Shown here piece after piece: positions 1 to 64,000 of a stretch of 64,000 nucleotides of DNA; the stretch's first letter is position 1; every line of letters begins with the position of its first letter. Origin of the DNA: Bacteroidaceae bacterium (GTDB lineage: Bacteria; Bacteroidota; Bacteroidia; Bacteroidales; Bacteroidaceae); the NCBI GenBank assembly GCA_017451645.1, contig JAFTNZ010000024.1:1-64000 (forward strand), in the 5' to 3' direction. A model generated the notes under the pieces. That model was given only the letters and a program-made list of their open reading frames with translations. It was not told the DNA's origin and searched no databases. The translations under genes and the position numbers were made by a program.

Positions 1-1346
1 ACCTTTTCATCCAAGGTTGCAACCTTTGAACTGGAGATTGCATCTTTTGCATCAGTACTTGCATCCTTTTCTTCGTCTGGGGACAAGACTTGTGACAAAG
101 CTGGGGACAAGCTGGGGACATCACCGCCAGTTTTACCGCCATTTTCGTTGGTATAGCTCTGTGAGACTTTTACATCAACCTTGAATGCCGTGATAAGATT
201 AACGTTGAACTCTGCGGGTTGGTTGCCATTTTCTTTCAAATCAGCCTGGACTTGCCCTACACCTCGATTGAACATATTCACATAGCCCAGCGTCTTCATG
301 GCACTGGCTACAAGCGGATTGCGGTAGTCATTTACACTTGGGAAATTCTCTGGACGGGCATTGCCATACAAACCACCAGCATTCAGAATCTCCAGATGGC
401 TGGCAAACTCATAGAAGCGAAGTGGCGTATTACTCTGCATATCTCGGTGCATACAGGCGTTGAGGAGCAGCTCTCGGATAGCCTGATAGGGGTAGTTACT
501 GACCATCTCCTCGCGTAGGATAGAAACGAAAACGGGTTTCTTCTTGATGACTGACAACTCCAAAAGCGATTCCAGGCGCGGCAACAATTCACAATAGTTG
601 CCTTCCAACTGCATTTCATTCTCCACCTCACTGGTCACGTCTTCCCCCTTGAAGCGTACATACTGCACATAAAGACCTGGCATAAAGCGGCGCGGCTTGT
701 AGCCAAATAGTACGACTGCTGCGTATGTGGGGCATTGATGCTCCGTGTCATACATTCCCACAGCGGCCATCTGTTCCTCTATAGGGCGCTTATCTGACTC
801 CACTAACTCATTACCTAATAGCGGTATCAGATACTTTGTACGCAGCAATTCAGTGCTCACGTCAGAGAGTTTTGCTGCCAAACAAGGCATGGTGTCGAAG
901 GTGGCCATGAATGACATCCTTCGTTCTGCAAGGATGCGCTCTTCTGCCTCCGTAGCTATGTCTCGACGTGGTCCGATACGTATAAATGTACGTCCGCGAT
1001 AGCGCACAGGCGGCAGGTCAGATGGACTGACCTCAGCAACCAGTAAGTCACCTTCAGGGGACTGGAAAAGGTCAACACTCATAACAGGTATAGGCAGGAT
1101 GTTTCCGTTGCTGCGTATGGCTGCAATCTTCTTCAGCAGGTCATCGGTGACCTTCAGACCTGACAACTCTCCGTTGTCGTAAGCACCCAATATCAGGTAG
1201 CCATTCTTGCGCGAATTGGGAAGGTCGTTAGCAAAGGCACAGATGGCCTCCTGGAACTTATCCATGTCACCTGTTGACGTGGTTCGCTCCACACGATAGG
1301 TTTCCGTGCTATGCAGCAGTTCTCGTATTTCGTCTTTTGTTATCAT
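1..1346 (-). CDS. AlbA_2/Schlafen-type ATP-binding protein, partial (C-terminus beyond left edge)
   Basis: The frame is open from an ATG at 1346 to the window edge, giving 448 codons with no stop, so the gene is cut by the window. Residues about 15-125 resemble the AlbA_2 (Schlafen/AAA_4) domain: E20, FANDL at 38-42 and the glycine-rich GYLILGAYDNG stretch. Residues about 285-375 (RELLLNACMHRD, LEILNAGGLYG, RGVG) resemble the GHKL ATPase-like region that follows AlbA_2 in this family. The tail after residue 400 is low-complexity and Gly/Ser/Asp-rich. Such proteins are called transcriptional regulators or helicase-related and often sit in restriction or other defence loci. It lies 80 bp downstream of a small HTH gene in the same orientation, so the two may be an operon. 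The molecular function is not certain. Confidence 0.8.
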   Translation of the reverse strand, partial: MITKDEIRELLHSTETYRVERTTSTGDMDKFQEAICAFANDLPNSRKNGYLILGAYDNGELSGLKVTDDLLKKIAAIRSNGNILPIPVMSVDLFQSPEGDLLVAEVSPSDLPPVRYRGRTFIRIGPRRDIATEAEERILAERRMSFMATFDTMPCLAAKLSDVSTELLRTKYLIPLLGNELVESDKRPIEEQMAAVGMYDTEHQCPTYAAVVLFGYKPRRFMPGLYVQYVRFKGEDVTSEVENEMQLEGNYCELLPRLESLLELSVIKKKPVFVSILREEMVSNYPYQAIRELLLNACMHRDMQSNTPLRFYEFASHLEILNAGGLYGNARPENFPSVNDYRNPLVASAMKTLGYVNMFNRGVGQVQADLKENGNQPAEFNVNLITAFKVDVKVSQSYTNENGGKTGGDVPSLSPALSQVLSPDEEKDASTDAKDAISSSKVATLDEK

Positions 1347-1426
1347 TTGACTTCGTCTTCTTCCTTCTTGCAAGGCATAGCCTAAACAAGCTTTAGCTCT
1401 GCTCTTGCTTCGTACGTCATTTCGAC

Positions 1427-1642
1427 TTATTTCTCTTGATTGAATTCTTCCTGTCTCACCAACTCCTGCACAGATACTTCAAGCGCATTGGCTATTGCAA
1501 TGAGGGCTTCAAGGCTGGGCTGGGTGGTGTTGGTGACCCATTTGGACACTGTAGCAGGATCCTTGCCGAGTTTGTCGGACAGCCACTTATTGTTCAGGTC
1601 ACGTTCAGCTAGAACAACTCTTATACGATTTAACTTTGCCAT
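1427..1642 (-). CDS. small XRE-family HTH regulator (71 aa)
   Basis: This 71-residue protein is essentially one helix-turn-helix domain (WLSDKLGKDPATVSKW, then LEALIAIANALEVSVQELV). The same frame stays open upstream to 1948, but the extension is low-complexity and repetitive. The internal ATG at 1642 matches the start (MAxLNRI) of a paralogue at 15332-15532, so I chose it. A TAACTTTG -7 box lies at 1666-1673 (minus strand), about 24 bp before the start. The paralogue heads a type I restriction-modification operon, so this copy probably heads another defence operon that continues past the left edge. DNA binding is a family inference; the operator is unknown. Confidence 0.72.
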   Translation of the reverse strand: MAKLNRIRVVLAERDLNNKWLSDKLGKDPATVSKWVTNTTQPSLEALIAIANALEVSVQELVRQEEFNQEK

Positions 1643-1879
1643 GATAGATTTCTGTTGTTTGACGACAAAGTTACAAAAAATAATAGAGACAAATGCTGAT
1701 ATGCTCAAAAAACTCCATAAATAAGCCAAAATTTGATTAAAAGACCAATCTTTTGATGAAGACATGACAATATTCATGCTTATTATTATATAATGTGTAT
1801 TTGAAATATCTTTTGGAATGACCGACAACCATTTGATGTTCTTAGTGACACTCCCCCATTCATGATGGAAGCAATGAAG

Positions 1880-1939
1880 GTTCGGAGAAAGATGTATTTG
1901 GTTCGGAGAAAAGTTCGGAGACAATCGCAAAAAGTTCGG
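1880..1939. repeat. GTTCGG(A)G repeat cluster, spacings 21-12-21 bp
   Basis: GTTCGG occurs at 1880, 1901, 1913 and 1934, the first three continuing as GTTCGGAGA. The spacing is 21, 12 and 21 bp. The first and last intervals equal two helical turns, as in the 21-22-bp arrays elsewhere in this window. It lies about 230 bp upstream of the HTH gene at 1642. Confidence 0.6.
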
Positions 1940-1985
1940 GACATCCATACAATAGAGAACAAGCGAAAAACATATAAAAATTCGA

Positions 1986-2030
1986 TTTAAGTGTGATTTT
2001 TGCGAGAAAACTACAAAAATCGCACTTAAA
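1986..2030. repeat. 17-bp inverted repeat with 11-nt loop
   Basis: The left arm at 1986-2002 and the right arm at 2014-2030 are reverse complements with one mismatch. The outer ends are TTTAA/TTAAA, the inner ends are TTTTTG/CAAAAA, and the loop is 11 nt. A second hairpin with the same plan but different middle bases lies at 16151-16197. It could be a terminator, a recombinase or protein site, or a REP-like element. Confidence 0.7.
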
Positions 2031-2338
2031 AATGGGGTGAATATCGATTTGGGGAATATACTGTTTGTTTATCCAATGGATGTAAAGAGGTATGGCCTGG
2101 AATAAAAAAAGTGGCAATATTGGCAGATATATAATGTTGTTTGATTACGGCTCATGACTTATAATTCCCAAAGATGGCAGATTTGGGTAATGAAAGGTAT
2201 ACACCGTCACCCTTTTTAGACGTTCTTCTGCAAGTCATCCGCAATTCACGAATATTTAATAAGACGTGTGTCACTTTTTCTATAGTACACATCAAATTGT
2301 CCATGGACAATTAAAAGTATCTGATTAGGATGGTTCTA

Positions 2339-3169
2339 TTACGGGTAGAATAACACAAAACCATTATAACCATTGAAAAAATACTCATACCTTAACTCAA
2401 TAGAACTCTCATTAACAGGGGCGAGAAACTTTCCATAACCAGTATTCTCACGTCTAACATAAGATTCCACAAACGGATATTTTACACTCTCTAAATTCTC
2501 TCCAAACTCGATGCTCCCGATATCAGACAAAAATGATTGAGAATGAAATAAATCTCTAAGAGTTGCCTTGGTAGGCGTAGGATCTTTCATCACAAGTAAC
2601 GCACATCGTATTGGCGAAAACTCAACAAGCCTACGAAGAGTTGCATGAATTGAAGCACCAAAGAATGGAGAAACCTTTATTGCTGTCTGTATTGTCAACG
2701 GTTCATCTTTTACCATCTCAGCAAACTTGTCTCCTTGGAACATTGTTTCAGAGGCAAAATAACTTGCCTCTGCCTCAAACTGTTCCTTAGTCTCTGGGCT
2801 TAGCGTAAAATCATCGTCTGCATGCATGGAGGCTATAGCCACCTGCCATGGAAGATTATGTCCAACCTCATGTAATAGTGTAAACCTCTGTCTTTCTAAA
2901 TTACACGACCTATCTAAATAAATTATTCTAGCCTCTCGAACAAGAAGCCCTCGCAGTTGACCAAGCAGTTTTTTAAGAATAGAGGAATCTCTATCAATAT
3001 ATATAGGTGTAACTATAGATAAATCCTGTGGCGAAACCTTTAGGTCTATAAAAGCAGCTAATTTATCTGCGGGAGTTGGGAATGTATCAATACAACGACT
3101 TGACACAAGTAAATCATGTGACCACTTCTTGATGTCTTGTTTTGTTGATTCTTCTAAAACTATAGCCAT
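2339..3169 (-). CDS. ImmA/IrrE-family zinc metallopeptidase
   Basis: The product is 276 aa. A zincin motif HEVGH lies at residues 100-104, followed by EAEASYFASETMF at about 132-144, which supplies the third zinc ligand and the helix typical of ImmA/IrrE (COG2856). Members of this family usually cleave or displace a partner HTH repressor and so switch on phage, ICE or stress genes. The start codon overlaps the stop of the HTH gene upstream by one base (TAATG), which indicates translational coupling. The C-terminal 120 residues are not recognised. The pair is divergent from the ubiquitin-like operon, so it is a candidate for controlling that operon; this last point is inference. Confidence 0.88.
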   Translation of the reverse strand: MAIVLEESTKQDIKKWSHDLLVSSRCIDTFPTPADKLAAFIDLKVSPQDLSIVTPIYIDRDSSILKKLLGQLRGLLVREARIIYLDRSCNLERQRFTLLHEVGHNLPWQVAIASMHADDDFTLSPETKEQFEAEASYFASETMFQGDKFAEMVKDEPLTIQTAIKVSPFFGASIHATLRRLVEFSPIRCALLVMKDPTPTKATLRDLFHSQSFLSDIGSIEFGENLESVKYPFVESYVRRENTGYGKFLAPVNESSIELRYEYFFNGYNGFVLFYP

Positions 3170-3513
3170 TATTTATCCCGTTGTCTTATAAAGTTGAGAT
3201 AGTTTAAGAGTTCTTTTTCTTCTTCATCAGTCAATGCTGTACCAGCAGAAGCTGCTACAGACTGAAGAATCTTGTGTTTAGGGGTGCTTTGCTCTTTCTT
3301 TTCGATAACACCACCAGCAGAAAGCAAAGTTTCCAACTCAACATCATATGTCTGAGAAAGTTTGTAGAGAGTATTTGCTGAAGGATGGGCAATTTTATCG
3401 TTCTCTAGCTGACTCAGATATGCGTTTGAAATACCTGTTTTCTCTTCAACTTGCCTTAACGTAAGCTTATTAATCTCACGGTATTGCTTTAATAGTTTGC
3501 CTATTGTGTCCAT
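3169..3513 (-). CDS. XRE-family HTH repressor paired with ImmA/IrrE
   Basis: The product is 114 aa from ATG 3513. The frame extends upstream to 3576, but only the 3513 start gives the usual MDTIGKLLKQYREI opening. An HTH_3 domain spans about residues 5-65 (LTLRQVEEKTGISNAYLSQLE), followed by an acidic/charged tail ending in LNYLNFIRQRDK. It is coupled to the downstream ImmA/IrrE gene through TAATG. The likely promoter on the minus strand is CTTG-N20-TAAATTTG (3577 to 3546). It faces the multiubiquitin promoter across a 212-bp intergenic region that contains an inverted repeat, so this protein probably represses one or both directions. Confidence 0.85.
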   Translation of the reverse strand: MDTIGKLLKQYREINKLTLRQVEEKTGISNAYLSQLENDKIAHPSANTLYKLSQTYDVELETLLSAGGVIEKKEQSTPKHKILQSVAASAGTALTDEEEKELLNYLNFIRQRDK

Positions 3514-3565
3514 AAAATGGGGGTTGTTGTAGCTTAATGACGTTGCAAATTTAGTGAGAAAATCT

Positions 3566-3613
3566 AAATTAAACAAGAAAAATTTGATATTTTAAGATTT
3601 TTCTGTTAAATTT
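3566..3613. promoter_or_regulatory. imperfect inverted repeat between divergent promoters (possible operator)
   Basis: The arms 3566-3584 and 3596-3613 are near reverse complements (AAATTAAACAAGAAAAAT against ATTTTTCTGTTAAATTT, allowing a one-base indel). The repeat lies just beyond the -33 region of the HTH gene and just before the multiubiquitin promoter, a position that suits an HTH operator. Assignment to this HTH protein is inference. Confidence 0.45.
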
Positions 3614-3624
3614 CACTAGACTTG

Positions 3625-3656
3625 CTTGGTATATTTAGATTTTTATTATACCTTTG
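3625..3656 (+). promoter_or_regulatory. Bacteroidota-type promoter for the ubiquitin-like operon
   Basis: CTTG at 3625-3628 (-33 region) and TACCTTTG at 3649-3656 (-7 region) are separated by 20 bp, close to the Bacteroidota consensus. Transcription would begin near 3662, leaving a leader of about 65 nt before the ATG at 3726. Confidence 0.65.
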
Positions 3657-3725
3657 CAGCGGAACAAGGAGGATTATGTCCGACTTAACCATAAATAATT
3701 AAATATTTTAGTTTAAAATAAAATT

Positions 3726-4265
3726 ATGACAGAGATTAATTCAAAGTCCTTCGCTGAACAAGAAGGCAATCAGGGTAACGTAGGAAAACACAAGCCCAAT
3801 GAAAACAAAAAGTCCTACAAGTTTAAAATCAATGGTGGAAAGCCCTACAACTGGCCCACGCCTATTATTAATGAGACCGACATCAGAAGGCTTGGACAAG
3901 TTCCTGATGATGAAGATATATATCTGGATTTGCCAGGTAACTGGAGAGAGGCTCTTATTAATAGAGGTGAAGACGTTGACCTGTCTTCTCCGGGAATGGA
4001 CAAGTTCATTACCCGAAAGAAAGGTCATGAGCACGAATGCACCATCTATGTGAATTCAGAAGCTTTCAAGTATGACCAGCCTACTATCTCATACGAAAAA
4101 GTTGCTTCTCTCGCTTATGGGAAGGACTACGACCCTAATCGTGTGTATTCAATGACATACAGTAAAGGACCATCAGAGAATGAAGAAGGATTAATGTCTA
4201 AAGGTAAAGTCGTTTATGTCACAAATGGAATGGAATTCGATGTTGCCATCTCTCATCAGTCTTAA
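3726..4265 (+). CDS. multiubiquitin-domain protein (two beta-grasp domains)
   Basis: The product is 179 aa. After a polar 27-residue lead, two ubiquitin-like (Multi_ubiq, PF14452-type) domains can be read. Domain 1 spans about 28-98 (YKFKINGGKPYNWPTPIINETDI up to DLSSPGMDKF, read in pieces). Domain 2 spans about 104-177 (CTIYVN, ISYEKVASLAYG, VYSMTYSKGP, GMEFDVAISHQS). The C-terminus ends in HQS, with no visible di-glycine, so conjugation would need a different end or trimming. The stop lies inside the start region of the E1-like gene, which signals coupling. Together with the next genes it forms a prokaryotic ubiquitin-like operon. It is the presumed modifier or scaffold; conjugation itself is inference. 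Confidence 0.85.
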   Translation: MTEINSKSFAEQEGNQGNVGKHKPNENKKSYKFKINGGKPYNWPTPIINETDIRRLGQVPDDEDIYLDLPGNWREALINRGEDVDLSSPGMDKFITRKKGHEHECTIYVNSEAFKYDQPTISYEKVASLAYGKDYDPNRVYSMTYSKGPSENEEGLMSKGKVVYVTNGMEFDVAISHQS

Positions 4266-5424
4266 TGAGGATTTGCAGAAAATCCAAGATGAGGGAATCA
4301 GCTTTGATGTGCGCAGCGGCAATTTTGTTGCCGACTGCGTACCTTACCTAACTGAGTCGAAGGAGGTAAAGGCAGGAATACTTGTATTTCCTATGAATTG
4401 GAAGAATCAGAAGATTCTAAAACCTAATGACCACACCGCATACTTCATTGGTGGTAAGCCGTGTGAAATGGATGGTGCTCCTATAAAGGGACTAGGTATC
4501 TTGGAGATGCGACACCCTTTGTTTGATACCATTATCAGTGATTATCGCTTTTCATGTTATCCGGATAAAGGCATGTACCCGACCTATTATGACAAGGTGC
4601 TCAACTATTGGAGAATAATAACTGCTCCAGCTGTTAACACCGATCCGTTAGCGTGTAGGGCACTCAAAAAGCAGAAATTGATAAAGCCTGCAGATAGCAA
4701 ACTTGTTTATTGGGACATCAATTCGTCACGCGCACATATTGCTGGTTTGACAGACATGTTCAAAGGAATGAAAGTTGCCATTATCGGCTTGGGAGGCACA
4801 GGGTCATATATCCTTGACTTTATTGCAAAGTTACCACTTGAAGAGATTCATCTATTTGACTCCGACATCTTCAAGCAACACAATGCTTTTAGGGCACCTG
4901 GTGCTGCTCCATCACAAATACTGGAGAAAAACATTCCAAAAGTCCAGTACCTAACTGAGGTATATAGGAACATGAATGAAGCTATTGTCCCGCATCCAGA
5001 AAACATCAATCCAAATAACAAGGATTTCCTGTTAGGAATGGACTTCATCTTCTTGTGCATCGACAAAGCTGCCGTAAGAAATGAAATAGCACATTTTCTG
5101 ATTCAGAACAACAAGAAGTTTGTGAATTCAGGAATAGGAGTATCTCTTAGAGAAGGTGGTCTTTCAGGCATAATCCGCGTCTCATATGGTGAGCCAGACC
5201 ATTACCAATACCTTAACGACGCCTTTGATGCGACAAATGAAGCCAAGGAAGATGATCTCTATCGAGACAATATCCAGATAGCAGAACTGAATGCTTTCGC
5301 TGCTATGGAATCGGTATTCAGATGGAAACAATCATTAGGGTTCTATCAAAATTCTGCAATATCCTACGATTTAGCGTTTGTATTGAACAAGAATAAAATT
5401 ATTTATGATGACCCGACAGTTTAA
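4240..5424 (+). CDS. ThiF-family E1-like adenylyltransferase with N-terminal E2-like (DUF6791-type) region
   Basis: The product is 394 aa from ATG 4240; in-frame ATGs also exist at 4216 and 4225. I prefer 4240 because the protein then begins MLPSLISL, leaving less overlap with the upstream gene. Residues 1-150 match my memory of the DUF6791 region found before bacterial ThiF domains (SVPY-like CVPYLTES, THxxYF-like HTAYFIGGKPC). Residues about 175-370 form the ThiF/E1 Rossmann domain: GLGGTGS 183-189 (ATP loop), FDSD 206-209, HNAFRAPGA 214-222 (Arg), and CIDKAAVR 273-280. The CxxC zinc pairs of MoeB/ThiF are absent. It would adenylate the C-terminus of the beta-grasp protein. I cannot assign the catalytic thioester or oxyester residue. 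Confidence 0.85.
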   Translation: MLPSLISLNEDLQKIQDEGISFDVRSGNFVADCVPYLTESKEVKAGILVFPMNWKNQKILKPNDHTAYFIGGKPCEMDGAPIKGLGILEMRHPLFDTIISDYRFSCYPDKGMYPTYYDKVLNYWRIITAPAVNTDPLACRALKKQKLIKPADSKLVYWDINSSRAHIAGLTDMFKGMKVAIIGLGGTGSYILDFIAKLPLEEIHLFDSDIFKQHNAFRAPGAAPSQILEKNIPKVQYLTEVYRNMNEAIVPHPENINPNNKDFLLGMDFIFLCIDKAAVRNEIAHFLIQNNKKFVNSGIGVSLREGGLSGIIRVSYGEPDHYQYLNDAFDATNEAKEDDLYRDNIQIAELNAFAAMESVFRWKQSLGFYQNSAISYDLAFVLNKNKIIYDDPTV

Positions 5425-5752
5425 GTTAAAATTCTTGGACAACATACCAAACGAATTGGATGAGGGCGTATTATACATATCCATGAAGTACCACACAACA
5501 GCCCATCTATGCGCATGCGGTTGTGGAGAGAAGGTCGTAAACCCTCTTAACCGAAAGTATGGCTGGACTCTAACATTTGATGGTCAAAGAGTAAGTCTTT
5601 CACCTTCTATAGGGAACTATCAATTCCCATGCTGCTCACATTATTATATTAAGGAGAACGAGGTCTTATTTCTTGACTCTGATGATGACATGCCACATAG
5701 AAGAGGGTACATTCGTAGACTAATAGACTGGTTTATGAAACTATTCAGATAA
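5405..5752 (+). CDS. DUF6527-family protein, ubiquitin-like operon component
   Basis: The product is 115 aa and overlaps the E1-like gene by 20 nt; adjacent ATGs at 5405 and 5408 both fit. Metal-ligand-like residues form two groups: H34, C36, C38 and C40 (HLCACGCG), and C76, C77 and H79 (CCSHYYI). Between them lies SPSIG (66-70), characteristic of DUF6527. The C-terminal 20 residues are basic. In the operons I know of, DUF6527 genes sit directly after multiubiquitin/E1 genes. I recall proposals that the family acts on the Ubl as a processing or deconjugating enzyme, but I cannot verify this here. The linkage of the three genes is seen directly; the enzymatic role is uncertain. Confidence 0.8.
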   Translation: MMTRQFKLKFLDNIPNELDEGVLYISMKYHTTAHLCACGCGEKVVNPLNRKYGWTLTFDGQRVSLSPSIGNYQFPCCSHYYIKENEVLFLDSDDDMPHRRGYIRRLIDWFMKLFR

Positions 5753-5820
5753 GTAATGTATAACGGTTGCCTGAAACATGCAACCAAATTAATTCCCGAA
5801 AAGGACGGGCAAGGAAAGAC

Positions 5821-5991
5821 ATGGCAACAAATCCCCCAAGTGGCGATGGCCACAGAAACGGTATGGTACGCCAGAGAAGTCAAGTCTTGAATCCCAAAAC
5901 TGGAATTTGGACAAAACGCGGTCCCAATGGACAGTTTATGGATGGAAAACAAGATGGAACTCCATTCAAAGGCGTGAGAAAAGAAAAATGA
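5821..5991 (+). CDS. 56-aa conserved basic protein at end of ubiquitin-like operon
   Basis: I start it at ATG 5821, preceded by an AAGGAAAG-like ribosome-binding stretch (5810-5817). A longer frame from 5767 is possible but has no such signal. The product is 56 aa, Gly/Arg/Lys-rich, with the pattern DGHRNGxVRxRSQ then NPKTGIWTKR, GQFMDxK and PFKGVRKE. I recognise this as a widespread, unnamed small protein with many relatives in bacteria. It follows DUF6527 by 68 bp and is followed within 10 bp by a terminator, so it is the last cistron. It could be a substrate or accessory factor of the Ubl pathway, but its presence outside such operons weakens that idea. Confidence 0.72.
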   Translation: MATNPPSGDGHRNGMVRQRSQVLNPKTGIWTKRGPNGQFMDGKQDGTPFKGVRKEK

Positions 5992-6001
5992 TTTTAGAAT
6001 G

Positions 6002-6038
6002 TGCCTCGCAGATGTGAATCAACGAGGCATTTTATTTT
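6002..6038 (+). terminator. terminator of the ubiquitin-like operon
   Basis: TGCCTCG (6002-6008) and CGAGGCA (6023-6029) form a 7-bp stem with a 14-nt loop, followed by TTTTATTTT. It closes the operon about 10 bp after the last stop codon. Confidence 0.75.
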
Positions 6039-6221
6039 AAACAGATCTAATTACTTGAACGGCGGAATGACATTGTGCCGTTTAGAATCATCATGAGGCC
6101 ATGACATTATAGTTCCATAATATCCTCCATGAAATAGTCGAGATTATGCTGTCTAACATTATATGCATAGTCAATCCCAATCAAGAAAAATCATCAAGTT
6201 TGTGATTTTTCTGTGTTTTCT

Positions 6222-6253
6222 TTTGGTTGTTCGGGTAGAATGTTATACCTTTG
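6222..6253 (+). promoter_or_regulatory. consensus Bacteroidota promoter without a following long ORF
   Basis: TTTG at 6222-6225 and TACCTTTG at 6246-6253 are separated by exactly 20 bp. Transcription would begin near 6258-6260. It points into a region with no gene for about 340 bp, ending in a strong terminator at 6408-6449. Confidence 0.75.
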
Positions 6254-6258
6254 TATTG

Positions 6259-6450
6259 GTTTTGTAACATGTTGATTATCAATGGTTATTTTGATTTTTG
6301 CAACATGGACGCAACATCCGGTGCTAACGCATTGATAGTGAATGAAAGTTGATTTCGAGGAAGTCAAGTAATTCCGTCAGCGGATAGACATATGACAGAC
6401 CATTGATAAATGGCGTGCAGTTCAATGAATTGCACGCCATTTCTTTTTTC
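6259..6450 (+). ncRNA. candidate small RNA, about 190 nt
   Basis: The interval is bounded by a consensus promoter (6222-6253) and a strong intrinsic terminator (12-bp stem 6408-6419/6431-6442, T-run 6444-6449). The longest frame inside it is a 27-codon one starting near 6271, so a short peptide is an alternative. The length and boundaries are those of a stand-alone transcript. I do not recognise a known RNA family, and homology to 6S RNA was considered but not shown. A relic leader of a lost gene is another possibility. Confidence 0.45.
6408..6449 (+). terminator. strong intrinsic terminator
   Basis: AAATGGCGTGCA (6408-6419) pairs perfectly with TGCACGCCATTT (6431-6442). The loop can pair further (TTC/GAA), and six T follow at 6444-6449. 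Confidence 0.85.
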
Positions 6451-6600
6451 TATAGACTGATGAAAATCTTTTTGTTGAACCAATTCTTCCAAATATAGAG
6501 ATTCTCAATTTTTATTTGTACTTTTGTTGTGACAAAATTCACTCCCCCTATAGAGCACTACATTAGAGGGGCTATTTATGAACCATAATACCTGCAGAAT

Positions 6601-7030
6601 ATGAACGAAGAAATTTGTAAGAACATTCCGGCGACTTATCCCCTCTGCCTGCATGACGACTGTCCGAAGGCCGACACCTGCCTTCGTCAACTGGCCTTCC
6701 GCCAGCACGCCGGACAGGGACTCTATCTGAGATTGCTCAACCCCACGAGATGCCCCAAGCAGGAAAACTGTCCGCACTATGCCGACAGCCAGGCGGTTTG
6801 CCAAAGGCTTCACCAACTTCCAGAAGCAGATGTTCCCCGGCCAGTATGACAAGTTCATGACCATGCTGATTGCTCACTTCGGGCGCAATCCCTATTTCAT
6901 GCGCCGTCGGGGCGAAACCCTTCTTCCGCCCAAAGAGCAGGAGATCATCAAGATAGCCCTTAAAAAGAGTGGAGTTACCCAATCCATGGAATTTGACCAA
7001 TACGTTGAGGGCATCAATTGGGAGCCATAA
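6601..7030 (+). pseudogene. DUF6078-family gene interrupted by a frameshift
   Basis: Two overlapping frames together spell one DUF6078-like protein. The first, from ATG 6601, gives MNEEICKNIPATYPLC with cysteine pairs (DCPKADTC, CPKQENCPHY) and reads well to about 6793. The second carries on from about 6794 with RFAKGFTNFQKQMFPGQY, FGRNPYFMRRRG and the conserved end, stopping at 7030. Joining them needs a -1 step at GCGGTTT (6793-6799), consistent with a one-base deletion. No classical slippery heptamer with a following pseudoknot is apparent. The family is common and unexplained in Bacteroidales. Sequencing error, mutation or recoding cannot be told apart here. Confidence 0.7.
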
Positions 7031-7053
7031 TCCATCACGCTAAAGGTCTGTCC

Positions 7054-7141
7054 CAATCCTCCACGGGAAGTATCGCAATCCTCCCTGGAAAGTACCGCAA
7101 TCCTTCATAAGGAGTACTCCAATACTTCCTAAGAAGTACTG
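7054..7141. repeat. four tandem 22-bp palindromic units
   Basis: Four consecutive 22-bp units start at 7054, 7076, 7098 and 7120, each beginning CAATCCT (CAATACT in the last). Each unit contains a short inverted repeat around its centre; the best are TCCTT/AAGGA in unit 3 and TACTTC/GAAGTA in unit 4. The array lies just after the DUF6078 gene. No spacers separate the units, so it is not CRISPR. Confidence 0.85.
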
Positions 7142-7236
7142 GGCTAGGTGTTAACATCGTTGGTTTGAAGCATACAGACCATTTGTCCGAAGGTATAGAA
7201 TTTCTCTAATTGTATATCGGACAAATGGTCAGTATT

Positions 7237-7866
7237 TTATCCTTTAGAATCTCCTTCAAAAAGAGCATCCATAAACCTATCGAAATCACTTTGGAACAGG
7301 CGGTCTTGTATGATACGATACTTCTCAAATTCCGTTTCTGCATGTTCTTTTGCTTGATCGGCAGACACTTGTCCTGTCGTTTGTAGAACTTCGTTACCAC
7401 CAGCAGCCAAAATGGTGTCTATCTGTTTCGCCCAATCCTCCATTGTCATTGGAATATGACGTTTTGCCATTCTTTTCTTATCCAAAACATATCCACGTAT
7501 AGCGAACTCTTGCAATACGCTCGTTGCCCACTGACGGAATTGAGTTGCCCGGATGCTGTTCACACGATAACCAACACTAATAACAGCATCGAGATTGTAG
7601 AACTGCGTCATATATTTCTTGCCATCGGAAGCAGTTGCCGAGATTTTCTCGGTAACTGAATCCTTTTCAAGTTCCCCAGAAGCAAAGATATTCTTTAGAT
7701 GAAGTCCGATGTTATCTGTAGAGCAATCAAACAGCATACCCATCGCCTTCTGGGTACACCAAACAGTCTTATCCTTATAATAGACCTCAACACCTTGTTC
7801 CTTCCCTTCAATTTGAAAGATAAGGAACTCTACTGTGCTATTTCTTATTTCTTTACGATTTGCCAT
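7237..7866 (-). CDS. rhuM: RhuM-family protein in type I RM operon
   Basis: The product is 209 aa. The N-terminal two thirds carry the RhuM pattern: VEVYYKDKTVWCTQKAMGMLF, HLKNIFASGEL, YNLDAVISVGYRVNS, QFRQWATSVL. A short helical tail ends in RLFQSDFDRFMDAL. The function of RhuM (described as a virulence protein in Salmonella) is unknown, but in Bacteroidales it commonly sits in or beside hsd operons. Here it is the last gene, 65 bp downstream of hsdR on the same strand. It is shorter than the 300+ aa RhuM proteins but has a natural-looking end. A shorter relative lies at 33409-34014. Confidence 0.85.
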   Translation of the reverse strand: MANRKEIRNSTVEFLIFQIEGKEQGVEVYYKDKTVWCTQKAMGMLFDCSTDNIGLHLKNIFASGELEKDSVTEKISATASDGKKYMTQFYNLDAVISVGYRVNSIRATQFRQWATSVLQEFAIRGYVLDKKRMAKRHIPMTMEDWAKQIDTILAAGGNEVLQTTGQVSADQAKEHAETEFEKYRIIQDRLFQSDFDRFMDALFEGDSKG

Positions 7867-7931
7867 AAGTTCTTTTTATTTTCAACCGATTACAATTTGT
7901 AACGGTTTGAACACCTTTCTCTAAAAAGACT

Positions 7932-10900
7932 TTATGCAATCCCCCCATACCGCTGGCTGACATAGTTATATACGGCATCTCTATAGTAGTTGATGCTTTC
8001 ATCAGAATAGCTTTCTGGTAAATCGCTCCAGAGCGTATTACGGATGGCAATGATGATTGTCGCTTTTGTTTCTTGCTTATCAAAAGGATGATCCATTGTC
8101 TCTATCAGGTTTTTAATCTTTGCCAATAGCTCCACTGCGACCTTTTTCAGTTTCTTGATATCTTCTTTCGAAAGATTTTCTTTCATCAGTACATCGTATA
8201 TCGAGAGTTGCTCATCATTTTCAAATCCTTCGCGGACGTAGCGTTTCTCTTCTTCCGTGAGTTGGTGTGACAGTTGCATCAACTCCTCAAAAGTCCTTTC
8301 GATGTTCACGCGGTTTTGTTCCTGATTATATTCGTTGATGATGCTTTGATATTTCTCATAAAAGTTGATGCGCGAAGGATTCTGTGCCAACATTTGTGCG
8401 ATGCGCTCCTGCAACAACTCCTGAATATCTTTCATAATCAGATTCCTTTCTCTGCTTCTTGCAAACTCCCGCCTCAGCAAATCGAAGTTAATGCCGCTGA
8501 TGTCGAAACGGCGAGATGCTGTATCATCTTTCAACGTGGTAACATCTATCTGTATATGTTCATTCACAATGTCATTGATGGCTACACTCAAATCTGTGAT
8601 GTCCGCATGTTTCCGTTTTTTCTGCAATTCCTTGTAAATAGCCTCTATAGCATCTTTCTGCTGCTTCATTTCTGGCGTGATGTCTTCACGGTCCAGATAC
8701 TTCCATAGTTTCAGCAGTGTAGTGGCATAGGTGCAATAAGTCTTTCTTATCTCTGCCGTTTCACACATGGCGTTGGCAGCCTCTTTCAGAAGATAGAGTT
8801 TAAAGAAATTATCTGCTTCTATCAACTCTTTCAATTCAAAATCGTGTTCCTTCAGGAATTCCGTAGCCGCTGCTATTGCCTCGTGCACATGTTTGATAAG
8901 TTCATTTTTGTCTATCGTCGGGTCGTTTCCACCTTCTCCACCTTCCGGATTGGCTGTATAGTCGGCCAATGCCTGACGAAGGGCCTTTACGATACCTATA
9001 TAGTCAATGATGAGTCCATTGGTCTTACCTTCTGCCACACGGTTGGCACGGGCAATGGTCTGCATCAGTGTATGTGCTTTCATAGGCTTGTCAATATACA
9101 GGCACGATAGTGTCTTCACATCAAAACCCGTAAGCCACATGGCACAAACGAATACTATCCTCAGTTTGTTGTCCTTATCCCTGAATTCTTTGTCAAGCTC
9201 CCGATCTTCCATCTTTTTACGATGTGGCAGTATATCCAATCCCCATTTCTGGAAGGTCTGTATCTCGTTCTGTTCTTGCGATACCACCACCGCCATCTCC
9301 GTTTCTTGCATCCATGTGAGCTTGCGGTTCAGTTCCTGCACCTCCTGTTGGGACGTGGATGCGGCAATCAGTTTTTCCAATGCGGCTATTTCTTTTTGCC
9401 AATATTCCTGCACATACTCGTACATCCGTACGCATGTCACTTTATTGTAGCTCACCATCATGGCCTTTCCCGATGTCCAAAGGTCACTATAATGATGCAC
9501 AAAGTCTTTCGCTACAATGCGCAGACGCTTTTTGGCTGTCAGCAGATGCACTTCTTTGGCAAACTCCCGTTCCAACTTGGCCAATTGCGAAGCATCCATA
9601 TCACCGGCTTGCTCCAAGGCTGCTGCTATCTCTTCATTTATTTCGGGATTCTTCAAATCCTGCAATCTTTCTCCTCGGTTCTCATAATATAATGGTACAG
9701 TAGCTTTATCTTCCACCGCACGCTTGAAGTCGTAAATACTGACATATCCACCAAAGGTGCGAGCCGTGATATTATCGTTGGAGAGTAAAGGAGTACCCGT
9801 GAATCCTATTCGGCTGGCCGTAGGCAACAGGTGCATCAGGTTATCAGCAAAGATTCCATTCTGTGTGCGATGCGCCTCATCACTGATTACCACAATGTCG
9901 TGGTCGGGATAAATAGGTTCTGCATCCGGTCGGTTGAATTTCTGTATCAGCGAGAAGATAAACGAAGGATTTCCTTTCAGTTTGGTTATCAGGTCCTCAC
10001 CACTTTGGGCGATAAACATTTCTGCCTTAACTTTGCCCAACATGCCGCAATTCTCAAACGTTCCGCTAATTTGCTTATTCAATTCTTCGCGGTCGGTCAA
10101 TACCACAATGGTAGGCGAGCCGGTAAACTTACGTCGAATCTTTTGTGCCAAGAACAGCATGGAATAACTTTTCCCACTACCTTGCGTGTGCCAGAATACG
10201 CCCAACTTGCCATTGACATACTCGCGGTTCTTGTACATCTCTACCGCCTGGTTTACTCCCAGATATTGGTGATTGCGAGCCATAATCTTAACCGTATGTC
10301 CATCCGAATGGTCGTAAAGAATAAAGTTCTCCAACAGGTCTAAGAAGTTCTCTTTCTTGCAGATACCACGCAGCATGGTAGTCAATTCGATGCTTCCTGC
10401 TTCCATTTCGTTCAATCGTTTCCATTCGTGGAAGAATTCCCATTTCGAATCAATGGTACCTACCCTTGCTTCCAGTCCGTTGCTGAACATGATGAAGGCA
10501 TTGTGGTGGAACAATTGCGGTATGGTATCCAAATAGTCCCGATAGTTTTTGTTGAATGCATCTACCACCTCTACATCGTGGTTCTTCAGTTCCATAAAGA
10601 GCAACGGAATACCATTTACAAAACCTACGATATCGGCTCTTCTTCGGTACAAGGCACCATATACCCATAGTTCTCGCACACAGAGAAATTCATTCTTTTG
10701 CGGAGAAGCAAAGTCTATTACTTTAGCCCTTACCTCTTCTGTTTCTCCATCCGGTTTGGTACGGGTTACGGGGATGCCATCTTTGATGTAATGATACTTC
10801 TCCTCGTTGATTTGCATCAACGTTTGGCTGCTCATGCGTTCTGTCATCCGCTCTACCGCTTCGGCCAACTGCTTCTCCGTCATCCACGGATTCAGAGCCT

Positions 10901-11081
10901 TCAGTGCCTTGCAGAAATGACGCACAAGCAACACTTCGTGATAGCTCTTTCTGCCCAAGGTTCCTGTTTCGCCAAGCACCTCTGCATCCCATGCCATCAC
11001 ACTGGTCCAACCGAGTTCTTTTTCCAACAAATCGGCTGCACTTTTCTGTATCAGTTGGTCTTCGCTGTAGTCTTTTGACAT
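7932..11081 (-). CDS. hsdR: type I restriction endonuclease subunit R
   Basis: The product is 1049 aa, a normal HsdR length. It reads as an N-terminal PD-(D/E)XK nuclease (D150 in RRADIVGF and E164-L-K166 in MELKN), then the SF2 translocase: Walker A TQGSGKS at about 299-305, DEAH 401-404, and FTGTP around 427-431. Helicase motifs V/VI lie near WLTGFDVKTL and QTIARANR. The C-terminal helical part would contact the M2S core. HsdR cleaves unmodified DNA far from the recognition site after ATP-driven translocation. The start at 11081 is 19 bp after the hsdS stop (11101), so the genes are co-transcribed. All motifs look intact. Confidence 0.96.
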   Translation of the reverse strand: MSKDYSEDQLIQKSAADLLEKELGWTSVMAWDAEVLGETGTLGRKSYHEVLLVRHFCKALKALNPWMTEKQLAEAVERMTERMSSQTLMQINEEKYHYIKDGIPVTRTKPDGETEEVRAKVIDFASPQKNEFLCVRELWVYGALYRRRADIVGFVNGIPLLFMELKNHDVEVVDAFNKNYRDYLDTIPQLFHHNAFIMFSNGLEARVGTIDSKWEFFHEWKRLNEMEAGSIELTTMLRGICKKENFLDLLENFILYDHSDGHTVKIMARNHQYLGVNQAVEMYKNREYVNGKLGVFWHTQGSGKSYSMLFLAQKIRRKFTGSPTIVVLTDREELNKQISGTFENCGMLGKVKAEMFIAQSGEDLITKLKGNPSFIFSLIQKFNRPDAEPIYPDHDIVVISDEAHRTQNGIFADNLMHLLPTASRIGFTGTPLLSNDNITARTFGGYVSIYDFKRAVEDKATVPLYYENRGERLQDLKNPEINEEIAAALEQAGDMDASQLAKLEREFAKEVHLLTAKKRLRIVAKDFVHHYSDLWTSGKAMMVSYNKVTCVRMYEYVQEYWQKEIAALEKLIAASTSQQEVQELNRKLTWMQETEMAVVVSQEQNEIQTFQKWGLDILPHRKKMEDRELDKEFRDKDNKLRIVFVCAMWLTGFDVKTLSCLYIDKPMKAHTLMQTIARANRVAEGKTNGLIIDYIGIVKALRQALADYTANPEGGEGGNDPTIDKNELIKHVHEAIAAATEFLKEHDFELKELIEADNFFKLYLLKEAANAMCETAEIRKTYCTYATTLLKLWKYLDREDITPEMKQQKDAIEAIYKELQKKRKHADITDLSVAINDIVNEHIQIDVTTLKDDTASRRFDISGINFDLLRREFARSRERNLIMKDIQELLQERIAQMLAQNPSRINFYEKYQSIINEYNQEQNRVNIERTFEELMQLSHQLTEEEKRYVREGFENDEQLSIYDVLMKENLSKEDIKKLKKVAVELLAKIKNLIETMDHPFDKQETKATIIIAIRNTLWSDLPESYSDESINYYRDAVYNYVSQRYGGIA

Positions 11082-11100
11082 AGTATCCTATTGTTTAAGA

Positions 11101-12231
11101 TTATACTCCTATTTCTCCACTCATTAACTTGGGAAGCAAGCGATCGCGTGCTTCGGTGAGGTGAAGAATTTGTGATATAAGTTTCTCTTTTTGAGTTCTA
11201 ATTGATTCTATTATCTGATTAAAAGAATCAAGTACAATCGTAGAAGGTTCGTTAATTACAAGGTTCTCTATCATTCCTTTTGTTAGGAACTTAATTGTTG
11301 ATCCACTTGCTTCTATCGCCAATCTTTTCATATTTTCTGCAATACAAAAATAGAGTAGGTAAAGCATCTTATCATTTATGGGTTCTAAAACATATGTTCT
11401 TTGATACGCCTCAAATTTTCCACGATACAACTTTACATTAAAATCCCCATTTCCGGCAAGAATAACAGCATTTGTGTCAAATGAATATGAAGGAGCCTTT
11501 ATAGGCTCTTGTGCACAAGTAAAGAATGGGAAAGGGCCATCGTTCGTTCCAAAGTTCGCATCTTTCTTTCCCGTTTTAATTGGAGTTACATCTCCTACCT
11601 TCTTCTTTTCCCACCCCTCAGGTACACCATCCACAATCTTAGTGTTTTCGTGACCAGGGAAGCGGAGGTCAATGAACCATTCCTTATAGAGACGTTGAGC
11701 GGATTCCTCTAATAGCTTTATTTGCTTTTGATAGTTTTCTATCAAGGAATCGTAACGGGAAAGGATGGTCGTAATACGTTGCTGAGTATCCAAATTTGGA
11801 TATGATATTTCAATAGAATTGAAAAGTGTATGTGGTAGATCAGGCTGCGCTGCTCCTCTTGCTAATGAATTTGCTTTCTCGAAAAAATAATGACTTTGTA
11901 ATAGATAATAGAGAAAATCTCTGGATAAAATACATTCATCATTTGGAGTTACAGTGAAACAATTATTATGTACAACTCCATAATTATTTCTAAAAACAAG
12001 TCCTACATTACCAGTCCTTGTATAGATTATATCTTGAGGTTTTGCTATGAAATTCTGAGGAATATCCTCTTTTACAAAAATTTCTCTCGAACCACTTTTC
12101 ATATCAGCAATACGAAGTAATGCCAAAGACGTTTGTTCTTTAGATATGTAATGCTTAGATTTTACATTTATTGCAAATCCCTGCCTTAATGTTACCAACT
12201 CACCTATTGCAATCTTTCTCCACTCACTCAT
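11101..12231 (-). CDS. hsdS: type I restriction specificity subunit S
   Basis: The product is 376 aa. Two target recognition domains can be read: TRD1 about 1-150 and TRD2 about 205-330. Each is followed by a helical spacer (TQQRITTILSRYDSLIENYQ near 155 and FNQIIESIRTQKEKLI near 340), ending RDRLLPKLMSGEIGV as HsdS proteins usually do. The ATG overlaps the stop of the DUF1016 gene (ATGA), which indicates coupling. No second or silent hsdS cassette and no adjacent recombinase is present in the window, so shuffling of this gene is not supported. The bipartite recognition sequence cannot be read from the protein. Confidence 0.95.
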   Translation of the reverse strand: MSEWRKIAIGELVTLRQGFAINVKSKHYISKEQTSLALLRIADMKSGSREIFVKEDIPQNFIAKPQDIIYTRTGNVGLVFRNNYGVVHNNCFTVTPNDECILSRDFLYYLLQSHYFFEKANSLARGAAQPDLPHTLFNSIEISYPNLDTQQRITTILSRYDSLIENYQKQIKLLEESAQRLYKEWFIDLRFPGHENTKIVDGVPEGWEKKKVGDVTPIKTGKKDANFGTNDGPFPFFTCAQEPIKAPSYSFDTNAVILAGNGDFNVKLYRGKFEAYQRTYVLEPINDKMLYLLYFCIAENMKRLAIEASGSTIKFLTKGMIENLVINEPSTIVLDSFNQIIESIRTQKEKLISQILHLTEARDRLLPKLMSGEIGV

Positions 12232-13457
12232 ACCTCATCCTCCTTTTCATTTTTTCCTTTGTCACTCATCAAGTGTTTTAAAGCATCAATATCAGGCAGA
12301 GCTTTACGGATGTTCTCTGGCATATCGTCAGCAGTCTTGTAAGTGGCCACACCCATAGGCTTGGAATAGTCACGAATCATAAACTCCACATATTCACGAT
12401 TTGCAGACTTGCACAACACAATGCCGATGCAAGGGTTCTCGTGAGGCTTCTTAATCTTCTCGTCCAGAATAGTCAGATAGCCCATTAACTGACCCAGATA
12501 ACTGGTCTTAAATTCTCCCATCTTCAGCTCAATCACCACCATTGCATTCAGTTCGCGGTTAAAGAACAACAGGTCTGGGAATTGCTCTATACCATATACT
12601 TCCAACAGTTGCTGGTTACCTATAAACGCAAAGTCGCGACCTATGGTCATGATGAAGTTCTTCACTTTGTTTATAATCTCCCGTTCAACGACTCGTTCAT
12701 CTACGTCGATACTGTCTCGAATACCAATTTCCTCTACATTGATGAAGTCCAATAGGTAAGAGTCTTTGAACATCATTACAGCCTTCCGCATCATTGTCGC
12801 ATTAGCGATAGTCTTCGTGAAATTACTGGGCATCTGTTCGCGATGGCCGTAAGCATCATTCTTCAATAGTTTTTTCAAGTCATCCACAGAAAGATGCTCT
12901 TCTGCTGTGCGATGGATATAGTAGTAACGCGCGTCAAGCGTTTTTTCGCTTGCGATAATACGTGTATGATGTGTGAAGGGTACCTTGAAAAAATCCTCAA
13001 CAGGGAACTCTGTTATATTGGGAATTTGTATGACTTGATGTATATCTATATGATTTTCGGCAAGTTGTAATTCGTCGGTTGCAACCGACGAATTGTTTGC
13101 TTGGATTTCTGCAATCGCACTTGCCGATTTCTCTAAATCGTCGGTTGCAACCGACGAATTGGCATCAAGCATAATCCATGCTTCATAAAACAAACGCATT
13201 TCTTTCATCTGAGTTGCGGAATAGCCTCTCAGTCCTGGCAGTTCCCTGCGCAATTGGTTGCTGATAGCCTCTAAAGCACCAGTACCCCACACGTCCTTTC
13301 GTGTATGTTGCGAAATATACTTCCCGATACCGTAATACACGGCCAGCTGAATGCGATTCACTCCCTTGGCGGCTTCATATTGTCCCTGAAGAATGGCATC
13401 TTTGATATCTGCTACAGCCTGTAGCAGTTTTTCGTTGTTCTTCCCCAACTTGCTCAT
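12228..13457 (-). CDS. DUF1016/YhcG-type PD-(D/E)XK nuclease protein within hsd operon
   Basis: The product is 409 aa from ATG 13457. An upstream in-frame ATG at 13472 exists, but GGAGGA lies 8-13 bases before 13457 and the hsdM stop overlaps it as ATGA, so 13457 is preferred. An N-terminal DUF1016_N helical region (about 35-95, YYGIGKYISQ, GLRGYSATQMKEM) is followed by a linker with two NSSVATD copies (100-106 and 122-128). The YhcG-type nuclease domain follows (FPDLLFFNREL with D295, VVIELKMG with E310/K312). Genes of this family often sit between hsd genes in Bacteroidales. Their role is unproven; an accessory nuclease or restriction modulator is likely. Confidence 0.88.
   Translation of the reverse strand: MSKLGKNNEKLLQAVADIKDAILQGQYEAAKGVNRIQLAVYYGIGKYISQHTRKDVWGTGALEAISNQLRRELPGLRGYSATQMKEMRLFYEAWIMLDANSSVATDDLEKSASAIAEIQANNSSVATDELQLAENHIDIHQVIQIPNITEFPVEDFFKVPFTHHTRIIASEKTLDARYYYIHRTAEEHLSVDDLKKLLKNDAYGHREQMPSNFTKTIANATMMRKAVMMFKDSYLLDFINVEEIGIRDSIDVDERVVEREIINKVKNFIMTIGRDFAFIGNQQLLEVYGIEQFPDLLFFNRELNAMVVIELKMGEFKTSYLGQLMGYLTILDEKIKKPHENPCIGIVLCKSANREYVEFMIRDYSKPMGVATYKTADDMPENIRKALPDIDALKHLMSDKGKNEKEDEV
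13069..13157. repeat. two perfect palindromes, 66 bp apart, inside the DUF1016 gene
   Basis: Copy 1 (13069-13094) is a perfect 26-bp palindrome; copy 2 (13138-13157) is a perfect 20-bp palindrome with the same core TCGTCGGTTGCAACCGACGA. The copies are 66 bp (22 codons) apart in frame and encode the repeated NSSVATD in the interdomain linker. Confidence 0.9.
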
Positions 13458-15259
13458 TTCAGTTCCTCCCATGCCTTTTGTATTTCGTCCATCAGCACAT
13501 TGGCTTCATTGTTCAAGCGTTTCAGTTCTGCATGAATTTCGTTCATGCGTTCGTGGAAATCTACGCCATCGTCTTCGGCTTCTGCTACACCCACGTAAGC
13601 CCCCGGGGTGAGCGAATAGTTCTTTTCTTCAATTTCCTGAATGGTGGCTATCTTACAAAGTCCAAGTATATCCTTGTATTCACCTTCGCCAAATTTATCT
13701 GTCAGCCATTCGTATTGACGAGCCGTTTCCAACGTGTCTTCCAATGCATCTTGTATGGCTTTCATTTCTGCCTCGATGCGTTTCTTGTCCTTGCGTGCAG
13801 CATTGGCAATGACTTCTTTAGCTTCAGCTTTCTGCTTGTCAAGGGCTTCTTGGGCAGATGCTACCGTAGTGTCACCCAATACTTGTCTGTAATCGTTGAG
13901 TAATGTTTGGTATTTCTCTGTTTCACCACGATAAAGATGAACGATGGCTTGCAGATTGCGAAGCTGCCATTCGGTCCATTCGTTGAGGGTACGGTCGACT
14001 ACCGTGTAGTAATTGCGGGCATCGATGAAAAGTACCTTGTCCCGATTCTTTGCACGTTTCGCCTTGTCGAAGAACCACAACGAACAAGGAAGTGAAAGGG
14101 TATAGAAGAAGTTGTTACCTACACTGACCATTATGTCTACATCGCCTGTACGCACCAGCTTTTCACGAATGTCGCGGTCTTTGTTGGCACTGTCCGTAGC
14201 CGAACTTGCCATAACGAAGCCGGCACGTCCGTGGTTGTTCAAATAGGCATAGAAATAACTGATCCAAAGGTAGTTGGCATTGCCAATCTCCTTGCTCTTG
14301 GCATTTACACCTGGCAAGCCAAAAGGCAAACGACCGGCTGCCCATGCCGACTCGCTCTTTACCTTATCGACATTGAACGGAGGATTAGCCATCACATAGT
14401 CGCACTTGCCTTCCAAATTGTGGGTATCGTGGTAGAAAGAATTGGCTTCGTCGCCCGATACAATCTTTCCGTTCAATCCATGAACCGCCATGTTCATCAA
14501 ACAAAGTTGGGCATTGTATTCCACCTTTTCCTGACCGTAGAAAGTCATTTGGGTATTGGCATTCAATCCTGCATGATTCACAAAATCGCCCGTCTGTACA
14601 AACATACCGCCTGAACCACAGGCTGGGTCGAGCATAATGCCCGATGTAGGTTCCAATACATTGACCAACATCTTTACCAATGATTTTGGGGTAAAGAACA
14701 CACCATCGTCACTGGCTACGGCCTTGGCAAACTTGGAAAGGAAATATTCATAAATACGACCTATCACATCGCCACCGACCTCATCAATCGTCTTGTTGTT
14801 GAAGATGCGAAGCAAATCGCTGAGCAAGTCGTCGGCAAACATGGTGTAGCTTTTCGGTAATACACCTATGAGTTGTTCGCTTTGTTCCTCTACCAATTGC
14901 ATGGCATAGTTCACAGCCTCGCCTAATGAATTGATGTTTTGTCCGTCTTTGGTCCTCAATCCTGCATCAGCAATATTTTCAGGAAGGTTCACCAAATAGT
15001 CATATTGTGCCTCACGGGGAAGGAAAAGTGCGCTCTTTGCTGTAAAGTCACTCGCTTCAACAGGCATTACCCTTCCTCCTCTTGAAGGACGGCTTTGCAA
15101 AATTTCAGCTTCTACCATCTTAAAACGGCTATAGGCATAGCGAAGGAATAACAAGGCAAGAACCGGCATACAATACTGACTACTGGTAAGCTTACTGCCT
15201 TGTCTTAACAAATCAGCCGATTCCCATAATTCGGTTTCGAGTTTCTTTATATTGGTCAT
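13454..15259 (-). CDS. hsdM: type I restriction-modification methyltransferase subunit M
   Basis: The product is 601 aa. An HsdM_N helical region (about 5-150) precedes the N6-adenine methyltransferase core with SAM motif I DPACGSGGMF (211-220) and catalytic motif IV NPPF (292-295). A long charged helical C-terminus (about 440-600) would bind HsdS. It methylates adenines in the sequence set by HsdS and forms the M2S core of the R2M2S complex. The stop is fused to the start of the DUF1016 gene (ATGA). The small HTH gene lies 72 bp upstream, probably as the first cistron and controller. Confidence 0.95.
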   Translation of the reverse strand: MTNIKKLETELWESADLLRQGSKLTSSQYCMPVLALLFLRYAYSRFKMVEAEILQSRPSRGGRVMPVEASDFTAKSALFLPREAQYDYLVNLPENIADAGLRTKDGQNINSLGEAVNYAMQLVEEQSEQLIGVLPKSYTMFADDLLSDLLRIFNNKTIDEVGGDVIGRIYEYFLSKFAKAVASDDGVFFTPKSLVKMLVNVLEPTSGIMLDPACGSGGMFVQTGDFVNHAGLNANTQMTFYGQEKVEYNAQLCLMNMAVHGLNGKIVSGDEANSFYHDTHNLEGKCDYVMANPPFNVDKVKSESAWAAGRLPFGLPGVNAKSKEIGNANYLWISYFYAYLNNHGRAGFVMASSATDSANKDRDIREKLVRTGDVDIMVSVGNNFFYTLSLPCSLWFFDKAKRAKNRDKVLFIDARNYYTVVDRTLNEWTEWQLRNLQAIVHLYRGETEKYQTLLNDYRQVLGDTTVASAQEALDKQKAEAKEVIANAARKDKKRIEAEMKAIQDALEDTLETARQYEWLTDKFGEGEYKDILGLCKIATIQEIEEKNYSLTPGAYVGVAEAEDDGVDFHERMNEIHAELKRLNNEANVLMDEIQKAWEELK

Positions 15260-15331
15260 GTTATTTACTTGTCAATCCTTTTTTGTTAATTTACCAACCT
15301 TTTATATTTGCATAAAAGTGTTGGCCATGCA

Positions 15332-15532
15332 TTATTTCGAAGGCACAATCAACTCCCTTCTATCCACATCCAACAATGTAGCGATTTTATCCAATGTAGC
15401 CAAATCGGGCTGGATGGAGTTGCTACACCATTTGCTGACTGTGCAAGCGGATTTGCCCAATTGCCCAGCCAACCATTTACCTGTCTTTTGCTGTTCGACA
15501 AGCACTACTTTTATTCGATTCAGATTTGCCAT
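15332..15532 (-). CDS. small XRE-family HTH, putative controller of the hsd operon
   Basis: The product is 66 aa, a single HTH domain (WLAGQLGKSACTVSKW, LDKIATLLDVDRREL) and a paralogue of the 71-aa protein at 1427-1642. It lies 72 bp upstream of hsdM on the same strand. A TACATTTG -7 box (15560-15567 read on the minus strand) lies about 28 bp before the ATG. Small HTH genes at the head of RM operons often act as C-protein-like controllers that delay nuclease expression. That role is inferred from position and size, and the operator is not identified. Confidence 0.82.
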   Translation of the reverse strand: MANLNRIKVVLVEQQKTGKWLAGQLGKSACTVSKWCSNSIQPDLATLDKIATLLDVDRRELIVPSK

Positions 15533-15563
15533 TATATCCTCATGGATTTAGATTTCGTGCAAA

Positions 15564-15627
15564 TGTATTAAAATAATGGTGAAATAAAGAATAACACCAT
15601 TAAATTTTGTTCGTCTCACGGATTTTT
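15564..15627. repeat. 64-bp direct repeat, copy A (partner at 16330-16393)
   Basis: This aligns without gaps to 16330-16393 at roughly three quarters identity, with both ends exactly conserved (TGTATTAAAATAATG at one end and CACGGATTTTT at the other). Copy A contains the -7 box of the hsd-operon HTH on one strand and the -33 region of the VbhA-like gene on the other. The pair brackets a 766-bp segment. Confidence 0.75.
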
Positions 15628-15637
15628 CGTAACTTTG
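15606..15637 (+). promoter_or_regulatory. Bacteroidota promoter of the VbhA-like gene
   Basis: TTTG (15606-15609) and TAACTTTG (15630-15637) are separated by 20 bp, a full consensus match. The ATG at 15648 is only 11 bp past the -7 box, so the mRNA leader would be only a few nucleotides. Confidence 0.7.
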
Positions 15638-15647
15638 GAAGAAAAAT

Positions 15648-15953
15648 ATGGCTTTATTTGGAGAATATAAGAACCACCCAGATGAGTCTGTCAGGGAAAG
15701 GGCTAGCAACTGGGCTGTTGCAATCGGACTGCAGCGTGTGGATGGACTTAGTGTATCTGACTTTTTGATTGAAGTAGCCCGCCAAGAAATAGAGGGGAAA
15801 ATCACCATGGACGAAGCCCGAGCAATGATTGATGAGCATTACGCACAGACGTACTCCAATCGTTCTTCTTATGAAATTGTCCCACTAGATTCGGAAGAGA
15901 GCAAAAGAATTGCAGAGTATAATAAAGCCAGGCGACCAGAATTGTATAAATGA
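15648..15953 (+). CDS. VbhA-like antitoxin, orphan
   Basis: The product is 101 aa. The helical segment at about 15-65 (RASNWAVAIGLQRVDGLSVSDF, then EIEGKITMDEARAMIDEHY) resembles VbhA/FicA antitoxins, small helical proteins that block a Fic AMPylase. The C-terminal third (PLDSEESKRIAEYNKARRPELYK, read in pieces) is charged. No fic gene follows: the next 440 bp hold only a hairpin and repeats. The nearest Fic protein is 16.5 kb away at 32468 and carries a different N-terminus. Family assignment is moderate, since such short helical proteins are easy to misassign. Confidence 0.55.
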   Translation: MALFGEYKNHPDESVRERASNWAVAIGLQRVDGLSVSDFLIEVARQEIEGKITMDEARAMIDEHYAQTYSNRSSYEIVPLDSEESKRIAEYNKARRPELYK

Positions 15954-16150
15954 TGGTCAATGTTACAATTGAGATATAGTTGTTTTTATGACTAACAACA
16001 TCATCAAGCAGGGTAATTCTAAAGCTTTTGTTCAATAAATACGACATGTTCAATGGCATTGAACACACCTTTCATACTGAACACTACAATATTTTTGAAG
16101 TTTACCTCTTTAACTACTTTGCATGAACGACAAACACTACAAGAAAAGCA

Positions 16151-16197
16151 TTTTAACCTCTATTTTTGTAAGACGGTGGCAAAAATAGAGGTTAAAA
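16151..16197. repeat. perfect 18-bp inverted repeat with 11-nt loop
   Basis: The arm TTTTAACCTCTATTTTTG (16151-16168) is exactly complementary to 16180-16197, with an 11-nt loop. It shares plan, arm length, loop size and TTTAA/TTTTTG ends with the hairpin at 1986-2030. Neither sits immediately after a gene end in a way that makes a terminator obvious. Confidence 0.85.
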
Positions 16198-16329
16198 CAT
16201 GATTGAATGTCGATTTGGCTATTTAGCTATTTAGCATTATCGCCTAAATACTTAGATAAAATCTTCTCGTCTATTTCAATCTTATGTCGCCCATTAGTAG
16301 TACGCAAAGTTTCCTTGATTGTTGCTCGT

Positions 16330-16393
16330 TGTATTAAAATAATGATGAAATAAAGAAAACATCGGTTAGAATTTGGCTATTCCACGGATTTTT
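16330..16393. repeat. 64-bp direct repeat, copy B
   Basis: This is the partner of 15564-15627. The promoter elements present in copy A are degraded here: the TTTG is kept at 16372-16375 but no TAnnTTTG follows at the right distance. Confidence 0.75.
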
Positions 16394-16399
16394 GTCAGG

Positions 16400-19300
16400 T
16401 CACTGGATGACGGTCTTCTTATTGTCGATGATGTATATGCCGGGAGTGAGCCCTTGCGTTGCTTCCTCTTTGTGTCTTTGTGCTTTAATGAGCCGGCCAT
16501 CGAGGGTATATACGTTTACCATTCCGTCAGTTGCTGTAGCGATGCTTTTGATGGCAGTAGGGGTGTATGACAGGGCAATGTTGTCGAATCCCAGTATTTT
16601 TTCTGAACCATTGCTTGTGTGTACGGCATAGAAACCGATAGTTGTTACGGCTTCACCGTCGCTTGCGAATGAGTGGCGCACTTGCTGCCATGCTTCTGCG
16701 TTGCTGGCAGGGGTGAGTTCGGTGCGTGCGCCATCCCCAACTTGTACGAAGACGATGCCGTTGCCGCCTAATCCTGACTTCCATACGTCGGCCGTGAGTT
16801 CGTACTGGCCTTCGGGCAGACGCATCTCTTGAGAGAACATGATGGTGGATTCTCCCCAGTTCTGTCGCACCCAATAGGAGCGTTTGCCTCCGTCGGAAGG
16901 TCTTGGGCGTGAAGCAAAGAAGTTTGAGAAGTAGAGGTCGCCGCTTTGCAGGGCTGTCAGGTCGTTGTTGTTAGGGTTGGCATAGCTGATGGCCCAACCT
17001 TCGGGAATGTAGATGGCCCGGTCGGAGCTTACCCCGGAGCCTTGCATCACACTGTAATTGCCTTCGAAGTCTCCGTTGACAAGTGCGGTGGGATATTCCT
17101 TTTCTTGATATGCTATGCCTTGAATCTCGCAAATCTCCTTACGCGTAAGGGGGGTGTTGTAAAGGCGGAAGTTGTCTATCGTGCCGTCGAAATCGACGTT
17201 GTCGGCTGCATAGCTGGTGTCCCACCACTGGGTGCGGCCTATGTAGTTGCGGGTGTCGGCTGCTATCTTGGCGAGCATGTAGGCTTCGTGCTGATTGGCA
17301 GTGCCGCTCACGTCCTCTTTGCCGTCAATGTAGATGGTCGTTTTCTTTGTGGCGGCATTGAAGGTGACTGCCAGTCGGTATTCTTTGCCTGTCTGGAGTG
17401 TGGTGGATGAATTGACCATGGTCGTGGTGCTACCATTGTATTTGATGCCGGCAGAGAGAGGGTTGGCACGAAGGAAAAGGCTGTTTCCCGATGCAGAACC
17501 GAAGTCGAACAGGCGTGGTGCCTTGTCGAGCGCATCGGCTTTGATGGTAAGCAACACGCTGAAACTGCGGAGGCTGTCGAGGATGCCCTCCTTGGCAACG
17601 GCATATCCGTTGGTGGTGAACCCTGTGGAGGTGTTTGCTGAAAGGTCGAGCATGCCTGTGGCTTTTGCATTGCCTCGAAGAGTCAGTCCTTCGTCTTCAC
17701 CGTCGAATGTGAAGTCGAGCATGAGGTTCTGGCTTATGTCACGGGGCATGACCTTTACAACGAACTCTTTGCTCATGTTGCCGACGGAGGTTGTCATAGT
17801 GACGTCGGTGGCTTCTGTGGGATAGAAGAGTTCACCTGTGGGGGTAAGGATATCCGGATGGCTTGATGTCCACGTAAGTTTCTTGCAGCCTATGGATGCA
17901 GGAAGAACAATGTCTGAACAGGCCGTTGATGGAAGAGAGACGGCATCGAGCAGTCCCGAATCTATGGCCGCGCGGATATCTGCTTGTTGCAACACTCCGT
18001 TGTAAATATTTGCAGAAACTAGATTGCCCTCAAATCCGCCGATGGTGATGTCGCTGGACTTGAGGCCTTCAATCTCAAACTTCTGGTCTATCCAGCCTTC
18101 GCGATAGACAGTCAGTGTCTGTCCGTCGTAAGTGAAGGTGGCATTCCATACATCGAGCTTGGTGAGGTACCATTTCCCGTCAGTACCGCTACTCTGGGTG
18201 GCCCATGCATCGGAGGTGCCGAGCAGGTTCTGACTCCAGTAGGTGGTTTCGCCTATCTTTATGTAGGGCTTCATGGTAGCTTTGTCGAGAGCATATTCGA
18301 GGTCGCCCATCTTCAGGAGTGTGCCGCCGTAGCTGTTGTGGTCGATGCTCCAGTTTGTCATGATGGTGAACTGTTCGCCGCTTTCGATTTCAATCTTTTC
18401 GGTGTCTGTGCTTGTCATCTTCTTGTTCCAGACCTGTTCAAAGACCGGCGCAAGGGTGGTGAGCACTGGTGTGGGCAACTGGTAGTCGGTGTTGATGCCT
18501 GTCGGGTAGCCGCGTGGGTAACCAACCCTTACCAGCCAGTAGTCATATTCGCCGTGCATCCATGTCAGACGCAATCTGGAATCGGCAGAACCCGGAAGGA
18601 CGAATGGGCGTACGTTGTTGAGTGCGGAGTTCTTGGTCACCTGTTCCTTGGCCTTGACGTTGCCTTCCTCGTCCAGGGTGTATTTCCAGATTTCGTAAAC
18701 CTTTGTTCCTGTGGATTCATTGGCGGTCGGGATTGACAAGTAGATATCGTTGATATTTGCTTCGTCAAGAGCCATGCCACCGCTGTAGCAGTATTCAGTG
18801 TTTGATGGGTGGAACTTGCCTCCTCCGTTAGCGAGGTCAGTGAGTTTCCAGCTTGTACCGTTCCACCGTGCATAGTAGTATTGGTGGCTGTTCTTGTCTT
18901 GGGATATGCGTACCATGGCTACTACAGGATTTTCGTTCTCGTCGATGGCTATCTGCCACACCCAGTCGCGATAGTTGGTGGGTGCATCGAGAATGGTGCC
19001 CGGGTAGGCGGACTTGTAACTTTCGGTCTTGCTCACATTGAACACTCCGTTTGCAATGGTTGAAAGCACGTTGCCTTTCAAGTCGGCCAGCTGGGGATTG
19101 GTGGTTACAGAACCGTCGGCCCCGGTCTTTGCATTCAGGTTGATGGTGTTGAAGTACAACCAGTTGGGCCATTCGTTGTCGGGGTGGCCGGTCGTGTAGG
19201 CCACGTAGATCTTATCCTTTCCGTTGCTGTGGTATTTGGCGTATGGGCGTGCGCCTGTACTCTGTACCATCTGATAAGGTCCCCATTCGATTGCCACCTT

Positions 19301-19867
19301 GTCGTTCTCGTCGGGCAGAGAGAGTTTGGCAATGGTCGGATGCCAGTTGATGCCGCGCCAGCAGAGGTAGATGTGGTCAGGGTCGTCACTGAGGATGAAA
19401 GGTGAAGGGTAGGTGGTGTTGTTGGCCACTTTGATTTCATGCTCCTCGCCGAGCGAGGTGATGTCTCCTTTCTTGGCTGATATCCTGTAGTAGAAGCGTG
19501 GCTCGTCGGTGTGGCGTGCATAGAATATCATGATCCGCTCGTCAGGGAGAACGAGGAATGTGGGGTTGTTGTGGTCATCGGGCTGGAAACGTGAACGGAC
19601 GAGCACATCCTGCTGCACTCCGTCGGCATCAGCCTTGAAATCAATCTGTGATGCTTTGATTGCTCCGTGAACATCGATATATCCGATGTAGGCTGCATCA
19701 ATCTCGCCATCGGCACTCTTGTAGTGTATGGCACGTGGGTCTGCGAACCAGCACCAGGCTCCTTCGTCGGCAACGACATGGCCTGAAAAACTCTCTGTAT
19801 GCTGCGCTGTAGCTGTCATGGCAAGGCATAAGAGACAACTTGTAATGAAAGATTTGATTGTCTTCAT
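16400..19867 (-). CDS. secreted BNR_4 beta-propeller / LamG multidomain protein
   Basis: The product is 1155 aa. The signal peptide (MKTIKSFITSCLLCLAMTATAQ, positions 1-22) ends at AQ. Residues about 28-460 match the BNR_4 propeller (start AWCWFADPRAIHY), a fold shared with PL24/PL25 ulvan lyases and related carbohydrate-active proteins. About 720-920 looks like a LamG/concanavalin-like jellyroll (NYIGRTQWWDTSY, IDNFRLYNTPLT), and about 930-1090 like a CBM-like sandwich (VNGDFEGNY). The C-terminus is a YTLDGRLI...PGIYIIDNKK tail shared with other secreted proteins here. A role in polysaccharide breakdown is likely. The substrate is not readable, and lyase activity is not proven by the fold. 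Confidence 0.82.
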   Translation of the reverse strand: MKTIKSFITSCLLCLAMTATAQHTESFSGHVVADEGAWCWFADPRAIHYKSADGEIDAAYIGYIDVHGAIKASQIDFKADADGVQQDVLVRSRFQPDDHNNPTFLVLPDERIMIFYARHTDEPRFYYRISAKKGDITSLGEEHEIKVANNTTYPSPFILSDDPDHIYLCWRGINWHPTIAKLSLPDENDKVAIEWGPYQMVQSTGARPYAKYHSNGKDKIYVAYTTGHPDNEWPNWLYFNTINLNAKTGADGSVTTNPQLADLKGNVLSTIANGVFNVSKTESYKSAYPGTILDAPTNYRDWVWQIAIDENENPVVAMVRISQDKNSHQYYYARWNGTSWKLTDLANGGGKFHPSNTEYCYSGGMALDEANINDIYLSIPTANESTGTKVYEIWKYTLDEEGNVKAKEQVTKNSALNNVRPFVLPGSADSRLRLTWMHGEYDYWLVRVGYPRGYPTGINTDYQLPTPVLTTLAPVFEQVWNKKMTSTDTEKIEIESGEQFTIMTNWSIDHNSYGGTLLKMGDLEYALDKATMKPYIKIGETTYWSQNLLGTSDAWATQSSGTDGKWYLTKLDVWNATFTYDGQTLTVYREGWIDQKFEIEGLKSSDITIGGFEGNLVSANIYNGVLQQADIRAAIDSGLLDAVSLPSTACSDIVLPASIGCKKLTWTSSHPDILTPTGELFYPTEATDVTMTTSVGNMSKEFVVKVMPRDISQNLMLDFTFDGEDEGLTLRGNAKATGMLDLSANTSTGFTTNGYAVAKEGILDSLRSFSVLLTIKADALDKAPRLFDFGSASGNSLFLRANPLSAGIKYNGSTTTMVNSSTTLQTGKEYRLAVTFNAATKKTTIYIDGKEDVSGTANQHEAYMLAKIAADTRNYIGRTQWWDTSYAADNVDFDGTIDNFRLYNTPLTRKEICEIQGIAYQEKEYPTALVNGDFEGNYSVMQGSGVSSDRAIYIPEGWAISYANPNNNDLTALQSGDLYFSNFFASRPRPSDGGKRSYWVRQNWGESTIMFSQEMRLPEGQYELTADVWKSGLGGNGIVFVQVGDGARTELTPASNAEAWQQVRHSFASDGEAVTTIGFYAVHTSNGSEKILGFDNIALSYTPTAIKSIATATDGMVNVYTLDGRLIKAQRHKEEATQGLTPGIYIIDNKKTVIQ

Positions 19868-19930
19868 GTGTATATAGTTTAATTTGAATGAGCTTATAGA
19901 CTTGTTACACCAGATAGGGCTCTGCTGATA

Positions 19931-20344
19931 TTATTGATGTGTGGTGGGGAGGTGGAGTATGCCGTCCACTTCATGCTCCACAAACGGACCTTCCTTCACC
20001 TCGAAGATGACGCTGCCGGGCTGCAGGCATTCGACATTGTGCCAGGTGTCTTTGGGAATGTCGACTCCCAGACGGCCGTCAGCCTGGCTCAGGGTGACAC
20101 TCTCGATAAGCTGGCCCTGGTCGTTATAGGTGTTTACGCGGACACTCCCCTTCAGCAGGATGAAGGTCTCGTCTTTGGTGACGTGATGATGGATGGGGAC
20201 AATGGTGCCCATCTCCAGGGCATTGAGGAAACGGTGACACTTGTCATCGAGGCTTTGGTGAAAGTTGTAGTTCTTGCGCAAACGGGGCGAGGCTTTGGCC
20301 TGCTCTATCACTTCGTCAATCAGTTGTTGGTCAATAATCTTCAT
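19931..20344 (-). CDS. WbuC-family cupin metalloprotein
   Basis: The product is 137 aa. The cupin core has PIHHHVTKDETFILLKG (metal-binding histidines and glutamate) and a second motif DTWHNVECL. The N-terminal LIDEVIEQAKASPRLRKNYN stretch is typical of WbuC proteins, named from O-antigen clusters but also found elsewhere. The gene lies 14 bp downstream of hisB on the same strand, so it is probably co-transcribed with it. Its substrate is unknown; no polysaccharide biosynthesis cluster is nearby, so a sugar-modifying role is not supported by context. Confidence 0.85.
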   Translation of the reverse strand: MKIIDQQLIDEVIEQAKASPRLRKNYNFHQSLDDKCHRFLNALEMGTIVPIHHHVTKDETFILLKGSVRVNTYNDQGQLIESVTLSQADGRLGVDIPKDTWHNVECLQPGSVIFEVKEGPFVEHEVDGILHLPTTHQ

Positions 20345-20358
20345 GGTTCGGACAATAA

Positions 20359-21468
20359 TTATAACATCCCTTTTGTTGAGGGCAGTTCGTAGTGGTAAAT
20401 ATCGCGCCGGACGGCCATTTTCAATGCGCGGGCAAGGGCTTTGAATATGCCTTCTATCTTATGATGCTCGTTTCCTCCTTCTGCCTTGATGTTAAGGTTC
20501 ATGCGGGCCGCATCGCTCAGCGATTTGAAGAAATGCAAGAACATCTCTGTGGGCATTTCGCCAATCTTTTCTCTATGAAACTCTGCATCCCATACGAGCC
20601 AAGGGCGTCCGCCGAAGTCAAGAGCCACTTGGCAGAGGCAATCGTCCATGGGCAGAGAGTATCCATAGCGTTCGATTCCCCGTTTGTTGCCTAATGCCTG
20701 ATGGATGCATTCGCCCAATGCGATGGCGGTGTCTTCGATGGTGTGGTGTTCATCTACGTAGAGGTCTCCCTTTACGGAAATACGGAGGTCAAATCCTCCG
20801 TGTTTGCCTATCTGCTCCAGCATGTGGTCGAAAAAACCGAGTCCGGTGTCTATATGGCAGATTCCGTTTCCATCGAGGTTGAGGGAGATGTTAATGTCGG
20901 TTTCCTTGGTGGTCCGGCGCACTTCGGCGGTGCGTTCGCCGGCAAAGAGGAATTCTGTCACCTTGTCCCAATCGGTGGTGGCTAAAGCACAGTAGGGTAT
21001 AAGTGCTTCGGGCAGCGACTCCGTGGTGTCTTGCAGATAGATGGCGCGGCATCCGAGGTTCTTGGCCAGCTCCACATCGGTTGTCCGGTCGCCTATGACA
21101 AAACATGCGGGCAGGTCATACTCGCCATTCATGTATGCGGTCAGCAATCCTGTCCGTGGCTTCCGTGTGGGTGCATTGTCAGCAGGGAAGCTACAATCGA
21201 TGAGCACGTTGTCAAACGTCACTCCTTCACCTTCCAGCGTGCGCATCATCAGGTTGTGTGCCGGCCAGAAGGTTTCCTCGGGGAAAGAAGGTGTACCTAA
21301 TCCGTCCTGATTGCTGACCATGACAAACTCGTAATCCAACGTCTGGCGGATAAAGCTCAGATTCTTTATGACTTTGGGTACGAACTCCAATTTCTCGAAC
21401 GAGTCGATTTGCTCGTCTGCCGGCTCTTTGATGATGGTGCCGTCTCTATCGATAAATAATGCCTTCAT
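20359..21468 (-). CDS. hisB: bifunctional histidinol-phosphatase / imidazoleglycerol-phosphate dehydratase
   Basis: The product is 369 aa, the length of the fused HisB. The N-terminal HAD phosphatase spans about 1-165 (FIDRDGTI with the DxD nucleophile pair, then [22 protein letters not shown]). The C-terminal dehydratase spans about 175-369, with the paired metal motifs ([50 protein letters not shown]). It performs steps 7 and 9 of histidine synthesis in the cytoplasm. The other his genes are not in the window on either side, so hisB is detached from hisGDC. It starts 65 bp after the nadE stop and runs into the WbuC gene. Confidence 0.96.
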
Positions 21469-21533
21469 ATTCTCTATTTTGTCCTACCTGAAAATTTCCC
21501 TGCAGGGCAGATTTATTCTTGTTAGTTTAATAA

Positions 21534-23462
21534 TTAAATTTCTTCACACTCCTTCAACCACTCTGTCGAACAGGCATCGCTGGGCATCATCCAATCTCCG
21601 CGCGGGCTGAGCGATACACTTCCTACTTTGGGGCCATCGGGCAGACACGAGCGCTTGAATTGCTGGTTGAAGAATCGTCGGCAGAAAGTGGTGAGCCACT
21701 TCTTGATGACTTCGTCCTCGTACTTTCCCTCAAACGCATGTTTGGCCAGATAGAAAATCTTTTTCGGGGAGAAGCCGTTGCGGATGAAGTGGTAGATGAA
21801 GAAGTCGTGGAGCTCGTAGGGGCCTACGAGGTCTTCGGTCTTCTGCTTGATGTTTCCTTGCTCATCAGCGGGTGTCAACTCTGGGCTGATGGGGGTGTCG
21901 ATGATGTCGCGCAGAATGATGGCCGATGCTTCGTCCGCATGGTGGTCGGCTATCCATCCCACCAAACTTTGAATCAGTGTCTTGGGTACTCCGGCATTGA
22001 CTCCGTACATTGCCATGTGGTCGCCATTGTAAGTGGCCCATCCGAGAGCCAGTTCGCTGAGGTCGCCCGTGCCGATGACCATGCCGTTCAGTTGGTTGGC
22101 CACATCCATCAGTATCTGTGTGCGCTCGCGTGCCTGACTGTTTTCATAGGTCACGTTGTGCGCGTTGATGTCGTGTCCGATGTCGTTGAAATGTTGGATG
22201 CAAGCCTCCTTGATGCTGATTTCGCGGATGGTCACTCCGAGCGATTGCATCAGGTTGAGTGCGTTGTTGTAGGTGCGTCCCGTTGTGCCGAATCCAGGCA
22301 TGGTAATGCCTACAATCTCCTTTCGCGAACGGCCCAATTTGTCAAATGCCTTGGCGCATACGAGCAGTGCCAACGTACTGTCCAGTCCGCCACTGATACC
22401 TATCACGGTCGTTTGGCAATGGGTGTGTTCGATGCGCTTGCACAGGCCTGCCACTTGGATGTTGAACACCTCGTTGCAACGCTCGTCCAGCTCTTCCCCT
22501 TGAGGGATGAATGGGGTGGGGCAGATGCTTCGCGTCAGGGTGATGTCGGCTTCTTCGGGTTTCGTATTGATTTCTTCATCCTCCAGATGCTTTGTCAAAT
22601 CGTGGAAGTCGGGTCGCAGGAAATCCTTGTTGCCCAATTTCCGGTTGCGCAATTTCTCCACGTCAATCTCTGTGATGATGAGTTGTGGCTCCATCTGAAA
22701 CCGTTCATTTTCCTGCAAGAGTTCGCCATTCTCATATATCAAGGCACTTCCGCCATACACCCCATCGGTGGTGGATTCTCCGTATCCGCTTGAGGCATAT
22801 ACGTATCCGCATGTGCAACGTCTTGAGTGCACCTGCATCAGTTGTTTCACGTAGGAGTGGTGTCCGATGTATTCAGTGCTGGCTCCCATGCAGGCGATGA
22901 TGTCTGCTCCATACAGGCTTTTCACTGGGCTTGTAGGAAGGATGTTCGTAAGTTCGTCTTGAAACTCTACGGCAAACCTGAAAGTAGGTGTGCAGAACAC
23001 CACAGGCTTGTTGATGCAGGCATGGCGGATTTCTTCGCTTCTTTCTATCCGATAATATTCATCTCCCAAACATTCGCCTCCCATGAACCAATTCTTTTCC
23101 AGAGGTGACAAGTTCGATTTGGGCAAAAAATCCTTAATATTCCCTCTGTGAATCACCGCAGCCATATTGAATACCATATTTCTGTATTCATAGGGAAGTC
23201 CTACAATGGATATGACGTCACATTCTCTCGTTTCGTTCACAATGGCGAGTAGTGCCTTTCTTGCATTCTCCAAGAGGGTGCGTTGCTTGAACAATTCGCC
23301 ACACGTGCACCCTGTGATGCACAATTCGGGGAAAACCAACAATTCTACCTGTGCCTTCTCTGCTTCGAAAATCATGTTGGTGATTTCCTTGCCGTTATGC
23401 ATGCAATCTGCCACTTTCACTTGAGGAATGGCAGAGGATACTTTCACAAATCCGTAGTTCAT
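21534..23462 (-). CDS. nadE: glutamine-dependent NAD+ synthetase
   Basis: The product is 642 aa. The N-terminal nitrilase-type glutaminase has the E-K-C triad: E46 in FPELCITG, Lys in FLPKSNL (about 115) and Cys in ACMGAS (about 190). The C-terminal NAD synthase domain has the PP-loop SGGLDS (about 358-363) and GTGDLSELALGW. It makes NAD+ from nicotinic acid adenine dinucleotide with glutamine as nitrogen donor. The length and order of domains are those of the full-size bacterial/eukaryotic type. It is divergent from perR; the 190-bp gap holds the perR promoter. Confidence 0.96.
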   Translation of the reverse strand: MNYGFVKVSSAIPQVKVADCMHNGKEITNMIFEAEKAQVELLVFPELCITGCTCGELFKQRTLLENARKALLAIVNETRECDVISIVGLPYEYRNMVFNMAAVIHRGNIKDFLPKSNLSPLEKNWFMGGECLGDEYYRIERSEEIRHACINKPVVFCTPTFRFAVEFQDELTNILPTSPVKSLYGADIIACMGASTEYIGHHSYVKQLMQVHSRRCTCGYVYASSGYGESTTDGVYGGSALIYENGELLQENERFQMEPQLIITEIDVEKLRNRKLGNKDFLRPDFHDLTKHLEDEEINTKPEEADITLTRSICPTPFIPQGEELDERCNEVFNIQVAGLCKRIEHTHCQTTVIGISGGLDSTLALLVCAKAFDKLGRSRKEIVGITMPGFGTTGRTYNNALNLMQSLGVTIREISIKEACIQHFNDIGHDINAHNVTYENSQARERTQILMDVANQLNGMVIGTGDLSELALGWATYNGDHMAMYGVNAGVPKTLIQSLVGWIADHHADEASAIILRDIIDTPISPELTPADEQGNIKQKTEDLVGPYELHDFFIYHFIRNGFSPKKIFYLAKHAFEGKYEDEVIKKWLTTFCRRFFNQQFKRSCLPDGPKVGSVSLSPRGDWMMPSDACSTEWLKECEEI

Positions 23463-23583
23463 AATGAGTCAGTTTTAGTTACGCTTTTTCGTTTTCGGAG
23501 GGCGAATTTACGAAATAATCTCTATATGTGATAAGGTGATGAAAAAAATATTTCTTAAAACATGTAAAAAGGTTGGGGAATTG

Positions 23584-23614
23584 TTTGGTACTAATGAAAA
23601 AGGTTGTATATTTG
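23584..23614 (+). promoter_or_regulatory. promoter of perR-rbr
   Basis: TTTG (23584-23587) and TATATTTG (23607-23614) are separated by 19 bp, a full Bacteroidota match. The start of transcription is expected near 23620, just before the PerR-like box at 23629-23643. Confidence 0.8.
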
Positions 23615-23628
23615 CATCGTGATTAAAA

Positions 23629-23643
23629 TTGTAATCATTACAA
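23629..23643. promoter_or_regulatory. PerR/Fur-box-like 7-1-7 inverted repeat
   Basis: TTGTAATCATTACAA is a perfect 7-1-7 palindrome and matches the PerR box consensus TTATAATnATTATAA at all but two fixed positions. It lies 14 bp after the -7 box and 14 bp before the ATG, the right place for autorepression by the adjacent Fur-family protein. Confidence 0.7.
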
Positions 23644-23656
23644 ACTTGAAGTGATA

Positions 23657-24082
23657 ATGAAAATGAACGCATACGAAAGACTGACGGAATATGGCATCAA
23701 GCCCTCGGTGCAACGGATGGCCATCATGGAGTATCTGATGACGCACTTCACTCATCCTACGGCTGACGAGGTGTACATGGCCTTGTGTGACACGATTCCT
23801 ACGCTTTCAAAGACAACCGTCTATAACACGTTGAAGCTGTTTGTTGACCAGCAAGCGGCTCTGATGCTGACGATTGACGAGAAGAATGTTCATTTCGATG
23901 GTGACACATCGCTTCACTCGCACTTCCTTTGTCGCAAGTGCGGAAGGGTGCACGACCTGCCTTATTCCGGCAAGAAACGTGAGGCACGCGAGCTCATGAT
24001 TGAGGGGCATGCGGTGGAGGAGATTCATCACTATTACAAGGGCATCTGTAAAGAATGTTCGGAAGCAGAAAACGAAAATTAA
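23657..24082 (+). CDS. perR: Fur-family regulator, PerR-like
   Basis: The product is 141 aa from ATG 23657; an alternative ATG at 23663 and a GTG at 23651 are in frame. An N-terminal winged helix (PSVQRMAIMEYLM, PTLSKTTVYNTLKLF) is followed by the metal/dimer domain with HSHFLCRKCGRVHDL and CKEC, two CxxC zinc pairs. The direct rbr neighbour and a PerR-type box in its own promoter support peroxide sensing rather than iron-only Fur function. It would repress itself and probably rbr until peroxide oxidises the metal site. Which metal it binds cannot be read. Confidence 0.85.
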   Translation: MKMNAYERLTEYGIKPSVQRMAIMEYLMTHFTHPTADEVYMALCDTIPTLSKTTVYNTLKLFVDQQAALMLTIDEKNVHFDGDTSLHSHFLCRKCGRVHDLPYSGKKREARELMIEGHAVEEIHHYYKGICKECSEAENEN

Positions 24083-24136
24083 AAAAACTTTTATTGAAAT
24101 AATATTATTGACTAACTTATTAAAAACAGAAAGATT

Positions 24137-24682
24137 ATGAAAAAGTTTATTTGCTCAGTATGTGGTTATGTGCACGAAGGTGATTCAGCTCCCGAAAAGT
24201 GTCCGTTGTGCAAGGTAGGTGCCGACAAATTCACCGAGTTGGAAGAGGGTAAGATTGAATTCGTACAAGAGCATGTGATTGGCGTAGCTAAAGGTTGCGA
24301 TGACGAGATGATAAAGGACCTCAACGCTCACTTCATGGGCGAGTGCACCGAGGTAGGTATGTATCTGGCCATGAGCCGTCAGGCTGATCGTGAGGGTTAT
24401 CCCGAAATAGCAGAAGCTTTCAAGCGCTATGCTTGGGAAGAGGCAGAACATGCCGCCAAGTTCGCTGAATTGTTGGGCGATTGCGTATGGGATACCAAAA
24501 CGAACCTCGAGAAGCGCATGAATGCAGAGTCAGGAGCTTGCGCCGACAAGTATCGCATTGCCAAGCGTGCCAAGGAGCTCAACCTCGATGCTATCCACGA
24601 CACCGTACACGAAATGTCTAAGGATGAGGCTCGCCACGGTAAGGGTTTTGAAGGACTTTACAACCGCTATTTCAAGAAATGA
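24137..24682 (+). CDS. rbr: reverse rubrerythrin (N-terminal rubredoxin, C-terminal diiron)
   Basis: The product is 181 aa. The rubredoxin-type FeS4 site is at the N-terminus (C6, C9, C22, C25 in CSVCGY and CPLCK). The ferritin-like four-helix domain follows, with diiron ligands in the [19 protein letters not shown] and [10 protein letters not shown] stretches. This reversed order is typical of the anaerobe 'reverse rubrerythrins' that reduce hydrogen peroxide with NADH-derived electrons. It lies 54 bp downstream of perR on the same strand and is followed by a strong terminator, so the two probably form a peroxide-response operon. Confidence 0.93.
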
Positions 24683-24705
24683 TGAAGCCGTTTTAGGATG
24701 ATAAG

Positions 24706-24749
24706 AAAAGAGGATGTGTCGTGATTCAAGTTCGGCACATCCTCTTTTT
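24706..24749. terminator. bidirectional terminator between rbr and the thioredoxin genes
   Basis: AAAAGAGGATGTG (24706-24718) pairs with CACATCCTCTTTT (24736-24748), a 13-bp stem with T-runs on both strands. It serves rbr from one side and the thioredoxin lipoprotein gene from the other. Confidence 0.85.
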
Positions 24750-24787
24750 CATTTACCCTTTGTTTTCCCGGCTGAATGGGGGAATCT

Positions 24788-25261
24788 TCATTTCTTCAGC
24801 AAGCATTCGCGGATTGCTCGTTGGTAAATCTCTTTGTCCTGTTGTCCGACGAGCATCTGCGGTGTGCCTTGCATCGGGATGAAGAGCACTGCCGGGATAG
24901 ACTCTATCTGAGCCCATCCGGCCAATGTGCGTTCCTTGTCCACATTGACTTTATAGACGATGATAGAGTCGGCATATTCTTTCGCCAGTTCTTCCAGTAT
25001 CGGCGCAATGGCTCGGCAAGGTCCGCACCAGTTTGCATAAAAGTCAATGATGGCCGGTTGCTCTCCGCGGTATGCCCAAGTCGCGTTATTGGCTTGGTAA
25101 TCGAATACTTTGGCTCGGAAGGCAGAGTCGGTAAGTGCGATGACACTCCCCTTCTCCTCCTTTCCGGATTGTCCGGTCGGTTCGCCGGCACAAGCAGAAG
25201 TGGCCACACAACACATGAGCCACATGGCCGGCAACCAGTATTTGCAACTCTTTCTATTCAT
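24788..25261 (-). CDS. exported thioredoxin-fold protein
   Basis: The product is 157 aa. An N-terminal hydrophobic stretch (positions 9-23) ends in TSAC at 21-24, a possible but weak lipobox, so it is exported or a lipoprotein. A thioredoxin domain follows with DFYANWCGPCRAIAP (the active-site WCGPC) and the cis-proline context ESIPAVLF. It may reduce or isomerise disulfides in the periplasm. The start overlaps the end of the second thioredoxin gene by 8 bp, so the two are co-translated: a cytoplasmic-type and an exported thioredoxin in one operon. Confidence 0.9.
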   Translation of the reverse strand: MNRKSCKYWLPAMWLMCCVATSACAGEPTGQSGKEEKGSVIALTDSAFRAKVFDYQANNATWAYRGEQPAIIDFYANWCGPCRAIAPILEELAKEYADSIIVYKVNVDKERTLAGWAQIESIPAVLFIPMQGTPQMLVGQQDKEIYQRAIRECLLKK

Positions 25262-25550
25262 ATCTTTCTATAGTTTCTTTCAGTTTGGCCAAAGGCACCA
25301 CCCCGCTTTGCCTCCACAGGAGTTCGCTGTTTTTGTATATCATCAGCGTCGGGACGGATTGCACCCGGTGTTCCGCAGCCAGCGCTTCGTGTTTGTCCAC
25401 GTCTATTTTGGCTATGCGCAATTTTTCTCCTTTGAGTCTTTTCAACTCCTCCAAGATGGGCTTCATGGATCTGCACGGTCCGCACCATTCGGCATAGAAA
25501 TCCACCAGTACGGGGATGTCTGACGCAATGAGTTCTTTGAATTTTTCCAT
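25254..25550 (-). CDS. trxA: thioredoxin
   Basis: The product is 98 aa from ATG 25550. The frame extends to 25598, but the added residues are not thioredoxin-like and 25550 gives the usual MEKFKELI opening. The active site is DFYAEWCGPCRSMKPIL, with the cis-proline stretch VQSVPTLMIYKN. No signal peptide is present, so it acts in the cytoplasm, reducing protein disulfides. It overlaps the exported thioredoxin gene downstream. The symbol is generic, since Bacteroidales have several such genes. Confidence 0.9.
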   Translation of the reverse strand: MEKFKELIASDIPVLVDFYAEWCGPCRSMKPILEELKRLKGEKLRIAKIDVDKHEALAAEHRVQSVPTLMIYKNSELLWRQSGVVPLAKLKETIERYE

Positions 25551-25624
25551 AATGACATTGTCTGTTTGTTGGTGTACTTTGTAGTATCTTGAAAACAATG
25601 CTTTTTTGGAAAAGGTTCACCGCC

Positions 25625-26221
25625 TTACTTCTTCTTTGTATAGCGTGCGTTCAGTCCGTCGATAACCTCTTGTGTGATGTTGTATGCGGGGTCAGCATAG
25701 AGCAGGTTGTCATATCCGGCATTGCTGATGATGAAGCTGTATTTCTTGTCTTTATTGTAAATCTTCATGAAGTTTTCGATAGAGTCGCGCAACTGTAGGG
25801 TGTTCTTCTGGTTTTCCAGTGCCAGTTCTTCCGCCAGTTTGGCTTTCAGCACTTCCAGATCCTGTGCTTTTTTCATCAGTCGGTTGTATTCCTCCTGTGC
25901 ACGGTTCTGAGTGAAGGCATTGTTCTCGTATTTGTATTGGAACTCCTTCTGCTCATTTTCCAGTTGCTTGCCTTTCTCGTTCAATGTGGCTCGCACATTC
26001 TCCTCCTTTTTCACCATCTCTTGGTTCATCTCGATGCAGAATTCATACTTCGAGAGCAGCGAATCCACCTCCACATAGGCAATCCGCAGGCCTGAGGCTT
26101 CGGCGGCAGGTTGTGCGGCAGGAGCCGATGCCGTGTTTTGTGGAGCATTGTTACACTGGGCGAACAGAAGGCCCATAGCCAAAGCGGCACATCCTTTGAA
26201 AATTTGATTCTTGTGTGTCAT
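25625..26221 (-). CDS. OmpH/Skp-family periplasmic protein
   Basis: The product is 198 aa from ATG 26221. The frame is open to 26266, but 26221 gives a proper signal sequence (MTHKNQIFKGCAALAMGLL). FAQC at 20-23 is a possible lipobox. After an Ala/Pro-rich linker, the Skp-like fold begins with RIAYVEVDSLLSKYE, followed by a long coiled coil (about 70-150) and a C-terminal NAGYDNLLYADPAYNIT strand typical of OmpH. Skp proteins chaperone outer-membrane proteins; lipidated Bacteroidales versions are common and less studied. It follows the small membrane-protein gene at 26267 and precedes trxA. Confidence 0.9.
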   Translation of the reverse strand: MTHKNQIFKGCAALAMGLLFAQCNNAPQNTASAPAAQPAAEASGLRIAYVEVDSLLSKYEFCIEMNQEMVKKEENVRATLNEKGKQLENEQKEFQYKYENNAFTQNRAQEEYNRLMKKAQDLEVLKAKLAEELALENQKNTLQLRDSIENFMKIYNKDKKYSFIISNAGYDNLLYADPAYNITQEVIDGLNARYTKKK

Positions 26222-26266
26222 AGAATTTCTGATTGTTATTGTTTTTTTATTGTTGTTATGTCCCAT

Positions 26267-26488
26267 TTATGCTTCATCTCTCCTTTTTTCCTCTACGGCA
26301 ATCCTTTTGGGGCGGCGTGCTTCCCTGTCTTGCGATTGCACACATCCTATCCCCCGTTGGCGCATGGCTTTGTTGCCGCTTACGTGCGTGTTTGGAAACT
26401 TTCCGTCCTTCCTGGAGAGTATCTTTATGGCCAATAATGCTATGCAAATAGCAACTATTAACACAGTTATGACTAATGTTTCAATCAT
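26267..26488 (-). CDS. small single-pass membrane protein, conserved in Bacteroidales
   Basis: The product is 73 aa. One N-terminal membrane segment (TLVITVLIVAICIALLAIKIL, residues 4-24) is followed by a basic cytoplasmic tail with NTHVSGNKAMRQRGIGCVQSQDREA, positions 33-57. I recall closely similar small proteins in many Bacteroides genomes, without a known function. A TATCTTTG -7 box lies upstream at 26508-26515 on the minus strand. It lies 45 bp before the OmpH-like start, so it probably leads the ompH-trx operon. Confidence 0.8.
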   Translation of the reverse strand: MIETLVITVLIVAICIALLAIKILSRKDGKFPNTHVSGNKAMRQRGIGCVQSQDREARRPKRIAVEEKRRDEA

Positions 26489-26572
26489 TTCTGTTATTTT
26501 TGCCGTGCAAAGATAGAGAATAAATTTAAGATTCTTCGAATTGAAACATAATTTATAATAAAAACAGTACGT

Positions 26573-28021
26573 ATGGACAAGAAAGATTTAAGACCGACCG
26601 AGGTCTTTGGCATTTTTGAAGAGATATGTCAGGTGCCCAGGCCCTCCAAAAGAGAGGAGAAAATCATAGCCTATCTGAAGGCGTTCGGTGCCCGGCATCA
26701 GTTGGAAACGAGGGTAGATGAGGCCGGCAATGTGCTCATCAGCAAACCGGCCACTCCCGGTATGGAGGGACGCAAGACCGTCGTCCTGCAAGCCCACATC
26801 GACATGGTGTGTGAGAAGAACAAAGAGGTGGAGCATGACTTCCTGACCGACCCCATCGAAACGTGGATAGACGGTGAGTGGTTGCGTGCCAGGGGCACCA
26901 CATTAGGAGCAGACAATGGCATAGGTGTAGCCGCCGCATTGGCCGTGTTGGCTTCCGGAGAGATTGTGCACGGCCCGTTGGAGTGTCTCTTTACAGTGGA
27001 TGAAGAGACCGGCTTGACCGGAGCCTTTGCCCTGCAGAGCGGATTCATGAATGGAGACGTATTGCTCAACCTCGACTCGGAGGATGAGGGCGAAATCTTC
27101 ATCGGTTGTGCCGGAGGATGCCGCACCAATGCCACATTCTGCTACACTCCGGTGGAAGTGCCCCAAGGCTACTTCTGCTTCTCGGTAGAGGTCGGTGGAT
27201 TGACTGGCGGACACTCTGGAGACGACATCAACAAAGGGCGTGCCAATGCCAACAAAGTGCTGGGCCGTTTCCTTTTGCAGGCGGCAGAGAAGTACGACCT
27301 CTATCTGTGTGACATATCGGGGGGCAATCTGCACAATGCCATCCCCCGCGAGGCACGTGCGGTGTGTGCTATCCCTATGAGCGACAAGGAGAATGTCCGC
27401 ATCGACCTCAACCTTTTTGCCGCAGATGTCGAGGCCGAATATAGTGTCACCGAGCCGAACATGCGTTTTGTCCTTCAGTCAGCCGACTTCGTGCCACAAG
27501 CCATCGACCGCGACACCGCCATGCGTCTGCTCAAAGCCATCCATGCCGTAGCCAACGGTGTATTTGCCATGAGTCAGGACATCCCCGGCCTGGTAGAGAC
27601 CTCCTCCAACCTGGCTTCAGTCAAGATGACAGAGGATTGTCAGATAGTCATCGGTAGCAGCCAACGTAGCTCTACTTTGTCTTCGCGTAAAGACATGGCC
27701 GAGACGGTAAAGGCCGCTTTTGAACTGGCTGGTGCTACCGTCGATGTCGGCGATGGCTATCCCGGTTGGAAACCCAATCCAAAGTCGGCTTTATTGCAAG
27801 TGGCCGTCGAATCCTACGAACGCCTCTATGGTGTCTCTCCCAAGGTCAAGGCCATTCATGCCGGTTTGGAGTGCGGGCTTTTCTTGGAGAAGTATCCTTC
27901 GCTCGACATGATTTCTTTTGGCCCCACCTTACGTGGTGTGCACTCCCCCGATGAGCGGATGCATATTCCCTCCGTCGAGCGTTGGTGGCGTCATCTGATA
28001 GATGTGTTGAAGCACATTTGA
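26573..28021 (+). CDS. pepD: aminoacyl-histidine dipeptidase (M20 family)
   Basis: The product is 482 aa. Metal and catalytic residues typical of M20C are visible: QAHIDMVCEKN (His, Asp), TTLGADNGIG (Asp bridging the two zinc ions), TVDEETGLTGA (Glu pair) and LNLDSEDEGE. A lid domain follows (GLTGGHSGDDI). The conserved end IHAGLECGLF and HSPDERMHIPSVER carries the last metal ligands. It hydrolyses Xaa-His and other dipeptides in the cytoplasm. It is a stand-alone gene: the neighbours on both sides are on the other strand. Confidence 0.94.
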   Translation: MDKKDLRPTEVFGIFEEICQVPRPSKREEKIIAYLKAFGARHQLETRVDEAGNVLISKPATPGMEGRKTVVLQAHIDMVCEKNKEVEHDFLTDPIETWIDGEWLRARGTTLGADNGIGVAAALAVLASGEIVHGPLECLFTVDEETGLTGAFALQSGFMNGDVLLNLDSEDEGEIFIGCAGGCRTNATFCYTPVEVPQGYFCFSVEVGGLTGGHSGDDINKGRANANKVLGRFLLQAAEKYDLYLCDISGGNLHNAIPREARAVCAIPMSDKENVRIDLNLFAADVEAEYSVTEPNMRFVLQSADFVPQAIDRDTAMRLLKAIHAVANGVFAMSQDIPGLVETSSNLASVKMTEDCQIVIGSSQRSSTLSSRKDMAETVKAAFELAGATVDVGDGYPGWKPNPKSALLQVAVESYERLYGVSPKVKAIHAGLECGLFLEKYPSLDMISFGPTLRGVHSPDERMHIPSVERWWRHLIDVLKHI

Positions 28022-28212
28022 TTTATCTTGCCACGTTTTTACCTCCATTTTGCCGAAGGACGGAGCAGAGCCGGTGTATCCCTTTGCCACATTCTGCTCC
28101 CTCCTTCTCTTTTTTTGGGGGGGAGGGTAGTGGAGGCCGACAATTTTGCAGGCAGTGCTTGCAAAATGTTTGTGTCAGATTGGGCAAGCCACTATTCACT
28201 AGTAGCTAGTAG

Positions 28213-28605
28213 CTATTCACTAGTAGCTCGTAGCTCCTTCACCACCTCCACATCCGCCGGTAGCCATTGCACGATGTCCAGTTCCTCCCGGCTTAGCCAT
28301 TGTGCCGAGAGGTGTTCGTTCAGTTGCACCCTTCCCTGCACGATGCGGCACAGGGCGCAATGCATCGTCAGGTGAAACGTCGGGTAGTCATGCTCCACCG
28401 TGCATAGCCACTTCTCAGGCATTATCATCACACAGAGTTCCTCCCATATCTCGCGCACGAGCGCCACCTCCCTGCTCTCGCCCTCTTCCATCTTTCCACC
28501 GGGAAACTCCCACCATCCCTTGTACTCGCCATATCCCCGTTGGGTAGCAAGCACATTTCCTCCTTCATCATGTATGATGGCGGCAACTACTTGGATGGCT
28601 TTCAT
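28213..28605 (-). CDS. mutT: Nudix hydrolase, MutT-like (d)NTP pyrophosphohydrolase
   Basis: The product is 130 aa. The Nudix box GGKMEEGESREVALVREI-WEEL (residues about 41-62) follows the GX5EX7REUXEEXGU pattern except for its last positions. WWEFPGGK, just before it, is typical of the MutT/8-oxo-dGTP group. It probably removes oxidised nucleotides or a related small substrate. The last codons read ELRATSE and lie in a short TATTCACTAGTAGCT direct repeat (28190-28224), so the extreme C-terminus may be variable. The gene stands alone. Confidence 0.9.
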   Translation of the reverse strand: MKAIQVVAAIIHDEGGNVLATQRGYGEYKGWWEFPGGKMEEGESREVALVREIWEELCVMIMPEKWLCTVEHDYPTFHLTMHCALCRIVQGRVQLNEHLSAQWLSREELDIVQWLPADVEVVKELRATSE

Positions 28606-28620
28606 AAGAGGTTGAGGTGT

Positions 28621-28830
28621 TTAGTTGAAATTAAAAGAAAGTACATCATCTTCATCGACAAAATGTGTTTTCATTTCTCCACAACAAAAAGTTTCTACTT
28701 CATAATTTATGTCAGGATAACCAACACATGCATGATTGACAAATCTTATTTCCCCTTTGTGTACACATTGCTCCATGTCACAATACCATTCAATGATATC
28801 ACCTATTTTATACTTAGAAATAGTGTTCAT
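28621..28830 (-). CDS. small uncharacterised protein (69 aa)
   Basis: The product is 69 aa, acidic, with several cysteines (CDMEQC, CCGEMK) and an SH3-like opening (YKIGDIIEWYCD) that suggests a small beta-barrel. I do not recognise a family. It lies 17 bp downstream of the DUF2075 nuclease-helicase stop on the same strand and is codon-wise similar to that gene (A/T-rich), so it may be its last cistron. It could be a small partner or inhibitor of that system; this is inference from position only. Confidence 0.55.
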   Translation of the reverse strand: MNTISKYKIGDIIEWYCDMEQCVHKGEIRFVNHACVGYPDINYEVETFCCGEMKTHFVDEDDVLSFNFN

Positions 28831-28847
28831 AATAAAAGTGAAAAAGA

Positions 28848-30938
28848 TTATAATAATTCAAGTCCTAAACTCTTCAAATATTCAAATGTTGCATCATAAA
28901 ATTCAGGTTGACGTGTGTGGTCTTCACGATTTCCTTCAGGTACAACAAGAATCATTCCTTGACGAGCTCGTGTGAGCAATACACGATAAGCATTTAGTTG
29001 GTATGCTTGTGATTCGGGCTTGTTAATATTTTGCCATTTTGACCCTTTAAAACTATAATGTTTCCATCCTTTATCGGAGTATCTGAAATCTCCATCCCAA
29101 ACAACGCATGTCCAATCCAATTCCAATCCTTGAATATCAAATTCAGTAGCAACATCTTCTAAGAATAATGACGAACGAATATCATCTTTATCCGCCAAAA
29201 ACCAATGTTCTACATCAGGTTGCAAACGTACATCAATAGCCAATGGCTTAAGTCTATAAGCTTGTGACGAAACTACCATACCGTATCTTTCAGAACCACG
29301 TGACCGTTGCTTGAGCCATTTTTTAGCTTTATCCAGATTCCGTGTTAACAAAATAGGATAACGGTCTTTTAAGGATTCATATACCCGTTTGGCTTCATCT
29401 TTATTTCTATCAAGTAACAGATGTACAAAGTGGGATAAATCTTCCGCTCTGAATGAACGCATTGACACGGCTAAATGTAACCGTTCATCATATGTTTTAT
29501 TAGGATTGTTTTCTAATAATTTAGAAACGTTTCCTTCTGCATATTCTTTATCGGTCAGGTGGTTAGATATATAAACTTTCCAATTGGAGAAAGTCGTATT
29601 AACGGCACGAATCCATTCACTTATACCAGCTTCACCTGTGTTGATTTCTTGTCCACCACCAACAAGACAAATGATTACAGCCCAATCCTTTCTAAGATTT
29701 AGTGACCAAATCAGAAATTCAGCCTCCGACATAGGGAAATTTGCTATTTTCTTTTTGCCTCCTCGGCTTCCTCCACGTGCTAACCAACCTGACAAATGCT
29801 CTAAATCCCATGAACGTTGAGCTTCATCAAAAATGGCTACATGTTCAACTTCTCCGTGTCCTGATTGCCCTAATTCAATAGATTTACTTTCGTCAATCTC
29901 CAATGTGTCATTCTCTATGGGTAGCTTAATTTTGTTAAGCATATTGTCACGATAGCGGTGGATTATTTGGATAAATTGACTTACTTCACGTTTTGCTTCT
30001 GTAAGATTATATTTGTTACCCTTTTCGTGTTCTTGTTGTTGCTTGTCTTTAGCCAAAGCGGCAGTTAAGACCTTCACCAAAGGACCATTTCCTGACAAAT
30101 ATACGGCCAAATTCCTATCGTTTTTCTCCTCATTTTCTACTGCTTGCTGAATAGCCACGTTAAGCCCTATTAAGGTCTTGCCAGCTCCTGGTACTCCTGT
30201 TACGAAACAAATACTTTTCTCTCCGTTTTCGCGACTCCTGTTAATAATATCTATCAAATATTGCGTTGTTTTGCATAAAGATTCACCAGAAGCCTCTGTT
30301 CTGGTAATGTCTTCAACAGAATGATTTCTGTAAAGGGTGCTTGCTGCTTCTATGATAGTTGGTGTTGGTGCATAACGACTGATTGCCCAATCTTGAAAAT
30401 CATTTGCACTACTAGGTTGTGCTAATTCTTTTTCAATAACTCTTTCAATGAGAGATGATAAGGTGTCTGCATTGGCAAATATTGGGTTATAAATATGGTC
30501 GTCATAAACAGACAGAAAAAGGTTGTTGCTACTTTCTTTTGCTTCGGTCGCGACCAATATGGGCACTATTGTACGGTGATGGCTGGCCAGATGAAAATTC
30601 TTCAAATCAAGTGCATAATCCATCACTTGCTCCATGTCGGTTCGCAAATACGCTTCTTCTCCAGCTTTAAATTCTATGACAAAGACAATACCCCGAAGCA
30701 GTAATACAACATCGACTCTTTTACCTAAGCGAGGAATCGAGTATTCAAACAGGATTTCTCCATTTTCCTCTTTCCATGAATTTAATGCTTGTTTGAGTAT
30801 CTCAATTTCTTCACTCCATGCATATTTTTGCGTTGCTGCTGTATCTCCATCATCATTAATGGACATTTCACCAAAAATATTTGTTGTGGATTTTCTAATA
30901 AAATCTTGGATAGAAGACTGGTAAAAGTATCTAGTCAT
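28848..30938 (-). CDS. PD-(D/E)XK nuclease-DUF2075 helicase fusion
   Basis: The product is 696 aa. Residues about 40-130 look like a PD-(D/E)XK nuclease (E44, D76 in KRVDVVLL, E89-F-K91 in VIEFKAG). An SF1-like DUF2075 ATPase follows: Walker A GVPGAGKT (248-255), Walker B IFDEAQRSW at about 375, and helicase-like LLTRARQGMILVVP near the C-terminus. Such proteins are related to Schlafen group III helicases and occur in prophages and defence islands. Two small HTH genes lie immediately upstream on the same strand, the nearer one 13 bp away, so they form one operon. DNA restriction or nucleic-acid sensing is plausible but unproven. Confidence 0.88.
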   Translation of the reverse strand: MTRYFYQSSIQDFIRKSTTNIFGEMSINDDGDTAATQKYAWSEEIEILKQALNSWKEENGEILFEYSIPRLGKRVDVVLLLRGIVFVIEFKAGEEAYLRTDMEQVMDYALDLKNFHLASHHRTIVPILVATEAKESSNNLFLSVYDDHIYNPIFANADTLSSLIERVIEKELAQPSSANDFQDWAISRYAPTPTIIEAASTLYRNHSVEDITRTEASGESLCKTTQYLIDIINRSRENGEKSICFVTGVPGAGKTLIGLNVAIQQAVENEEKNDRNLAVYLSGNGPLVKVLTAALAKDKQQQEHEKGNKYNLTEAKREVSQFIQIIHRYRDNMLNKIKLPIENDTLEIDESKSIELGQSGHGEVEHVAIFDEAQRSWDLEHLSGWLARGGSRGGKKKIANFPMSEAEFLIWSLNLRKDWAVIICLVGGGQEINTGEAGISEWIRAVNTTFSNWKVYISNHLTDKEYAEGNVSKLLENNPNKTYDERLHLAVSMRSFRAEDLSHFVHLLLDRNKDEAKRVYESLKDRYPILLTRNLDKAKKWLKQRSRGSERYGMVVSSQAYRLKPLAIDVRLQPDVEHWFLADKDDIRSSLFLEDVATEFDIQGLELDWTCVVWDGDFRYSDKGWKHYSFKGSKWQNINKPESQAYQLNAYRVLLTRARQGMILVVPEGNREDHTRQPEFYDATFEYLKSLGLELL

Positions 30939-30951
30939 AATTTATTTGTCT

Positions 30952-31182
30952 TTATAGGCTTATCCCTTCCGCTACCGCAAACAGTTCGCTAATCTTCAAT
31001 CCGAGCTTTTGACTGATGTGTTCAATTATGTCAAGGGAAATGTTACGCTTTCCATTCTCAATATCGCTCATATACCGACGGTCAATACCGGCATCATAGG
31101 CAAATGCTTCTTGCGAGAGTCCCTTCTCTTTGCGAAGTTGAACAATGGCTTTACCTAGTTTTTCTTGTATGGTCATTATCAT
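30952..31182 (-). CDS. XRE-family HTH regulator, second of a tandem pair
   Basis: The product is 76 aa from ATG 31182; an ATG at 31176 and a TTG at 31200 are alternatives. The HTH_3 domain reads LGKAIVQLRKEKGLSQEAF, GIDRRYMSDIENGKRNIS, LGLKISELF. It lies 13 bp upstream of the DUF2075 nuclease-helicase and almost abuts the other HTH gene. Two different small HTH proteins before one effector suggest an autoregulatory unit. The A/T-rich, accessory composition fits horizontal transfer. Confidence 0.85.
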   Translation of the reverse strand: MIMTIQEKLGKAIVQLRKEKGLSQEAFAYDAGIDRRYMSDIENGKRNISLDIIEHISQKLGLKISELFAVAEGISL

Positions 31183-31196
31183 GGTATATGCAACTT

Positions 31197-31412
31197 TCAA
31201 TAATCAAACATTTCCTTCAATGTGATACCCAAGCCTTTGGCAATTTTGGAAAGGGTGATGAGGGATGGTGTCTTTTCGCCTCGTTCAATGTCGCCAATGT
31301 AGGTGCGGTTAAGTTCACTTTTAAGGGCAAGTTCTTCTTGACTTACATCGTAACGCGCTCGTAATTCGCGCATTCGGATGCCAAAACGAACATTTATCTC
31401 TTGTTTTTCCAT
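31197..31412 (-). CDS. XRE-family HTH regulator, first of a tandem pair
   Basis: The product is 71 aa from ATG 31412; the frame opens at 31436 but homologous-looking sequence starts at MEKQEINVRFG. HTH: MRELRARYDVSQEELALKSELNRTYIGDIE, positions 13-42, and a helix ending TLKEMFDY. The stop is 15 bp before the start of the next HTH. A possible promoter on the minus strand has a TAATTTTG -7 box (31434-31441) with GTTG 20 bp upstream. It probably controls the operon of HTH pair and DUF2075 nuclease-helicase. Confidence 0.85.
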   Translation of the reverse strand: MEKQEINVRFGIRMRELRARYDVSQEELALKSELNRTYIGDIERGEKTPSLITLSKIAKGLGITLKEMFDY

Positions 31413-31436
31413 GATTCCGTTAATATTTCTGCGCAA

Positions 31437-31946
31437 AATTAGAGGTAATAACAGACAATATCAACCTACTACAGGCGGAGTTTTGCCGTTTGTAGAGTGT
31501 GAAAGGTTAAAAGAGTTAAATAAGAGGGAGAAATAGGTTCGTTTATAGACAAACCCCTGTTTGGGCTTCTTTGTCAAACTTTATGCTTTTTGGAACTCTT
31601 TTTTCCCTGATTATAGATTTGGCTATAGACTTCTTGGTCCATAAATGATTTTGGGGTTATGGTAAAAGCTAAGAATGTGGGACTAATTTATAGCCCCCCT
31701 TAGCAAAATGGCTAAAACAAAAGATGCAAATGGGCATGCATTTATACTGGAATTAGCAAGAAAAAGATGGAGAGTGCCTGACTATTTTTTATCCCAGGCT
31801 TTGGTTTAGTTATCTCAAAGCTTAGTTTAGTTGTCCCAAAGCTTGGTTTAGTTATCCCAAGGCTTGGGATAAGTTCTTTTTAGGCATTCTTGGTTTATTT
31901 TTGGGCAGTTCTCAATTGATTTGATGGTTGAAAAGACGTTTATCTT
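31437..31946. other. gene-free region with a 21-bp tandem array
   Basis: About 500 bp of A/T-rich DNA between the HTH pair and vsr. Apart from the array at 31803-31865 and the HTH promoter at its start, I see nothing recognisable. Confidence 0.6.
31803..31865. repeat. three tandem 21-bp palindromic units
   Basis: Units start at 31803, 31824 and 31845 with the consensus GGTTTAGTTATCCCAAAGCTT (units differ at a few bases). A partial unit precedes them (ATCCCAGGCTTT, from 31791) and an inverted end follows (CTTGGGATAA). TTATCCCAAG and CTTGGGATAA flank one central G at 31852-31872, forming a perfect hairpin at the right end. Confidence 0.8.
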
Positions 31947-32459
31947 TCACCCTTCTCCCCCATCCGCCACCAGCATACCGTTGTTTTCTTCTTCTACAGG
32001 TGCATACGGGCGGACTTTGTGGAGGGCGTAGTTTTCCAGATAGATTTGGTTGAGGGTGCGCTCGAGTCCCTTCAGGGTGAGGTCGCGACGCGTGGGCTTC
32101 AATTGGCACTCCCACAGGATGATGGTGTGCCAGCCGAGGAGGCGGAGCTGGATGCACTTCCGTATGTCGCGCTCGCGGTTGCGCTCTATCTTGGCCTTCC
32201 AGAAGGGGGGGGTTGTCTTGGGGAGGACGAAGTAAGGGCAATCTTTGTGTCCGTGCCAGAAGCATCCGTTGATGAAGATGACTGTTCGATATTTTTGCAA
32301 TACGATGTCGGGTGTGCCGGGCAGGCGCTTGACGTTCACCCGATAGCGGAAACCGCGGGCGAAGAGGTAGCGGCGCACCATCATCTCGGGCTTCGTATTG
32401 CGGCTTCGGATGCTCTTCATGCATCGCCTCCTTTGTTCGGGTGTCAGTCGGTCGGGCAT
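31947..32459 (-). CDS. vsr: Vsr very-short-patch-repair endonuclease, orphan, with extra C-terminal tail
   Basis: The product is 170 aa. Vsr features: MKSIRSRNTKPEMMVRRYL, LPGTPDIV with catalytic D51, FINGCFWHGH (zinc and catalytic histidines, 63-71), RDIRKCIQLRLLGWHTIILWECQ in pieces. Vsr nicks T:G mismatches created by deamination of 5-methylcytosine and normally sits beside a C5 DNA methyltransferase. None is present in this window. The last 35 residues (from about 135) are outside the Vsr fold and are nearly identical to the tail of the RhuM protein at 33409-34014; the DNA copies 31999-32061 and 33521-33583 differ at 2 of 63 positions. Confidence 0.88.
   Translation of the reverse strand: MPDRLTPEQRRRCMKSIRSRNTKPEMMVRRYLFARGFRYRVNVKRLPGTPDIVLQKYRTVIFINGCFWHGHKDCPYFVLPKTTPPFWKAKIERNRERDIRKCIQLRLLGWHTIILWECQLKPTRRDLTLKGLERTLNQIYLENYALHKVRPYAPVEEENNGMLVADGGEG
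31999..32061. repeat. 63-bp near-identical repeat, copy in vsr (partner 33521-33583)
   Basis: The two copies, both within 3' ends of minus-strand genes (vsr and rhuM), differ at 2 of 63 positions and are in the same reading frame, encoding NQIYLENYALHKVRPYAP. Similarity continues more weakly on the distal side (31966-31998 against 33483-33520). Confidence 0.9.
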
Positions 32460-32467
32460 GGGGGATA

Positions 32468-33340
32468 TTATGTATTATCAGCTTCTTCGTAGTAATAAGA
32501 ATAGTCGATTCCTTTCATGAAGATTTCGCGGTCATCGATGAGGTCGGTCATTGCACCTTTGAGCAATCGTTTGATAGGTAGGGCATCCGTTGTGCTTTTA
32601 CGCATGGCTTCGAGATATTCTTTCTTGTCAATCCGGCTCCAATCCACGCAAAGTTTCAACCGCTTCTTGAAGATGAGGTCGAGCCAGATACGCGTAGAGC
32701 GTCCGTTGCCCTCCATAAAGGGGTGTGCCACGTTCATCTCCACGTATTTTTCCACTATTTGGTCGAATGTATTCTCTGGCATCCGCTCTATCATTTTCAG
32801 GTTCTCCAACAGATATTCGGCTCGGCAAAACAGTGTACCGTCCTTCCATATCGTCTTGGTACGTATCTGTCCGGCAAAGTCATAAAGTCCGCCAAAGAGA
32901 TAGGCATGGATTTGCTGAAGACTTTTCATCGTCCCTACATCCTCCGTACTCACCAAGTTGCTCTGCATGAACGTATAAGCCTTTTTCTTGCTCCGTCCGT
33001 CGATGGAGTTTTCAGAATATGTCAACCAATCGAGGAAGTGGGTGGCACGTTTGCTTGGCAGAGTCTTCACCACCTCTGCAATGTCCTCTTGTGCAAAGCA
33101 GTCGGTGGCATAACGCTTGCCGTCGGACGACACCATTTTCAGTTGTATACATTTTGAATACAACTGACCATATTCATCCCTTTTCCGATTTTTCAGTGTA
33201 CCCCAATAGACACGTGGACGGGGGCTTTCCGTAATGGCAGCCACTATATCTACGATGGAGAACCACCACTTGCTCTGTTCTTCATCCCAAATGGCCCGCA
33301 CCTCGTGGTCGTTATAGAATCGGATAGATATCTTGTTCAT
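32468..33340 (-). CDS. BRO-N/Fic fusion protein
   Basis: The product is 290 aa. An N-terminal BRO-N/DinD-like region (about 5-108: WWFSIVDIVAAIT, YSKCIQLKMVSSDGKRY, ATHFLDWL) is fused to a Fic domain (about 125-275) with the catalytic motif HPFMEGNGR (206-214) intact. Fic enzymes transfer AMP or other phosphate groups onto proteins and are usually toxins or effectors. No inhibitory (S/T)xxxE(G/N) helix or separate antitoxin gene is evident next to it. It lies 8 bp upstream of vsr on the same strand. BRO-N domains bind nucleic acid, so it may be coupled to phage or DNA signals; that is inference. Confidence 0.87.
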   Translation of the reverse strand: MNKISIRFYNDHEVRAIWDEEQSKWWFSIVDIVAAITESPRPRVYWGTLKNRKRDEYGQLYSKCIQLKMVSSDGKRYATDCFAQEDIAEVVKTLPSKRATHFLDWLTYSENSIDGRSKKKAYTFMQSNLVSTEDVGTMKSLQQIHAYLFGGLYDFAGQIRTKTIWKDGTLFCRAEYLLENLKMIERMPENTFDQIVEKYVEMNVAHPFMEGNGRSTRIWLDLIFKKRLKLCVDWSRIDKKEYLEAMRKSTTDALPIKRLLKGAMTDLIDDREIFMKGIDYSYYYEEADNT

Positions 33341-33408
33341 ACTATTTCGACTTTTCCATTTATCCTCTTGGCGAACTTATAAGAAATCTTTGTGAGTTCA
33401 TTTTTTGT

Positions 33409-34014
33409 TCAAATGCTTATCCTCTGCGAAGATACTACATATTTGGGAAATGACAAAAAAGATTGTTCACAATTTTTACATCCGCCGGCAGTCATCATGG
33501 TGCCGGTTCCTTCCTCCGTAGGTGCATACGGACGGACTTTGTGGAGGGCGTAATTTTCCAGATAGATTTGGTTGAGGGTGCGCCCGACAACCTGCACCAA
33601 CTGGCGGAGTTCGCCCAATTGGTCGCGACGCAGGCGGTCGTTCACGGCATAGCCTTTCACAAGGTATTCCTTCAGAATTTTGTTGGCCCATCGGCGGAAT
33701 TGTACACCACGCTTCGCATTGACTCGATAACCGACTGAAATTATCATGTCAAGATTAAAGTAGGGTATTTGGCGAGTCACGCTTCTGTTACCCTCAATTT
33801 GAAGTTGTGCAATTTTTGCACAGGTTGACTCCCGCTCCAATTCTTCAACTTTGTAGATGTTGTTGATATGGCGGACAATGGAGGTCCTGTCCGTTTGAAA
33901 CAGCTCCGCCATCTGTGCCTGTGTCAACCACACAGTCTCATTCTCCATGCGGACGTCCACTTGCGTCTGCCCGTCCTCGGTCTGATAGATGATTATTTGG
34001 TCATTCTTATTCAT
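33409..34014 (-). CDS. truncated RhuM-family protein with exchanged C-terminal tail
   Basis: The product is 201 aa from ATG 34014; an ATG at 34023 is also possible. Residues 5-145 are a normal RhuM N-terminus (TVWLTQAQMAELFQTDRTSI, YFNLDMIISVGYRVNA, VQFRRWANKILKEYLVKGYAV). After QLVQVVGRT the sequence changes to the tail NQIYLENYALHKVRPYAP, also found on Vsr 1.5 kb away. The rest is cysteine-containing and unlike RhuM. A minus-strand promoter CTTG-N20-TATCTTTG (34082 to 34051) and a 24-bp near-palindrome (34108-34131) lie upstream. The protein is probably a recombinant or decayed product. It could still be made. Confidence 0.75.
   Translation of the reverse strand: MNKNDQIIIYQTEDGQTQVDVRMENETVWLTQAQMAELFQTDRTSIVRHINNIYKVEELERESTCAKIAQLQIEGNRSVTRQIPYFNLDMIISVGYRVNAKRGVQFRRWANKILKEYLVKGYAVNDRLRRDQLGELRQLVQVVGRTLNQIYLENYALHKVRPYAPTEEGTGTMMTAGGCKNCEQSFLSFPKYVVSSQRISI
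33521..33583. repeat. 63-bp near-identical repeat, copy in truncated rhuM
   Basis: This is the partner of 31999-32061, read in frame in the RhuM tail. The RhuM-like protein similarity stops where this repeat begins. Confidence 0.9.
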
Positions 34015-34050
34015 ATTGCCCATGTTTTATTGCATTCAATTATCTTTTTG

Positions 34051-34131
34051 CAAAGATACTACAAATGTTTGACAATTACAAGTTTAAAGAAGAATGACAT
34101 CATTTTCAGTTGACAACACGTGTAGTCAACT
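34051..34131 (-). promoter_or_regulatory. promoter and upstream palindrome of the truncated rhuM gene
   Basis: On the minus strand, CTTG (34082-34079) and TATCTTTG (34058-34051) are separated by 20 bp. About 26 bp further upstream is a 24-bp near-palindrome (34108-34131: AGTTGAC and GTCAACT around ACACGTGT, one mismatched pair), a plausible operator. Confidence 0.6.
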
Positions 34132-34930
34132 CATTGCCCGCCTGCTTCAGTTTGGTTTTCTGTACGCTCCAATACTTTCTCGGGCGGGTTTTCATTCACT
34201 ATGTCAATGGTTGGCTTTGTCCGTATTATTTATCATTTTAAATGGGCCTATTCCGTGGTTTACGATTTGCTTCCGCAAGCGTAGGGGGTGATGGTCCACA
34301 TCGCCCAAGAGGTATAGGGGGGGGAGGGCTTGGGGGTGGCATTGCCGATGAAAATTTTCGGGGTGCACAGAGAAAAAATTTTTGGAAGATAGGGGAAAAA
34401 TATGCCAGTTTTTGGGGGTGTGAGTCATGCTGGTAGGGGATGAGATGCACGCACAAAGTGTGTCACAGTTATCACAAATCACAAATCACAGTTACTAAAA
34501 AGTGAAATCACGACCAAGGTGGTAATGTAAAGAATATTTTATAATATATATATTATAAGTTTTCACACCAACTTCTTCTTTTCGTTTTCAACTAACTGTT
34601 ATCTGTGATTTGTGATAACTGTGATAGCTGTGTGATGGCGAATTATCCTTACAACCACAAGAAAGCGGAATGTTAAAAGAGTGACGAGCTATGAGTGACG
34701 AGTTACAAGTACATTCGGCTGAAAATCAACTTGTCACTGGTAGCCCGTAACTCGTAGCTGATGTTAAATCTCCGCCAAAACGCCCCACCCTCTTGACATT
34801 CATGGGCTGTATGTGGCATATTTGCAAAGTGGAAGGACAAAGAAAACCGTCTGTAAGTGCATGATTGTTGGAGAAAAAGCGTATCTTTGTGCCCATCATG
34901 AATTACTTATACCAAAACAACAGAAAAACG
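34132..34930. other. gene-free region with long inverted repeat and dispersed motifs
   Basis: About 800 bp with no convincing gene. It contains a perfect 21-bp inverted repeat (34463-34483 and 34604-34624) around a TTATAATATA/TATATTATAA palindrome, a G-rich stretch (34316-34326), and an inverted pair of GTGACGAGTTAC-like strings (34681-34766). Open frames here have proline-rich or low-complexity translations and are rejected. Confidence 0.6.
34463..34624. repeat. perfect 21-bp inverted repeat flanking 120 bp
   Basis: The left arm 34463-34483 (core CACAGTTATCACAAATCACA) and right arm 34604-34624 are exact reverse complements. The 120 bp between them includes a 20-bp A/T palindrome near 34542-34561. 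No TAnnTTTG promoter is present in either orientation of the enclosed DNA. Confidence 0.85.
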
Positions 34931-37810
34931 ATGAAATATTCAAAGCTACTACTTCTTGGTGCCATGCTCTCCTTCACGGTGGCAGAGGCACAGGTGACCC
35001 CGGCGGTGCAGATGGAGCCGTTGACACGCGGTGTGATGGCCATGCCGGCACAATCGAGAGGCATCTATGTGAGCTGGCGCCTGCTGGGCACGGACGATGC
35101 GAAGACCACGACCTTCAACCTCCTCCGCGACGGCAAGCTGATAGCACGCAACATCTGCGGACGCACGAACTTCGTTGACCCCAACGGTACGGTGGACAAC
35201 CGGTATCAGGTGGTGACGCTCGTAGATGGCAAGGAGGTGGCCACCAGCGAGGCAGCTACCCCGTGGACGGACAAGTACAAGGTGGTGCAGCTGGACCGTC
35301 CTGCCAGCGGTGTGGACGACGTGACGGGCGAGACCTACACCTACACACCCAACGACTGCTCGGCGGGCGACGTGGATGGCGACGGGGAGTATGAAATCAT
35401 CGTCAAATGGATACCCTCGAACAAGACCGACAACGGCGGTGAGGGACGCCATCCGGGCCTTGAGTACATAGACTGCTACCGCCTGAACGGCGAAAAGCTG
35501 TGGCGCATCGACATGGGCATCAACATGCTGGCGGGCGACCACCACACGCAATACCTCGTCTATGACTTCGACAAGGACGGAAAGTCGGAAATCATTATGC
35601 GTACAGGCCCAGGCGGCAAGGACGGACTGGGCAACTATGTGAACCAGGTGGCCGACGACCCTGCCATCAAAGCGACCGACAACACACGCGACTGGCGTGC
35701 ATCAGACGGTGCCCGCATGGTGGGCGGACAGGAGTATCTGACCGTGTTCGAAGGGGCTACGGGTAAGGCCATACACACCATCTTCTACAACCCCAACCGC
35801 GATGGCGGATACGGCGGGGCGGCATCGGGCACGGTGCTCAACTGGGACGACCGCTCGGGGAAGAAGGACTATGTGGCCTCTTACGGCAACCGCGGAAACC
35901 GATTCCTGGCGGCGGTGGCCTATCTGGACGGAGCCGACAAGCTCCCCTCGGCGGTGATGTGCCGCGGGTACTACACCTACTCTTACCTGTGGGCGGTGGA
36001 CTTCGACGGAGAGAAACTGAAACACAAGTGGTTGCACGGCTCGGTATCGAAAACCAAAGTGGAGCTGACGGATGCCTCGATGAAGAAGACCTCGCGCACC
36101 TATAACAGCAACACCTTCGGGACGAGCGACAGCTACACGGCCTACGGACAGGGTAACCACAACCTGAGTGTGGCCGATGTGGATGCCGACGGATGCGACG
36201 AAATCATCTACGGCTCGGCCACCATCGACAACGACGGATGGCTGCTCTACTCCACCGGACTGGGCCATGGCGATGCCATGCACGTGGCAGACATGATACC
36301 CTCGCGCTCGGGCTACGAGGTGTTCCGTTGCAACGAGAGTTCGCCCTACGGCATAGCCATGTTCGATGCTCGCACGGGAGAGGTCATCTTCCACCAGACG
36401 GCCGATGGAGACACCGGACGAGGCATGGCGGCCGACATCAGCGACAAGTACGAAGGATACGAATTCTGGGGGCCGAAGGGCAACAACCCGCGCGAGACGG
36501 CATCGGGAGAGTTCAACACCGTCATCAGTTCGGCACCCTCGATGAACTTCCGCATCTATTGGGACGGCGACCTGCAGGACGAACTCTACGACGGCGCGCT
36601 GAACAGCAATACTGGCATCTCTTCGCCCCGCATAACGGATTGGAACGGAAGCCAGTATGTGAACACATCGATGGGATATAACAACTCGCAATCGTGCAAC
36701 TGGACGAAGGCCACACCCTGCCTGCAGGCTGACATCATGGGCGACTGGCGCGAAGAGATGATCATGTGGAACAAGAATGACCCCTCGCAACTGAACATCA
36801 TCGCCACCAACATCGAGAGCCCTCACCGCGTGCCCACCCTGATGCACGACCACACCTACCGCATGGCCATCGCCTGGCAGAATGTGGCCTACAACCAGCC
36901 GCCTCACCTGGGCTATTACCTGGCAGGGGCAGACTTCAACATCGAGGGCGAAGAGGAATTCCTCGAGGAAGTGAAGCCCGAAGAGACTCCCGGCGACGAA
37001 CTCTTGGGCGAGAACGTGCTCTTGGCCTACACCTTCGAGAAGGGCGAGGCTGCCGACTACTGGACGCGCGGAAACGGCTCGCTGGTGGAACCCATGTTTG
37101 ACGGTTCGACAGGCCGCGCAGCCAGCATCGTGGCCAGTGCCGACAGGGCCGACTTCTTCCTGACACCGGCCGATTTCACGGGCGTGACGGCCTATACCCT
37201 CGACCTTGACCTGGCCATCGTACAGGGCAACAAGACGGCCTACTTCACCGTGATGAGCCAGTCGGCCCCCGATGAGGTGGCCAACAACTGGGGATGGTTC
37301 TGGGTGACGACATCGGCCGAGGTGCACAACCCCTACCTCTTCGAACTGACCATACCGGGAGGAACCACCGCTACGGTGAACGAACAGATATTCGAGGGCG
37401 GGACAGAGCGCCAGAATCAGGGCACATGGACATTCACAAGCAGCCACTGGTATCACCTGACACTCAGCGTGGATGTACCCACGGCCACGGCGAAATATCT
37501 GATGAAGGACAAGGCCAGCGGTGCCACCGTACTGGAAGGTACCTACACCCTGCGCACCGGAGAAAGCCCCTTGATGAAGGGTATCTACGAGCGCAACAAC
37601 CGCAACGGATACGACCCGGGTGCCATCCTGATAGACAATGTAGTCATCACCCGGGCGGACAATGCAGATGCCATCGAGGAGATACGTAGGCCCGAAACGG
37701 CTCCTGCCATCTTCTACGACCTGACGGGGCGCCGACTGAACGGAGCACCCACACGTCCCGGCATCTACATCTCGAATGGAAAGAAGGTACTGGTGACTGG
37801 CTACGAGTGA
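34931..37810 (+). CDS. secreted rhamnogalacturonan lyase, PL11 family
   Basis: The product is 959 aa from ATG 34931, which gives a clean signal peptide (MKYSKLLLLGAMLSFTVAEA). The frame is open from 34865 but the added residues are not signal-like. PL11 features begin with RGVMAMPAQSRGIYVSWRLLG in pieces, then Ca-binding Asp-rich loops (DVDGDGEYEI, DFDKDGKSEI, DVDADGCDEI), GGKDGLGNYV, DIMGDWREEM and HDHTYRMAIAWQN. The first 620 residues are the propeller. A C-terminal jellyroll-like module (about 690-920) and a YDLTGRRL...PGIYISNGKK tail follow. It cleaves the rhamnogalacturonan-I backbone by beta-elimination. The GH43 and DUF6055 genes 0.1-4 kb away suit a pectin side-chain locus, although no SusC/SusD pair is visible. 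Confidence 0.93.
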   Translation: MKYSKLLLLGAMLSFTVAEAQVTPAVQMEPLTRGVMAMPAQSRGIYVSWRLLGTDDAKTTTFNLLRDGKLIARNICGRTNFVDPNGTVDNRYQVVTLVDGKEVATSEAATPWTDKYKVVQLDRPASGVDDVTGETYTYTPNDCSAGDVDGDGEYEIIVKWIPSNKTDNGGEGRHPGLEYIDCYRLNGEKLWRIDMGINMLAGDHHTQYLVYDFDKDGKSEIIMRTGPGGKDGLGNYVNQVADDPAIKATDNTRDWRASDGARMVGGQEYLTVFEGATGKAIHTIFYNPNRDGGYGGAASGTVLNWDDRSGKKDYVASYGNRGNRFLAAVAYLDGADKLPSAVMCRGYYTYSYLWAVDFDGEKLKHKWLHGSVSKTKVELTDASMKKTSRTYNSNTFGTSDSYTAYGQGNHNLSVADVDADGCDEIIYGSATIDNDGWLLYSTGLGHGDAMHVADMIPSRSGYEVFRCNESSPYGIAMFDARTGEVIFHQTADGDTGRGMAADISDKYEGYEFWGPKGNNPRETASGEFNTVISSAPSMNFRIYWDGDLQDELYDGALNSNTGISSPRITDWNGSQYVNTSMGYNNSQSCNWTKATPCLQADIMGDWREEMIMWNKNDPSQLNIIATNIESPHRVPTLMHDHTYRMAIAWQNVAYNQPPHLGYYLAGADFNIEGEEEFLEEVKPEETPGDELLGENVLLAYTFEKGEAADYWTRGNGSLVEPMFDGSTGRAASIVASADRADFFLTPADFTGVTAYTLDLDLAIVQGNKTAYFTVMSQSAPDEVANNWGWFWVTTSAEVHNPYLFELTIPGGTTATVNEQIFEGGTERQNQGTWTFTSSHWYHLTLSVDVPTATAKYLMKDKASGATVLEGTYTLRTGESPLMKGIYERNNRNGYDPGAILIDNVVITRADNADAIEEIRRPETAPAIFYDLTGRRLNGAPTRPGIYISNGKKVLVTGYE

Positions 37811-37850
37811 CTATGTACTAGCGGATAGTGACGAGTGACTGGTTATAATG

Positions 37851-37894
37851 AAGTGACCTCCAAAAGTCTTTGCTAAGGCTTTTGGAGGTCACTT
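37851..37894. terminator. bidirectional terminator after the PL11 gene
   Basis: AAGTGACCTCCAAAAG (37851-37866) pairs perfectly with 37879-37894, a 16-bp stem with a 12-nt loop. It lies between the convergent PL11 and DUF6055 genes and can serve both strands. Confidence 0.8.
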
Positions 37895-37955
37895 TATTAT
37901 GTCATTATGTCGGACAAGCCATCAGTGTCCGGATGAAGGGAGGGAAGGGGGGAGA

Positions 37956-40900
37956 CTACTTCACCACTTTCTTTCCTCCGACGATATAGACACCGTGAGG
38001 CAGACCTTCGAGCGAGGTGGAGCCTCGGCGAACCAAGCGTCCGGTGATGGAGTAGATGTTGTTGTCTGCCGGTTTCACATGGTCAGATGTCACCGTGTGG
38101 ATGGCTTCGGGGAAGGCATTGTTGTTGGCATTGCCATAGACGTTGGTCTGATAGAACTTGACTTTGTATGGCCATTGCTCCTTGGTCCCTTCGGCACCAT
38201 CCCAGTCAATCCAGTCGCGTGTCCAGTAGCCAGTGGGTGCACCGCTGACCACTAACCAGAGGTATGAGCATCCTGCCGGGCACTCGAATGAGATGGTGGC
38301 CTCCGGCGTGTTATAGCTGGCCGTAGCGATGTCGCCATAGATGCGTGTGCCGTCTTTCTTCAGGGCTACGAATCCCACTTTCCAACCGGCTTTGGTGGTG
38401 TTGTAGGCAGTGTATCCGCTTTTGCCTGCTTCACCCGTGAATTCGGCATAGACGGTCTTGCCGATGACAGGGATGTTGAGGCGGATGGCATTGTGTCCGA
38501 AGTTTTCGATACAATCGGCCACCGTAGGGCTCCAGCATCCTTCGCTATCCTTGGTGAGTTTCGTCTGATTGCGTTTGCCGATAGTGGAGGCTCCGTAGGT
38601 GCGGATGGGGTCCATGTCGAAGGTTGTCATGCGGGCACCATACTCCCACATTTCATTTCCCAGCAGATCGAGTTGTGCCTCACTGCTCAGACTCTGATCC
38701 ATGGTCAGGCGCATATAGGTCTGTAAGGGGTCTTCAGGATTTTTCGACTCGTTCCACAGGCGTCCGAGGAAATCCATGCCATGCTTGTGGCAGAAGTAGT
38801 CCTGGATGAAATAGTTGTTGTAGCGCAAGTCAACGGCCAACGGGTGCTTGTGTAGCCCGTTGAGCGTGTTTGTCAGCCATTCGTTGTTGAACTGCATGTA
38901 GGGGTAGTATTTGTATGCCTGCCATTGGGCGCACATCTCCCAGAAGACATTGTAGTTGCCGCTTCCCCAGTTGTACATCCATCCATTCCAGTCGTTGTTG
39001 TCGCAGTGTGTCTGGTATTGGAAGCAGTGTCCGATTTCGTGTGCCACGGTCTGTCCTTCGCGCGAAGTGTACGCCCATCGCGAGAGGGTGAGCAGTCCGA
39101 TAGTGTTGTCAATACCGCTTCCGCTGGCTTCCCATTCATCGGTGTAGCGAAGGCGGATAATCATCTTGTAGGTGTCAGTCTTCGACCGGCCTTCATTGAT
39201 GGTGATGAACTTGAGGCTGTCGGCATAGAATTCGAACACCTTGTCGGCGGTGCTGAGGATAGACTCTACAGAGGCCGGTGCACTGGTGCCATAGCCGGCC
39301 TCCCAGAAGAGAATCCAGTGCTTCGATTGCATGCTCCGCTCGTAGCACCATTGGCTTGTGGGCAATGCCAACTGGGCCTCTGTACCGCAAGCGCTTGCGC
39401 TGGCATAGATTTTCTTGTCAACCACCTTGATGCGGTTGTTCAGTGAGGTGATGGCACTATTTATCTGAGTGGCGCTCAGTGTGTAATCGGTCAGTTTCTG
39501 CCGGGCCGTTTCTATACTGGTCTTCAACACCGTTATCAGGTTGGCCTTGCGTGCTGTTCCTTCCCACCAGCCATAGACCTTCTGTGCGTAGTCGATGCGG
39601 GCTTGCAATTCGTCGTAGAGTGCGCGTGATGCCTGTGCGGCCTCCAGTGCTTCCAGTAGTTGGGTTCTTGCTTCGCTCAGCTTCTCCTGGTCGTAGATGA
39701 TGGTGCCATCGGCCCCAACTCCCGAGCCTTGCAAGGCCGCTTCCCCGGCTTCCATGGCCGCTTTAAGAGGTTCGGCGGCAATGTCCTGTATGCCCTTGTC
39801 GAGATATTCCTGCCCCAACCCGATGAGTTTCTGCACCTCTTGTGCATAGCTTGAGGGAGATATGTCTCCGATGTAGTGGAGCTTGAAGTTGTCCAAGCAG
39901 AGGTAGTTGCCGGTGGCATTTTCAGCTTTCAAGCCTATCTCGATGTCGCTCCGCTCTTCGAATACGGAGAATCTCAGAGAGTATGATTGCATGGCGGTGA
40001 CGGACACTTTGCTCGTGCCGGCATAGAGCGAGGCTCCTGTCTGTGCGGCTCCGTTGTTGTTGACAGAGCCGTTGCCATTCTGCTGGATGTGCAGGGCACT
40101 GGCCTTCAGGATGTAGTTGCCGGCGGGCAGGTCTTTGATTGTCTGGCTGACGGAGGCATCCCCGATCGGGCTTCCGATGTTGACCCACGACTCGATGTAG
40201 TAAGTGCCGTTTTTGATGGAGAAGACGGAGTTGCTTTGTGTGGCCATGTTCTTCACCGTCCATCCGTTGGTGCCATTGTTTTCGAAAGAGGGGTTGCTTA
40301 TATACTCTGTACAATCCAACGGATTCTCTTCCGATGCATTGATTTTCCGATAGTGTCTGATGATGTTCTCGAGCAGGTAGTTGGCTTCCAGCACTTCGGG
40401 CATGGTGCTCGCCTCGTTGTCATAGATTGCCTGTGCGGCACCAATGATGCTTTTCAGTGAATCGGCGGCCTGTCCGTTGCCTTCGCCATAAAGGGTGTTG
40501 GCCGTATCCAGATTGAGTTTGAGCTGTGTCTTGTCGATAGCCATGTCTTTGGCCAGAATCTGTACATAGTCAATCAGCAGGTTGGCCGAGTTGGCAGAAC
40601 CACCGGGTGCGGCCTGATATCCGATCTGGAGTCTGCCGGCGGTCTGTTTGGTCAGTGTGAAGGAGATTTGGTCGAGTGTCCATTCATTCGACGGGTATGC
40701 CGACAGTTTAGAGGTCACTGAAGTGCCGGTGGCGGGTATCCATGCAAGTTTGGATGTACCTGCGGTGACAGACTTCCCATTGTAGGTGGGTGCTTGGATG
40801 GTGTAGGTGCCGGCGGGCAACGTCACCTCCTGATAGTAGCAGAACGTCTGGCTCCATCCGGTAGATAGGGCCAAGGCTCCTCCTGTGCTCCCATTGTAGC

Positions 40901-41180
40901 CTTGTGCGGGCACTTTGGCACTGTTGTATGTACCGCTGAACCCGAATTCATAGACACCGGTGATGGTGTAGTCGGCACTGAGGTCGGGTATCCAATCCTT
41001 GATTTCTTTGATTTCTTGTTTGACCGCAGTGCTGTTTCCTGCCGGATAGTCGAAATTACTGTCGAAATCGTGGTTCTTCAGGAAGAACTTCGTCACGTCA
41101 TCTTGAGCAGCAAGCTGGAGACAGGTTGCCATAGCCAGTATGGTGGCCGCGCAACCTTTGATGCTGAATGTTTTCATCAT
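37956..41180 (-). CDS. secreted DUF6055-type protein with HEIGH zincin motif
   Basis: The product is 1074 aa. A signal peptide (MMKTFSIKGCAATILAMATC, then LQLAAQ) opens it. Residues about 25-200 and 290-430 look like two CBM-like beta-sandwiches (GTYTIQAPTYNG, LPAGNYILKASALHIQ). A helical linker (about 450-590) precedes the DUF6055-like core with HWILFWEAGYG, then VAHEIGHCFQYQ around residue 715 and an EMCAQWQAYKY stretch that may supply a further metal ligand. The C-terminus has the tail YSITGRLV...HGVYIVGGKK. HEIGH suggests a zinc metallopeptidase. Relatives occur next to pectin and mucin loci. Substrate and activity are unproven, and an M60-like peptidase is the main alternative name. Confidence 0.8.
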   Translation of the reverse strand: MMKTFSIKGCAATILAMATCLQLAAQDDVTKFFLKNHDFDSNFDYPAGNSTAVKQEIKEIKDWIPDLSADYTITGVYEFGFSGTYNSAKVPAQGYNGSTGGALALSTGWSQTFCYYQEVTLPAGTYTIQAPTYNGKSVTAGTSKLAWIPATGTSVTSKLSAYPSNEWTLDQISFTLTKQTAGRLQIGYQAAPGGSANSANLLIDYVQILAKDMAIDKTQLKLNLDTANTLYGEGNGQAADSLKSIIGAAQAIYDNEASTMPEVLEANYLLENIIRHYRKINASEENPLDCTEYISNPSFENNGTNGWTVKNMATQSNSVFSIKNGTYYIESWVNIGSPIGDASVSQTIKDLPAGNYILKASALHIQQNGNGSVNNNGAAQTGASLYAGTSKVSVTAMQSYSLRFSVFEERSDIEIGLKAENATGNYLCLDNFKLHYIGDISPSSYAQEVQKLIGLGQEYLDKGIQDIAAEPLKAAMEAGEAALQGSGVGADGTIIYDQEKLSEARTQLLEALEAAQASRALYDELQARIDYAQKVYGWWEGTARKANLITVLKTSIETARQKLTDYTLSATQINSAITSLNNRIKVVDKKIYASASACGTEAQLALPTSQWCYERSMQSKHWILFWEAGYGTSAPASVESILSTADKVFEFYADSLKFITINEGRSKTDTYKMIIRLRYTDEWEASGSGIDNTIGLLTLSRWAYTSREGQTVAHEIGHCFQYQTHCDNNDWNGWMYNWGSGNYNVFWEMCAQWQAYKYYPYMQFNNEWLTNTLNGLHKHPLAVDLRYNNYFIQDYFCHKHGMDFLGRLWNESKNPEDPLQTYMRLTMDQSLSSEAQLDLLGNEMWEYGARMTTFDMDPIRTYGASTIGKRNQTKLTKDSEGCWSPTVADCIENFGHNAIRLNIPVIGKTVYAEFTGEAGKSGYTAYNTTKAGWKVGFVALKKDGTRIYGDIATASYNTPEATISFECPAGCSYLWLVVSGAPTGYWTRDWIDWDGAEGTKEQWPYKVKFYQTNVYGNANNNAFPEAIHTVTSDHVKPADNNIYSITGRLVRRGSTSLEGLPHGVYIVGGKKVVK

Positions 41181-41249
41181 ATATCTGTTGTTTTGAGTTA
41201 TTGGTTCAATCGGTCAAGTCGATGTTTGTGGAATTTGGATGCATGGGGG

Positions 41250-42323
41250 TCATAACTCAATATGAGGCCACCCTTCATTATCCCAAATGATAGGACGGAC
41301 AACGAGCACCGACATGCCGTTTCTTTCCAGATCGTAGCCGTGTGCTATCAGAAAATCGCTCCCATTGAATGTATAGGCCGCCTGATGTCCGATGCCGGCA
41401 TATCGTCCGTTGCCTTGTGCCACAATGGTGCCTCCACCCTGATCAAGCCTGCGGCCCTCCTTGTCCGTATAGGGACCCTGCACCCTTTCTGCGCGTCCGA
41501 CAACTATCTTATAGGTGCTTTCCTTCCCCCGGCAACAATAATCATGCGATACAAAGAGATAATAGTAGCTCCCATGGCGAAAGATGAAAGGAGCTTCGAT
41601 GGCATTGTCGCCGGGCTCCTGTTCGTCGGCAGGAGGCATGTCGTTCCCCCGTTTTCGGGCAATGGTGTGCCATTGTTGGGGGGTGGCGATGCTGTCCATA
41701 TCGTTGCTGAGGCGTACAATCTTGATTCCATCCCAAAAGGAGCCGAAACTCATCCACGGACTCCCTTCACCGTCGATGATGATGTTGGCATCGATGGCGT
41801 TCCAATTGTCCCTTCCGGGCACCGATTGCACCACCATGCCATGATCAACCCATGCGAAATCCGTATCTTCGGGATTAAGGGTAGGGGAGGAGGCATGTCC
41901 GATGGCTGACGTGTTTTTGCCGAAAGCCGAACATGAGTAAAAGAGGTGATAACGTCCTTGGTGAAAGATGATGTCTGGTGCCCAAATGTGCCCTCGGAAA
42001 CCTGGAATCAGGTCAACAGCCCATTGGGGAGGGGTGCTGAATACCGGGCGTTCGCGCTTCCAGAACTTCATGTCCGTGCTTGACATCACAGAGATGCCCA
42101 TGCCGGTGGAGAAGAGGTAACAGGTGTCTCCCTGCCAAGCCATCACGGGATCGTGTACGGAGGGATTGGCCGGGTTGAATGGCGGACGTTGTTTGCGTGG
42201 ACGTTGCTCGACCGATTGGGTCGTCAGACGTGGGCGTTGTCCGGAAGTGGTCTCTTGTGCGCGTCCGTATGTCAGGCTTCCCGCCATCAGTAAACTCCAA
42301 AGGATAAGGTGCGTGTGTTTCAT
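41250..42323 (-). CDS. secreted GH43 arabinanase-like glycoside hydrolase
   Basis: The product is 357 aa from ATG 42323, giving a signal peptide MKHTHLILWSLLMAGSLTYG. The frame opens further upstream at 42353 without a better start. A five-bladed GH43 propeller can be followed, with catalytic acids in VHDPVMAW (base Asp), AIDANIIID (pKa-modulating Asp) and AIEAPFI (acid Glu). HIWAPDIIF and GHASSPTL are typical of GH43_4/5-type endo-arabinanases. It would cut arabinan side chains of pectin, in keeping with the PL11 lyase nearby. A good promoter lies upstream at 42351-42382. Confidence 0.9.
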   Translation of the reverse strand: MKHTHLILWSLLMAGSLTYGRAQETTSGQRPRLTTQSVEQRPRKQRPPFNPANPSVHDPVMAWQGDTCYLFSTGMGISVMSSTDMKFWKRERPVFSTPPQWAVDLIPGFRGHIWAPDIIFHQGRYHLFYSCSAFGKNTSAIGHASSPTLNPEDTDFAWVDHGMVVQSVPGRDNWNAIDANIIIDGEGSPWMSFGSFWDGIKIVRLSNDMDSIATPQQWHTIARKRGNDMPPADEQEPGDNAIEAPFIFRHGSYYYLFVSHDYCCRGKESTYKIVVGRAERVQGPYTDKEGRRLDQGGGTIVAQGNGRYAGIGHQAAYTFNGSDFLIAHGYDLERNGMSVLVVRPIIWDNEGWPHIEL

Positions 42324-42350
42324 GTGATGATTATTATTTTTGTTTGTTTG

Positions 42351-42382
42351 CAAAGATAGTAAGAAACTTGATGGTTGCCAAA
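42351..42382 (-). promoter_or_regulatory. promoter of the GH43 arabinanase-like gene
   Basis: On the minus strand, TTTG (42382-42379) and TATCTTTG (42358-42351) are separated by 20 bp, a full Bacteroidota match. It lies 28 bp upstream of the ATG at 42323. Confidence 0.75.
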
Positions 42383-42407
42383 GAAATAGTCCTTTTCTTG
42401 GGGGGTG

Positions 42408-43124
42408 TTACATAATATTCGGTTGATAGTTGCGCAGTTCGTTGCGCAAACTTTGGGCTTTGCCATCGGTCAGGCGGTTCAGTAATGCCCAAAAATTGGG
42501 TCCGTGGTTCATCTCAATAGTGTGTGCCAACTCATGTAGCATGACGTAGTCGCTCAGGTGATGGGGAAGAATCATGAGGTAGCAGGAAAGGTTGATGTTC
42601 CGTTGGGCAGAGCAACTCCCCCATCGGCTCTTGCTCACATTTATTTTGCATACATTGAAAGACAATTGATGTATGGACGAGAGTTCGTGCAGGCGTTTGG
42701 GAAGTAACCAGACGGCTTGTTGCCGCAGGATTCGCTCGACCACCCGATGCAACCACTCTTGACGCCCTTTATCATTGAAGTCGGTATGGGGAGGACAAAT
42801 GATGGTGGCTTTTCCTGGACGTGCATTGCAATGGAATTCAGGAAGTACGCCCTGCTCTAACGTCACCTCCGTCCAATCGGAGTGAATGGAAAAATGAAGG
42901 TCTATGAAACGATGATTGGAGGCTATTGCAGGCAGGTGACTCTGATTGTCTGCCAACTTTGAACGGAATTTCTCCAGCGTCTCTCTGATTGTTTTCTCCG
43001 GAGTGGAAGGGGGGACGGTCATTCTGACTCCATCGGGTTGTACACGCATGATTATACGCTTGCTCCTGGCATGCGTATGGATGGTGATTACCCCCAATTG
43101 TGCATCGGTGAAAACAGTTTTCAT
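42408..43124 (-). CDS. YgjP-like (DUF45) metallopeptidase
   Basis: The product is 238 aa. The C-terminal half contains the zincin motif in MLHELAHTIEMNHGPNFWALL (HELAH plus a distant His). KINVSKSRWGSCSAQRNINLSCYL, in pieces, is diagnostic of the YgjP/DUF45 family. The N-terminal half (QPDGVRMTVPPSTPEKTIRE) is the family's beta-rich region. It is a probable cytoplasmic zinc peptidase. The physiological substrate is not known. The stop is followed by the 84-bp gap to the GH43 promoter region; the gene shares orientation with the sensor kinase 9 bp upstream, so the two may be co-transcribed. Confidence 0.88.
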   Translation of the reverse strand: MKTVFTDAQLGVITIHTHARSKRIIMRVQPDGVRMTVPPSTPEKTIRETLEKFRSKLADNQSHLPAIASNHRFIDLHFSIHSDWTEVTLEQGVLPEFHCNARPGKATIICPPHTDFNDKGRQEWLHRVVERILRQQAVWLLPKRLHELSSIHQLSFNVCKINVSKSRWGSCSAQRNINLSCYLMILPHHLSDYVMLHELAHTIEMNHGPNFWALLNRLTDGKAQSLRNELRNYQPNIM

Positions 43125-43133
43125 GAGGTGAAA

Positions 43134-44591
43134 CTATGCAATGGGAAGAATGAACCAGAAGCAGGAACCCTGACCTTCTTTGCTATCGACACCGATTGTT
43201 CCTCCCAATTGCTCGATAATGCTCTTGCAGATGGATAACCCTAACCCGGTGCCGGGGGCAAAAGCATTGAGCTTGACAAAGCGGTCGAAGATGATGCAGA
43301 GCTTGTCCGCGGGGATGCCGATGCCTGTGTCTTCTACATAAAAGCGCAAGTGGGTCTCTCCAATGGCATCGTAGCCGATGCGGATGTGTCCGGCATGGGT
43401 AAACTTGATGGCATTGTTCACGAAGTTGGTGATGACCTGACTGATGCGTGTACGGTCGCTCATGAGGACACACTCCGGCAGATGGCGGTCGAACGTGAGG
43501 GAGACTCCTGTAGGAACCTTCATGCTGAGGCTCCGTACAATGTCCTGACAGAGGATGTTCGGGTCGAACGTCTGGATGTTGAAGATGAATGTGCCCGATT
43601 CTATCTTTGACAAATCGAGTACATCGCTGATGAGTTGCAACAGTTGTGTATTGTTCTCTTCAATGATGCGTTGGTAGAGCTGGCGCTCTTCTCTGTTGTC
43701 CGTTTCAGAAAGCAGATTGGAGAATCCCACGATAGCATTGAGTGGGGTGCGTATCTCGTGGCTCATATTAGCCAGGAACAGGCTTTTCAGGCGGTCGGCA
43801 TTTTCAGCCTTCTCCTTGGCATTGATAAGTTCCTCTTCTATTTTCCCTTGTTCGGTATTGTCGATGTTTATCATGACAAAACCTGTGCACCTGCCTTGCG
43901 AATCATAGATTTTCTTGAATTTCGTTATGAGGTCTATGTAGCCATGTTTGTGCAGATGGTAGTATCCTTGAGCCCGGTCGAGACTGTATTTGAAGCGATA
44001 ATTCACTTCGTCCTCCTCCAAAATCTTTTGGATGAGTTCTTGAGTGAGATTTGGGTTTTCCTGCAGGTTGATACCGATGAAATCTTCCTTGCGTTGCACA
44101 CCGAAGATTTCCATGTCTTTCTGGTTGACATCAACCAATTCGTTCTTGTCGTTGTAGATTTCTATGCCGACCGGCAGGTGATGGAAGAGGTTTCGGAAAA
44201 GCATATCGCTTTGTGAGGGGGCCTCTACCTGTTGCAAGGTGCCGAAAATGGTTACTTTTCCCCAGGTGGACACTTCGCTATCCGGTTCGTTGTGTGTCTT
44301 GATCCACACCGTGCCGTGCGGAACAACGATAGGGAATATCAGTTCGTGCTCTGTGTTGAAATTGGCTATGTCTGTGAATAGCGAGCCTATGGATTCGCGA
44401 TAATCTTCGCGAATCATTTGCCTGAATGCCGCAAAAGATAGCCGGTTGTCTTCGGTCAGTCCAAGCAATTGGCATATATAGTCTGAACAAAGATATGTTT
44501 GAGTGGAGAAGTCGGCTTCCCACCATCCGATTCGTCCAAGGCGCGACATTCGTTGGAGACGTTCAATCTGATTTTGTAACATCTGTCCCAT
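43134..44591 (-). CDS. PAS-domain sensor histidine kinase
   Basis: The product is 485 aa from ATG 44591; the frame opens at 44630 without a better start. Two PAS domains are read at about 10-110 (RIGWWEADF) and 125-240 ([22 protein letters not shown]). The HisKA H-box [18 protein letters not shown] lies near residue 275 and the HATPase motifs near 395-475 ([30 protein letters not shown]). No transmembrane segment or receiver domain is present, so it is a soluble kinase sensing a cytoplasmic signal. No response regulator is adjacent. A TATATTTG -7 box lies at 44612-44619 on the minus strand. Confidence 0.92.
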
Positions 44592-44782
44592 GGAAATTAG
44601 GATTTTGATTGCAAATATAGTATATTTCATCGAAAATGGTGTAGGTGTAGCCTCTTTTTTTCTTTTTTTCTTCGAACAATGTGGCCGATAGTGGTGTTAT
44701 TATGTCGTTAATATTTTCTCTCTCTAATATTCTAATAACATGCTGCCTGTTGCTCGGGATGAATGATGAGGCAGGAAACAAG

Positions 44783-44812
44783 AAGAGACCACGGCTCGCG
44801 CAGTGGTCTCTT
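44783..44812 (-). terminator. terminator-like hairpin after the sigma/anti-sigma operon
   Basis: AAGAGACCAC (44783-44792) pairs with GTGGTCTCTT (44803-44812) around a G/C-rich loop. It lies about 90 bp beyond the anti-sigma stop on the minus strand; the following T-run is imperfect. Confidence 0.6.
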
Positions 44813-44902
44813 CGTTCAAAAACGTTAGTCTTATAAAAATAATTGAGAAAATTGAAACTTCACAGTTTCTTTTCGTCTATGTTTTAATAAAGCATATAAT
44901 AT

Positions 44903-45415
44903 TTAGTGTTTTAAAGCAAAGTCTTTTTTCTTGTCCGCATCAGGGACTATGGAGTCTGTACCTATCTTGATGGTAGCCGTCTGTCTGTTTGTCGAATTGC
45001 TGTCGCATTGGATAGTGGGAACTCTCGAAAGGGGTTGGTCTGGATGTCTCAAATCGGGTGAATCCTGCCATTGGTCGAAGGCGTGTTCGATTGCTCCTCC
45101 AAGTGTCAGAATGACGGCCACTACAGCAGCTGACCGACAGAGCGGACGCAAACTTTCCCATAATGAAATGCGCTGCGCTTTCACTTTTTGGGGTGAAGTC
45201 ACTTTTTTCATTATGCGTTCATCAAACGTTTTCCCGAGGCAATTTTCTTCTTGCTGTGTTGTTTCATAGCAGAAAAGATGGCGGTAAGGAGCCAATTGGT
45301 CAGGCAACATTTTCTGTTGGAAGAAGGCACGGAGTATCCGTTCCTCTTCTATCGAAGTCTGGCAATTCCAATAGGCTTCAAGTAGTTGTTCGATGTACTT
45401 ATAGTTATAGTCCAT
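44903..45415 (-). CDS. putative anti-sigma factor, single membrane pass
   Basis: The product is 170 aa. The N-terminal cytoplasmic part (YIEQLLEAYWNCQTSIEEERIL) looks like the short zinc-less anti-sigma domains paired with Bacteroidales ECF factors. One membrane segment follows (SAAVVAVILTLGGAIEHAF, about 94-112), then a polar periplasmic tail. It overlaps the end of the ECF sigma gene by 11 bp, a typical sigma/anti-sigma arrangement. Family similarity is weak, and the call rests on membrane topology and context. Confidence 0.72.
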   Translation of the reverse strand: MDYNYKYIEQLLEAYWNCQTSIEEERILRAFFQQKMLPDQLAPYRHLFCYETTQQEENCLGKTFDERIMKKVTSPQKVKAQRISLWESLRPLCRSAAVVAVILTLGGAIEHAFDQWQDSPDLRHPDQPLSRVPTIQCDSNSTNRQTATIKIGTDSIVPDADKKKDFALKH

Positions 45416-45917
45416 ATTGCTCTATTTTCAGATATCCGGCTTTTATCTGTTGTCTTGCCCGAAACAAGTTTACTTTTACCTGCTCTTCTGTCAGGCACAA
45501 TACATCAGCTATCTCTTTGTAACTTTTTTCTTCCACTTCCCTGAGTTGGAGTATCGTACGTTGCCTTTCCGGAAGTTTGTCAATCAACCGTTCAATTAAC
45601 CTTGCTTGTTCTGTCTTTTCCAACTCTTGCAGGGGAGTAGGAACGGTTGAGAGTTGTTCTTGGCAACAATCATCCAAACAGAGATGGTGTGTGCCCGCCC
45701 TTTCGCTTCGGTCAATAGACAGATTACGTGTCAGTGTCAGGCAATAAGCCTCCATGGATTTTATTTGAGGCCATTCACCGCGCCTTTCCCAAACTTTGAT
45801 GAGTGTTTCTTGTACGATGTCTTCCGCTTCCGCCCTATCTTGTATGATGCGCTGTGCCAACCTGAAAAGGCGGTTCTTCAACGGAAGAATTTCATATTGA
45901 AAACGTTCCTTTTGCAT
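45405..45917 (-). CDS. ECF-type RNA polymerase sigma factor
   Basis: The product is 170 aa. Region 2 (LFRLAQRIIQDRAEAEDIVQETLIKVWERRGEW, in pieces, about 17-50) and region 4 (LPERQRTILQLREVEEKSYKEIADVL, about 113-140, then VKVNLFRARQQI) are both intact, with no extra domains. It is the first gene of a two-gene unit with the anti-sigma gene, which overlaps it. Whether it belongs to envelope stress or carbohydrate signalling cannot be told; no SusC-like transducer is nearby. Confidence 0.94.
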   Translation of the reverse strand: MQKERFQYEILPLKNRLFRLAQRIIQDRAEAEDIVQETLIKVWERRGEWPQIKSMEAYCLTLTRNLSIDRSERAGTHHLCLDDCCQEQLSTVPTPLQELEKTEQARLIERLIDKLPERQRTILQLREVEEKSYKEIADVLCLTEEQVKVNLFRARQQIKAGYLKIEQYGL

Positions 45918-45994
45918 CTGTCTTTATCTGAATGACGGTTGGAACAATGAAAAGTTACAGCCGATCAGAGTGAAATAAAGTTAATTTTTAAACG

Positions 45995-47563
45995 CTATTC
46001 CTCTAATAGTTTTATAGCCTTGATGACAGATTCGTTCGTCTCGTTCATTATCTGAAAATATTCATTCATCTCCCAAAGGTCGCGTGCAATGAGTGCTTTC
46101 AATTGGATGCAGATGAATGCTTTTGCTTCCTGATAGGCTGTCTCATCATAAGTGACTCCTGCCGTTTCTCCTTGTTTAATCAGTTGTTCAAGCAGATTTT
46201 CGGGTATCTCGAAGTTCTTTTGGAAAGATGAAAAATCCTTGTAGTCTTGTAGCAATTTGTCGCGATGTTGCTCAATGAATCGGAGAGATGCATTGATAGT
46301 GATTCCTTTGGCTACCAGATTGCGATGGTAACTGTTGTAACGGGTTGTATCGAGTGAGATGAAATAGTCGGGCATGATTCCTCCTCCACCATAGACTGTC
46401 CGTCCTTTTTTGCAAGTGGTGTATTTTAATGAATCGGGCATATGTATGCTGTCTGCATGAATCAGTTCTCCTCTGTTCAGGCGCTCATTCAGATCGTCTT
46501 TATATTTTTTCTTGTCATCATATGGTTTTTGGATGCATCGTCCGGAGGGGGTATGATAGCGTGCTACCGTGAGGCGTATCATAGAACCATCGGGCAAATC
46601 AATGGGGCGTTGCACCAATCCTTTACCGAAACTACGGCGTCCGACTACGAGGCCACGATCCCAATCCTGTATGGCTCCAGTCACAATTTCGGAGGCAGAG
46701 GCCGAATATTCGTCAATCAATACAATCACCCGTCCCTTGCGCATAATCCCGTTGCCCTGTGCCTTGAATTCCCGTCGGGGTGAGCGTAGTCCCTCTGTAT
46801 AGACTATCAGTTCATTGGCATCCAGAAACTCGTTGCTGATTTCCACTGCAGCATTCAAGTAGCCTCCTCCATTACCCTGAAGGTCGAGAATCAAATCTTT
46901 CATACCCTTCTTCTTCAGTTTGGCAATAGCCTCTGCAAATTCCTGGCTGGTGGTGGAACCGAAGCTGCTGATGCGGATATAACCGATTCCTTTCCGTATC
47001 AGATAGGCTGCATCGATTGTATGGAGGGGTATTTTGTCGCGTGTCACGTCGAAGTACAACAGTTCGTTGAAGCTCCTTCTGGCTATGCCTAATTTCACGT
47101 GTGTGCCTTTAGGACCACGCAATCGGCGCATGATGTCCTCCCTGCTCATCTTCACTCCGGCAATGGTGGTGTCATTGACGGTCACTATACGGTCACCTGC
47201 CAAGATACCCACTTTTTCAGAAGGGCCTCCTGATACGGGCTGAATGATGAAGAGTGTATCTTCCATCATGTTGAATTGGACTCCAATACCCTCAAAGTTT
47301 CCTTGCAGAGGTTCGTTCATGCGTTTTACCTCTTCAGCGTTAGAGTAAGCCGAGTGGGGGTCAAGTTTTTCCAACATGCCCTTGATGGCATCTTCCACCA
47401 ATTTGTCTTCGTCCACCTCGTCAACGTAGAGATTGGCAATAGCAAATTCTGCCAACTGCAACTTGCGCAAGGGGGATTGATGATTTGCCTGTGAATTGTT
47501 TTGTGCCAACATTTGCAGGGAGCAGCACAGGATGGCGATTGTCAATATGCTGAAATGCTTCAT
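45995..47563 (-). CDS. S41-family carboxy-terminal processing protease
   Basis: The product is 522 aa. A signal peptide MKHFSILTIAILCCSLQMLA is followed by a helical N-domain, a PDZ domain (about 85-170, GIGVQFNMMEDTLFIIQPVSGG, GDRIVTVND) and the S41 catalytic core. The catalytic Ser is in DEYSASASEIV and the general-base Lys in RRSFGKGLVQ. The C-terminal 120 residues are helical. It cuts C-termini of periplasmic proteins. It is followed downstream by an ECF sigma gene and preceded by coaD and the topoisomerase gene, all on the minus strand. Confidence 0.93.
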   Translation of the reverse strand: MKHFSILTIAILCCSLQMLAQNNSQANHQSPLRKLQLAEFAIANLYVDEVDEDKLVEDAIKGMLEKLDPHSAYSNAEEVKRMNEPLQGNFEGIGVQFNMMEDTLFIIQPVSGGPSEKVGILAGDRIVTVNDTTIAGVKMSREDIMRRLRGPKGTHVKLGIARRSFNELLYFDVTRDKIPLHTIDAAYLIRKGIGYIRISSFGSTTSQEFAEAIAKLKKKGMKDLILDLQGNGGGYLNAAVEISNEFLDANELIVYTEGLRSPRREFKAQGNGIMRKGRVIVLIDEYSASASEIVTGAIQDWDRGLVVGRRSFGKGLVQRPIDLPDGSMIRLTVARYHTPSGRCIQKPYDDKKKYKDDLNERLNRGELIHADSIHMPDSLKYTTCKKGRTVYGGGGIMPDYFISLDTTRYNSYHRNLVAKGITINASLRFIEQHRDKLLQDYKDFSSFQKNFEIPENLLEQLIKQGETAGVTYDETAYQEAKAFICIQLKALIARDLWEMNEYFQIMNETNESVIKAIKLLEE

Positions 47564-47622
47564 AATTCCTTTTACACCTTATTATATTATATGTTTGCTT
47601 TTCATTTGAGATACGTATCTCA

Positions 47623-48084
47623 TCAATCATCGTTCAATTTCATTCCTTTGGGAAGGAAGGGAGTGACATCTTTGCCATAGCTCATCAGTTCGCGTACAAC
47701 ACTTGAACTGATGTTTGTCAGTTCGGGTTCAGTAAAAAGCAAAATCGTTTCCAAACCGGCCAACTGACGGTTGATGTCGGCAATACTCTCTTCGTATTCA
47801 AAGTCTTTCACCGAGCGGATGCCGCGGATAATGAATTGCGCGTCCATACGACGAGCGAAGTCGATGGTCAAGTCGCTGTACGTTTCTACACGGATGTGTG
47901 GTTCATCAGCATAAAAGTCGCGTACCATTTTCAGACGTTTTTCTGTAGGCAACAGCGTGCGTTTCTTCTCGTTTATGCCAATACCGATAATTATCTCATC
48001 CATGAAGGTAAGTGCCCGTCGCACAATGCTGGCATGTCCTGTTGTAAAAGGATCAAATGTACCGGGAAATATTGCTCGTTTCAT
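47623..48084 (-). CDS. coaD: phosphopantetheine adenylyltransferase
   Basis: The product is 153 aa from ATG 48084, giving [17 protein letters not shown] with the nucleotidyltransferase TxGH motif. An ATG at 48090 adds two residues and overlaps the topoisomerase stop. The substrate-binding end [13 protein letters not shown] is present. It converts 4'-phosphopantetheine to dephospho-CoA. It directly follows the topoisomerase gene, an arrangement I recall from other Bacteroides genomes. Confidence 0.95.
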
Positions 48085-48086
48085 AT

Positions 48087-50030
48087 TCATTCTTCTGCCT
48101 TATCTTCCTCTACTACAAGGTTGTCTATGATAAAGTTCTGTCGTTCCATTGTATTTTTTCCCATGTAGAAAGCCAACAGTTCCTTTACCAAATCGTTTTT
48201 TCTTAGTGAAACCTGCTCCAAACGGATTTCAGGACCGATGAAATTCTTGAACTCATCAGGTGATATTTCTCCCAAACCTTTGAATCGGGTGATTTCTGGG
48301 TCAGGACCAAGTAGCCCGATAGCGGACAACCGTTCCTCCTCACTATAGCAGTAGTGAGTGATGAAGTCACTTTTGCCTCCTTTCTCATTCGTGATGTTCT
48401 CAAGTACGGCCTTGTTTTTGATTTTGCTGCGCTTGTTTCTCACACGGAAAAGTGGAGTTTGCAGGATATATACATGTCCCTTTTTAATGAGGTCTGGGAA
48501 AAACTGCAGAAAGAAGGTTATCATCAAGAGGCGGATGTGCATACCATCCACATCGGCATCAGTAGCAATGATGACCTTGTTGTAGCGCAGTCCGTCTATT
48601 CCTTCTTCTATGTTGAGAGCTGCTTGCAGAAGATTGAATTCTTCGTTTTCGTACACCACCTTTTTGGTCAGTCCGAACGTGTTGAGCGGTTTTCCTCTTA
48701 AACTGAATACCGCTTGTGTGTTTACATCTCGGCTTTTGGTGATGGAGCCACTTGCCGAATCTCCCTCGGTGATAAAGATGCTGCTTTCCTGACGGAAGTC
48801 CCCTTTATTATCATTCAGATGGACGCGGCAATCACGTAATTTCCGGTTATGCAGGTTCGCTTTTTTTGCGCGTTCGCGTGCCAATTTGGTTACACCGGCA
48901 ATGGCTTTGCGTTCCTTCTCTGATTCAGTGATTTTTTGTAGCATTACTTCTGCTACATCGGTATGCTTGTGCAGGTAGTTGTCCACTTCCTGTTTTACAA
49001 AGTCGCCTACATATTTATTTACGCTTACTCCATCGGGCGACATGGTGGGCGAACCAAGTTTCACCTTCGTCTGACTTTCAAATACCGGCTCTTCCACATT
49101 GAGGGCAATGGCAGCCACAATACCGTTTCGGATGTCACCGTATTCGTGGTTCTTATTATAAAATTCCTTGATGGTGCGTGCTATATGTTCTTTGAATGCG
49201 CTCTGATGGGTACCTCCCAACGGGGTGTATTGTCCGTTGACGAAGGAGTAATACTCTTCGCCATTTTGGTTGGTATGTGTAAAAGCTATTTCAATGTCTT
49301 CACCATGCAGGTGTACAATCGGATACAACTCCTGAGCCGTCATGCGGTCTTTCAGCAAATCCATCAATCCGTTGCGCGAAATGAGGCGGCGTCCGTTATA
49401 GACGATGGCCAATCCTGTGTTCAGATAGGTGTAATTGCGCAACATGGTATCTACTGTTTCTTGGCGATAGCTGTAATTCTTGAACAGAGTGTTGTCCGGC
49501 TCGAAGAAAATGTAGGTGCCGTTCTCATCATTGGTATCCTGTGTTGTGTCGCTTTGAAGAACTCCCTTTTCGAAGATGGCGGAGCGTACCTTACCGTCCC
49601 GGTAACTACGCACTTCAAAATGACTGCTGAGGGCATTCACTGCTTTCACACCTACACCGTTCAAACCCACACTTTTCTTGAAGGCTTTGCTGTCATATTT
49701 TCCACCGGTGTTCAATACACTGACGGCTTCAATCATTTTTCCTTGTGGAATACCTCGGCCATAGTCACGCACACTGACACGCAGATTTTCATCGATGTCT
49801 ATTTCTATGCGTTTGCCGGCATTCATCTTGAATTCATCGATGCTGTTGTCAATGACTTCTTTCAGTAGAACGTAGATGCCATCGTCGCTATGGCTTCCGT
49901 CCCCCAACTTTCCGATGTACATACCGGGACGGGTACGCACATGATCCATGTCGCTGAGGTGGCGGATATTGTCTTCGTTATACTCCACTGTGGGAGCTTC
50001 TGGGTTCAAGTTAAGGTTGAGTTCTTCCAT
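48087..50030 (-). CDS. parE: type IIA DNA topoisomerase subunit B (ParE/GyrB-like, probably topo IV)
   Basis: The product is 647 aa. An N-terminal GHKL ATPase ([53 protein letters not shown]) is followed by the transducer and the Toprim domain ([23 protein letters not shown]). The length is shorter than most GyrB with inserts and fits ParE. It decatenates and relaxes DNA with ParC, which is not in the window. It overlaps coaD by a few bases (48087-48090) if coaD starts early. Confidence 0.9.
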
Positions 50031-50082
50031 TATGTTTCAGTTTTTAGTTACGGACAGTTCACCGCTCGTAGCTCGTCACTTC

Positions 50083-51216
50083 TTATATACTTTTCTTATA
50101 TGCTCTTCTTCGCTTGTGTTGGGTTGTGTCGAAGTACTCCCATTGAGCTTGGACCTTATTGTTGGTTTCCAATTCAGGATTACTTTCGGCATCTTTGAAT
50201 CCGAGTGATTGGTACACGGGGATAAGGTCAGTGAACAGCAATGAGTTGACACCCTTGCTCTGGTATTCAGGTTTTACACCTACCAACATTAGGTCGAGAG
50301 TTTGCGGACGTCCCCATTTCAAGGCTTTCAGCAGATGCCACCATCCGAAAGGCAGCATTTTCCCCTTCGCTTTCTGTAGAGCTTTCGACATGGAGGGCAT
50401 GGAGACTCCCACAGCTACCAGATTGTTCTCTGCGTCTTCTACCAGAGTCACCATGCGTAGGTCAAGAATCGGGAGGTACATACCTATGTACTGGTCTATT
50501 TGGCGTTGGGTCATTTGGGAATAGCCGTAGAGTGGGGCATATGCTTCATTGATGAGATCAAAGATCTTCTGTCCGTATTTGCCCTCTTTCACCTCTGCCA
50601 TGTCCTTCAGTTTTTTGATGTGAAGTCCATATTTGCGGCTGATAAGGTCAGCAATCCGTTTCATTTTGTCAGGAATGCCATCGGGGATATTGATCTTGAA
50701 TTCCACCCAGTCGGCATCTTTCTCCAAACCATAATTTTCAATATGGCGCTGATAGTAGGGAAAGTTGTATATGGTAGCCATAGTGCTCAGTTGGTCAAAT
50801 CCTTCGATGAGCATTCCTTCAGCATCCATATCCGTAAAGCCAAGCGGTCCCTGCATCGTGTCCATACCACGTTCGCGCCCCCATTGGGCCACGGTGTCCA
50901 ACAATGCACAACTTACCTCTTCATCATCAATGAAGTCAATCCATCCGAAACGTACATTCTTGGTTTTCCACGTTTCGTTGCTACGTTGGTTTATGATGGC
51001 TGCCACACGTCCCACAACTCTTCCCTGTTCGTCATAAGCCAAGAAGTAATCCGCTTCACAGAATTCAAATGCCGGATTCTTCTCGCGAGAGAAAGTGCCT
51101 ACCATGTCATCGTACAAATCGGGTACGGCATAGGGGTTCTCTTTGTACAATTCGTAGTTGAAACGGATAAAAGTCTTCAACTCTTTTTTAGTAGTGACTT
51201 TCTTTATGTTTATCAT
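50083..51216 (-). CDS. GNAT-superfamily N-acyltransferase, uncharacterised
   Basis: The product is 377 aa from ATG 51216 (MINIKKVTTKKELKTFIRFNYELYK opening, in pieces). The frame opens at 51270 but overlaps the exchanger gene. The pattern YFLAYDEQGRVVGRVAAIINQ, GPLGFTDMDAEGMLIEGFD, GVKPEYQSKGVNSLLF is that of a two-lobed GNAT protein seen across Bacteroidetes. The exact substrate is unknown. It follows the Ca/Na exchanger with an 11-bp gap, so they may be co-transcribed. Confidence 0.82.
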   Translation of the reverse strand: MINIKKVTTKKELKTFIRFNYELYKENPYAVPDLYDDMVGTFSREKNPAFEFCEADYFLAYDEQGRVVGRVAAIINQRSNETWKTKNVRFGWIDFIDDEEVSCALLDTVAQWGRERGMDTMQGPLGFTDMDAEGMLIEGFDQLSTMATIYNFPYYQRHIENYGLEKDADWVEFKINIPDGIPDKMKRIADLISRKYGLHIKKLKDMAEVKEGKYGQKIFDLINEAYAPLYGYSQMTQRQIDQYIGMYLPILDLRMVTLVEDAENNLVAVGVSMPSMSKALQKAKGKMLPFGWWHLLKALKWGRPQTLDLMLVGVKPEYQSKGVNSLLFTDLIPVYQSLGFKDAESNPELETNNKVQAQWEYFDTTQHKRRRAYKKSI

Positions 51217-51227
51217 AGTCGCTTTTT

Positions 51228-52184
51228 TTACTGTTGCATAATCAGATAAGTGGTGTATGCCACATAACAAATCACCATAAAGATGCCTTCAGGACGGGTA
51301 ATGATACGTTTTCCCAAGAAAAAGCCGGCAATCCAAATGATTATACTGGTTGCTATAAGTGTCATAAAATCAAAATTGGTGATGCCTCCCGTAGGAAGGT
51401 CGCTGACAGTGGCACTGGCTCCCAACACTGCAAAGGCATTGAAGAGGCTGCTTCCGAGGGCATTACCTATGGCTATGCCCGGATTCTTCTTCAATGCGGC
51501 AGAAACCGAAGTGGCCAATTCTGGCAGGGATGTACCACCGGCTACCAATGTAAGGCCAATGACAGATTCGCTCACCCCTAACGTACGGGCAATTCCGGAA
51601 GCTCCATTCACAAACAATTGTCCGCCACCGATAAGGGCACCAAGACCAAGTAAAATGAAAAGAATGGATTTCCACATGGGGATGTCTCGAGTTTCTTCTC
51701 CTCCTTCGTTCTCGCCATTTTTGGCTATGGCAAAGGTATAGCCGAGGAATATGGCAAAGAAACAGAGTAGCATCAGTCCGTCGCTGCGGCTGATGACATT
51801 GGCCGTCCCACCATCCAACAGAATGTCGTTGGCACAGAGAAACAGCACGATGGATGAGAGGACACATAAAGGTATTTCCTTGGATAACGTACCTTTTCCC
51901 ACGGGGATGGGAGCCACGATGGCCGTCATGCCCATGATCATCAGGCCATTGAATATATTGCTTCCTATAACGTTGCCTATAGAAAGTTCTGCACTTCCGC
52001 TTAAGGAAGAAAGAAAACTGATGATAAATTCAGGTGCAGATGTGCCGAATGCCACAATTGTTAATCCGATGACCAAATTTGAAATCTTGAAGCGACGTGC
52101 TACAGCAGCGGCACCATCTGTCAAGGCATTGGCACCCCAAAGGATGAGCAACAGACCTCCGATAAGCAGTAATGTATCAATCAT
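51228..52184 (-). CDS. calcium/sodium antiporter (CaCA family)
   Basis: The product is 318 aa, about ten membrane segments in two inverted halves. Each half has the alpha-repeat signature: AFGTSAPEFIISFLSS (about 46-61) and VAGGTSLPELATSVSAAL (about 212-229). Length and motifs match the YrbG/CaxA-type inner-membrane exchanger. It exports calcium against sodium or protons. A short loop (about 150-168, ENEGGEETRDIP) joins the halves. It is followed by the GNAT gene. Confidence 0.93.
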   Translation of the reverse strand: MIDTLLLIGGLLLILWGANALTDGAAAVARRFKISNLVIGLTIVAFGTSAPEFIISFLSSLSGSAELSIGNVIGSNIFNGLMIMGMTAIVAPIPVGKGTLSKEIPLCVLSSIVLFLCANDILLDGGTANVISRSDGLMLLCFFAIFLGYTFAIAKNGENEGGEETRDIPMWKSILFILLGLGALIGGGQLFVNGASGIARTLGVSESVIGLTLVAGGTSLPELATSVSAALKKNPGIAIGNALGSSLFNAFAVLGASATVSDLPTGGITNFDFMTLIATSIIIWIAGFFLGKRIITRPEGIFMVICYVAYTTYLIMQQ

Positions 52185-52226
52185 GATTTTCTAATTCTTT
52201 GATGTGCTATAATAATTAAGAGTACC

Positions 52227-53447
52227 TTATTCTTTTGAAAGCCATTTTCTTCCCCAAATCCAGCGTTTTTCACCGCCGGCGAATGTGGTGGCAAAAAGAT
52301 AGTCATCTCCTCCATCAGCCAATTTCATCCGTTTGCGTAAATCTTCCGTGCTGGAGGGGAAGTTACGTAAGGTCAGGTTTGCTTTAGGCAGTTGTTTCTG
52401 GAGATCGCGCAATTCCCGTTTGCCGAATCCGCCGTGAGCAATGACCTCGAAGCATCTTCCGGGAAAATTCTCTACGGGTTTCTCACTGGTGTACAGGTGG
52501 CTGTTCGGATGTAGCTTTTTCAGTCCATAGCGGTGGGCCACAATACGGAAAGCACCGGCCTTCAGAATAGAAGCGTTCGGCTCGTATAGGCAGAACTCCG
52601 GTGAGGCAGCAAACAGGCAAGGACAATTGGCCTCTTCCTCTCGCGTGAAACTGAGTTCTTCTTCCGGTTTCCCTGTCGTAGCCGATAGGTTTACACTATG
52701 TATGCGAGCATTCTGGGAAGAAACTTCTGCATCCATCACTACGAGCAACTCTTTGCACTCTCCACCCAAAGCCACTATATAGATGTCGCAGATGTGTGGC
52801 AACTGCTCAAGAGCCAAATTTATGTCCAACATTGGAGACAGTTTGATCATTACCCGTTGGGCCTTTTCGGTCAGTAGCGTGTGTATCTTCATCAGGTCAG
52901 GGTCGCAGTCGCTGATGGCCACAGTTTTCTTTCCGCGTGAATCACGTCTGGCCGGATCGATATAGATGAGCCCTTGCTTGGGCATCTGTTTCAGGTAATC
53001 TACCGCATCGCTGTTGATTATTTCAGCTTCAGGGAATCCCAATAGTGGAAAATTCTGTTCGGCCAATTCGCAGAGTATTGTTTGTCGTTCCACATAGGTA
53101 GCGTGGGAGAATCCTTCAGCCATGCAGCAAAAATCCACGCCGAATCCTCCGGTAAGGTCGGTCATTCCCTGATTTTTCAATGTGGGTGGGATGAGCGAAG
53201 CCTTGTAGCGTGCTGTGATTTCAGATGAACATTGCTCCATAGAGAGGTAATGGGGATAGCGCAGACCATTGGTTTTCCACCAAGTGGGCAACTTGCTGCG
53301 TGCCTTTTGGCGTGCGGCAATCTGTATGATAGCAGCGGCCATATCAACATGCGGATAACGCGCGGCCTGCAAAGCCAACCTTTGCACGTTGTCTTCGGCA
53401 TGTGTGTCAATGAATGACCGTGTTTCTGGTGACAGTTCCTTTCCCAT
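52227..53447 (-). CDS. THUMP-like SAM-dependent methyltransferase
   Basis: The product is 406 aa. SAM-binding motif I is MTDLTGGFGVDF (about 134-145), and YIDPARRDSRG (about 201-211) carries the motif IV-like acidic catalytic region. The C-terminal third (about 300-405) is the THUMP-like region, ending in DDYLFATTFAGGEKRWIWGRKW. Relatives in Bacteroidetes are annotated only as class I methyltransferases, and an RNA substrate is plausible. The gene is terminal in its run and ends just upstream of the exchanger gene. Confidence 0.85.
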   Translation of the reverse strand: MGKELSPETRSFIDTHAEDNVQRLALQAARYPHVDMAAAIIQIAARQKARSKLPTWWKTNGLRYPHYLSMEQCSSEITARYKASLIPPTLKNQGMTDLTGGFGVDFCCMAEGFSHATYVERQTILCELAEQNFPLLGFPEAEIINSDAVDYLKQMPKQGLIYIDPARRDSRGKKTVAISDCDPDLMKIHTLLTEKAQRVMIKLSPMLDINLALEQLPHICDIYIVALGGECKELLVVMDAEVSSQNARIHSVNLSATTGKPEEELSFTREEEANCPCLFAASPEFCLYEPNASILKAGAFRIVAHRYGLKKLHPNSHLYTSEKPVENFPGRCFEVIAHGGFGKRELRDLQKQLPKANLTLRNFPSSTEDLRKRMKLADGGDDYLFATTFAGGEKRWIWGRKWLSKE

Positions 53448-53476
53448 TTGTTGTCTCTTTCGTGGCTTAGTGATTG

Positions 53477-53511
53477 AAAAAGAGCCGCTACAATACGACT
53501 TGTAACGGCTC
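53477..53511 (-). terminator. terminator of tRNA-Met(CAT)
   Basis: On the minus strand GAGCCGTTACAA pairs with TTGTAGCGGCTC (53511-53500 with 53493-53482), followed by a T-run (53481-53477). It lies 25 bp after the tRNA. Confidence 0.8.
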
Positions 53512-53535
53512 GGTTCTTTGTTTCCTCTTTAGAGG

Positions 53536-53609
53536 TGGGCCATCTAGGGCTTGAACCTAGGACCTCCAGATTATGAGTCTGTTGCTCTAACCAACTGAGC
53601 TAAAAGCCC
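53536..53609 (-). tRNA. tRNA-Met(CAT) (or Ile2 with modified CAT)
   Basis: 74 nt on the minus strand: acceptor GGGCTTT paired with the ATGGCCC 3' strand, D arm AGCTCAGTTGGTTAGAGC, anticodon loop CTCATAA giving CAT, TpsiC arm GGTTCAAGCC. The 3' CCA is not fully encoded (ACC follows). With CAT it may be elongator Met or lysidine-Ile; sequence alone does not decide. Confidence 0.93.
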
Positions 53610-53639
53610 GTGCGCAATACCTCAACCGGAATTGCAATG

Positions 53640-53671
53640 CAAAGGTAGTGCTTCCTGCTGATATATGCAAA
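53640..53671 (-). promoter_or_regulatory. promoter of tRNA-Met(CAT)
   Basis: On the minus strand, TTTG (53671-53668) and TACCTTTG (53647-53640) are separated by 20 bp, a full consensus match, about 30 bp before the tRNA. Confidence 0.8.
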
Positions 53672-53692
53672 TTATTTAATACTTTTTTTTAG

Positions 53693-53727
53693 AAAAAAGG
53701 GGCTGCGTCAGTCAAGACACAGCCCCT
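53693..53727 (-). terminator. terminator of the giant surface-protein gene
   Basis: On the minus strand AGGGGCTGTGTC (53727-53716) pairs with GACGCAGCCCCT (53709-53698), followed by a T-run. It lies 25 bp beyond the stop of the 2030-aa gene. Confidence 0.85.
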
Positions 53728-53751
53728 CAATTCAATTATCAGATAAAATCA

Positions 53752-56700
53752 TCATTTGATGACCAGCTTCTTACCATTGACGATATAGAGTCCCTTGGTC
53801 AGGGTCTTCAGTACCTCAGAAGCCTTGCCGTTGCCTACCATGACACCGGTCACATCGTAAACAGTCACCTCTGCATCAGCATCGATACGGATGCCACGGA
53901 TGGCTGTTACATTTCCGGTCACATTGATAGTCACTACAGTCTCCTTACTGTTCTGGATTTGTCCCTGAGTACTGCCGATGTTGAAGTAGCCGGCAGGGAT
54001 AGTCAGCGTATAAGTGCCAACGGTTGTCAGTTCTTCTTGCAATGACACGGTCCATTCTGTCGGAGTGGCATAAACGTCAGCAGTTTCAACAGCTTCAGGT
54101 TCATTCAAAGCTATCGCATTTCCGTTAGCATCGGTCAATGTGATGTTACCTGCTGTGTATGACGGAATGATACCGCTTTCGCACTTGATGGAGATAACAG
54201 AGAGTTCCTCTACATCACCGCTTGTTACTGTCAGGTCGGGAACACCGATAGTTGTAGTGTAGTAGTAAGCGAATGTGCTGTACTCGCCCTCGCCATTGTT
54301 GCCCTGCAGACGCAGACCATCAAGATCGTTGGCAGCGAACACGATGTTTACTGTACCACGGATAGCGGCCAACACACTCTCGGCAATAGTCAAGGTGTAT
54401 TCGGTCTTGCCATCGTTGGCTACAACGCTTTCGAATGCTTGAGTAGCACCCTGACCCATGTTGATGTAAGTCAGTGACTCTACCAGTTCAACAGGACCGC
54501 TGAACTTCACAACGAACTTGTTCTGAGACTTGTCAGAGATAATGAAGTCCTCGGCAGGAGTGATGCTTTCCAATGTGATGGCACTGTACTGGAAGCCTTC
54601 GCTGGCACCTACGTAAGTAAGTGTCACTGTTTCAGACTTGCCTTGTCCATAGTTGCAAGCCTCCTCAGAAGCCCAAGAGGTCAAAGTCATTGTGTAAGTC
54701 ACACCCTTCTTCAGTTCAATATTCTCATAGAGACCATCGTAAGTGAAGTCAAGTGTATAGACTGTAGGATCATCAGCAGACTGAGTGAGAGTTGCACCGT
54801 GGGCATCCTCGCCATTGTCGCCAATCAACATGGTCTTGTCGAGGTAGCCAACTTCCTTGTTCAGTTTGAACTCTACCTTAGTCAGAGTCTCTACTGTAGC
54901 ACCATTTTCGGGAGTAGCGCTGACGATAGCCAATTCTGCAGGAGCCTCGTCACCTACGGTCACATACAAGTTGATTTCATTATTGGAAGTCCAACTTTCA
55001 TCGCAGATGATTTCCGCAGGCACATACACGATGTACTCACCCTTAGTGGTTACAGGTTCGGTCAGAGTCAGAGTCACTTCGTTTCCTTCGAAACTGTAAG
55101 CCAAATCTGCTACCTTATCCCAATTACCATCAAATATGCATGGGAATTCGTACATTGCATCAATCTCTGCAATTGTGTTGTCGAATGTCAGTTTGATTGT
55201 GCTCAATTCACTTACTGTTGCACCATCAGCCGGAACAGACTCAACCAGCTGAAGAGTCTTGTAAACATAATATGCAAATGTAATATTCTCTGCATAGGGA
55301 TCGTCAATAGAACCAATAGGTTTACCATCTTCACCGATAGCATTTACTGTGATATTGAATTCGCCAAAAGTGATTTCAGAAATCACTTCAGCAGGAATTG
55401 TCACGATGACTTTGTTGTCAACCAACTTGGTCTCAAACTGGATTGCATCTTCAGGAACTTCTGTGCTACGGGTTGACCACATGGCTCTTTCACCATAAGC
55501 ATTGACCACTTCCTTCACATTACCCTCGAACTCGATCACCACTTCAGCGGGCAAACTGTTGACTGGTTCCCAAGTCTCTCCATAAGAAGCAGGAGTGATA
55601 GAAGCCACAGTTGTAGCAGATACATCAGCGGTGATGTAGTACTCAAGGGAGATGTAGGGGTTGTAACCGGCGCCGTCTGCCAATCCGTAGTCTTCCTTAG
55701 AGGCATCGAACTTGCTGTTGTAGATAGCACCTGAAGGTATTGTAGGATAGTAAGCACCTGCAGCCGTTACCTCTTCGCTCCAAGTGATGATTACACTATT
55801 TTCGTCAGTGGGGTCAATCTCCATGGTTCCTGTAATTTCGGCATCATCAGTCCAGAAGTAAGGAGCCTCGGCATCGGGAGCGAGATATACCTTTTCACCG
55901 AATGTCAGCTTGATGCTCTTCATGGAAGCCACGTTACTCTCATTTTCAGGGTCAATTGATACATACTTGAAGTTGTCGTCGCGGATAGCGTAGTCGATGG
56001 TGAACTTGCCCACTTCGTCGCCATAAGAGAGCACATTGCCAGCCTCATCCACAAGACCTTCCAACTGGATGGCAAACTTTTTGGATGTCAGCTCTATCGT
56101 TGCCTCAGGCAGAGTCAGCGTACCGTCGTGAACGATTCCACTCCATGTCTCCACTTCTTCGGTTGCAAAGTTTTCAATGGCAAATTCCTGCTTGTTGCCA
56201 CTCTTCACGTCGATAATCCATCCCTTGCCATTAGCGCAAGAAACAGCGCCATCGAAGCGCAATGAAAGTTCAGTGGGGACACCATCAACTCCGTATGAAG
56301 GATTGGGATTGATTGATGTACATACCGTAGCGGCCAATGTCAGGTTCAGTGTCAGAGGCTCTGCCAATGCGTTCGAAGCAAAGTTGAGGTCCTGTACATT
56401 CTCCACCACCACTTGCATGGCGTCACCGGCCTTCAGACCGTTTTCTGTCTTGATGTCATCGATGATGTTGGCCAGCACGATGCCTAAATAGGCAGGTTGT
56501 TTGCCGTAATCGATGTTGCCCTGAAGCAAAGAAACATCTTCAGTCACATCAATCTTCTTATTGTTCTTGGAAGGAAGTACGATGGATACTTTTACTTCAT
56601 CGATGTTGATTTTGGTGTTGAAGTAGAATTCTACCGCACCATTTTCCCAACTTTCGGGAGCTTCAGTTGACTTGCTGTACAGTCCGCCATCAACAGGGAA

Positions 56701-59700
56701 TGAGCCGGTGTATTCAAGTGCATCGTAGGGAGAACCGGCCTCGAAAGAAACCTGATACAGGCGGCTTCCGAATCCATAATCATTCATATAGACAGACTGT
56801 CCGGCTCCGACACCAACCCAATACAAACCTTCTTCATTCTTGGCCAAGTCGCCCAAGTTGTACCAGGTGTCATCTGTAAGCCAGAGGTCCGGATAACTTC
56901 TGTCGTCCAAAACTTGGAGGTAGAGGCGTCCGTCTTCTGTCGCTGTATAAGTCATGTAGGCATACATATCGCTGAACGAATATTTGCGTCCGGCAACCAG
57001 CTCTACAGGCGATTCCTTTGAAGTGCCGCTGACTTCCACCACCCACTCAGGATCCCAATAGTCGGGGTCAACATCGTAAGTGTAAGTCCACTCACCAATC
57101 TTTCTGCTCTCATCGTCAAAAGCCCAAATGGCTCCTTCGGGGATAACGACAGAATAAGTTCCGACAGAATCGATGTTGCCCAAATCTACCGTAGCGCTTT
57201 TGCCATCAAAATTGAGGGCGAGGAAGGCCGTGGCGATGGTGTCTGTAGAAACGATGGGCCATCCGTACTCGTCTTCTGTGTTTGTCAGTTTCAATACGGC
57301 CACTTCTGCTTCATCATCCACTTCGATATCTTCGTTGAAGGCCAGTACAATCTGTTTCAGTTCGTTCAGTGTTGCACCGTCTGCGGGAGTTACGGTCGCC
57401 GGGCCGTAAGGCAGGATGGTACAGCTGATGTTCTGCGAAGTCACATAGTAGCAAGTTTGGTCTGACAGGTTTTCTGCATCATAAAAATCCTTTGACCAGA
57501 AGAGTTTGCCGGGAACCTGCAACATATAATCACCGGGAGTCGTAATCTCCTCACTCAGTGTAAAGGTTATCACATTGGGAGTCTCTTCGCTGATAGCGTA
57601 TGAAATGGTGATATTCTCCATTTCTGTCCATCCGGTCGTCTCTGACAACTTGTTGATGACGATATTCTTGGAAGTAGCCTTGCTGTCATCGTAAACCACA
57701 GCTCCGGGGAGAGTGACAGTGTAAGTCTTCAAGCTGCTTACTTCTGCGTAGTTGGCAGGCTCTGTGGTAGCTTTGAAGTATCCGTTGGCCGTTCCGTAAC
57801 TTGCAGTCAGCTGGCCGGCAGTCTCACCATAAGTGATGACTTTGCCGTTGGCATCGGTCACGCCCTTGGCTACGATGTCGTAGAGTTTGGGCAATATTCC
57901 ATCAATGGCAGGTATGGCAATCTTCACGCTGTTGCCATCCACTGTGCCGGTCAATGCGGTCTGCTCGTTGGTGTTCTTGTTTACAAAGTAGAACTCGGCA
58001 TTGTCTGTCAGCACCTCTCCATCGAATGAGAATACCACCTCTTCAGGCAATACCGTGCGACTGGTGCTGGCTGCAGGAGTTACTCCTGTGCAAGCAGTAG
58101 AAGCCAATGTGTAGGTGAAAGTCTGGTCGGCGAGGGTGTTGACTGCAAATTTCACATCTTCAAGACCGGACAGAGTCACGGTGAATTGACCACCGGCGCT
58201 GATGAGCCCTTCCTCTTTGGCTACGGCAAGGGTGTCGCCGAGGTTCTTGATCAGAATGTAGTCACCTGATACGGTCAGCTTCATCGGACCATACACCTTC
58301 TCTCCAACCTGTACCATAGCCTGAGGCTTGGTGGTGTTCAGCTTAGTGGAGAACTTATAGTAGGGCTGTCCCTTGTAAGTGGAGTAGGTAGTGTAGTAGA
58401 TGGCTGCTGCAGAATACTCGCCTCCGTCTGCCGGATTGGCAGTATCCAAAGTCAAAGTCGTGTAAGGAACACACTCTTCAAAAGTAGCCATGATTCCGTA
58501 AGGACCGGTAGCCTCAATGTCGCTGTATGTGTAGTACTTCACAGAGAATACAGCATCTTTTGCCATTGCGACCTTGATGCTTCCACCACCCAACTTCTCG
58601 TAGTCAGAAGTAGAGGTGCCATTGTACTTGGCACTTGTCAGACTGGTTGTCTTAGAGCAAGTGATGGTCAGATAACCATCAGCCGCAGCAGTGTAGGTTA
58701 CAGTGTGCTGGCCGGTTACTCCTAAAATATAAGACTTGCCCAATTCCAATGCGTTCTCTTCTGTTGGAGACAACACGGTCGGAGCATCATAGCGGGTGAG
58801 TGTAAAGTTGTTGAAGCATACCCAGTTGTCACCCACGTGTGAATTCTTGGCCAAATTTATTTTCAATTCACCTTTGGCATCCACATAAACATAAACTTCG
58901 TTCAGGTAGTTGCCAGCTTCAAATTTGGCTACAGCCTGAGTGGTGTTGTTCGGGTCGTTGGTTTCGGTTTTGCTGCTATACCATGACTTGAGGGCTACCT
59001 GCTCGTCGTTAGCCATCAAAGAGGCTGTCACGATTTCGTAGCCACTCTCGGCCAAAGTGTTGCACTTGACATACCCCCCGGCACGTTCGAAACCATTCAC
59101 AGTCACCTTGTAGATGCCTTCGGGAAGGCCGGTGATGGTCTGTGTATGGCATCCGGTGTATTGCCACTGTTCACAGTAGTTGGCACCGTAGGCAAGGGCT
59201 CCTCCATTTGAATTCCTGCCTGCTGTATAAGTCCAATCCCCTACACTGCCATTGAATTTGGCAGTACCGATGGAGGAAGTCACATCCACCGGAGTGTAGG
59301 ATGCCAACACTGCGAGGAAGTTGTCGGCTGTGGCCGAAATGCCGGAAGCTGCAATCACATGCTCGTAATTTTCGTTTGCGTAAGTTGCAACGATGGCATC
59401 GCGTTCAGCTTTGCTCTTCAACTGCCATACTGTGGCAGCTGCCTGATCTGCTGTAGGCATTAAAATCTTCAGGAGTCCCAATTTGGTTCCTTCCTGCAAT
59501 GTGATGTACGAACCTGAAGCCGTTGACTTCAGATAGTAACCGTCTGTGGCTTCTTCAAAAGAGAAACCGGTAGAGTTGTTGTCTGTGTAGAACGTGCCGT
59601 TCGTCTCGAACAGACACAAGCTGTTGTCCAAGAACTTCAACGAGCCTTCAGTGGAATTCCATGTGAATGGAACTCCATACTTGTCTACGCAGGCGCGAGT

Positions 59701-59844
59701 TCCCCAATCCTCTCCGCGAGAAAGGAACTGCTTGGCTTCCGCATTGTACAGATAGTAGTCACCGTCTGCAACCTGCGCGAAACCACTGACTGCCAAACAC
59801 ATCAAGATGGCGGCCAGCATTGATTTTAGCGTAAATTTACTCAT
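53752..59844 (-). CDS. 2030-aa secreted multi-Ig-like surface protein
   Basis: Signal peptide MSKFTLKSMLAAILMCLAVS plus GFAQ. Residues about 25-180 look like a ricin-type lectin-like opening (GDYYLYNAEAKQFLSRG), and about 195-350 like a CBM-like sandwich (LPEGIYKVTVNGFERAGGY). From about 460 on, at least six SbsA/Big-like Ig modules repeat the phrase xxPADGATVxELxxIxLTF (VTPADGATLNELKQIVLAF, SVPADGATVSELSTIKLTF, ATPENGATVETLTKVEFKL). The C-terminus has VYDVTGVMV and KGLYIVNGKK, the tail shared with the other secreted proteins. It is likely a large adhesin-like or substrate-binding surface protein. A CTTG-N20-TAATTTTG promoter (minus, 59909 to 59878) and a good terminator bracket it. Confidence 0.85.
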   Translation of the reverse strand: MSKFTLKSMLAAILMCLAVSGFAQVADGDYYLYNAEAKQFLSRGEDWGTRACVDKYGVPFTWNSTEGSLKFLDNSLCLFETNGTFYTDNNSTGFSFEEATDGYYLKSTASGSYITLQEGTKLGLLKILMPTADQAAATVWQLKSKAERDAIVATYANENYEHVIAASGISATADNFLAVLASYTPVDVTSSIGTAKFNGSVGDWTYTAGRNSNGGALAYGANYCEQWQYTGCHTQTITGLPEGIYKVTVNGFERAGGYVKCNTLAESGYEIVTASLMANDEQVALKSWYSSKTETNDPNNTTQAVAKFEAGNYLNEVYVYVDAKGELKINLAKNSHVGDNWVCFNNFTLTRYDAPTVLSPTEENALELGKSYILGVTGQHTVTYTAAADGYLTITCSKTTSLTSAKYNGTSTSDYEKLGGGSIKVAMAKDAVFSVKYYTYSDIEATGPYGIMATFEECVPYTTLTLDTANPADGGEYSAAAIYYTTYSTYKGQPYYKFSTKLNTTKPQAMVQVGEKVYGPMKLTVSGDYILIKNLGDTLAVAKEEGLISAGGQFTVTLSGLEDVKFAVNTLADQTFTYTLASTACTGVTPAASTSRTVLPEEVVFSFDGEVLTDNAEFYFVNKNTNEQTALTGTVDGNSVKIAIPAIDGILPKLYDIVAKGVTDANGKVITYGETAGQLTASYGTANGYFKATTEPANYAEVSSLKTYTVTLPGAVVYDDSKATSKNIVINKLSETTGWTEMENITISYAISEETPNVITFTLSEEITTPGDYMLQVPGKLFWSKDFYDAENLSDQTCYYVTSQNISCTILPYGPATVTPADGATLNELKQIVLAFNEDIEVDDEAEVAVLKLTNTEDEYGWPIVSTDTIATAFLALNFDGKSATVDLGNIDSVGTYSVVIPEGAIWAFDDESRKIGEWTYTYDVDPDYWDPEWVVEVSGTSKESPVELVAGRKYSFSDMYAYMTYTATEDGRLYLQVLDDRSYPDLWLTDDTWYNLGDLAKNEEGLYWVGVGAGQSVYMNDYGFGSRLYQVSFEAGSPYDALEYTGSFPVDGGLYSKSTEAPESWENGAVEFYFNTKINIDEVKVSIVLPSKNNKKIDVTEDVSLLQGNIDYGKQPAYLGIVLANIIDDIKTENGLKAGDAMQVVVENVQDLNFASNALAEPLTLNLTLAATVCTSINPNPSYGVDGVPTELSLRFDGAVSCANGKGWIIDVKSGNKQEFAIENFATEEVETWSGIVHDGTLTLPEATIELTSKKFAIQLEGLVDEAGNVLSYGDEVGKFTIDYAIRDDNFKYVSIDPENESNVASMKSIKLTFGEKVYLAPDAEAPYFWTDDAEITGTMEIDPTDENSVIITWSEEVTAAGAYYPTIPSGAIYNSKFDASKEDYGLADGAGYNPYISLEYYITADVSATTVASITPASYGETWEPVNSLPAEVVIEFEGNVKEVVNAYGERAMWSTRSTEVPEDAIQFETKLVDNKVIVTIPAEVISEITFGEFNITVNAIGEDGKPIGSIDDPYAENITFAYYVYKTLQLVESVPADGATVSELSTIKLTFDNTIAEIDAMYEFPCIFDGNWDKVADLAYSFEGNEVTLTLTEPVTTKGEYIVYVPAEIICDESWTSNNEINLYVTVGDEAPAELAIVSATPENGATVETLTKVEFKLNKEVGYLDKTMLIGDNGEDAHGATLTQSADDPTVYTLDFTYDGLYENIELKKGVTYTMTLTSWASEEACNYGQGKSETVTLTYVGASEGFQYSAITLESITPAEDFIISDKSQNKFVVKFSGPVELVESLTYINMGQGATQAFESVVANDGKTEYTLTIAESVLAAIRGTVNIVFAANDLDGLRLQGNNGEGEYSTFAYYYTTTIGVPDLTVTSGDVEELSVISIKCESGIIPSYTAGNITLTDANGNAIALNEPEAVETADVYATPTEWTVSLQEELTTVGTYTLTIPAGYFNIGSTQGQIQNSKETVVTINVTGNVTAIRGIRIDADAEVTVYDVTGVMVGNGKASEVLKTLTKGLYIVNGKKLVIK

Positions 59845-60067
59845 AAAACATTAATTTAGTTAAAAGATACTTGGGTGCAAAATTACTCATTTTTGGTGAG
59901 TGCACCAAGAAAAAAAGCAATAAAGTGCATTAATAGGTGGAAAGCCAACGAGTTGGATGCATGAAGATCTCCTGTCCTTCCCCCGTCCCAAAAAGTCGGT
60001 ACACAAAATCTCTCATGCCCGGGGATAATCTCTTTCAGTCGGTCGGTTTAATGGAAATGCCCCTTCT

Positions 60068-60161
60068 ATTCTATAATCTGAATCACGGATTATATAATCT
60101 GAATCACGGAATATATAATCTGAAGCTTGGAATATATAATCTGTGATTCAGATTATAGAAT
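60068..60161. repeat. four 21-bp units closed by a perfect 19-bp inverted repeat
   Basis: ATAATCTG recurs exactly every 21 bp (60073, 60094, 60115, 60136). The ends of the array (60068-60086 and 60143-60161, core TATAATCTGAATCAC) are perfect 19-bp reverse complements. The first unit can close on itself (TATAATC/GATTATA) and the last forms TATAATCTG/CAGATTATA. Confidence 0.9.
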
Positions 60162-60344
60162 AATGACGTATTTTGTTGATTTTGGAGCGGTCTCTTTGTG
60201 AATTGTAGCAGGTTTCTTTATTGATGGAAGACAGACAAAGAGAAAATTGGCAAGGAAAAGGGCATCGCCATGCCATTATCAGGAAAACAGCCTTTCCCTG
60301 TAGGTTTTTTATCGGAAAATATGCCTTGCATCAAAATAAAGCAT

Positions 60345-60352
60345 TATATTTG
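60345..60352 (+). promoter_or_regulatory. -7 box of the second GH43 gene
   Basis: TATATTTG matches TAnnTTTG. A -33 TTTG at the right distance is not clear (CTTG lies only 16 bp upstream). The leader to the ATG at 60482 would be about 124 nt. Confidence 0.5.
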
Positions 60353-60481
60353 CGGCTACAAACAAACACCCCATGGAATTGAAGGTGGGTTCTGTAACAT
60401 CCCACAGATTATTAACAATGGTGAGTACTCTGATTCCCCGACAAAGCGGATTGGTAGAACCCACTTGAAAAAAACAATATC

Positions 60482-61723
60482 ATGAACAAAAAAAGATTCT
60501 TGCGGGCGGGTGTCCTGTGTCTGATGCTGGCTGCACCGCTCCTTTCTCCGGCACAGAAGCAGGCGGCTGTGCCCCAGTGTGAAAGTTATCTGTTTGCTTT
60601 CTTTTCAGACAACACCCCCTACGGTGAGCAGATACGCTATGCCCTCAGTGATGACGGATTCAACTATCGTGCCTTGAACGATGGTCGTCCGGTGGTGGCA
60701 TCGGATTCCATCAGCCGCAAGCGGAGCATACGCGATCCGCACATCCTGCGGGCACAGGATGGCAAGACATTCTATATGGTGCTGACCGACATGCGCTCGA
60801 GTCAGGGCTGGCAGAGCAACGACGGACTGGTGCTGATGAAGAGTACCGATTTGCTGCACTGGGAACACACGGCTATCCACTTCCCCGAGCGCTTCCCCAA
60901 TTTGGAAGGATTCGACGAAAAGAATCTGCATGCCGTGTGGGCACCACAGACCATTTGGGACGAAGCGGCACAGAAGTATATGATTTACTATTCTATCGGC
61001 AGGCATGATTGGGAGTATCCCACGGATGACCCGAACTTCAAGCAGCCTTATTTCAAGATTTTCTATTCGTATGCCAACGAAGACTTTACAGATATTACAG
61101 AACCCCAATTGCTGTTTGACTTTGGTACGGCATCGATTGACGGAGACATTGTTTATGACCGGAAGAACGGTGAGTATGTGCTCTTTTTCAAGGATGAGGG
61201 TCGCCCGGTGATGAATCCGAAGGGTAACTTCCGTACCCGCCAAGGGGTGATGCGTGCCACGAGCAAGAGCCTTACGGGGCCTTATACCGTGGAATACCGT
61301 CACCTGCAGAAGCCGGGACAATACCCCGTGGAAGGTTCCAGTGTGTTCCCGCTTATCCATAGTGATGAGTATATACTGATGTATGATTGCTATGCCAACG
61401 GACACTACCAGTTCTGTAAATCGGCAGACTTGAAGAACTTTGTCTATATACAGGACACACCGACGCGGGGAAATTTCACTCCACGTCACGGGTCGGTGAT
61501 GCACATCACTCGCGAAGAATGCGAACGTCTGGAAGCATGGGACGACCTCTGTCTGGCTCTGGATGAACTCCGCCGTATTCCTGTGCCGGCCTTTACATTG
61601 GCAGAATTGGCTGACCGTAAGGAGGTAATGGATGCTGCAAAGCGGACATTGGCCACGGAAAGTGATGCGGATGCTTTCGCCCGTGTGGCCAAGAAAGTCA
61701 GAAAGTTTGCCGGGAAGTTCTGA
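60482..61723 (+). CDS. secreted GH43-like glycoside hydrolase
   Basis: The product is 413 aa. A signal peptide MNKKRFLRAGVLCLMLAAPL (cleavage probably after SPAQ) is followed by a five-bladed propeller with catalytic acids readable in IRDPHIL (base), SIDGDIVYD (pKa Asp) and EGSSVFPLI (acid). WAPQTIWDEAAQKYMIYYS is typical of GH43 and differs from the arabinanase at 41250. The C-terminal 80 residues are helical. It may be an arabinofuranosidase or xylosidase-type enzyme; the substrate is not readable. It ends 3 bp before the convergent ribF gene. Confidence 0.88.
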   Translation: MNKKRFLRAGVLCLMLAAPLLSPAQKQAAVPQCESYLFAFFSDNTPYGEQIRYALSDDGFNYRALNDGRPVVASDSISRKRSIRDPHILRAQDGKTFYMVLTDMRSSQGWQSNDGLVLMKSTDLLHWEHTAIHFPERFPNLEGFDEKNLHAVWAPQTIWDEAAQKYMIYYSIGRHDWEYPTDDPNFKQPYFKIFYSYANEDFTDITEPQLLFDFGTASIDGDIVYDRKNGEYVLFFKDEGRPVMNPKGNFRTRQGVMRATSKSLTGPYTVEYRHLQKPGQYPVEGSSVFPLIHSDEYILMYDCYANGHYQFCKSADLKNFVYIQDTPTRGNFTPRHGSVMHITREECERLEAWDDLCLALDELRRIPVPAFTLAELADRKEVMDAAKRTLATESDADAFARVAKKVRKFAGKF

Positions 61724-61726
61724 CAG

Positions 61727-62659
61727 TCAGGATAATATCCTCTCGGTCTCCAACGCATCGTTCCTGAGTTGTGCAGCCAAGGCTTCACGGCTCAGGAACT
61801 TTTTTTCGTTTCTCAGTCGGGCAACAAACTCAAGGCGGATGGGCTGATTGTATAGATTGTTGTTGAAGCCTAACAAATGGACTTCAATGGTGCGTTCCTC
61901 TCCTTGCCCGATGGTGGGGCGGAGTCCGATGTTCAACATCCCTTTGTAAGAGGCTGTACCGGTGTGTACCCATACAGCATACACACCGTCTGCAGGGATA
62001 ACTTTCTCCAGGCTGTCGGGAATCAGGTTGGCTGTAGGGTATCCCAATGTACGCCCTATTTGGTGTCCGCCGGTGACGTGTCCCTCCAAGAAATAACGGT
62101 ATCCCAGGCATTGGCGGGCCAAATCGACTTCTCCCTCCTTGAGCAGCAGGCGGATGACGGAGGAACTGATACTGGTCTCGTCTTTCTGATAAGCCTCGGC
62201 TTGTATCACTTCCATACCCATGTCTTTGCCATAGCGGACGTAGTCCTCGAAACTCTCGCTGCGGTTGTGTCCGAAGCGATGGTCGTGTCCGATGACCAAT
62301 GTGCGCACCTGCAGGCGTTCGTAGAGCACCTGCTGCATGAAGTCGTGAGCCGAAAACGAAGCCAGTTCGCGGGTGAAGGGGAGGACGAGGCAGTTGTCGG
62401 CCTGAGTGGTGGAGAGCAGCCGGCACTTTTCCGCAAAGGTGGAAAGGAGTTGTGGCTGATAATTGCTCTGCATCACCCGACGGGGATGGACGGGGAAGGT
62501 AATCAGCAAGGAGGCAAGCGAACGGGCTGTGGCCGCTTCGGCCACTTGCCGGATGAGGTAGCGGTGTCCCAAATGTACTCCATCGAAGAAACCGATGGTG
62601 GCAGTGCATGGATGGAGTTGCATGAGATGTTCGTCCGAAAGCCCGTTGATGAACGTCAT
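61727..62659 (-). CDS. ribF: bifunctional riboflavin kinase / FAD synthetase
   Basis: The product is 310 aa. An N-terminal FAD synthetase nucleotidyltransferase (GFFDGVHLGHRYLI, about 23-36; later VIGHDHRFGHNR and SSSVIRLLLKEG) is followed by the C-terminal flavokinase domain (GRTLGYPTANLIP, GVYAVWVHTG, VHLLGFNNNLY). It converts riboflavin to FMN and FAD. It is convergent with the GH43 gene (3 bp between stops) and shares orientation with the HAD gene 16 bp upstream, so they may be co-transcribed. Confidence 0.95.
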   Translation of the reverse strand: MTFINGLSDEHLMQLHPCTATIGFFDGVHLGHRYLIRQVAEAATARSLASLLITFPVHPRRVMQSNYQPQLLSTFAEKCRLLSTTQADNCLVLPFTRELASFSAHDFMQQVLYERLQVRTLVIGHDHRFGHNRSESFEDYVRYGKDMGMEVIQAEAYQKDETSISSSVIRLLLKEGEVDLARQCLGYRYFLEGHVTGGHQIGRTLGYPTANLIPDSLEKVIPADGVYAVWVHTGTASYKGMLNIGLRPTIGQGEERTIEVHLLGFNNNLYNQPIRLEFVARLRNEKKFLSREALAAQLRNDALETERILS

Positions 62660-62675
62660 ATACCTTATTATATTA

Positions 62676-63332
62676 TTATAGTATAAAGTTTGTGCCGCAA
62701 TTGTCCGATACCGTCAGTCCTAAAACTTTACGCCAATCTTCTCCCGGAGCCGGACAATAGGTGTGTATGCCCAACGACTGGGCTGTATGGCAATTGGCCG
62801 CAGAGTCGTCTATGAAGAGGGTTTCATCAGGAACGACTCCCGTCCGCTGCAGCACGGTGCGAAATATATCCTCAGAAGGTTTTGTCTGATGCAATTGGTA
62901 GGAGAGGAACATCTCTTCAAAATAGTCTTCAGCCTGAAATCCCTTGTACGGAAAAAAGTGTGAACAGGCATATTCCCAATGTGGGGCATTGGTGTTGCTC
63001 AACAGATAGACCACATAATGTTTGCGCAGTTCCATCAATGCTTCGATGCGCCACTGTGGGATGCCTGCAAGAAAAAGATTCCATGCCTCCCAAAGTTGGG
63101 TGTCTGAGGCTTGGCAGGCTGTGAGGTGGCGTACTTCGTCGCAGAATGATTCGGGAGTGATTTCTCCTGTTTCCAACTTCCCGAATATGCCTTGTTGGCA
63201 ATAAGCGTCAATCCATTGTGAAGCCTCCGGAAATCCCAGACGGTTGAAGGCTTCCAGGCAGCGTGACTTGTCCAAATCGACAAGGATGCCGCCAAAGTCG
63301 AAAATGATGTTTTTTATCTGTTTCTGAACCAT
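62676..63332 (-). CDS. HAD-superfamily hydrolase (HAD-IA)
   Basis: The product is 218 aa. Motif I FDFGGILVDLD (residues 11-21), motif II LLSNTNAPHW, motif III lysine in QTKPSEDIFR and motif IV FIDDSAANCHTAQ form an intact HAD core with an alpha-helical cap (about 20-95). The DxG form of motif I is common in this subgroup. The substrate is unknown; a sugar phosphate or nucleotide is typical. A TACCTTTG -7 box lies at 63352-63359 on the minus strand. It ends 16 bp before ribF. Confidence 0.9.
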   Translation of the reverse strand: MVQKQIKNIIFDFGGILVDLDKSRCLEAFNRLGFPEASQWIDAYCQQGIFGKLETGEITPESFCDEVRHLTACQASDTQLWEAWNLFLAGIPQWRIEALMELRKHYVVYLLSNTNAPHWEYACSHFFPYKGFQAEDYFEEMFLSYQLHQTKPSEDIFRTVLQRTGVVPDETLFIDDSAANCHTAQSLGIHTYCPAPGEDWRKVLGLTVSDNCGTNFIL

Positions 63333-63473
63333 GACAGTCGTTTTGCAGTTGCAAAGGTAGCTATTTTCGACGACTTTCCTTTATAAAAATGGGAAAGAAT
63401 ATGATACCTCCCTTCATAAAAGTACCCATTCAGAACTTTTTTTAGCGGATGGAAGAAAAAATAGCTCAAAAAG

Positions 63474-63504
63474 TTTGCAGGGAAAGAAAAAAGCAGTACC
63501 TTTG
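63474..63504 (+). promoter_or_regulatory. promoter of tRNA-Leu(CAA)
   Basis: TTTG (63474-63477) and TACCTTTG (63497-63504) are separated by 19 bp, a full consensus match, 25 bp before the tRNA. Confidence 0.85.
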
Positions 63505-63528
63505 CACCCGCAATCGAGAAACATCGAT

Positions 63529-63612
63529 GCCCAGATGGCGGAATCGGTAGACGCGCTGGTCTCAAACACCAGTGGGGTAACTCCCATCCCGGTTCGACCC
63601 CGGGTCTGGGTA
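63529..63612 (+). tRNA. tRNA-Leu(CAA)
   Basis: 84 nt with a long variable arm, as in Leu tRNAs: acceptor GCCCAGA/TCTGGGT, D arm with GGCGGAATCGGTAGACGC, anticodon stem-loop CTGGT-CTCAAAC-ACCAG (anticodon CAA), variable arm GTGGGGTAACTCCCAT and T arm GGTTCGACC. No CCA is fully encoded (ACA follows). Confidence 0.95.
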
Positions 63613-63616
63613 CAAG

Positions 63617-63657
63617 AATCGGTCGAGAATCGTTATGGTTCTCGACCGATTTTTTTT
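63617..63657 (+). terminator. terminator of tRNA-Leu
   Basis: AATCGGTCGAGAA (63617-63629) pairs perfectly with TTCTCGACCGATT (63639-63651), followed by TTTTTT to 63657. Confidence 0.9.
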
Positions 63658-63752
63658 ACCTGTTTCAATCTTATCAAAAAAAAGACAGCCAGCTGCGACA
63701 ATGAACGCGGCTGGCTGTAAACTAAGAATTCCTTATGTTATCGGATGAAGAA

Positions 63753-64000
63753 TCAGAAGAAACTTCGGAGAATGTCGTTGAAGTTGGCCCAAAGCATCAG
63801 GGCGAGCAGCAAGAACATGCCAATCATCTGCGCACGCTCCATGAAGCGGTCGCTCGGCTTGCGGCGGGCAATGATTTCATAGAGTAAGAAAAGCACGTGT
63901 CCGCCATCGAGTGCGGGGATGGGGAGGATGTTCATGAATGCCAGAATGATGGAAAGAAAGGCTGTCATCTTCCAGAAGAGATACCAGTCCCATGCTTCGG
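63753..64000 (-). CDS. rseP: RseP/site-2 protease-like membrane peptidase, partial (N-terminus beyond right edge)
   Basis: The frame is open from the stop at 63753 past the right edge of the window (64000), so the start lies outside. The visible 81 residues are the C-terminus: FLSIILAFMNILPIPALDGGH carries the NxxPxPxLDGGH motif with the metal-ligand Asp of M50 proteases, and two membrane segments follow (FLLYEII, MFLLLALMLWANF). The catalytic HExxH would lie in the missing part. It cleaves anti-sigma-type membrane proteins within the membrane. Confidence 0.88.
   Translation of the reverse strand, partial: EAWDWYLFWKMTAFLSIILAFMNILPIPALDGGHVLFLLYEIIARRKPSDRFMERAQMIGMFLLLALMLWANFNDILRSFF

Follow-up and report, generated by a model that had tools for sequence, protein, structure and literature searches.

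The operon at positions 3726 to 5991 of the window (the whole 64,000-nucleotide stretch that was analysed, contig C16 of the genome of a gut bacterium, 72.6% complete) appears, on balance, to encode a conjugation branch of the Bub / type 6e kind that manages without both E2 and JAB, and that is repressed by a CapH-type and released by a CapP-type protein. Judged from sequence, the combination of modifier, E1 and DUF6527 protein is a mobile unit of several phyla, of an already-known kind and a sibling of the Bub pathways, and what seems specific to this branch is its design: no E2, no JAB, and a modifier that ends in serine. Operons of the window type (modifier, DUF6791-E1, DUF6527) are referred to as type A, and those that consist of modifier, E2, an E1 with a JAB motif, and DUF6527 as type B.

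ORF and Pfam scans confirmed four open reading frames, all on the forward strand: a ubiquitin-like modifier of 179 aa with two beta-grasp domains and the C-terminus ...ISHQS (3726..4265), an E1-type adenylation enzyme with an N-terminal DUF6791 (4240..5424, in an ORF opening at 4216), a DUF6527 protein of 115 aa (5405..5752), and a basic protein of 56 aa, s56, of the PDC-S38 / phrog_12550 family (5821..5991). The overlap of 20 nt between the E1 and DUF6527 genes agrees with an earlier, sequence-only reading of this DNA, while the 50 nt that it gave for the modifier and E1 genes apply to the ORF opening at 4216 and become 26 nt with the probable start. At 35 of the 36 type A loci, including the window (the exception being L079), the E1 frame has an ATG that gives an overlap of exactly 26 nt with the modifier gene, and therefore the E1 probably starts at ATG 4240 here; the deposited annotation uses this start in all seven plasmid loci that were fetched. 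Within the overlap, the codon for the terminal serine of the modifier varies at the base that alters E1 residue 8 (L, H, R or A), which means that it is the serine that is kept, and not the E1 residue. The promoter previously placed at 3625-3656 fits the Bacteroidota type by eye (a putative element at 3626..3656 on the forward strand, with TTG at 3626-3628, a 20-nt spacer and TACCTTTG at 3649-3656, the Bacteroidota consensus being TTG-N20-TAnnTTTG), but it is absent from the list of a sigma-70 scan. A search for promoter repeats returned AT-rich repeats only, with no clear meaning. At the other end, the proposed intrinsic terminator (a forward-strand hairpin at 6002..6038) was borne out by the folding of 5992-6045 at -18.4 kcal/mol (z = -4.78, equalled by none of 200 shuffles); a terminator scan for loops of at most 8 did not list it.

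That these genes form a ubiquitin-like pathway is supported on both counts, i.e. the beta-grasp domains and the E1-type adenylation enzyme. The modifier (3726-4265) matches Multi_ubiq in two stretches (Pfam, 2.7e-18) and is homologous to the multi-ubiquitin-domain proteins PDB 9cd2 (1.8e-16 over residues 28-174) and 9d59. As had been noticed before, it has no C-terminal di-glycine: the final residue is serine, and so it is in all 36 type A loci (counting the window once and including the close relatives L024 and L026), where the second-last residue is K, R, Q or E in 36/36 and the fourth-last T or S in 35/36. A modifier of the Gly-Gly type is ruled out by this constancy. In type B, the modifier terminates in EG or PG (L087, L088, L089 and L103), in FG (L189) or in EG plus a tail (L183); glycine is the end at five of the six E2-bearing loci read, and GG at none. 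The homology to multi-ubiquitin-domain proteins could also mean that the modifier mainly self-assembles into filaments, such as are reportedly formed by three-domain bacterial modifiers, with E1 and DUF6527 only controlling the assembly. This seems very unlikely, as several relatives are short (83-105 aa, space for about one domain) and the invariant terminal serine together with the intact E1 site points to chemistry at the C-terminus.

In the E1, Pfam recognises DUF6791 (1.1e-30) and ThiF (5e-18) on the ORF 4216-5424. Six residues that we take, by MoeB/ThiF/E1 enzymes, to be the adenylation site are invariant in all 37 aligned E1 rows (in which L204, L194 and L205 duplicate the window, L111 and L110), and likewise Tyr349; in the ThiF domain, Cys281 is found in 24/37. 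Conserved residues, which the sequence-only reading had proposed to look for in the E1 N-terminus and in DUF6527, were found in both: Cys83 of DUF6791 is near-invariant (36/37 rows), and DUF6527 has C36/C38/C40...C76..H79 and SLxPSxG. For the structural model of the E1, Foldseek puts BubCD chains at the top, with Microcin C7 MccB among them (3h5r, rank 3, 5.9e-9), in a match that spans mainly residues 144-384 and hardly covers DUF6791. This company, the missing invariant cysteine in the ThiF domain and the non-Gly C-terminus of the modifier would suit an MccB-like nucleotidylation, in which the serine is adenylated or chemically converted, DUF6791 is a substrate clamp, and nothing becomes attached to protein. 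Such a reaction is nevertheless unlikely, because the fold is common to E1-type enzymes, a sequence search with the E1 places BubCD far above MccB (2.9e-8 vs 0.06), and DUF6527 also occurs in E2-bearing operons. Tyr370 of Citrobacter BubCD is mutated in PDB 9eav, going by the title of that entry, and our guess from position is that Tyr349 corresponds to it; the E1 enzymes of the E2-bearing relatives L087-L089 have a tyrosine at 376 or 377.

The ORF and Pfam scans also upheld the earlier observation that the operon contains no JAB-type peptidase and no separate E2. No gene of the Prok-E2_E type and no Pfam match to it turned up in the operon, nor did any match in the 72.6%-complete genome, in a search in which the controls gave none either. 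The claim that the N-terminus of the E1 is E2-like held up in part: DUF6791 stands as a separate gene in two genomes and resembles the E2 of Bub, but by a weak profile similarity only (hhalign against the standalone Bub E2 profile, P 0.0004, with 0/60 column-shuffles as high; weak, above controls). DUF6791 is thus probably a built-in E2 equivalent. Its best match to PDB sequences (0.086) was to an unrelated entry. A JAB-like nature of the domain was considered and rejected (P 0.61 by profile, with just four JAB N-termini to compare, and no HxH...D motif by eye). The DUF6527 protein, presumably BubE, is recognised by Pfam at 5405-5752 (3e-21), has the Cys/His pattern C36-x3-C40-x35-C76-x2-H79, and is common to window-type operons and the E2-bearing ones of L087-L089; neither single-sequence nor profile searches gave a PDB sequence match for it.

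Among known systems, the anti-phage ubiquitin-like conjugation system Bil (BilABCD) has the logic of a Ubl plus an E1 in common with the window operon. In Bil these are joined by an E2 and a deubiquitinase of the JAB type, neither of which was found in the window operon. Closer is Citrobacter Bub (BubCD-BubB-BubA; PDB 9ea4, 9ea5, 9ea8, 9eae, 9eav), which shares the beta-grasp modifier and the E1-type enzyme, and of which BubCD is the nearest solved fold and sequence to the window E1. The window branch differs from Bub in having neither a BubB-type E2 nor a JAB on the E1, in a modifier that ends in Ser instead of Gly, and in a shorter E1 (about 390-402 aa vs 458). The accessible part of Iyer et al. 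2006 (PMC1779556) describes type 6e operons, of mobile and sporadic distribution, with a poly-Ubl, in a subset of which an uncharacterized N-terminal domain X of the E1 replaces JAB; a small Cys/His protein Y has C-x(3)-C-x(35-38)-H-x(2)-C, and part of the operons hold a Cys-less E2/RWD domain, fused or separate. The window operon agrees with that description in its poly-Ubl and non-JAB E1 N-terminus, from the position of which we infer that DUF6791 is domain X. Its DUF6527 has the spacing of protein Y with the last two residues swapped (C, H), and no E2/RWD domain was found in the operon, unless DUF6791 is the counterpart.

The genes had been expected to be conserved together in other genomes, which is the case for the order modifier-E1-DUF6527, found in unrelated genomes, but not for the 56-aa gene, which is missing from most loci. 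When 72,556 plasmid records were searched with the L086 E1, 115 had a relative at E 1e-12 (109 covering at least 80% of the query), and they come from Bacteroidota, Pseudomonadota, Cyanobacteriota and others. In viral contigs, an alignment of ten of these E1 sequences gave six matches, four of them long relatives. Loci with an E1 86-100% identical to that of the window come from Prevotella-type assemblies. DUF6527 is present in 12 of 393 Bacteroidales genomes, of which an ORF survey assigned eight to type A and three to type B (L087, L088, L089), with no E1 nearby in the twelfth (L090). Searches of 395 Bacteroidota genomes found DUF6791 in 14 and Prok-E2_E in 8, never both in one genome.

Divergent from the operon, on the reverse strand, lie a CapP-like M78 (IrrE/ImmA-type) peptidase of 276 aa (2339..3169; Peptidase_M78 in Pfam, 2.7e-11; PADLOC capP 2.3e-18, followed by RmrA at 1.4e-5) and a CapH-like HTH repressor (3169..3576), matched by HTH_19 (1.3e-16, by Pfam), the longest ORF of which starts from TTG 3576, with the ATG at codon 22 (about 3513) as the likelier start. 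At L022, L023, L024 and L026 a CapH/CapP-type pair is kept alongside the complete set of four operon genes, while the contig of L025 begins too near the operon to reveal it, and such pairs, diverged, also flank L080 and L083. Sigma-like genes were seen by eye at L081, L082, L084 and L086, with one CapP-like match among them (L081, 3.3e-5), and L120 has an annotated ImmA/IrrE gene and an HTH. Other type A loci are without such regulators; L117, for instance, has a CopG gene, and UvrD-helicase genes were seen at L118, L119 and L121. According to the accessible part of PMC13373217, CapW or CapH+CapP adjoin 219 of 544 Bub operons, and at other loci CapP is activated by ssDNA and then cleaves CapH; by the account given there, protection from phage is yet to be demonstrated for Bub operons.

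By the same regulators, the window operon is probably under the control of DNA damage, and we infer a role in defence. As CapH/CapP-type control responds to DNA damage, the operon could instead be a general stress or DNA-repair module, a view that the authors of PMC13373217, in the part accessible, keep open for Bub, and for which the umuD and Y-family polymerase genes that adjoin the operon at L116 also speak. It is rather unlikely, though by no means negligible, given the mobile, patchy and plasmid-borne spread described above and the type I restriction cluster that adjoins the operon in the window, the surroundings of which had rightly been called restriction-rich.

The fourth gene has a different distribution. 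Its ORF runs from ATG 5821 to the stop at 5991 and encodes a protein of net charge +7 and pI 11.0, all 56 aa of which (residues 19-74 of the long ORF) match PADLOC PDC-S38 (1.8e-30), a single-gene phage defence candidate whose library row gives neither function nor partner; phrog_12550 matches at 2e-15, while in Pfam no family was found and matches were at chance level. The AlphaFold model (pLDDT 75.8) is a short helix with a beta-meander, without PDB fold match at E 0.001, and the best profile match in the PDB (0.15) is a designed trefoil. Across phyla the family has 16 invariant columns in 19 sequences, and 5 in 38 when distant viral-contig copies are added. It is found in 62 plasmid and 16 phage records, and at 59 viral-contig loci; of 395 Bacteroidota genomes 20 carry it, and of 201 genomes from the family of the window 6 do. 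In the clade of the window the gene closes the operon rather than opening it, and among the 24 stretches L079-L090 and L115-L126, most of them with a type A operon, it is present at L083 alone, where it opens a CapH/CapP-flanked type A operon. The 56-aa protein is therefore, as far as gene content tells, a portable family and a companion of the pathway rather than a core part of conjugation.

Its neighbours were sampled at 20 non-window loci in 19 genomes (L095-L114), from the search of 395 Bacteroidota genomes. The 3.5 kb upstream of these genes contain 66 ORFs no shorter than 100 aa in all; 12 are M78 peptidases by Pfam, and among the same ORFs the capP models match 12, capH 9 and RmrA up to 12 (the RmrA models being M78 proteins as well). 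An M78 protein lies upstream at 13/20 loci (L095, L096, L098-L100, L102, L107-L113), at L098 overlapping the start of the 56-aa gene. Those of L095, L096, L099, L100, L102, L107 and L112 matched the capP model singly, with RmrA models scoring above capP at L095 and L102, and those of L098, L108, L109, L110, L111 and L113 match M78 proteins of other loci, self-hits excluded. With the WYL regulator of L103 (the only WYL match among the upstream ORFs), an M78 (CapP/RmrA-type) or WYL regulator is found within 3.5 kb at 14/20 loci, in mixed orientation, divergent from the 56-aa gene at some and on the same strand at others. Downstream on the same strand, 11/20 loci have Pycsar genes (L095, L096, L101, L106, L109), CBASS cyclases (L099, L105, L108) or Bub operons (L103, type B; L110 and L111, type A, in one genome), and at L104 TIR-type genes follow. 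No defence gene was recognised downstream at the other eight: the downstream genes of L097, L100, L107 and L114 gave no defence match when scanned singly, at L098 and L102 no ORF in the following 3.5 kb reaches 100 aa, and L112 and L113 are counted from the overall tally only. At L109 a distance of 1.5 kb, with a transposase-like ORF on the opposite strand, separates the gene from the Pycsar genes, and cases like this mean that 'upstream of' is not always the same operon. Elsewhere, a WYL-type gene is divergent from the 56-aa gene on plasmids of Klebsiella and Yersinia ruckeri, and in Vibrio the gene is at a CBASS-like operon. Going by these neighbourhoods, the present data add to PDC-S38 a link with Pycsar, CBASS and Bub operons under M78 or WYL regulators.

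The 56-aa protein could also be mere mobile cargo that comes to lie near defence genes, functionally unconnected to the operon. This is quite possible, if less likely than not, in light of the single occurrence among the 24 stretches, the position at the very end of the window operon (beyond the 68-nt gap that separates it from the DUF6527 gene), the 9/20 sampled loci that lack Pycsar, CBASS or Bub downstream, and its presence elsewhere on plasmids (beside arsenic genes on one of Hymenobacter) and in prophages (in the repressor-antirepressor region of two prophage-type phages). Against this, the gene apparently forms one transcription unit with Bub at the window, L083, L103 and L110/L111, and for 6/20 of the 56-aa genes (L095, L096, L103, L106, L110, L111) the next 500 nt downstream include the start of a core immune gene in the same orientation, compared to 6/210 of the other genes from the same stretches (core genes being labelled by phmmer). 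Moreover, a tree of 36 copies (built on a short alignment) requires 5 changes of the Bub label, gains or losses, at least 4 of which are forced by well-supported branches; shuffled labels were as low in 24/500 cases for Bub and 4/200 for all labels, which means that the association is repeated but not random. Tentatively, and somewhat short of probable, the protein could be a general immune accessory, encoded by a strongly conserved, portable gene that is co-transcribed with otherwise unrelated defence operons under DNA-damage control (Pycsar, CBASS, two kinds of Bub and others) and travels in prophages; it would act on one conserved cellular or phage partner irrespective of the effector, next to a pathway that would conjugate through its terminal serine without dedicated E2 or JAB.

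The genes and their order, the intact adenylation motif, the invariant serine, the overlap, the homology of the regulators and the spread of the small protein were all read from sequence, and the preferred scheme of an E2-less, JAB-less branch adds chemical steps that are conditional throughout. The CapH-type repressor would silence the operon until the CapP-type protease senses single-stranded DNA, arising from DNA damage or phage, upon which the operon would be released. The ThiF domain would then adenylate the C-terminal serine of the modifier, and the fused DUF6791, as E2 equivalent, would accept or position the activated modifier and pass it to a target, with the near-invariant Cys83 and the invariant Tyr349 as candidate acceptors. 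DUF6527 may trim or reverse the conjugates, and the 56-aa protein would be a separate accessory, co-induced with the operon and not specific to the pathway.

If the Ser-ending, E2-less branch does conjugate proteins, it would represent a minimal ubiquitin-like chemistry, and with that a system on which to test to what extent the E1-E2-E3 cascade is required. If the 56-aa protein, which is small enough for quick testing, serves Pycsar, CBASS and Bub alike, it would point to an immune step shared among these bacterial systems, one that is invisible to studies of any single system.

At L199 and L203, which belong to two genomes of one family, DUF6791 and ThiF, the parts of the E1 in the window-type operon (type A: modifier, E1 and DUF6527, without E2 or JAB), are encoded by two overlapping genes.

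A type I restriction cluster lies next to the window operon on the minus strand (7932-15259), consisting of HsdR (7932-11081), HsdS (11101-12231), a YhcG-type nuclease (12228-13472) and HsdM (13454-15259), all on that strand, and with it is listed a RhuM-family gene (7237-7866). At 6601-7030 (+), two overlapping ORFs match the Pfam profile DUF6078, one its first half (positions 2-69) and the other its second half (70-145), and this pair looks like a single gene that is apparently frame-broken. A stop or frame break is also seen within the type A E1 gene of G055, a relative from the same family (L003/L080).

The small protein (the 56-aa product of the fourth gene) is found in G006 as a 96% identical copy, with no Bub operon seen in the fetched stretch (L092), where it sits behind a WYL-type gene (2e-19) and a gene that by eye is DUF1883-like; on a Klebsiella plasmid, DUF1883 likewise comes after the small protein.

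At L082, L084, L086, L099 and L108, a gene that by eye is sigma-factor-like points away from a type A or CBASS operon on the opposite strand; at L099 and L108 it is accompanied by a gene of ~114 aa and an M78 peptidase, which is possibly another CapP-type control circuit. A UvrD-helicase gene precedes the type A operon at L118, L119 and L121 (cyanobacterial, Acinetobacter and Cereibacter plasmids), with a transposase gene in between at L119.

At L189 (906-1463), repeats that by eye are YegP/DUF1508-like precede the modifier of an E2-bearing (type B) operon. Since yegP-like genes are located after capK-capS, according to PMC13373217, YegP-type domains may be part of the same biology as the Bub operons.
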